Shown in pieces: positions 1-23,842 of a stretch of DNA of 23,842 bases. The position numbers and the translations under genes were made by a program. Every line of letters starts with the position of its first letter. Position 1 is the first letter of the stretch. The stretch lies in the IMG/VR virus record IMGVR_UViG_3300030116_002913, positions 1 to 23,842 of that record; one strand, written 5' to 3'. The DNA comes from a virus. The notes below the pieces were generated by a model that saw only the letters and a program-made list of their open reading frames with translations, had not been told where the DNA came from and searched no databases.

Positions 1-102
1 TTTGACGAGGCACCGCAGGAGGAAATCGATGCGGCTTGGCGGCGGTACATGTACGTCAAGCGGCTGCACAGGGAGGGGGTCGAGTACGTCCCCAGATTTT
101 GA
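1..102 (+). CDS. 3' end of a phage protein (cut by window start)
   Basis: Frame 1 is open from the first base to a TGA at 100-102, giving 33 C-terminal residues rich in charged and aromatic amino acids (it ends YVPRF). The start lies outside the window, so neither length nor function can be judged. The TGA overlaps the ATG of the next gene (TGATG), the tight spacing seen throughout this unit, which supports it as a real upstream gene of the same operon. I do not recognise the family. Confidence 0.6.
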   Translation, partial: FDEAPQEEIDAAWRRYMYVKRLHREGVEYVPRF

Positions 103-986
103 TGGCAAAATACACTAGAGCACAGAATGTGGATGACCACATCGATGCGATCCGCGAGTTCGAGTCAAACATGCCCAAGAACCGAAAGACTTGGGAACCA
201 CAGGAACCCTACGTTGTGTGGTCTTTCCAGAAACATCGTTCGGCTAAACGGCACAGGGCTGGGTCGAGCGGCAAGCAGCGCAACAACACCTATGGTTTGA
301 CAGGGGAAGCTCCGCGCGTTGGCTCGAGGATTTTTCTTGCGCCGGTTACCATGCGAGTGATCGCGAAGTCCACCTCGCAATGGAGCGGCATGTGGCGAAA
401 CGGTCAGACCGATACGTTTACGCACATTCTTGCGGTGCCGGAAGATTACAAGCCGAAGGCTGCGGACTCGACGCCACCAGTGAATGACAACAAGCTGACG
501 CCGGTAAAGATTACCGAGAGTCGTCAGCGGGTGGTGACGACTCGGCCCTACCCTATGAGTCAGCTACGCAAACGGATGCTTGCGAAAAACCCGGTGTGTC
601 CTGTGACCGGCATAGACAGACCACAGTTTTTGCGCGTGTCACACATTAGGGCGGATAGTGCATGTGAGTTCGACTGGCAAAAGGCAGACGACGCAAACAT
701 ACTAATGCTGTCGCTGGCAGCGAACGAATTGTTCGACGGTCTGTGCCCACAAGGATTCAACGGCTGGAAGGGCCGCGCTGCGTGGATCACGTTTGCCGAT
801 GACGGCAAGTTGATGCGGAGTCTTCACATGACCGGCGACGAGTTACGGCGGTTTGGAATCTCGCATCATGTGTCTATTGCCCATCTGTTGAAGGGCAATA
901 CTGGAGAGCGGCGCCGTGGATACTTGAAGTGGCACCGCGAGAACATGTTCTTGGACAACATCCGGAAGGAGGAGACCGATGGATAG
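102..986 (+). CDS. HNH-type endonuclease (HNH_2-like, HNN variant)
   Basis: 294 residues from the ATG at 102, chosen over an upstream in-frame GTG-like start at 36 because it overlaps the previous stop as TGATG. The last third shows an HNH nuclease pattern: C166-x-x-T-G, then V-S-H181-I-R, N199-I-L-x-L, and A-N208-E-L-F-D. This matches the HNH_2-type layout found in restriction-like endonucleases, in which the last motif usually reads H-x-L-F-D; here that histidine is Asn, so it is an HNN-type site. The first ~150 residues match nothing I recognise and may bind DNA. Phages use such enzymes for DNA packaging, host DNA attack or as selfish homing nucleases. Nothing here decides which. It is not beside a terminase in this window. 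Nuclease call is good; role unknown. Confidence 0.7.
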   Translation: MAKYTRAQNVDDHIDAIREFESNMPKNRKTWEPQEPYVVWSFQKHRSAKRHRAGSSGKQRNNTYGLTGEAPRVGSRIFLAPVTMRVIAKSTSQWSGMWRNGQTDTFTHILAVPEDYKPKAADSTPPVNDNKLTPVKITESRQRVVTTRPYPMSQLRKRMLAKNPVCPVTGIDRPQFLRVSHIRADSACEFDWQKADDANILMLSLAANELFDGLCPQGFNGWKGRAAWITFADDGKLMRSLHMTGDELRRFGISHHVSIAHLLKGNTGERRRGYLKWHRENMFLDNIRKEETDG

Positions 987-1155
987 TTACGAAGAGGAGT
1001 CCAAGAAGATCGAGGACGACTACCAAGGTGTCGAGTGTGACTGGTGTGGACATATCTGCTGGGAGCACACGTCATTTTTCGGGGACATTCGTTGCGACGA
1101 GTGTGCCTATGAAGACGAAACCTACAGAAGGGAGATTCTAGGTGAGCGTATATGA
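979..1155 (+). CDS. small zinc-ribbon-like protein
   Basis: 58 residues, ATG at 979 overlapping the end of the HNH gene by 8 bases. Two cysteine knuckles are visible, C20-x-x-C23 and C39-x-x-C42, separated by 15 residues and with an extra C27, a typical small zinc-ribbon spacing. The rest is strongly acidic (E/D-rich N-terminus). Zinc binding is inferred from the Cys spacing. Small zinc ribbons in phage early operons often bind nucleic acid or host proteins, but the specific job cannot be read from the sequence. It overlaps the next gene by 14 bases, consistent with coupled translation. Confidence 0.6.
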   Translation: MDSYEEESKKIEDDYQGVECDWCGHICWEHTSFFGDIRCDECAYEDETYRREILGERI

Positions 1156-1393
1156 TAAGCGCGTGACGCGCGACATGAGGGTGATGATGCTGAAGATCCA
1201 CAACGATCTGAAGCGGATTAAGAACACGGTCGAGGAGTGCAACGACCTGTGGATTTCCGACCTGCGGAGGATGGAAGAGATCATCCATGAACTGCACAAG
1301 GAGTTCCATTTCAAGCCGCCGCAGAAGACCGGCGCGTATTGGGCAGACTGGATGTTTGCCGAAGAAGTTTCAGAGGAGGACGACGATGACTGA
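1142..1393 (+). CDS. small helical protein with acidic tail, unknown function
   Basis: 83 residues from a GTG at 1142. A purine-rich ribosome site (AGAAGGGAG, about 7 bases upstream) supports this start over the later internal ATGs. The first 55 residues are charged and helix-prone with regularly spaced hydrophobics, probably a short coiled coil. The C-terminus is very acidic (EEVSEEDDDD). It overlaps its neighbours on both sides, as expected in a polycistronic early unit. I do not recognise the family. An acidic tail could mimic DNA or contact a basic partner, but that is speculation. Confidence 0.55.
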   Translation: MSVYDKRVTRDMRVMMLKIHNDLKRIKNTVEECNDLWISDLRRMEEIIHELHKEFHFKPPQKTGAYWADWMFAEEVSEEDDDD

Positions 1394-1631
1394 TTGGATT
1401 TCTGTCGAAGACGCGATGCCGGAAGAGGGCCAGAAGGTCTGGTACTACTTCCAGCCTGTGGGCAGGCATCGTGGGACTTTCGATGGGTATTGGGTGGACG
1501 AGGACGGTAAGGAGTGGAAGGGGATGCATATGTTCTCCTGCGACTACGGATTCCTGACCGGCGACGTAACCCACTGGATGCCCGACGAGGGGCAGGATAA
1601 ACCCGAGAAGCCGAAGGAGACGATGCAGTGA
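1386..1631 (+). CDS. DUF551 family protein
   Basis: 81 residues from the ATG at 1386, overlapping the previous stop by 8 bases. It begins WISVEDAMPEEGQKV and has the closing motif THWMP near residues 61-65. This pair (W-I-S-V-x-D-x-x-P near the start, H-W-M-P near the end) is the hallmark of DUF551, a short domain common in phages and prophages. Its function is not established. The middle contains a possible beta-rich segment with several Trp/Tyr residues. The last ~15 residues are Lys/Glu/Pro-rich and probably disordered. Confidence 0.8.
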   Translation: MTDWISVEDAMPEEGQKVWYYFQPVGRHRGTFDGYWVDEDGKEWKGMHMFSCDYGFLTGDVTHWMPDEGQDKPEKPKETMQ

Positions 1632-1822
1632 AGATCGTCTGGGTTCTGTTGTTAGTGACAGGGTATGGTGTCGATTCGTTCGACACCAAATCCCTCGGCG
1701 GCTACGATACTATAGCCGAGTGTCATGTAGCAGCGACTCAAATATTTTGGGAGCGCATGCCTATCAACCAAGAGGCGCTGTGTATCCGAGTGGAGTACGA
1801 GGGAGATGACAGTGACGATTGA
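1628..1822 (+). CDS. small exported or membrane-anchored Cys-pair protein (paralogue A)
   Basis: 64 residues from a GTG at 1628 that overlaps the DUF551 stop as GTGA. The N-terminus (Lys then about ten hydrophobic residues, MKIVWVLLLVTGYGV) resembles a signal peptide or membrane anchor. The rest holds a Y-D-T-x-x-E-C32 motif and a second cysteine in C52-I-R-V-E, which could form a disulphide outside the cytoplasm. The same two motifs occur in the gene at 2265-2480, so the two look like diverged copies. Small exported early proteins can act in superinfection exclusion or envelope changes, but nothing here proves that. Confidence 0.55.
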   Translation: MKIVWVLLLVTGYGVDSFDTKSLGGYDTIAECHVAATQIFWERMPINQEALCIRVEYEGDDSDD

Positions 1823-2015
1823 AGAAGGTGACGGCACGATGCAGCAGCGTCTGGACATGGGCCTGTGCCCGAAATGCCAGACAGCCTTGGACCCTGGACC
1901 GGCGACCGTGTGCCGATGTTGTGGATTACAGATCAACGGTGTAAGTCAACCCCCTAGTTGTACACCGTTGGTCGATATTGACGACGTTATCAGCAATGCT
2001 GGGTCATTACAGTGA
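1806..2015 (+). CDS. small zinc-ribbon-like protein
   Basis: 69 residues if started at the ATG at 1806, which overlaps the previous gene by 17 bases. An in-frame ATG at 1839 (58 residues) is also possible, with a GAAGAAGG stretch about 11 bases ahead. Cysteines C21-x-x-C24 and C36-x-C38-C39-G form a compact zinc-knuckle arrangement. The C-terminal ~25 residues are less structured and are encoded across a strong inverted repeat (1931-1973). No family recognised beyond the zinc-ribbon appearance. The start is uncertain; the reading frame is well supported by tight packing. Confidence 0.55.
   Translation: MTVTIEEGDGTMQQRLDMGLCPKCQTALDPGPATVCRCCGLQINGVSQPPSCTPLVDIDDVISNAGSLQ
1931..1973 (+). other. 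strong RNA hairpin inside a coding region
   Basis: The arms GATCAACGGTGTA (1931-1943) and TACACCGTTGGTC (1961-1973) pair over 13 positions with one G-U wobble. After a 3-base bulge, CAAC (1947-1950) pairs with GTTG (1957-1960) around a CCCCTA loop. There is no T-run after it, so it is not a standard intrinsic terminator. It lies in the last third of the zinc-ribbon gene, so it could be an RNA processing, stability or translation-control element. Confidence 0.55.
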
Positions 2016-2065
2016 GCGATCTTGTGTTAGAACCGATTGTCAGTTACCATCAACAATGGCACGGC

Positions 2066-2071
2066 AAGGAG
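2066..2071 (+). promoter_or_regulatory. ribosome binding site deciding the start at 2078
   Basis: AAGGAG, a full Shine-Dalgarno core, sits six bases before the ATG at 2078. The upstream in-frame GTG at 2012 has no such site, so 2078 is preferred. Confidence 0.6.
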
Positions 2072-2077
2072 ATGTCA

Positions 2078-2263
2078 ATGAACGAGACACATTTGATGCC
2101 GGAGGCATCCGAAACCAAGAGCATGGAGTGGAGCACCGCCGTTCAGGTGATCGACTGGTGCGTTAGCGAGATGCTGGACAAGATTCACGAATGGCCCGAC
2201 GATTATGGGCCGGGCCGGGCAGACGAAGTCATGGAAGCGTGGCAGAGAATCTTGCGAGGGTGA
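2078..2263 (+). CDS. small phage protein of unknown function
   Basis: 61 residues from the ATG at 2078, chosen for the AAGGAG at 2066-2071. A longer form from GTG 2012 (83 residues) would overlap the previous stop by four bases but lacks a ribosome site. The protein is helix-prone and acidic, with three Trp residues (W-S-T-A, I-D-W-C, A-W-Q-R-I) in an amphipathic arrangement and a single central cysteine. I do not recognise the family. It ends one base before the next gene's ATG and so belongs to the same transcript. Confidence 0.55.
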   Translation: MNETHLMPEASETKSMEWSTAVQVIDWCVSEMLDKIHEWPDDYGPGRADEVMEAWQRILRG

Positions 2264-2264
2264 C

Positions 2265-2480
2265 ATGGAAACGGCGTTCTTGGTCATCCTGAATTTTTGT
2301 GTGCAGATCATGGGGCCACCCCGCTGCGGGCACATCGAGGATGAACGAGGCCCGTACCAGACAGAACAAGAATGCGAAGAACGCATCCACGAGATGTTCA
2401 ACTACATGAATACAAACTTCCCGCCCAACTCCGTCATCGCGCACGGAGTGTGCGTGAAGGTGGAAGGGGAGAGACTGTGA
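2265..2480 (+). CDS. small exported or membrane-anchored Cys-rich protein (paralogue B)
   Basis: 71 residues from the ATG at 2265, one base after the previous stop. The N-terminus (METAFLVILNFCVQIMG) is hydrophobic and could be an anchor or signal. The mature part has C21, C37 and C63. The segment Y-Q-T-x-x-E-C37 and the ending C63-V-K-V-E-G match the motifs of the protein at 1628-1822, so the two appear to be diverged paralogues with an unrelated gene pair between them. An even number of cysteines suggests disulphides outside the cytoplasm. Function unknown. Confidence 0.55.
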   Translation: METAFLVILNFCVQIMGPPRCGHIEDERGPYQTEQECEERIHEMFNYMNTNFPPNSVIAHGVCVKVEGERL

Positions 2481-2701
2481 AACAACGTGATCCAAATTGG
2501 CAGGGCATTCGTCGTCACCATGTGGTGATGGACAAGCGCAGCAGGATACTGGAGGGCATCCATCGAAACGAAATGAACGATGCCTGCGTTCGGTGTGGCA
2601 CACCTCTTGCTTCTATTGTAGAAGTTCACGGCCACAGTCAATGTTCTGTCTGTGGTAGCGTGATCGATGATTGCTGCCAAGGAGAGTGCGCCAATGACTA
2701 A
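2477..2701 (+). CDS. small zinc-ribbon-like protein with extra Cys cluster
   Basis: 74 residues from a GTG at 2477 overlapping the previous stop as GTGA, with a purine-rich GGAAGGGGAGAG stretch just ahead. The N-terminal 35 residues are basic. The second half has C37-x-x-C40-G and C56-x-x-C59-G, a classical zinc ribbon, followed by C66-C67-x-x-x-C71 at the very end. The basic N-terminus plus zinc ribbon is compatible with nucleic acid binding, which is inference. No specific family recognised. Confidence 0.55.
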   Translation: MKQRDPNWQGIRRHHVVMDKRSRILEGIHRNEMNDACVRCGTPLASIVEVHGHSQCSVCGSVIDDCCQGECAND

Positions 2702-2945
2702 GGACAACATTATCTATTTCTCGAAAGAACAACCCAAGATCGACAAGATCGATTCCTCTGCGGTCGAGGTGTTGTGTGACATTGCAGGCAGGCATCTGGA
2801 TGACGTTGTCATCTTGGGGTCTGACAAGGAGACTGGTGCCATCAAGATGATGACGACACAAGAGGATGTCGCCGACATCCTGTTCTATCTGGAGGTTGCC
2901 AAGAAGGCGATCCTAGATCAGGGCGTCCATGATGGCGAAATTTAA
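2694..2945 (+). CDS. small phage protein of unknown function
   Basis: 83 residues from the ATG at 2694, preceded by AAGGAG about nine bases upstream and overlapping the previous gene by eight bases. The middle (V-V-I-L-G-S-D, then G-A-I-K-M-M-T-T) looks like a beta hairpin, followed by a helix (D-I-L-F-Y-L-E-V-A-K-K-A-I-L). This beta-beta-helix layout recurs in short phage proteins of unknown role. It overlaps the start of the helicase gene, so the two are probably translated together. Confidence 0.55.
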   Translation: MTKDNIIYFSKEQPKIDKIDSSAVEVLCDIAGRHLDDVVILGSDKETGAIKMMTTQEDVADILFYLEVAKKAILDQGVHDGEI

Positions 2946-4380
2946 CTACCGTACGGAGCCTTACGCACACCAGCGTGAGGCTCTGGAACGCTCGTACGAC
3001 AAACACAACTACGCATATTTTATGGAGATGGGGTGTGGCAAGTCGAAGGTACTTATTGACAACGTGGTCTGGCTCTACGAGCAGGGCCGCATTGACACGG
3101 CGGTTATTGTTGCGCCGAAAGGTGTTTACCGCAACTGGGAAACGTCGGAGATTCCCACCCACTTTCCGACCGACATTCCGCATGAGATTTATGTATGGAA
3201 TCCGAGTCCCAACAAGTCACAAGCCGAACGTCTCAAGTCTGGCATTCAAGAGCGTGGCGTCCTCCGCATCCTTCTGGCAAACGTGGAAGGGTTTGCGTCT
3301 AAAAAGCTGCCCGCATTTGTGGGCGCGTTCACACAGGGCAGCACTTTCCTACTTGCTGTTGATGAGTCCACTACAATCAAGAATCCCAAAGCCAAACGCA
3401 CTAAAACGCTGGCGCTCTTCGGTGACAAGGCTGCATACAAAAGAATCCTGACAGGATCTCCGGTGACGAAGTCGCCGATGGATCTGTATGCACAGTGCGG
3501 ATTCATGGATAAGAAGCTGCTCGGCTTCGCATCGTACTACTCGTTTCAAGGGCGGTACGCGATCACCAAGACACAGCGCATGGGCGCACACAGTTTCTTG
3601 CAGATTGTCGGCTATCGGAATCTCGACGAGCTATCGACTAAGCTCGATATGTTTTCGTATCGAGTCACCAAGGAAGAGGCGCTCGATTTACCGGACAAGG
3701 TATACACCACCCGAGAGGTGGGCGTGACCGACGAGCAGCGACAGCACTACATGACATTGAAGAAGCAGGCCATCGCCATGTTCGACAACGGCGATCTGGT
3801 GACGGCGCCGGCTGTGATCACACAACTGCTGCGGTTGCAGCAGGTGCTGTGCGGCCACATCAAAACGGACGACGGTGACCTGATCGAGTTCCCGACCAAG
3901 CGGCTCGATGCGTTGAAGGAGACCATCGAGGAGATGACCGGCAAGGTCATCATCTGGTCGCGCTTCCGCTACGACATCAAGAAGATTGCAGACGAACTGC
4001 GACGGATTCATGGGCCGGGGTCCGTGGTCACATATTTTGGGGACACCACCGATGAACAACGCCAGCAGGCGATCAAGGACTTTCAGTTCGGAGACGCCAG
4101 GTTCTTCGTGGCGAACCCGCAAACCGCAGGCTTCGGGTTGACGCTGACGGCTGCAACGAACGTGATCTACTATGCCAACGACTTCGACTTGGCGACTCGG
4201 ATGCAGTCCGAGGACCGCTGTCACCGGATCGGGCAGAACAACCGAGTCACCTATGTTGATCTGATCACTCCGGGTTCGATTGATCAGCGGATTGTTCGTG
4301 CTCTTCGGGACAAGATCGATCTGTCGGCGAAGGCTCTGGGTGAAGAAGCTCGGAAATGGTTAGAGCTTTCTTCCCCTTGA
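2929..4380 (+). CDS. SNF2-type (SF2) DNA helicase/translocase
   Basis: 483 residues from tandem ATGs at 2929 and 2932; either could be used. The motifs are in order: an N-terminal Q-like motif (Y-x-H-Q-R-E-A), Walker A G35-C-G-K-S, motif Ia V-A-P-K-G-V-Y-R-N-W (61-70), a DExx box D145-E-S-T, motif III T-G-S-P-V (175-179), then in the second RecA-like domain I-I-W-S-R-F, G-F-G-L-T-L-T and motif VI Q-S-E-D-R-C-H-R-I-G-Q (426-436). The Q-x-E-D-R-x-H-R-I-G-Q signature is specific to SNF2 proteins. Such phage enzymes use ATP to move along double-stranded DNA and may clear proteins or remodel forks. Cytoplasmic. It overlaps the previous gene by 17 bases, and its last 116 bases are antisense to the nuclease gene on the other strand. 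Confidence 0.9.
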   Translation: MMAKFNYRTEPYAHQREALERSYDKHNYAYFMEMGCGKSKVLIDNVVWLYEQGRIDTAVIVAPKGVYRNWETSEIPTHFPTDIPHEIYVWNPSPNKSQAERLKSGIQERGVLRILLANVEGFASKKLPAFVGAFTQGSTFLLAVDESTTIKNPKAKRTKTLALFGDKAAYKRILTGSPVTKSPMDLYAQCGFMDKKLLGFASYYSFQGRYAITKTQRMGAHSFLQIVGYRNLDELSTKLDMFSYRVTKEEALDLPDKVYTTREVGVTDEQRQHYMTLKKQAIAMFDNGDLVTAPAVITQLLRLQQVLCGHIKTDDGDLIEFPTKRLDALKETIEEMTGKVIIWSRFRYDIKKIADELRRIHGPGSVVTYFGDTTDEQRQQAIKDFQFGDARFFVANPQTAGFGLTLTAATNVIYYANDFDLATRMQSEDRCHRIGQNNRVTYVDLITPGSIDQRIVRALRDKIDLSAKALGEEARKWLELSSP

Positions 4381-4717
4381 AGTGGCGGTTCTGCGCCTTG
4401 TTCGTGGACACTGGATCGTTGGCGAGTTGATGTGTGTACAAGCCAACGGCACCCGTCTCGAGGTCAACATACAACAGACGCACACCCAGCTTGCGCTGCA
4501 CGTCTGTCAGGTTACGAGCGATTGATGTGCCGGATGAACGAAACGCATGTGTTTTTACGTCGAACAAGTGTGTTTTCCCGTTCGGCGAGATAGCAACGAG
4601 GTCCACTGGCCCCTGTGCCATCACCGGCTGGTAGACGTAGCAGTCTTGGGACAACAACCACTCCGCTGCCAGCAACTCTGATCGCTGACCGTCTCGATTT
4701 TTTTGTGAAGGTCGCAT
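4265..4717 (-). CDS. PD-(D/E)XK family nuclease
   Basis: 150 residues on the - strand, ATG at 4717. The first 60 residues show the PD-(D/E)XK core: helix with E14 (R-S-E-L-L-A-A-E), G-P-V-D39-L-V, and F-D53-V-K55-T, the metal-binding and catalytic set. The layout is that of the small resolvase/homing-like PD-(D/E)XK endonucleases, which cut branched or double-stranded DNA. The last 50 residues are polar and probably disordered, and they are encoded in the part overlapping the helicase gene antisense (4265-4380). It is the only - strand gene in the early half, and it diverges from the RHH regulator gene 72 bases away. It could resolve recombination intermediates or act on foreign DNA; the sequence cannot separate these. 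Confidence 0.8.
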   Translation of the reverse strand: MRPSQKNRDGQRSELLAAEWLLSQDCYVYQPVMAQGPVDLVAISPNGKTHLFDVKTHAFRSSGTSIARNLTDVQRKLGVRLLYVDLETGAVGLYTHQLANDPVSTNKAQNRHFKGKKALTISELLHPEPSPTDRSCPEEHEQSADQSNPE

Positions 4718-4724
4718 AATTGTA

Positions 4725-4752
4725 TTGACTCCCCGTCTTTATCATTTATTGT
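4725..4752 (+). promoter_or_regulatory. candidate sigma70-type promoter for the RHH gene
   Basis: TTGACT (4725-4730, five of six matches to the -35 consensus), a 16-base spacer, then TATTGT (4747-4752, four of six to the -10). Transcription would begin near 4759, upstream of the GTG at 4790 but downstream of the alternative GTG at 4751. Pattern-based only. Confidence 0.4.
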
Positions 4753-4759
4753 GAGTCAC
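4751..4759. promoter_or_regulatory. palindrome, possible operator
   Basis: GTGAGTCAC is a perfect inverted repeat around a central G. It overlaps the end of the candidate -10 and the predicted start of transcription and lies between the divergent nuclease and RHH genes. GTTAAC, a second short palindrome, follows at 4760-4765. An operator role is inference. Confidence 0.3.
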
Positions 4760-4776
4760 GTTAACAGATACACACC

Positions 4777-4782
4777 AAGGAG
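4777..4782 (+). promoter_or_regulatory. ribosome binding site deciding the start at 4790
   Basis: AAGGAG seven bases before the GTG at 4790, in an otherwise weakly purine-rich leader. It argues for the 50-residue form of the RHH protein. Confidence 0.55.
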
Positions 4783-4789
4783 TAAACAG

Positions 4790-4942
4790 GTGGATTTGAA
4801 TAGGTGGAGAACGGTCGCTGTCCCGATTGACTTGTACAAGGTCTTGAAAGATATGGCTGACCAAAATGACCGCAGTGTCAGCAAACAGGTTACCTTCATC
4901 CTGAAAAGATTTTTCGAATCCGAAGGTGTGAAATTGGGTTGA
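4790..4942 (+). CDS. ribbon-helix-helix (Arc/CopG-like) DNA-binding regulator
   Basis: 50 residues from the GTG at 4790, chosen because AAGGAG lies at 4777-4782, seven bases ahead. A longer form from GTG 4751 would add 13 residues but would start ahead of its own predicted transcript. The fold pattern is classical RHH: a short strand W-R-T-V-A-V-P, helix D-L-Y-K-V-L-K-D-M-A, a turn with N-D-R-S-V-S, and helix K-Q-V-T-F-I-L-K-R-F-F. Such proteins dimerise and insert the paired strands into the major groove of inverted repeats, usually as repressors. Candidate target palindromes lie on both sides of the gene (4751-4759 and 4947-4958), so it may control itself and the replication module. Confidence 0.75.
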   Translation: MDLNRWRTVAVPIDLYKVLKDMADQNDRSVSKQVTFILKRFFESEGVKLG

Positions 4943-4967
4943 TCGTGAACCGTGGTTCCTGTATCAC
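4939..4967 (+). promoter_or_regulatory. candidate promoter with embedded palindromic operator
   Basis: TTGATC (4939-4944), a 17-base spacer and TATCAC (4962-4967) form a sigma70-like pair with four of six matches each. The spacer contains the perfect inverted repeat GAACCGTGGTTC (4947-4958), where a bound repressor would block RNA polymerase. The -35 overlaps the stop codon of the RHH gene. Transcription would start near 4974, the first base of the hairpin described at 4974-5007. The coincidence of the three elements is seen directly; function is inferred. Confidence 0.4.
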
Positions 4968-4973
4968 CCTCCA

Positions 4974-5007
4974 GCGGCGGCGAGTCGCTACCATGATCCG
5001 CCGCCGC
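4974..5007 (+). other. GC-rich leader hairpin
   Basis: GCGGCGGCG (4974-4982) pairs perfectly with CGCCGCCGC (4999-5007) around a 16-base loop. No T-run follows, so it is not a normal intrinsic terminator. It lies in the 108-base leader before the gene at 5051 and would form the 5' end of a transcript from the promoter at 4939-4967, where it could protect the RNA or control expression. Confidence 0.5.
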
Positions 5008-5050
5008 ACGACAGCCGAAGGGCTTAAACTTTAACGTAAGGAGAAGAAGC

Positions 5051-5617
5051 ATGAGCGATGTGTTTTCGCTTTTTGACGAGGCAGTCGATGCCCAGAAGTT
5101 CGACAATGTGGATGAGACGAAAGGTTCCCGCCTTTCCAATCTCATCCGCGATTCCCTAAAGATCGACGAGGAGATCTCGCAAGCCGAGAAGTACCTCAAG
5201 GATCTTAAATTCAAGAAACGCAAGGTGAATGAAGAGGACATCCCCGCTCTCATGGAAGAGATGGGTATGGAATCTGTCACGGTCGAAGGGCACAAGATCA
5301 CCCTTCGTCAGTTTGTCCATGCCCGCATCCCAGATGACAGGCGGGACGAAGCGTTTGCGTGGCTCCGTTCCATCGGCGAAGGCGACATCATCAAGCACGA
5401 TGTCACCGTGTCATTCAACACAGGGCAGGACAACATGGCCGGCGCTGTGGTCGAAGACTTGCGCCAACAGTATGGTCTGGATCCCGCGCAAAAAACCCAT
5501 GTCCATCCGCAGACGCTGAAGGCATGGGTCCGTAACCGCATTGAGTCGGGTCAGGATATCGACTTCGACCAGTTCGGTGTGTTTGTAGGAACTGAAGCTA
5601 AAATTACGAGGACGTAG
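5051..5617 (+). CDS. conserved phage replication-region protein, function unknown
   Basis: 188 residues, ATG at 5051 with TAAGGAG nearby (spacing about 8). Residues ~35-65 are a charged helix typical of a coiled coil, followed by E-E-D-I-P-A-L-M-E-E-M-G-M, then a mixed alpha/beta part (I-P-D-D-R-R-D-E-A-F-A-W-L-R, V-S-F-N-T-G) and a late motif V-H-P-Q-T-L-K-A-W-V-R. From memory this layout belongs to a widespread family of uncharacterised phage proteins encoded next to DNA-binding and replication genes; I cannot give a function. It is the first gene after the candidate promoter/hairpin, and four bases separate it from the SSB-like gene, so the two probably work together. Confidence 0.7.
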   Translation: MSDVFSLFDEAVDAQKFDNVDETKGSRLSNLIRDSLKIDEEISQAEKYLKDLKFKKRKVNEEDIPALMEEMGMESVTVEGHKITLRQFVHARIPDDRRDEAFAWLRSIGEGDIIKHDVTVSFNTGQDNMAGAVVEDLRQQYGLDPAQKTHVHPQTLKAWVRNRIESGQDIDFDQFGVFVGTEAKITRT

Positions 5618-5621
5618 AACG

Positions 5622-6431
5622 ATGGCTGAAAAGCAAGCTGTAGCGAAAAAGGCGGAGTCGCTACCCGCCAATCTCATGGACGATCTGTACGCTGGTGCAG
5701 GTCAGGGGATGGAGAATATTACCTCCGAGGATATGCAGATTCCGTTTATGCGGATCTTGCAGCCGCTCTCCCCGCAACTGATCAAGACGGACTCGAAGTT
5801 CATCAAGGGTGCGTCTGCCGGTGACATCTTCAACACTGTGACTGGGCAGTTTTGGGAAGGCGACGAAGGCGTGACGATTATCCCGTGCGCCTACGAGATG
5901 AAGTTCCTGGAGTTCCAACTGCGTGAGTCTGGTGGTGGCTTCCTTGGTGAGATCGATCCGAACAACCCTGACATTCGTCAGGCACAGCGGATAAATGCCA
6001 ATGAAATCCTGCCGTCGGGTAACGAGTTGGTCCGTGCTGCTCAGTTCTTGGTCGTGGCTATCGACGAGAACGGTGTAACCCAGCAGATGATTCTCGATAT
6101 GAAGAAGACCCAGATGAAGGTTGCCAAGCAGTGGAACACCCGCCGTGCGGGTATGAAGCTGATGCACCCGGAGAAGGGTCTGTTCACTCCGCCCATGTGG
6201 GCTACGGTGTGGAAGCTGAAGACTGTGCAGGAGAGCAACGACAAGGGTTCGTGGTTCAACTATTCGATCTCCCAGCTTGACATCCAGAGTGTGCCGTCGG
6301 CAGCGGTGCAGGAGTGTAAGGGTCTCTACGAAATGTTCCGCAAGGGCGAGATCAAAACGTCCGCCGGAACTGCCGAAGAGATGAACTCGGCTTCGTCGTC
6401 TCGTCAAGATGACGAAGAGATACCCTTCTAA
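5622..6431 (+). CDS. SSB-like protein with acidic C-terminal tip
   Basis: 269 residues, ATG at 5622. The body (residues ~36-235) has repeated beta-strand-like segments, including M-Q-I-P-F-M-R-I-L-Q, G-V-T-I-I-P-C-A-Y and W-F-N-Y-S-I-S. A Ser/Glu-rich linker follows, then the end D-D-E-E-I-P-F. That ending is nearly identical to the D-D-D-I-P-F tip of bacterial SSB, which recruits helicases, primases and nucleases to single-stranded DNA. The body does not match the short bacterial SSB OB fold that I can recognise, so the single-strand-binding role is inferred from the tip, the length of linker and the position directly before primase, helicase and polymerase genes. Cytoplasmic, likely abundant during replication. 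Confidence 0.6.
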   Translation: MAEKQAVAKKAESLPANLMDDLYAGAGQGMENITSEDMQIPFMRILQPLSPQLIKTDSKFIKGASAGDIFNTVTGQFWEGDEGVTIIPCAYEMKFLEFQLRESGGGFLGEIDPNNPDIRQAQRINANEILPSGNELVRAAQFLVVAIDENGVTQQMILDMKKTQMKVAKQWNTRRAGMKLMHPEKGLFTPPMWATVWKLKTVQESNDKGSWFNYSISQLDIQSVPSAAVQECKGLYEMFRKGEIKTSAGTAEEMNSASSSRQDDEEIPF

Positions 6432-6592
6432 CGTAGTCGGTAACTCGCGCCTGACAGGGGGAGGCGTACCCCAAGAGTGTCTTGATTACGGCTATGGACA
6501 TCGACCATTTGGGTGACCTGCAATCTGGGTCTTTACGGTGTTAGATAACGAGGCACTTACCCCCTGCCCTAACCCAACTAGAGGGGACAGCT
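6432..6592. other. longest intergenic gap, primase leader
   Basis: 161 bases without a supported gene. It holds a weak hairpin (CGCCT 6448-6452 with AGGCG 6462-6466), the short palindrome GTTAGATAAC (6540-6549), and complementary CAGGGGG / CCCCCTG tracts near its two ends. No convincing promoter pair, tRNA or terminator was found. The ribosome site GAGGGG lies just before the primase ATG. Confidence 0.4.
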
Positions 6593-8128
6593 ATGAACTT
6601 GGACGAAAGGTTCATGGCCGCGTTTGAGGGTTTCAAATCGGCACATGGACAGACGATTATTTCAGAGGAGCGCCGCGCCGGGAAACAGAAGGCACAGTCC
6701 CGCACAGTCCGCACTCCAATTACACTCGAACTTATCCGGTCGCACCTGAATGGTGTGAAGGGGGTTGGTTCCATACCGATTAACGAGGACAACAAGTGTA
6801 AGTTCGGTGTTCTCGACATTGACGAATACCCACTAGACCTTGCCGCCATTGATCGGCGCTTGCGTGACCTCGAAGTCCCAGCCGTGGTCTGTCGCTCGAA
6901 GTCTGGTGGTGCACACATATACTTCTTCTTCACGGAGTTCATGAGCGCAGGGGAGTTCCGTGACAAGGCTTCGGAGATCGCCGCCTATGTTGGGTATGGT
7001 CGGTGTGAAATCTTCCCGAAGCAGGAGCAGGTTCTGCACGAGCGTGGTGACGTTGGTAACTTTATCAACCTGCCATACTTCGATGCAGAGCAAACCCTGC
7101 GCCATGCAATCCTTGAGGATGGGTCTGCCGCCACCCTCGAGGAGTTCCTTGATCTTGCCGACAGCCGTGCCATCACTCCGGAGGCTTTCGTCGCTCTTAC
7201 CTTCGGGGTTGTCGAAGACGAGTTCAAGGAATGGGCGCCCTGCCTGAACTGTATGTTCGGGCAGGGCATTCCCGAGGGCACCCGCAACACGGTGATGTTT
7301 GCCGCTGCGGTTGGGTGCAAGAAGGAGCAGCCCGAGACATGGAAACAACGACTCGAAGAAATCAACCAGCGGTTCGCCAATCCACCGCTGCCGGCGTCCG
7401 AGATCGTCACGATCCAGAACCAGCACGACAAGAAGGACTACGGATTCCCGTGCGATCAGGAGCCGCTACGCAGCTTCTGCAACAAGACGCTATGTAAGAC
7501 CAAGAAGTTCGGTATCGGCGTCACAAGCATGGCTGTGGACGTTACAGGGCTATGTGTAGTGAAGTCCGAGCCGCCGGTCTGGTTCTGCGATGTAGGTGGC
7601 CGTCGTGTCGAGTTGACAACCGACGACTTGCAAACACCACAGAAGTTTCAGAAGGCATGCATGGAACAGATTCATGTCATGCCGCCCATGATGAAGATGC
7701 AAGACTGGCAGACCATCGTCACCATGCTGATGGAAGACATGAACCACATCGACGTGCCGCATGAACTGACATACAAGGGCCAGTTCAACGAGCTTGTCGA
7801 GGCGTATTGTGATGGCCGAGTACAAGCACAGTCGGCAGAAGAGATCGCACTGGGCAAGCCGTACACCGACGAGGACGAGGGACTGACGTACTTCAAGCTC
7901 GAAGCGTTGATGAAGTTCCTGCGTAACCAGAAGTTCGACAGCTACAGCCGGGGTCAAATACAGGAGCGGCTGAAGGAGTTGAACAACGGCGGGCAGGCAA
8001 ACGGTCAGCGGCGGTTCAAGACAACGAAGGGCGACACCATGCCGATGCGCGTGTGGTGGGTGCCTGCCAAGTCTAACGAGGTCGAGATCCCGGCCATCGA
8101 TGTAGTTGGAGAGGAGATTCCGTTTTGA
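6593..8128 (+). CDS. archaeo-eukaryotic-type (AEP/TOTE-like) primase
   Basis: 511 residues, ATG at 6593 with GAGGGG ahead. The N-terminal domain has the AEP catalytic pattern: F-G-V-L-D75-I-D77 (metal-binding motif I), S-K-S-G-G-A-H108-I-Y (motif II) and E-I-F-P-K-Q (139-144) followed by G-N-F-I-N-L-P-Y. These resemble the primase domain of TOTE-type systems. The central part carries C217/C220, C287, C296 and C301, a conserved-looking metal or Fe-S site as in PriL or PriCT-type domains. The C-terminal ~200 residues are helical, and the protein ends G-E-E-I-P-F, copying the SSB tip of the upstream gene. It would lay RNA or DNA primers for the polymerase. The stop overlaps the helicase start. 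Confidence 0.8.
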   Translation: MNLDERFMAAFEGFKSAHGQTIISEERRAGKQKAQSRTVRTPITLELIRSHLNGVKGVGSIPINEDNKCKFGVLDIDEYPLDLAAIDRRLRDLEVPAVVCRSKSGGAHIYFFFTEFMSAGEFRDKASEIAAYVGYGRCEIFPKQEQVLHERGDVGNFINLPYFDAEQTLRHAILEDGSAATLEEFLDLADSRAITPEAFVALTFGVVEDEFKEWAPCLNCMFGQGIPEGTRNTVMFAAAVGCKKEQPETWKQRLEEINQRFANPPLPASEIVTIQNQHDKKDYGFPCDQEPLRSFCNKTLCKTKKFGIGVTSMAVDVTGLCVVKSEPPVWFCDVGGRRVELTTDDLQTPQKFQKACMEQIHVMPPMMKMQDWQTIVTMLMEDMNHIDVPHELTYKGQFNELVEAYCDGRVQAQSAEEIALGKPYTDEDEGLTYFKLEALMKFLRNQKFDSYSRGQIQERLKELNNGGQANGQRRFKTTKGDTMPMRVWWVPAKSNEVEIPAIDVVGEEIPF

Positions 8129-9648
8129 CCGCGACAACAATCTTCGGACCCCCAGGCACGGGCAAGACCACACGGCTGATCAACATTGTCCAGCAGGAAC
8201 TGGACCGTGGAACGGCGCCCGACAAGATTGCTTTCGTGTCCTTCAGCAAGAAGGCTGCACAGGAAGCACGGGACCGTGCTGCGGAGAAGCTGGGCATCAA
8301 CGAACAGCAGATGATCTGGTTCCGTACGCTGCACTCCTTCGCGTTCCAGAACCTTGGCCTCAGTGGTCAGAAGGTCATGAAGGGCGCTGACTACAACAAG
8401 GTCGGTGAGTTGTTGGGTCTGCCCATGCTCTCGTCTGCTTCTGTCCGCATGGACGATGGCATTCTGTTCTCGGCAGGTCAGTCCAAGGGCGATCAGTATC
8501 ACGGCATCCTCCAGCTTGCTCGGGTAACTGGCAAGTCAATGGAGGAGATGTTCAACGAAAAGAACACAGACTATCGTCTGCACTTCCAGCAACTGAAGGT
8601 CATGGATCAGGTGATCCGGGACTACAAGAAGATGACCGACAAGGTAGATTTCGTGGACATGATCGAACAGTTCGTGATGCAGGGTAACTGTCCGCTGCTC
8701 GACGTGCTGATCGTGGACGAGGCCCAAGACTTGGTGCCACTCCAGTGGCGTATGGTGCATGAAGTGATGAAGCCGTGCGCCAAGCGCATCTATTTTGCCG
8801 GCGACGACGATCAGTGCATCTACTCGTGGATGGGCGTGAACGTCAACGACTTCCTGACCGCATCAGACGACAAGGTCGTGCTCGATAAATCCTACCGTCT
8901 GCCCTCGCAGGTGCATGGGCTGGCGGACAGTGTGGCAAAACGACTAGCTGTTCGGCAGCAAAAAGTTTGGTCTCCGGTCGAAGAAGGTGGTGCCGTCGTA
9001 TGGCATCATGATATCCTCGATGTGGACCTACGAACTGGCGAATGGTTGATTCTTGCCCGTACGAATAACATCGCGAACAAGGTTGCGAACACCCTCAAGG
9101 AACAGGGCTACCTGTTCTGGCGCGAGGGGCCAGGCTGGTCCATCTCTCCGAATGTTCTAAACGGAATCGAGGTGTGGTTGCGACTATGCAAAAATCAGTT
9201 TGTGTCCCCGGCGGACTTGAAGAGCTTCTCCAAACTTATCCAATCAACGGTCATCACCAAGTCTGGCCGACGCAAACTTACAAACCTCGACCCCGAAGCA
9301 ACCTACAACCTCACCGATTTACAGAACCTGTGCGAGTTGACCGCGACTGCACAGACACCGTGGTACGAAGTGATCCGTGTGTCGGAGCAGGAGCGGATCT
9401 ACATTACTTCTGTACGTCGGATGGGCGAGTCTATCTTGTCGGGCAAGCCGAGGATACGGATCTCGACGATCCACAAGGCGAAGGGTGGGGAGGCAGACAA
9501 CGTCCTCCTCCTGCTTGAGTCCAGCCCTGTCATAACGAGAGCCGAAGACACCGAAGGTGAGATTCGAACCTTCTATGTGGGTATGACTCGTGCCCGCAAA
9601 CAGCTACACCTTGTCGAGTCACACTCCAACCACAGGTTCGAACTATGA
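8125..9648 (+). CDS. UvrD/Rep-like SF1A DNA helicase
   Basis: 507 residues from a TTG at 8125, which overlaps the primase stop (TTTTGA); GAGGAG lies about nine bases ahead. All SF1 motifs are in order: Walker A G8-P-P-G-T-G-K-T-T16, motif Ia F-V-S-F-S-K-K-A-A (38-45), T-L-H-S-F (68-72), motif II V-D-E-A-Q-D-L (197-203), motif III G-D-D-D-Q-x-I-Y-S-W-M-G (226-237), motif IV S-Y-R-L-P (256-260), motif V S-T-I-H-K-A-K-G (447-454) and motif VI Y-V-G-M-T-R-A-R (484-491). It is shorter than UvrD (about 720 residues), with reduced accessory domains. It would unwind DNA 3' to 5' using ATP. It is a good candidate for the replicative helicase of this phage because no DnaB-type helicase is seen. Confidence 0.9.
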   Translation: MTATTIFGPPGTGKTTRLINIVQQELDRGTAPDKIAFVSFSKKAAQEARDRAAEKLGINEQQMIWFRTLHSFAFQNLGLSGQKVMKGADYNKVGELLGLPMLSSASVRMDDGILFSAGQSKGDQYHGILQLARVTGKSMEEMFNEKNTDYRLHFQQLKVMDQVIRDYKKMTDKVDFVDMIEQFVMQGNCPLLDVLIVDEAQDLVPLQWRMVHEVMKPCAKRIYFAGDDDQCIYSWMGVNVNDFLTASDDKVVLDKSYRLPSQVHGLADSVAKRLAVRQQKVWSPVEEGGAVVWHHDILDVDLRTGEWLILARTNNIANKVANTLKEQGYLFWREGPGWSISPNVLNGIEVWLRLCKNQFVSPADLKSFSKLIQSTVITKSGRRKLTNLDPEATYNLTDLQNLCELTATAQTPWYEVIRVSEQERIYITSVRRMGESILSGKPRIRISTIHKAKGGEADNVLLLLESSPVITRAEDTEGEIRTFYVGMTRARKQLHLVESHSNHRFEL

Positions 9649-9929
9649 AAAACAGAGAGCACTTCCTGAAGCAGGCAGAAGAACTGATCAATGGACCGAG
9701 GGCCGAGGACTATGGACCGGCGCTCCTGAACCATGAACGGATTGCTACAATCTGGAACGTGCTGCTCCGCAAGAAACTGTTGGACAAGATCACGCCAACC
9801 GAGGTTACGGCGATGATGGTCGGTTTGAAGCTGGCTCGGCTTGCCGAGGACATGCACAAGGATGATTCGTGGGTAGACATTATTGGCTACGCTGCGCTGG
9901 GCGGGGAGATCTCGAACGATGAAAGCTGA
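9645..9929 (+). CDS. DUF6378 family protein
   Basis: 94 residues, ATG at 9645 overlapping the helicase stop as ATGA. The pattern E-L-I-N-G-P-R-A-E-D-Y-G near the start, N-H-E-R-I-A-x-I-W, then M-M-V-G-L-K-L-A-R-L and K-D-D-S-W-V-D-I-I-G-Y-A-A-L near the end is that of DUF6378, a short all-helical domain common in phages. The D-S-W-x-D-I-x-G-Y-A segment recalls the metal-binding helices of all-alpha nucleotide pyrophosphohydrolases (MazG-like), so a role in nucleotide clean-up is possible but unproven. It overlaps the polymerase gene by 11 bases. Confidence 0.8.
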   Translation: MKNREHFLKQAEELINGPRAEDYGPALLNHERIATIWNVLLRKKLLDKITPTEVTAMMVGLKLARLAEDMHKDDSWVDIIGYAALGGEISNDES

Positions 9930-11793
9930 TCTGTTTGACATTGAGGAAGAGTGGTATCCGCCGTCATCCCTGCCGGATCTGACAAACTGTGAGCGGATTG
10001 CGATTGACCTTGAAACCTGTGACCCGAACCTGACGACCCTGGGTCCGGGTTGGTGTCGCGATGACGGCTATGTCATCGGGTTTGCGGTAGCTGCCGGCGA
10101 CTTCGTTGGATACTTTCCGATTCGACATCAAGGTGGCGGCAACATGCCAGAGAAAACTGTGGTCAACTGGTTGAAGAAACAACTTGCCACCCCGCACATT
10201 GAGAAGATTATGCACAACGCGATGTACGATCTGGGCTGGCTGCGCTGGGCCGGCATCGAGGTGCAGGGCAAGATCATCGACACGATGGTGGCGGCACCGC
10301 TGCTGAACGAGAATCGTCGTTACTACAACTTGAACAGTCTGGCCGGTGAGTATCTCGGTGAATGGAAGAACGAGAAGATGCTGAAGGCTGCGGCATCGAT
10401 GTATGGTGTCGATCCGAAGGGAGAGATGTGGAAGCTACACGCCTCGTTCGTAGGCAAGTATGCGGAGCAGGACGCCGCTGTTACACTGCGCCTGTGGGAT
10501 CGCCTGCGGGCCGACATCGACAAGGATGAAGTCAACAGCATCTTCGAGTTGGAGACTTCACTGATTCCACTGCTGCTCGACATGAAGTCGAAAGGTGTGC
10601 GCGTCGATGTGGACAAGGCACAAGATGTGCAGAAGGAACTGAAGCGCCGAGAGGATGCGTTACTTGAAGAAGTAAAGAAAGAGACCGGCGTCCTTGTGGA
10701 GCCGTGGGCCGCTGCATCTATAGCAAAGGCGTTCGACGCCCTTGGGTTGAACTACAACAGGACAGAAAAGTCGAATGCGCCAGCCTTTACAAAAGCATTT
10801 CTTGCGAACCACACTCACCCGGTGGCGCAGAAGATTGTACGCCTGCGTGAGTTTAACAAGGCCAACACGACATTCATTGAAACCATTCTTGAACATTCGC
10901 ATAACGGTCGTATCCATTGTGATTTTCACCCTCTTCGTTCAGATGAAGGGGGCACAGTTACCGGACGATTTTCTTCGTCCAACCCGAACCTCCAACAAAT
11001 CCCGGCCCGTGACCCCGAAATCAAAAAGATGATCCGGGGTCTCTTCATCCCGGAGGATGGAGAGAAGTGGGGCAGCTTCGACTACGCATCACAGGAGCCA
11101 CGGTGGCTGGCACACTATTGCGCCACGCTGACCGGCGCTCGGCGGGATCCACAGATTGATGATGTGGTGCGAATGTACCACGAAGGCAATGCCGACTTCC
11201 ACCAGATGGTGGCGGACATGGCAGGTGTGTCACGCAAGGAAGCCAAGACTGTGAACCTCGGCATCATGTACGGCATGGGTCGGAAGAAGCTGGCCGGCAC
11301 CCTCGACATCACCGAGGAGGACGCCAAGGGGCTGTTGCACAAGTATCACGACAAGGTGCCGTTCGTGAAGGGCATGGCCGATCTGGCGATGAACCAAGCG
11401 ATGGACAAGGGCGTGATTCGAACATGGCTTGGACGCAAGTGTCGCTTCGACATGTGGGAGCCGAAGGCATTCGGCTACAACCGTGCGCTGCCTCTCGAAG
11501 AAGCTGTCAAGGAATATGGTGGCAAGGGTATGATTCGTCGCGCGTTTACCTACAAGGCACTAAATCGACTGATCCAAGGGTCGAGCGCGGACCAGACTAA
11601 GAAGGCGATGGTGACGTGTTATGAAGAAGGACTGGTGCCGATGCTCACAGTTCACGACGAATTGTGTTTTAGCGTGAACTCTTGTGAACAATCCGACAAA
11701 ATTGTCGATATCATGAAGAATTGTGTACCAGACTTGAAGGTGCCGTTCGACGTGGATGCCGAGCTTGGCAGTAATTGGGGCGAGGTGGGGTAG
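9919..11793 (+). CDS. polA: family A DNA polymerase with 3'-5' exonuclease
   Basis: 624 residues from the ATG at 9919; a longer form from 9883 is rejected because GGGGAG precedes 9919 and the exonuclease domain starts soon after. The exonuclease has Exo I D30-L-E-T, Exo II H-N-A-M-Y-D104 and Exo III Y181-A-E-Q-D185, all intact. The polymerase has T-G-R-F-S-S-S-N-P-N-L-Q-Q-I-P (348-362), motif A F-D-Y-A-S-Q-E (387-393), motif B R439-x3-K443-x3-L447-x3-Y451-G and motif C V-H579-D-E. There is no 5'-3' exonuclease domain, as usual in phages. L447 is at the position of E. coli Phe762. It copies the phage genome with the nearby primase and helicase. Confidence 0.95.
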   Translation: MKADLFDIEEEWYPPSSLPDLTNCERIAIDLETCDPNLTTLGPGWCRDDGYVIGFAVAAGDFVGYFPIRHQGGGNMPEKTVVNWLKKQLATPHIEKIMHNAMYDLGWLRWAGIEVQGKIIDTMVAAPLLNENRRYYNLNSLAGEYLGEWKNEKMLKAAASMYGVDPKGEMWKLHASFVGKYAEQDAAVTLRLWDRLRADIDKDEVNSIFELETSLIPLLLDMKSKGVRVDVDKAQDVQKELKRREDALLEEVKKETGVLVEPWAAASIAKAFDALGLNYNRTEKSNAPAFTKAFLANHTHPVAQKIVRLREFNKANTTFIETILEHSHNGRIHCDFHPLRSDEGGTVTGRFSSSNPNLQQIPARDPEIKKMIRGLFIPEDGEKWGSFDYASQEPRWLAHYCATLTGARRDPQIDDVVRMYHEGNADFHQMVADMAGVSRKEAKTVNLGIMYGMGRKKLAGTLDITEEDAKGLLHKYHDKVPFVKGMADLAMNQAMDKGVIRTWLGRKCRFDMWEPKAFGYNRALPLEEAVKEYGGKGMIRRAFTYKALNRLIQGSSADQTKKAMVTCYEEGLVPMLTVHDELCFSVNSCEQSDKIVDIMKNCVPDLKVPFDVDAELGSNWGEVG

Positions 11794-11798
11794 GTTTC

Positions 11799-12287
11799 AT
11801 GAAGCTGTGGGAAAAACTTTTTGAGTATGACGGTGAAGCAGGTGTCTTACTCTGGAAGGAAGGTTTACGAAAAGGAAAAAGAGCGGGCAGTTTGAGGGAC
11901 AGTCAGTGGTCAAGGCGTCAAGTGCGGTACACAAGTGACGACAAAAAAACAAAATATGTGTGGTACGAGCACCGAATCATATGGTCGTTGGTTTATGGTG
12001 ATATCCCTGAAGGGCATGTAATCGACCACATCGATGGAGATGGGTGCAACAATCACATCGAGAACCTTCGGTGTGTCACGCCACAAATAAATTCTAGAAA
12101 CAGGAAACTTCCTAGCAACAACACTTCTGGTGTCATGGGTGTGGACTGGATAAAAAAGAAGCGCCGGTGGAGAGCATCAATTTACCACACGGGTAAGCAC
12201 ACAGTGCTAGGAACGTACAAGACATTCGTAGAAGCCGTGGCTGCTAGGAAGGCCGCAGAAAAAGTATTAGGGTACATATCCAGATGA
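11799..12287 (+). CDS. free-standing HNH homing endonuclease with AP2 domain
   Basis: 162 residues, ATG at 11799, five bases after the polymerase stop. The first half has the HNH core: Y-E-H58-R-I-I-W, V-I-D76-H77-I-D-G-D and N-H-I-E-N89-L-R. The second half (about 111-158) is an AP2 DNA-binding domain: S-G-V-M-G-V-x-W, R-W-R-A-S-I, L-G-T-Y-K-T-F-V-E-A-V-A-A-R. This HNH-AP2 pair is typical of mobile endonucleases that copy themselves into polymerase and other core genes. The gene is visibly richer in A/T (runs such as CAAAAAAACAAAATATG) than the polymerase, suggesting transfer. No intron is seen in the adjacent polymerase, which reads intact, so it is free-standing. Confidence 0.9.
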   Translation: MKLWEKLFEYDGEAGVLLWKEGLRKGKRAGSLRDSQWSRRQVRYTSDDKKTKYVWYEHRIIWSLVYGDIPEGHVIDHIDGDGCNNHIENLRCVTPQINSRNRKLPSNNTSGVMGVDWIKKKRRWRASIYHTGKHTVLGTYKTFVEAVAARKAAEKVLGYISR

Positions 12288-12472
12288 GTATCAAATGTTT
12301 TGCCTGCGGCGGTGACGTGATCTGGGGCGGTGACCACGACACCGAGGGCATGGAAGACTACTTCATCGTCTCGAACCTACACTGCAAGGACTGCGGTGTG
12401 TTCTACCTTATGTATCACCCAACGCCTGAATCCGATGAGCCAGCCGCATCGCCCGATTCGGAGTCTGTTTAG
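12284..12472 (+). CDS. small zinc-ribbon phage protein
   Basis: 62 residues, ATG at 12284 overlapping the HNH-AP2 stop as ATGA. C5-x-x-C8-G and C34-x-x-C37-G flank W-G-G-D-H-D and I-V-S-N-L-H. From memory this is the pattern of a common short zinc-ribbon protein encoded near phage polymerases. The last 15 residues are Pro/Ser/Asp-rich and probably disordered. The final 65 bases overlap the end of the lysozyme gene on the other strand. Zinc binding is likely; the partner is unknown. Confidence 0.7.
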   Translation: MSIKCFACGGDVIWGGDHDTEGMEDYFIVSNLHCKDCGVFYLMYHPTPESDEPAASPDSESV

Positions 12473-12857
12473 CCCACCTCGAGTCCAACATCTGACGGCT
12501 GGCCTCGGCCCAGTCTCGATTATCGACCGCCATCTTCATTTTTCGGAACTTCGAGAGCCGTGGCCGACCAAGTTGGAAGCACATGTTCGCAATGCACAAT
12601 TGCGCCTCTTCAGGCAAGTCATTGAAATCGCTATACAATAATTCGCAATCTCGTACAGTTCGTTGGATGTCCTCGTGGAATAGTTCATCGACGTGCTCCT
12701 GAGAGACCGTAGTGCCCACTTCGAAGCCGTAAAGTTCGTCATCTTCGGTAATAAGGTGGCCGATACCCACGGTTTTGTATCCGAGATGGTCGAGATAGAT
12801 CTCGAGCTTGCATCCTTCGTCGATGGCAAGCTCGTGTTGAAGCTGTTCTAGGTTCAT
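12408..12857 (-). CDS. T4-type lysozyme (endolysin, GH24)
   Basis: 149 residues, ATG at 12857 with a perfect AGGAGGTA ribosome site. The N-terminus I-D-E14-G-C-K-L-E-I-Y-L-D23-H-L-G-Y-K-T29-V-G-I-G-H-L aligns with T4 lysozyme; the catalytic Glu/Asp/Thr spacing (9 then 6 residues) is exactly that of T4 E11/D20/T26. Helices typical of the fold follow (F-N-D-L-P-E-E-A-Q, F-Q-L-G, F-R-K-M, W-A-E-A). It cuts the peptidoglycan glycan strand to lyse the host. There is no signal or SAR segment at the N-terminus, so it needs a holin, which is not recognised in this window. It is the last gene of the - strand late unit and converges on the early unit. Confidence 0.95.
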   Translation of the reverse strand: MNLEQLQHELAIDEGCKLEIYLDHLGYKTVGIGHLITEDDELYGFEVGTTVSQEHVDELFHEDIQRTVRDCELLYSDFNDLPEEAQLCIANMCFQLGRPRLSKFRKMKMAVDNRDWAEASRQMLDSRWAKQTPNRAMRLAHRIQALGDT

Positions 12858-12860
12858 GGT

Positions 12861-12868
12861 TACCTCCT
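12861..12868 (-). promoter_or_regulatory. strong ribosome binding site of the lysozyme gene
   Basis: AGGAGGTA on the - strand, ending three bases before the ATG at 12857, close to the full anti-16S complement. The stop codon of the 32-codon ORF (12867-12869) overlaps it, so ribosomes finishing there would arrive at the lysozyme start. Confidence 0.7.
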
Positions 12869-12965
12869 ACATGCAAAGATCTTCATACCGGGTGGTATGA
12901 AGACGGTGCTGACTCATGTCGCCCGTGTGTCGTGCACGTAGTAAGTGTAGCAGCCAACGAAACAT
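12867..12965 (-). CDS. possible 32-residue protein between virion gene and lysozyme
   Basis: An ORF of 32 codons starts with an ATG that overlaps the 1418-residue protein's stop as TAATG. GAGGT lies eight bases upstream (12974-12978), and it ends with a TAG inside the lysozyme ribosome site. It fills nearly the whole gap between the two genes. The product begins M-F-R-W-L-L-H-L-L and is basic in the middle, ending Y-E-D-L-C-M; part of it is encoded by an inverted repeat (12880-12903). No membrane segment long enough for a holin is present. The start signals are good, but the short length means it could be chance. Confidence 0.4.
   Translation of the reverse strand: MFRWLLHLLRARHTGDMSQHRLHTTRYEDLCM
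12880..12903 (-). other. perfect hairpin upstream of lysozyme
   Basis: TCTTCATACC and GGTATGAAGA pair over 10 bases with a 4-base loop, ending 22 bases before the lysozyme ATG. Only a short ATCTTTG follows on the - strand, so it is not a clear intrinsic terminator. It could slow or protect transcripts leaving the large virion gene, or tune lysozyme expression. It lies within the possible 32-codon ORF. Confidence 0.5.
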
Positions 12966-15900
12966 TATCCAGTACCTCGTAATCTTTCAAACAACTCCCT
13001 GGTCCGTGGATCCTGGATCGTGGACTGAGCGGTTTGATTCGTCATGGGTTGTACGGGAGCCGCCGAGGGGAGATTACTGACGGCTCCCGTGTCCACGGGC
13101 GCCGTTGGAGGAGTCGTCGCCGTGGGGGTTTGTGTTTCTTGTGCGGGCATTTCAATCCGGAACACTGGACGCTTGCGCTCGTCCACGCCTTCCGCAGTCA
13201 GCGGCCTACGCAGATAGTCACGCCGGATCAGGTTCAACTCACGCTGCAACCCTCGACGGTCAAACGGACGACCTACGCTACGGTAGAACGCAGTGATGTC
13301 GTTCATGATATCGCTGTCGATGTTCACCGGCTCGAAGCGGCCAGCAAGAATCTTTTTGTACCCAGAGAAGCCAAACTCTTTCGCAGCCCGACGGATCTCC
13401 CTCTCGTCCATGCCGAGCTTCTTCATGTTCTGAATCAACTTGAAGCCACGATTGTACACCTTGAACTTACGCTCGTTTTCCTGCCGATAGTTTTCGACGA
13501 TGACGGATGGATCCTCGACGGTACGACCAAACGCACGAAGCTGACGGTTGAAGTTTCTCTGCGCCTGCACGGCAGATTCGTTGTGCGCGTATGTGCGATA
13601 ACGGAACGACGACTCCGGGGTAACCTTCTGTTCGCCGATACCGGTCAAGTAGCGAAGAATCTCTTCCTCAAGCTGGCGAACATTGCCTCGCTTATCGAGA
13701 CCTTCCGGCCCAAGCAGCGCGGCCCCAAGACGCCCCGGCACGAAGAACTCAACGTCACCCGTGGTTGGCGAAACCTGTGCGATGCTAGTGAAGTCGGTGA
13801 TGATCGTCGGCTGGAACGCCTCGAAGATATGGGTCATGGACTTGGCGCCCACCTCACCCGGAGTATCCTCTGGGTTCCATACCTTGTTACCTGTCTTGGT
13901 GACACCGCCACGTGCTGTGACATCGAGCAGGCGCTCGAAGATGATCGACTCTTCGGCGAAGGGCGAAGCAACCTCTGACAGGAACTGCCCCATCGCGTTC
14001 AGCGTGATGCTGCTGGCATCGAGGTCAAGCTCCTTGCCGTCATTGATCGCATTGATCACGCCCATGACCGGGCGGCGCAGATAGTCGTACGGGTTGGTGA
14101 AGCTGTAGTCCACGTAACCTGTGATGTTGCCGTCCTTGTCCACGGAGGTTGGGACAAGCGTACTGTTCTTGCTCCACGGAGGTGCGATCTCGCGCAGTGC
14201 GTCAAGCGTGTCTCGTGACAAGTCGTTCAGATACAGTGCTGTTTCCTGTACAGCCGGGCCGGCCACCATCGTGGTTGCTGCGAATCCGTTGAGGCGCCGC
14301 TTACCGATGTCCCGCATACTGCGACCTTGCTGCACCAGTGCTTGATTGCCCGCAGCCCGACCCTCTTGAATCATCCGCGCACCCATCTGTACTTCGTCGA
14401 TGGCACGATTCAGGGTGTTAAAGGACGTGCGAACAATCTCGGCAGGGAACGCGATGAAGTTACCAACTGGCAGGCGGCGCAACCCTTCAATGAACTGCGG
14501 CACCCGCTCGTAGTTCGGCACGGTGTTCTTCACAATGTCGGCGGCGTATGCGTTCAGACTCTTCGCACCCTGTGCCCGAGCGAAGTCTTCTGCGGCAGCA
14601 ACGTCTCCACCAAACGCATTGACCAGCTTGCTGCGCTCGAAGTCGAAGTTGTAGATTTTCCAGATGTCGTCACCACCTTGGTACAGATCCCTGGCGCGTT
14701 TATCGATAGACCCCAAGAACTGACCGGCGCGGCCTCGTGACTTTTTCTGTCCAAGGTTGACGCCGAACTGATCGACCTCGTCGGTGGACAGGCGAGACAG
14801 GCCATCCTCAATGGTTCTTTCAAGTTCGCGAAGCTGCGCTTGCGTACCCACGACGCCAAGCTCCTGCAACTCCCGGAAGAATGCTGCCCGATCCTCGGGC
14901 GAAGACTTGCGGATGTTCTCCAGAACAAGCGAAACGGACTCGAACACATTTGCACCCCGGCCCACGTTACCCTGCGCCGCAGCGAAAAGCGCAGCCGAGG
15001 TGACGTTACGAATCTGCGTCATGGGGCTGTAAACAGTCTTGACCTTTTGAGTGAAACCCTTGCCAAGCAGGAAGGCACTCATCGCCATGTTCGACAGCGG
15101 GCTGAACTGTTTTGTGTTTCGAGTAAGGTCGTTGTACACCGGTTTGCGGGCGAAAGTTCGCATTTCGTTCGGGGCTTCTCTGCCTGCCGAAGTCAACGAA
15201 CCGAATCCGCTGTCCACAAGCTCGACATAGTTTGCTCTATCAGCGAGAGACAGACTTTCATACACGTTACCGTCAATGATGTCGTCACCACCAACACGAA
15301 CAGTTTGATATTGGCGAGTAGCAAATCGTCCTCGGCCCTGCCGCAGGAATCCGTAGAAGTCATCAAGTGCCACAGTTTCTGCAAGATCGCCCACCGTCCG
15401 AACGTAGGCTTCGACAGGATCGGTGACCTCACCGAGCAGCTTCTTCAGCACGTCCTCCTCGAGGCGGCGCTGACGGAACATGTCTCGGCTCATCTTCTGC
15501 TTCGCAGTCCGGGACAACGTCTCGCTGTTGTCAAGGAAGCCAACACGAGTGCGGTAGCGATTTACGAAGGTGTCAACCACATCGTTGATCACGCGCTGCG
15601 TAACAGGTGCGTCGGCGGCAAGCTGGTTACCAAGATCCGCTTCGCTGACAATCTTGTTGTACAGGTTTCGTGCAGTGTTGGGGTTTTCGCGCAGGAACGC
15701 GATAACCTCACGGCGGTTTTGCACGTACTCGTCCGAACGGAAGTACGCATCCGGGTCGTCGAACACGCGATACTTGCGGCGAAGATACTTGCCAAAGTTT
15801 TCTGTGATCTCGTCCCGCACCAACTGCGATACGTTCTGTGTGCCGTAGTCACTGTTGACAATACGAGCGGACAGGTCGTCGATCTGCTGGCGCATTTTCA

Positions 15901-17221
15901 GGACAGATGCACGGGCAAACTCCGGGATAGCTTCGATCAGGTGCTCGGCGTTGTTCGGATCGAAGGCTTCACCTGTACGTGCTGCCCTCCGGATTGCGGC
16001 CCTGCGAACCTCGGCGCTGTTCAAGAAGTTCGCATCCTTGGTGAGGAACCCGTAGATCGAGTTCATAACTTCGACGCGGCTAAGTTCTCCGAACCCTTGC
16101 AGGTTCACAGTGTCCGCACCCTTGAAGATCTTGTTTGTCTCTTTCTCAAGCTGCCGGATTGTGTACGCTGCGTTGTTGGCCTGCGAGTCGATGAAACCCT
16201 GGATCGCGGACCGGCGTTCAGCAGCCTCGGTCGTAAGGTTACCACGGAAGCGAAGACGCGCTTTGACCCCCTCATACACATCCGAAATCGTTGTATCCGG
16301 GTCCGTGGCCGCACGACGGGTGATTGCACGAGGCACCGTCATGTTACCAATGTACTGTGCTGTCGCGCTGTTGCCTGTTGCTTCGGCAATCTTTTGCAGT
16401 GCACCACGAGTCCCTGATGCTACCGGGGCCAGAACCTCGCCGGTCAACATCAGTCCGGGCTTGGCTACCAGTGCTGTTGTGCTGAGTAGGTAGGGAAATG
16501 CTGCTGCCAGTGCTCCGGCCTCTGCGCCGAGTCGGATCTTGTTGCGAAACCTGCGGCCAGCTTCGAGCCTGCCGCTGAGACCGACATCCTTTTCGGTCAT
16601 CGTCGGCCCACCTTCAACGAAATCCCCGATGGTGGTGACACCGTCGTCGGCGACGGCTGCGTCTACAAGCAGCGCGGCTCCGGCTTGCTGTGCCCGCAGC
16701 TTGGCTGTTTGTCCCGTTGTCAAACGTGCCGGCATTGGTCCAGCGGCAGCAACACGGCCACGACCCTGCTGACGGATAGCTTTCTCGAGCTTGCCGAGCT
16801 TGGAAATCTTAGAGACTGCGGCGACACCCACACCGCCCGGCAGCAAGAACTGCCCTGTTACATCGCCGATAGTGCCAGCGACACCAACAGGGTCGAGTCC
16901 GAGAGCTTCGCGGACATCGTCTCCAGCTTGGCTGATAGCACGGGTTGTGTTGGTATCGAACACGGAGTCAATGGCGATGCCCCCGAGTTCGGCGACACCT
17001 TGCACCGCCTTGGTGACACCAGATCCCAGACCTTCGGCAAACTCTTGCAGGGTGCCTTCTGATTCTACAGACGGATCAACAATGCGGTCACGGGCGACGA
17101 GCTTTTGCTCCGGTTGAGACGCAAGATATTCGTCATAGTCGGCACGTGCTTCGTCAGCCGTCATCTTAGTATCATCATAGATGATACGCCTGCCTCGATA
17201 TATTATCTCTTGATCCGCCAT
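12965..17221 (-). CDS. large internal virion / DNA ejection protein candidate
   Basis: 1418 residues, ATG at 17221, six bases after the previous gene's stop. It has a charged N-terminus (E-I-I-Y-R-G-R-R-I-I-Y), Gly/Ala-rich segments at ~62-135, a hydrophobic stretch at ~233-270 (A-A-A-F-P-Y-L-L), a long helical middle with many Arg/Asp/Gln, and a Pro/Thr/Gln-rich C-terminus ending L-F-E-R-L-R-G-T-G. No enzyme motif is visible: no lysozyme or transglycosylase site and no RNA polymerase motifs. Very large mixed helical proteins with weakly hydrophobic parts, encoded last among podovirus virion genes, are usually ejected with the DNA to form a channel across the envelope (T7 gp16, P22 gp16 as analogues). 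That role is inferred from size, composition and position. Confidence 0.6.
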   Translation of the reverse strand: MADQEIIYRGRRIIYDDTKMTADEARADYDEYLASQPEQKLVARDRIVDPSVESEGTLQEFAEGLGSGVTKAVQGVAELGGIAIDSVFDTNTTRAISQAGDDVREALGLDPVGVAGTIGDVTGQFLLPGGVGVAAVSKISKLGKLEKAIRQQGRGRVAAAGPMPARLTTGQTAKLRAQQAGAALLVDAAVADDGVTTIGDFVEGGPTMTEKDVGLSGRLEAGRRFRNKIRLGAEAGALAAAFPYLLSTTALVAKPGLMLTGEVLAPVASGTRGALQKIAEATGNSATAQYIGNMTVPRAITRRAATDPDTTISDVYEGVKARLRFRGNLTTEAAERRSAIQGFIDSQANNAAYTIRQLEKETNKIFKGADTVNLQGFGELSRVEVMNSIYGFLTKDANFLNSAEVRRAAIRRAARTGEAFDPNNAEHLIEAIPEFARASVLKMRQQIDDLSARIVNSDYGTQNVSQLVRDEITENFGKYLRRKYRVFDDPDAYFRSDEYVQNRREVIAFLRENPNTARNLYNKIVSEADLGNQLAADAPVTQRVINDVVDTFVNRYRTRVGFLDNSETLSRTAKQKMSRDMFRQRRLEEDVLKKLLGEVTDPVEAYVRTVGDLAETVALDDFYGFLRQGRGRFATRQYQTVRVGGDDIIDGNVYESLSLADRANYVELVDSGFGSLTSAGREAPNEMRTFARKPVYNDLTRNTKQFSPLSNMAMSAFLLGKGFTQKVKTVYSPMTQIRNVTSAALFAAAQGNVGRGANVFESVSLVLENIRKSSPEDRAAFFRELQELGVVGTQAQLRELERTIEDGLSRLSTDEVDQFGVNLGQKKSRGRAGQFLGSIDKRARDLYQGGDDIWKIYNFDFERSKLVNAFGGDVAAAEDFARAQGAKSLNAYAADIVKNTVPNYERVPQFIEGLRRLPVGNFIAFPAEIVRTSFNTLNRAIDEVQMGARMIQEGRAAGNQALVQQGRSMRDIGKRRLNGFAATTMVAGPAVQETALYLNDLSRDTLDALREIAPPWSKNSTLVPTSVDKDGNITGYVDYSFTNPYDYLRRPVMGVINAINDGKELDLDASSITLNAMGQFLSEVASPFAEESIIFERLLDVTARGGVTKTGNKVWNPEDTPGEVGAKSMTHIFEAFQPTIITDFTSIAQVSPTTGDVEFFVPGRLGAALLGPEGLDKRGNVRQLEEEILRYLTGIGEQKVTPESSFRYRTYAHNESAVQAQRNFNRQLRAFGRTVEDPSVIVENYRQENERKFKVYNRGFKLIQNMKKLGMDEREIRRAAKEFGFSGYKKILAGRFEPVNIDSDIMNDITAFYRSVGRPFDRRGLQRELNLIRRDYLRRPLTAEGVDERKRPVFRIEMPAQETQTPTATTPPTAPVDTGAVSNLPSAAPVQPMTNQTAQSTIQDPRTRELFERLRGTG

Positions 17222-17227
17222 CAGCGG

Positions 17228-18469
17228 TTACCCGCCACCAGCGCGGTACGGTGCTTCATCCGGCTGCAAAAAGTCCCTGTCTTTTTGCGTCATGTTGTCT
17301 TCCCCAATCGCACGAATGACGCTGTCTACAATCAGCCCCCCTTCGCCTATCTGGGTCAGCAGCGAGGCTCCACCTAGCGACATGTAGGTAGCAAACGCAG
17401 GGCTGTGGCCTTGAGCTATAAGATCATCGCGGCGGATTTCATAACCCTGCGGCGTGACAGTTTTGCCGGGATACACCATTTTGATCGCGTCTTCTTGCGA
17501 TACGCCGTAGCTTTCCATGAGTACCTTGATCTGCTGTGACTTGTCCGGTATGTCGTTGATCTTCTCGAACAGGTCAGCGGCGATGTCGTACTTCTTGAGG
17601 AGCAGTGCCTGCGCGGCAGCTTCGTCCCGTGCCTCTTGGGCCATGCCCATCTCAAGACTCGCCAGCTTGAGTTTCTGCTCGGCAGCTTCTACCTCGCGAA
17701 CGTCATCACCGTAGCCACGGAAGGCTTCTTTTGCTGCCGTTCCGATGTTGGTCAACGCATAAGGTGACTGACCGGCAGCCATGTTCAAGAAGAACTCCAT
17801 GATACGAAGATCACGGCGGCTCTTCAGATCGGGCGCCTCGATGCCGTACTCTTCCAGCAGCTTCTTCGCCTCACCCACATACTCGCTTGTCTTCTTCTTC
17901 TTGCCCTCGGGAGTGGTGGTCTCCAGTATCTGCTTCAGTTCGTCGAAGACGGTTTTTGGACCTTCTTGTTTTGGAGGAGTAGGTGGTCTCGACTCAACCA
18001 GGTCATCAAACTGTTCCGTTAGACTTGCATCGGGTGCCACAGAGGTGGTTGCGTCTCCCGCACCACTCTCGGGTCCAAAGTTTACATCACCCGGTTGATC
18101 AGAGGGTATGTCCTCTGCACCCGGCATGTCTCCGGTCGGGACAACCGGAGGCACCGCACTTGACGAGCTTCCTGTGTCTGGACCCGGTGCAGGATTCAGA
18201 GCACCAACGGATTCGTCCGTGGACGGTGAGCCGCCAATTTGTGTCCGTGGTCCAAGTACATATTGATTTAAGAAGTCTGTAAACCCGGACATGCCCAGCC
18301 CAGTTGCCGGACCATGATAACCACCATGCGCCATTCGCACAGGTTCTTGTCCCGCAGCAGCCTGCATGATCCGTGGACCGGAGGCCAAGATCCCTTGTGG
18401 CATCCGCGCCATACCGCGACGTTGCTGCGGGTTCATGAACATCCGACGATCAAGAGGATTACGCATCAT
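17228..18469 (-). CDS. virion-associated protein, possible ejection protein
   Basis: 413 residues, ATG at 18469 followed directly by a second ATG (18466). The N-terminus is basic and Met/Gln-rich with the motif M-A-H-G-G-Y-H-G-P-A-T-G (46-57), which echoes the H-G-G...G-P-G-T-G motif of the 173-residue protein. Residues ~65-165 are a disordered Pro/Asp/Ser-rich linker. The remaining part is helical and charged (A-E-Q-K-L-K-L-A-S-L-E-M) and ends in A-G-G-G. It sits between the Gln-rich protein and the 1418-residue protein, like the middle ejection protein of P22-type phages. I cannot name a family; virion location is inferred. Confidence 0.55.
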   Translation of the reverse strand: MMRNPLDRRMFMNPQQRRGMARMPQGILASGPRIMQAAAGQEPVRMAHGGYHGPATGLGMSGFTDFLNQYVLGPRTQIGGSPSTDESVGALNPAPGPDTGSSSSAVPPVVPTGDMPGAEDIPSDQPGDVNFGPESGAGDATTSVAPDASLTEQFDDLVESRPPTPPKQEGPKTVFDELKQILETTTPEGKKKKTSEYVGEAKKLLEEYGIEAPDLKSRRDLRIMEFFLNMAAGQSPYALTNIGTAAKEAFRGYGDDVREVEAAEQKLKLASLEMGMAQEARDEAAAQALLLKKYDIAADLFEKINDIPDKSQQIKVLMESYGVSQEDAIKMVYPGKTVTPQGYEIRRDDLIAQGHSPAFATYMSLGGASLLTQIGEGGLIVDSVIRAIGEDNMTQKDRDFLQPDEAPYRAGGG

Positions 18470-18483
18470 CTGCTACTGTCCTA

Positions 18484-19395
18484 CTAATTGAAGAACCCGC
18501 CGTACAAGCCTGCACCAAGTAGGCCGATGCCCTGAGACAACATGCTTGGCGGAGGTGTGTAGGTCTGGGTAGTTTGTTGTTGCAGCGCCGGGACACCACG
18601 GAAGATGTCGCCCAAGAAGCCAAGCTGCTGGAATGGAAGCTGCTGTTGGGCCAGCGCGTTTGCCTGTGCAACATTCAAAGCCTGCTGATCTTGCTGCTGT
18701 TGCAGGCCACCAATACCAAGCAGTGTGTTGATATCCTGTGTGCCCATCTGCTGGCCTTGCATACCAAGCTGCGCGATGCCGCCTGCCAATGTTTGCCCCA
18801 GTCCACCTGTAAGCTGTGCCTGACGAAGTTGCTGCGTTGCTGCGTCTTGCGCCAGTTTGGATGCCTGCGAGAACCCGGCGCTGCGGAGACGCTCACCTGT
18901 ACGAGCCTGCTGCTCGAGAGTGTTGCGGCCAATCTCACCTTGCAGCACTGCCTGCCTGCTGCCGCCAAACGCGCCGGAACCAACTGCCTGCGCTGACGCC
19001 TGCTGTTGTTGTATCTGACCTTGACGACCGATGTCGTCTTGTGCCCGCTGGACCACGTCATCGAGGTACGGGTCCATGTATTCTTTGTATGCGTTCGGGT
19101 CCATGCCCGCGCCAGCAGCAAGTGCTTGCGCTTGACCCAGACCAGAAGTCAGAGCCTCTTTCGACTCTGTAAGAAACGGCTGGAATGAACCAACACCACC
19201 AAGTGCATTTGCGATTGCCTTCTGTTGTCCTTCCGATAGTCCAGCAAGCTGCTGCTGAACAAACGGCATGGACAAACCCTTGCCGCCTTCCGACACGGGT
19301 TTGAACAGGTTCTGCGCCGAGGTTAGAAGATCGGCAATATACTGCTCCTGAAACTCGGGCAGTCTCGTCGTCACTTGTTGAGATGCTACAGCCAT
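18484..19395 (-). CDS. Gln/Ala-rich virion protein, possible ejection protein
   Basis: 303 residues, ATG at 19395 overlapping the previous stop (TAATG). Most of the protein is built of Gln, Ala and Gly with Q runs (I-Q-Q-Q-Q-A-S, L-Q-Q-Q-Q-D-Q-Q) and a predicted long helix, and it ends in a hydrophobic Gly-rich tail (G-I-G-L-L-G-A-G-L-Y-G-G-F-F). Residues 98-117 include a short acidic helix (D-P-Y-L-D-D-V-V-Q). Gln/Ala-rich helical proteins of this size precede the larger ejection proteins in P22-like phages (gp7, gp20). The hydrophobic end could enter the membrane. Role inferred, not proven. Confidence 0.6.
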   Translation of the reverse strand: MAVASQQVTTRLPEFQEQYIADLLTSAQNLFKPVSEGGKGLSMPFVQQQLAGLSEGQQKAIANALGGVGSFQPFLTESKEALTSGLGQAQALAAGAGMDPNAYKEYMDPYLDDVVQRAQDDIGRQGQIQQQQASAQAVGSGAFGGSRQAVLQGEIGRNTLEQQARTGERLRSAGFSQASKLAQDAATQQLRQAQLTGGLGQTLAGGIAQLGMQGQQMGTQDINTLLGIGGLQQQQDQQALNVAQANALAQQQLPFQQLGFLGDIFRGVPALQQQTTQTYTPPPSMLSQGIGLLGAGLYGGFFN

Positions 19396-19916
19396 TACGC
19401 TTGGGCCTCCAGTTCGGCCATCATATCATACATTCTGGCGGCGCCGATATCCCTATCTCCGCCACCGGCTCCACGGACAGCCGCTGCTGTCATTACGAAC
19501 TCACCGTCGGACAGGCGGGCAGGCACGGAATCAGATGTGCCGGTCCCTGGTCCGTTGACCTCCCCACCATGCATCATGGTAGCGATACCACCCTGAATCT
19601 CACGGCGGTAGTCTGCGAGGTCTTCCGGGTCATTCAACTGTACGATCCTGCCGTCCCGCATACGAGACGTAATCGCAAAGTCCTTGCCCACAGGTTCAGG
19701 GCGTTCCTCGAAACTGTATTCCTGCCGCTGTCCCAAACCCCCTGCCAAAGCCAATGCGCCGACACCAAGACCCAGCTTCTGCGCGGTGGACATGTTGCTG
19801 AAGAAACTGCCGATGCCGGCCATTGAGCCACCACCGAACCCAAAGCCAATCATTGCCGGAATGGCAATGGGGGCAATCTTGCCGATGCTTTTTGTAATAT
19901 TTCGAAACAGTCCCAT
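19395..19916 (-). CDS. small structural protein with hydrophobic Gly-rich N-terminus and DGEF motif
   Basis: 173 residues, ATG at 19916 overlapping the previous stop as ATGA. Residues ~10-62 are hydrophobic and very Gly-rich (I-A-P-I-A-I-P-A-M-I-G-F-G-F-G-G-G; L-G-V-G-A-L-A-L-A-G-G-L-G), looking like two membrane-active segments. The C-terminal part has M-M-H-G-G-E (114-119), G-P-G-T-G-T-S-D-S (122-130), then L-S-D-G-E-F-V-M-T-A (135-144) and a closing helix R-M-Y-D-M-M-A-E-L-E. From memory the S-D-S-x-P-A-x-L-S-D-G-E-F block is widely shared in marine phage structural proteins, with no known function. It is probably a virion or ejection-apparatus part. Confidence 0.6.
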   Translation of the reverse strand: MGLFRNITKSIGKIAPIAIPAMIGFGFGGGSMAGIGSFFSNMSTAQKLGLGVGALALAGGLGQRQEYSFEERPEPVGKDFAITSRMRDGRIVQLNDPEDLADYRREIQGGIATMMHGGEVNGPGTGTSDSVPARLSDGEFVMTAAAVRGAGGGDRDIGAARMYDMMAELEAQA

Positions 19917-20146
19917 CAGGTCACCACTTTTACAGTGCCGCTATCATTATACAGAGCACCAGTTTCTAGTCCAGACGCACTCGTCGGCAGGTCAGTCAGC
20001 GTAATCTTCGTGCCGCGTAACTCGCCGGGGTTGCGCTCCTGCGAGATAAACAGTTCCAGCGCACGGGTCAGGTCAGCCATATACTGCTGCGTGTACTCGA
20101 ACGGTGGTTCGGGTAGCCTTGGCGGTGCTATCTGATTCGATGACAC
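19916..20146 (-). CDS. small structural-region protein
   Basis: 76 residues from a GTG at 20146 that overlaps the preceding stop (TAGTG). It has a Pro-rich start (P-P-R-L-P-E-P-P), a helix with Y-x-x-x-Y-M-A-D-L-T-R-A-L-E-L-F, then G-T-K-I-T-L-T-D-L-P and G-L-E-T-G-A-L-Y-N-D-S-G-T-V-K-V-V. Short proteins with this Pro-helix-beta layout are common between tail genes of marine podoviruses (from memory). It may be a tail or connector accessory. Function not established. Confidence 0.55.
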   Translation of the reverse strand: MSSNQIAPPRLPEPPFEYTQQYMADLTRALELFISQERNPGELRGTKITLTDLPTSASGLETGALYNDSGTVKVVT

Positions 20147-22023
20147 TAGCGCCTCCCGTCTGGCCGCAGGTCAATGCGCGGACTGCCCAGTTTCCACTTT
20201 GCACCCAGTGCCTCGGACTCGACTCGCAATGCGAAGGAACGACCACGAGCACGAAGGTGCAACTGGTTTGTAAACGTCTCAACCGGAGAGCTTGCCGTGC
20301 GGATCGCGTCACCGGATGCTGTGTTGTCGAAACTTGCGCCCGGAAAGTTTCTAGCTTTGACCGTAAACGTGGCTTGCGGGCTGCTGAGATTCGTTGACCC
20401 ATTGAACGTCAGGTCCGGAATCACGCGCCTAATATACGTGAACTGGTCGCCATCGCCAATGTCAATCGCTGCGGACTCGATGAAGGAGTTCATCGCAGAG
20501 CCGTCATCGTCGTAGCCGAACTCGTGGTTATAGAGATACGAAGATCCAGCAGCAATCGGGTAGGTCCGCACACCACGGTCGATCCATGCGGTGCGAGTAA
20601 GATTGCCGAAGTACCAAACCTTCTCACCGTAATTGTACACCACATAACGATTATTTTCTGCGCTGGATGCAGACGGGTAGAACCAGAATACCTCCGAGAA
20701 CTCGGAGTTGATACCAGAGACAACCTTGTCAGCCTGCTCGAAGTTAAAGTCGAGGAAGACCTTGTCCTTTACCGTACAAGGAAGCTGCTGCGTCTGACCG
20801 GCATAGACATAGAAGTTGTCGATACCCATCCAAAACACAACGTCCTCGGTTGCGACGGCAGCGTTGGGACTCATGATCGTGATGTTCGAGGCAAGCTGTT
20901 GCAAGCCAAAGGTGAATGGCGGACCAATAAACCGCATGGTGTTTAAAGCGGTATCTGTCCACACCAAAATTTCACGCTTGGTTTCTACTGCCTGCATGAA
21001 GGTCGAGCCAGCACCCAGTTTCAGATCGCCCGCTGTATTAGTGGCCGCTGGATACCAGACAAGTGGATTTTCCTGGTCGGAGAAACGAATAAGTAGCGGG
21101 TCTTGTGTGCCGTTGCCTTGGTTGGCGGAGGAACTGGCGTTCAACCCATCACAGCCAAATGCAATAACGTGGCGGTCCTGATCCGATACTAGCACCTGTT
21201 TAGCGATTTGCGGGACGCTGGTCTTTGTGCCAGTACGAGTAGACAACTCAACCGCTGCGGTAGACAGGTTGTTTGTCTTATCCCAGTAGTAAATGTTCGA
21301 GTCACGAGCGTTAATGATCAGATCTTCACCGAAGTTGTCATGCGACCACAGACGAATCTGGTTGGTTGTGGTAAGGCCGTTAGATGTTGCATCGCCCCAA
21401 CCGTCACGCCCATATGTACCTGCACCCCAACCTGTTCCGCCAACAGATGTATCAAGACCAACATTGATTTGATAAGTGCCGACGGTGCTACTGCCGCCAT
21501 TGCCAGTATCGGAGGAGTTGGCTGCAACTGCGCTGGTAATCTCGTAGCTGTCCGCATCGACAACGCGCGCAACCTGATACTCTTTATTCAGAACATCTGC
21601 GGTAATAACACCGCCAAGAGATACTGCACCGGAAAAGGTAACAGAATCGTTCTCAAACGCACCATGCGCGGTATCGCTGACAGTGATTGTGGTGCTGCCG
21701 TTGGTCGCCGCAAACGTCACATCACCAGCGCTGGTCGTGGCCCGGACAGGGGTGATATCGTTCAGACCCTGACCTTCTTCTATATAGTATTTCAGATGTG
21801 TGCCAATACCGAGGTAGTTCGAGCCGTCGAGAGCAATCCAGTTGTGCAGCGCACGGGCGGAACCAAGATAGGTGGTGCTGGTGTATTTTTCCCAGCCCCC
21901 CAGCTTCTCTGGGTAGCCGAAGCGGAAGCGAATCTTGTCGCAGTCGCGCCATCCACCCTCGTTGGAATACGAGGTAATCTCCTGATTTACACCGGGCCTG
22001 AACTGTAACTTTGTAAGTGGCAT
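20146..22023 (-). CDS. structural protein, possible P22 gp10-like tail nozzle
   Basis: 625 residues, ATG at 22023 with GAGGCG about five bases ahead. The start R-P-G-V-N-Q-E-I-T-S-Y-S-N-E-G-G-W is distinctive, followed by C-D-K-I-R-F-R-F-G-Y-P-E-K-L-G-G-W. A Thr/Ser/Gly-rich beta insert (~90-200) precedes a region of repeating short strands with W-x-Y and F-x-F motifs, as in a beta propeller. The end is L-R-A-R-G-R-S-F-A-L-R-V-E-S with R-P-D-G-R-R. The propeller-like build, the RGR near the C-terminus and the position before ejection-type genes resemble P22 gp10, which stabilises packaged DNA and forms the nozzle. A virion role is likely; the exact match is uncertain. Confidence 0.55.
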   Translation of the reverse strand: MPLTKLQFRPGVNQEITSYSNEGGWRDCDKIRFRFGYPEKLGGWEKYTSTTYLGSARALHNWIALDGSNYLGIGTHLKYYIEEGQGLNDITPVRATTSAGDVTFAATNGSTTITVSDTAHGAFENDSVTFSGAVSLGGVITADVLNKEYQVARVVDADSYEITSAVAANSSDTGNGGSSTVGTYQINVGLDTSVGGTGWGAGTYGRDGWGDATSNGLTTTNQIRLWSHDNFGEDLIINARDSNIYYWDKTNNLSTAAVELSTRTGTKTSVPQIAKQVLVSDQDRHVIAFGCDGLNASSSANQGNGTQDPLLIRFSDQENPLVWYPAATNTAGDLKLGAGSTFMQAVETKREILVWTDTALNTMRFIGPPFTFGLQQLASNITIMSPNAAVATEDVVFWMGIDNFYVYAGQTQQLPCTVKDKVFLDFNFEQADKVVSGINSEFSEVFWFYPSASSAENNRYVVYNYGEKVWYFGNLTRTAWIDRGVRTYPIAAGSSYLYNHEFGYDDDGSAMNSFIESAAIDIGDGDQFTYIRRVIPDLTFNGSTNLSSPQATFTVKARNFPGASFDNTASGDAIRTASSPVETFTNQLHLRARGRSFALRVESEALGAKWKLGSPRIDLRPDGRR

Positions 22024-22024
22024 A

Positions 22025-22321
22025 TTACGCCTCTGTTAATTTTTTAGCGGCCCCCGAAGTAATGGCAGCAATAGCTTGGCTAACCTTGTTGGCTTCTACC
22101 ATTTCATTCCTAAACGACTCTACCGCTGCCCCTGTCTGACGAGACTGTTGCGCGTTTTCTATAAGGAGAACCGGAAGCCACGCCATAGCGCAACCCCACT
22201 CTTCTGTAGGCTGACCATCATTTGGGTTTGTCCCGGATATCTTCATAAACCACGAACAATCAAACTGCTTGCACGGGTTGAAATCATTCAGTGGGCAGTT
22301 CTGCTTAACTTCCAACTTCAT
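22025..22321 (-). CDS. small four-cysteine protein in the tail region
   Basis: 98 residues, ATG at 22321. Four cysteines, C9, C17, C22 and C44, sit in the first half (spacing C-x7-C-x4-C-x21-C) with two conserved-looking Trp (S-W-F, E-W-G-C). The second half is a long amphipathic helix: W-L-P-V-L-L-I-E-N-A-Q-Q, then T-G-A-A-V-E-S-F-R-N-E-M-V. From memory closely similar proteins occur in many marine phages with no assigned function. The Cys pattern suggests metal or Fe-S binding in a protein encoded between tail-fibre and nozzle genes, which is unusual. It could be a tail accessory, a chaperone or a redox-sensitive factor. Confidence 0.65.
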   Translation of the reverse strand: MKLEVKQNCPLNDFNPCKQFDCSWFMKISGTNPNDGQPTEEWGCAMAWLPVLLIENAQQSRQTGAAVESFRNEMVEANKVSQAIAAITSGAAKKLTEA

Positions 22322-22323
22322 GC

Positions 22324-23313
22324 TTAATCTTTCGCGGCAATGATCACATCAACGTAATTGACATCAAGATCGATGGCGGTGCCAGTAAACGTCGAGGTCA
22401 CAGCAAGAGTCCCCGCGCCGTGAGAGTGGCCTCCGCCTCCACCAGCATTGTCGATAGTGAGGGGAGATGCCGATGCGCGACTGCCGCCTCTTGTGTCGCC
22501 AAAGCCGAGAGGTGTCTGGGTGGTGGTTCCAGTGGTCGGGTTGAAGTCTTCCCTCTGTTGCACGACGCCTGTGTGATTGTGCGCCGGTATCTCAGAGAGA
22601 AGGAGCGTGTGTGACGCTGTCGAACCAGAAACACTGTTTGAGATTGAGCCAGCTACACTTTGACTGGCAAAAGCCGTCTCAAACGCCACAGAGCCACCCG
22701 TTCCTACGGTGCCGCTAGTAATACGCAACGCCTTGTCGTTATGGCTAGTGTCTTTTGTCCAGCCAGTAGGCGCGGCTGTTTGCTGAAACAGCATCTTAGT
22801 GCCAGATGCAAATACGGCTGTGTCTGCCAGCTTTGCGGCGGTGACTGCGTTATCTGCGATCTTGGCTGTGGTAACCGCCGAGTCTTCAATGGACGCGGTG
22901 TCTACCGTCATCTTTGTAACTTTCGCACCGGAACCTGCGCCGTCAGCAAAAATCCAAGCAAAAGCACCAGCAACGATAGTAGCGTTGCCGCCTGATCCTT
23001 GTGTAAATATCGCCGACTGACTTGTGTTGTTGTGGACAAGATAAACCTTGTCTTGATCATTCGGGCTGATTGTAATCGTGTTAGTGCCGGATGGGGAGCC
23101 GCCAAGCACAAGAACCTTGTAGTGACCGTCTGCCATAGCGCCGTCACTACTACTCAGCGTGTGAGTTGTCCCAGACAGTGTAATCGCACCGACGCCGCTT
23201 AGGACGCGGTCGATAATGTCAAAATTTGTGTTGGTGGTCGTGCCCCAAGTACCTGACTGTTCGCCGGATCCGGGCTTCTCGATACCACTGTTAGCTGTGT
23301 AGGTGGATGCCAT
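22324..23313 (-). CDS. tail fibre / collar-type protein
   Basis: 329 residues, ATG at 23313 immediately after the upstream stop (TAAATG). The start G-S-G-E-Q-S-G-T-W-G-T-T-T-N-T-N-F-D is typical of marine phage tail fibres. The middle has a 10-residue repeat (S-A-V-T-T-A-K-I-A-D / N-A-V-T-A-A-K-L-A-D / T-A-V, ~145-167), likely a trimeric stem. After it comes L-F-Q-Q-T-A-A-P-T-G-W (175-185) and a glycine/histidine-rich tip with I-P-A-H-N-H and G-G-H-S-H-G, the collar-like host-recognition part with metal-binding histidines. It would sit at the tail tip and bind the host surface. Strong family resemblance; receptor unknown. Confidence 0.8.
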   Translation of the reverse strand: MASTYTANSGIEKPGSGEQSGTWGTTTNTNFDIIDRVLSGVGAITLSGTTHTLSSSDGAMADGHYKVLVLGGSPSGTNTITISPNDQDKVYLVHNNTSQSAIFTQGSGGNATIVAGAFAWIFADGAGSGAKVTKMTVDTASIEDSAVTTAKIADNAVTAAKLADTAVFASGTKMLFQQTAAPTGWTKDTSHNDKALRITSGTVGTGGSVAFETAFASQSVAGSISNSVSGSTASHTLLLSEIPAHNHTGVVQQREDFNPTTGTTTQTPLGFGDTRGGSRASASPLTIDNAGGGGGHSHGAGTLAVTSTFTGTAIDLDVNYVDVIIAAKD

Positions 23314-23842
23314 TTAGTTTACCGTTTCTGTCCACGTTTCCGCGTTAGTGCCTGCGTTAATTTCTGTCCAAGTGTCGCCGCTATGCGTGATCTCGGACCA
23401 CGTTTCAACCGTCTCCCCGGCGTTTATCTCCACAAACTTTAATTCACCGTTTGTGGATTGTACCACCAAGAACGCGATATCTGAAGTCCCAGTTAGCAGC
23501 AGCCCACCAAGAGTGTCTTGTGTGAATGCAAACTCTTGGTCAGACGAGGCTATTTGTATTCGGGTGCCCGCGCTGGTTTGCTCGAAGAGCGCGGAAAGAT
23601 CTGCGTCGGCGAGGCGGATACGAGTGCCTTGACTCGTCTGTGTTGCGTTAAAGTCCTGTGTGGAAACTCCGGAAAAAATAGGACTAGCAGTGCTGGTTTG
23701 AGTAAAGTTAGACGATACCGTGGAAACCCCAGCAAGAATCCCAACACCGACAAATAGAGCGGACGATATGGCACTAAGCTCGGCGCTATCGCTAAGTATT
23801 ACAATTCCTGTGGATGTTTGGTTAAGCAGCGCCGACATGGTG
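23314..23842 (-). CDS. repeat-containing tail or surface protein (probably cut by window end)
   Basis: 174 residues are visible from an ATG at 23838, but the frame is still open at the window edge and the first repeat begins directly at that ATG, so the gene probably extends further right. Seven tandem units of exactly 20 residues run from residue 2 to 141, with Q at 7, 47, 67, 87, 107 and 127 and G at 11, 31, 71, 91, 111 and 131, around Q-T-S-x-G-T-R-I. Short alternating hydrophobic stretches suggest stacked beta strands. The end has Trp repeats (E-T-W-S-E-I, D-T-W-T-E-I, E-T-W-T-E-T). It lies directly before the tail-fibre gene and is likely another tail part. Family not recognised. Confidence 0.6.
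   Translation of the reverse strand, partial: TMSALLNQTSTGIVILSDSAELSAISSALFVGVGILAGVSTVSSNFTQTSTASPIFSGVSTQDFNATQTSQGTRIRLADADLSALFEQTSAGTRIQIASSDQEFAFTQDTLGGLLLTGTSDIAFLVVQSTNGELKFVEINAGETVETWSEITHSGDTWTEINAGTNAETWTETVN
23416..23835 (-). repeat. seven tandem 60-base (20-residue) coding repeats
   Basis: Repeats inside the rightmost gene. They are in perfect 20-residue phase without insertions but diverged at sequence level; units 4 and 5 are the most alike (both with Q-T-S-x-G-T-R-I). Unit 2 lacks the Gln. The array may continue beyond the window. Confidence 0.7.

Follow-up and report, generated by a model that had tools for sequence, protein, structure and literature searches.

Two adjacent genes of a viral record, analysed here over its full 23,842 bases (the window), encode a primase and a neighbouring protein of the gp34 family whose C-termini resemble the tip with which bacterial SSB recruits its partners. 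Why should two replication proteins of one phage end in the same way, and what would their tips bind? A preliminary description had read the 269-residue gp34 as ending in DDEEIPF and the primase as ending in GEEIPF, and both C-termini proved exact: gp34 ends in ...SSSRQDDEEIPF and the 511-residue primase in ...AIDVVGEEIPF. Among the open reading frames of at least 60 codons, taken from stop to stop, gp34 and the primase are the only two in the window that end in Pro-Phe (PF), and the same holds for the contigs G001 and G004. The DSL-LC04 genome has two more PF-ending reading frames, which are unrelated and short (65 and 78 aa). Across four genomes that were inspected in pieces, no protein other than gp34 and the primase has the full tip.

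Gene Layout around gp34 and the Primase

The two genes lie in an early operon with the order SNF2-type helicase, gp33/DUF7307, gp34, primase, UvrD-like helicase, DUF6378 and family A DNA polymerase (Table 1). Judged by product names and C-termini, the SNF2-type helicase and gp33 are the most constant neighbours of gp34, and gp34 tips were found also in phages in which no SF1 helicase gene adjoins gp34. Hairpins occur in most of the related intergenic regions; in many relatives the one between gp34 and the primase gene is strong and sometimes terminator-like, and it may lead to more gp34 than primase transcript. The intergenic region of the window itself folds no better than its shuffled versions (z 0.67), and an Rfam search of this gap gave no match.

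Table 1. Coordinates of the replication genes and C-terminal features in the window.
Feature	Position	Strand	Remarks
SNF2-type SF2 helicase (phrog_62)	2929..4380	+	Profile matches; candidate partner
gp33 family (DUF7307, PF23984)	5051..5617	+	Directly 5′ of gp34, neighbour kept in relatives; candidate partner
gp34-family protein, 269 aa (PF23977 Pam3_Gp34, phrog_2402)	5622..6431	+	Candidate phage SSB
gp34 variable linker, residues 245-262	6354..6407	+	pLDDT 50-70; high column entropy
gp34 C-terminal tip DDEEIPF	6408..6428	+	Followed by stop TAA
gp34-primase intergenic region	6432..6592	+	
AEP (Prim-Pol) primase, 511 aa	6593..8128	+	PF22548-like, phrog_21866
Primase disordered tail, residues 492-505	8066..8107	+	Low pLDDT
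Primase C-terminal tip GEEIPF	8108..8125	+	Followed by stop TGA
UvrD-like SF1 helicase	8125..9648	+	TTG start overlaps primase stop; candidate partner
DUF6378	9645..9929		Early operon member, between UvrD-like helicase and PolA
Family A DNA polymerase	9919..11793	+	Candidate partner by analogy with T7 gp5

The Tip Is Conserved in Both Protein Families

Viral contigs, isolate phages and genome bins of bacteria supplied homologues of gp34 and of the primase, with both genes present at 480 loci. When diverse homologues were counted from their C-terminal ends, a terminal Phe was found in 78 of 80 gp34 proteins and 57 of 61 primases, and Pro at position -2 in 73/80 and 56/61, respectively. Column entropy at -1 and -2 is only 0.2-0.6 bits; further upstream, beyond -5, most positions exceed 3 bits. 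The proposal that the tip is conserved while the linkers vary thus holds in both sets. Loss or free variation of the tip in close homologues of the primase was looked for and not seen; in the clade of the window, which was followed to some 54% identity, almost all intact primases have xPF at the end, whereas L100 has VPL. Among distinct tails, 225 of 323 for gp34 and 212 of 355 for the primase end in PF, compared with 0 of 1,077 tails of neighbour families from the same loci (SNF2 helicase 0/235, gp33 0/250, UvrD helicase 0/261, DUF6378 0/92, PolA 0/239). As PF recurs in homologous tails and is absent from the neighbour families, chance or an artefact of reading-frame ends can be excluded.

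Part of the primase tip has a second role at the DNA level. The codons of GEE (GGAGAGGAG, 8108-8116) form a good Shine-Dalgarno sequence, spaced 8 nt from the TTG start of the helicase at 8125, and GAGG, GGGG or AGGAG recurs at primase positions -4/-3 in relatives. Because these codons double as a Shine-Dalgarno sequence, the two Glu residues in the window are in part a DNA-level constraint, and the variation at -4/-3 (E/R/G and V/A/S) is partly due to it as well. The Pro-Phe of the primase tip lies outside this sequence. Across 145 distinct tails of the primase and 141 of gp34, all four Pro and both Phe codons are used at these positions, so selection acts on the protein. In addition, a primase clade ending in NDIPF has no Shine-Dalgarno overlap at the tip and still keeps the acidic residue, Ile, Pro and Phe. 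A pure Shine-Dalgarno constraint is thereby refuted for Pro-Phe, by codon freedom and by clades that have no overlap, and stands as a partial cause for Glu-Glu in the clade of the window. Taken over the homologous C-termini, the sequences support the earlier suggestion that the tip is a conserved protein-interaction motif of the SSB-Ct type in both proteins.

gp34 Is Probably a Non-Canonical SSB

gp34 belongs to a family with no annotated function, PF23977 (E 1.4e-60) or phrog_2402 (E 3e-64), its residues 11-245 matching positions 3-235 of the 235 in the PF23977 profile. The phage collection has members in 504 records, 361 of which are Pseudomonas phages, and nearly all are labelled hypothetical. 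The AF2 model of gp34 has a mean pLDDT of 90.9 and a predicted OB-fold core at residues 40-240 or so, followed by a low-confidence tail of about the last 20-25 residues (pLDDT 66-52 over the last 20). Foldseek against the PDB returned nothing at E ≤ 0.001, and the gp34 profile gave no match among all PDB sequences. In VIA-align, for which a Z of 8 is the level taken to show relationship and all gp34 scores lie below it, the best matches were the phiC31 RDF (Z 7.6), the OB domains of BRCA2 (6.6) and the T4 gp32 core (6.5; rmsd 5.2 over 157 residues), followed by RB69 gp32 (6.4), the gp32-Dda complex (5.7) and then mainly SSB and PriB proteins near 3.5. Single-stranded DNA-binding OB folds thus dominate the VIA-align list, and an OB fold for gp34 is supported at the level of the predicted structure.

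The canonical SSB family PF00436 has no match in gp34, for which Pfam gives PF23977 alone. Neither the window record nor 30 related phage records, which include fragments as well as nine records of isolates or complete genomes, gave a match to the PF00436 profile, and a separate canonical SSB beside gp34 was set aside for these 30 records by that profile. An exception is Vibrio phage K300, in which an annotated SSB ending in DDGIPF adjoins gp34, and gp34 itself lacks the tip (DDIPAEM). Because of the OB-fold matches, the lack of a PF00436 SSB and the K300 exception, we read gp34 as the SSB of the phage in tip-bearing lineages. It is probably a non-canonical one and, from the modelled fold, would be expected to bind ssDNA. 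A literature search found no paper on PF23977, DUF7307 or Pam3 gp34 as an SSB; the family PF23977/phrog_2402 is hereby given a testable function, that of a phage SSB with a docking tip.

The Primase Is of the Archaeo-Eukaryotic Type

The primase matches PF22548 (E 1.5e-17) and phrog_21866 (E 1.7e-91) and is of the archaeo-eukaryotic, AEP-TOTE-like type. Its model (pLDDT 87) comprises an AEP domain at residues 1-204, a helical PriCT-like region, a winged-helix-like domain at about 390-493 and a disordered end, with pLDDT 38-55 over the last 20 residues. VIA-align superimposed the AEP domain on the CAPP Prim-Pol structure 7nqf with a Z of 21.3 (rmsd 2.6, 186 residues), and the predicted structure shows an AEP/Prim-Pol fold for the catalytic domain. 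The residues of its catalytic DxD and sGxH motifs (D75, D77, S104, G106 and H108) are invariant in 61 sequences.

The Two Tips Usually Match within a Genome

The form of the tip differs among lineages, and the sequences support that its type usually matches between gp34 and the primase of one genome. Relatives of pelagiphage HTVC027P have QDIV/ENIV (gp34 first), those of the freshwater DSL-LC04 have APF/SPF, with no acidic residues, and MW202510 has IPFA/PPFV. Further pairs are EPEL/EPDL, GNY/PNY, DIPF/DIPF, EIPF/EIPF, APY/DPY, TPY/EPY, QPY/APY, SVM/DVL and DII/DIV. Matching is seen also where gp34 lies several genes from the primase, as in Providencia phage Kokobel2 (HSEF/KAEF) and Acinetobacter phage DMU1 (GGEF/KSEF). 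Both proteins have the same terminal residue at 393 of 480 loci, many of which are close relatives, and a terminal Phe or Tyr in both is found in 103 of 141 lineage representatives.

We compared cognate with shuffled pairs after reducing each primase cluster to a single representative. The cognate tails were more alike at 61 clusters, with every draw at the floor of p 0.002, and at 39 clusters (maximum p 0.01); at 15 deep clusters the matching was not significant (median p 0.13). In phylogenetically independent pairs, terminal Phe changed in the same direction 2.7 times and in the opposite direction 0.3 times, and Pro at -2 gave 4.2 concordant vs. 0.0 discordant changes (median p 0.125), the events being too few for significance in either case. 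Some lineages are decoupled: in Nanhaivirus and the HTVC023P clade gp34 retains its tip but the primases end in GEA/GQD or HTGKFRT, and L533 keeps only the tip of the primase. Concerted evolution of the two tips is therefore best described as a supported lead and is not proven.

A broader reading, which we offer tentatively and hold to be somewhat less probable than its opposite, is that of one C-terminal docking code with lineage dialects (IPF, PY, IV, EL and EF), which would change together with a co-evolving phage-encoded receptor in a broad, uncharacterised type of phage replisome. If this is true, the replisomes of different phages sharing a cell would be wired in mutually exclusive ways.

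A Proposed Shared Partner and the Alternatives to It

Selection keeps the shared terminal residues and lets the remainder of the tail drift, which suggests that in a large group of phages the SSB-like gp34 and the primase bind a common partner at the replication fork. The preliminary description had suggested that the primase may recruit, or compete for, the same partners of host or phage, such as the SF1 helicase encoded next. The common partner has stood as the best reading; pockets of the host RecQ/PriA/RecO type are not its likeliest form, in view of the QDIV, PY and EPEL tips. That the tips are usually alike within genomes across the dialects points to a shared, probably phage-encoded receptor, and the departure of the dialects from the tip of host SSB speaks for an origin in the phage. 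A Klebsiella phage with SEDM/RSEF and a Pseudomonas phage with AEEF, for example, have hosts whose SSBs end in DDDIPF (PMC4137731).

We give a little better than even chances to the following explanation: gp34 would be an OB-fold SSB, and its tip and that of the primase would dock into the same type of pocket on a partner that they share in the replisome and that the phage itself most likely encodes, coupling priming to takeover of the primer. Each flexible tail would bear at its C-terminus a short docking peptide of acidic residues, a hydrophobic residue, Pro and a terminal Phe with its free carboxylate, and both peptides would fit the same kind of pocket. The partner, for which the phage-encoded candidates are the family A polymerase, the SF1 helicase, the SNF2 helicase and gp33, would be held alternately by the ssDNA-coating gp34 and by the primase. 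Such alternation would link priming to primer takeover and hold the primase close to ssDNA that gp34 has coated. We infer the common receptor, its origin in the phage and the hand-off. Polymerase type fails as a predictor of the gp34 tip: PolA was found in every AEP-primase phage record tested, with or without a tip on the primase, and gp34 of two Pol III phages, in which only Pol III alpha was found, ends in EEF/EQF. For this reason co-occurrence with a polymerase is no pointer to the receptor. The dialects amount to a natural set of paired mutants with which one could look for it and ask how primase and SSB trade places at the primer.

Of the alternatives, the best placed, unlikely as it is, makes gp34 itself the receptor: its tail would lie in its own or a neighbour's ssDNA groove and the primase would carry a copy in order to bind gp34. 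The acidic tails of T7 gp2.5 and Enc34 ORF6 do sit in neighbouring OB grooves (PMC5686142), and matched dialects would need no third protein; but the primase tip of L533 exists with no gp34 tip, the reverse is seen in Nanhaivirus and the HTVC023P clade, and a charge-based groove has no need of a near-fixed Pro-Phe.

Next in rank, and improbable in our judgement, is that the tips mimic the host SSB tail and so recruit or block PriA, RecO, RecQ, Pol III chi or Exo I. The EEIPF, DEIPF and DDIPF tips of the window clade are nearly the same as the bacterial DDDIPF, and SSB-Ct pockets bind many partners (PMC4137731, PMC5872125). Yet the same families elsewhere use QDIV, EPEL, HSEF and SEDM, which should be unfit for such pockets, and odd tips occur even in phages of Klebsiella and Pseudomonas, with their DDDIPF hosts (PMC4137731); moreover, the phages encode their own primase, helicases and polymerase.

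We give still less credence to two separate uses of a generic motif, an acidic stretch plus terminal Phe, with different partners and matching by common descent only. The phylogeny-corrected tests falling short of significance, the fading of the matching at 15 clusters and the decoupled lineages are consistent with this, but the direction of change is almost always concordant (Pro at -2, 4.2 vs. 0.0) and unusual dialects such as IV, PY and EL are shared by the two proteins of a genome. Last, that the primase tip arose as a by-product of the helicase Shine-Dalgarno sequence and start-stop overlap is highly improbable, for all the GAGG/AGGAG in many primases, as gp34 shares the tip and no gene overlaps the end of gp34 in the window.

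Comparison with Known Systems

The preferred reading, a shared phage partner for both tips, can be set against several systems. The nearly identical tip of bacterial SSB (DDDIPF) likewise stands at the very C-terminal end, behind a disordered linker, whereas gp34 falls outside PF00436. The primase of E. coli, DnaG, acts as a receptor for the SSB tip (PMC5872125, PMC6783573); the primase of the window, in contrast, carries the tip. The tip of HK620 SSB (NDYPPF) is needed for the action of the phage Sak4 protein on SSB-coated ssDNA (PMC5928155) and is thus a phage SSB tip serving a phage-encoded partner, but this SSB is canonical and the tip is on the SSB only.

As for the single proteins, CAPP Prim-Pol is the closest solved catalytic domain to that of the window primase (residues 1-204, Z 21.3), although NCBIfam NF040561 gave only 40 bits against a cut-off of 200 and the protein of the window is a phage replication primase. 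The T4 and RB69 gp32 cores stand near the top of the structural matches of gp34 (Z 6.5 and 6.4), but at a Z below the relationship level, and no solved structure is detectably similar to gp34 in sequence.

The closest arrangement is that of phage T7, which also answers the earlier remark that a primase with an SSB-style tip of its own is unusual: T7 has this already, its SSB gp2.5 ending in EDGDF and its primase-helicase gp4 in NDTDF. Through its acidic tail and the Phe at the end of it, gp4 docks on basic patches of the T7 polymerase, a family A enzyme (PMC12593628, PMC12230644); the gp2.5 tail is implicated in binding both the polymerase and the primase-helicase (PMC5686142). In both cases an OB-fold SSB, predicted for the window, and a primase of one phage have an acidic tail with a terminal Phe, alongside a family A polymerase. 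The differences are that the window primase is of the AEP type, whereas that of T7 is a TOPRIM primase fused to a helicase, and that the tips are of the IPF and the DF type, respectively. Profile searches gave no T7-type family match for gp34 or the AEP primase, hence homology to gp2.5 and gp4 is not indicated. By analogy, this suggests that the pair in the window fits the T7 arrangement of two tip donors and one receptor, built from unrelated proteins, and that the T7 principle of a tail-coupled SSB and primase may extend to an unrelated and widespread replisome with an AEP primase.

C-terminal endings of gp34, the primase and gp33

In Vibrio phage K300 (L165), which encodes both gp34, the candidate phage SSB, and an annotated SSB, the latter ends with DDGIPF, while its gp34 has lost the terminal PF and ends with DDIPAEM. 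Judged from these sequences, it is as if the tip, the C-terminal end that gp34 and the AEP primase share in the window, had apparently been transferred from gp34 to the protein serving as SSB. The primases of the HTVC023P-like phages (L162, L429-L507) have no tip at the C-terminus; their conserved ending is [DE][FY]HTGKF[RK]T, a sequence pattern that may represent an alternative docking motif.

The order gp33 (DUF7307) then gp34 was found in nearly all loci examined. In the window and its relatives, gp33 usually terminates with a short run of basic character (KITRT, KITIKE, KPKVKKSKS), its charge being opposite to that of the gp34 tail.

Features considered in the window and in Vibrio phage K300
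Feature	Sequence	Positions	Strand	Remark
Small ORF	window	4265-4717	-	phrog_5018, E 2e-6; between SNF2 helicase and gp33
gp33 (DUF7307)	window	5051-5617
gp34-primase gap	window	6432-6592
HNH + AP2 endonuclease, free-standing	window	11775-12287		immediately 3′ of polymerase gene
gp34 and annotated SSB	L165	3947-4741 and 5176-5655		both in one phage

Gene junctions around the primase

A strong hairpin is frequent in the gp34-primase gap of relatives (L088:2372-2437, L034:2075-2212, L023:3962-4045, and others). Its sequence varies from clade to clade, and in some relatives it is followed by a T-run, resembling an intrinsic terminator. Such a hairpin could restrict read-through, giving a higher output of gp34 than of primase. 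The gap in the window folds no better than shuffled sequences.

At the other end of the primase gene, the final primase codons (window 8108-8127) also serve as the Shine-Dalgarno sequence of the UvrD-like helicase gene. The helicase start is a TTG overlapping the primase TGA stop in the window and an ATG located 3′ of that stop in several relatives.

Nuclease-like ORFs

The small minus-strand ORF possibly encodes a PD-(D/E)XK-type nuclease, as suggested by a motif judged by eye and because the related freshwater genome DSL-LC04 has an annotated nuclease close to the helicase. The free-standing HNH + AP2 endonuclease resembles a homing endonuclease.
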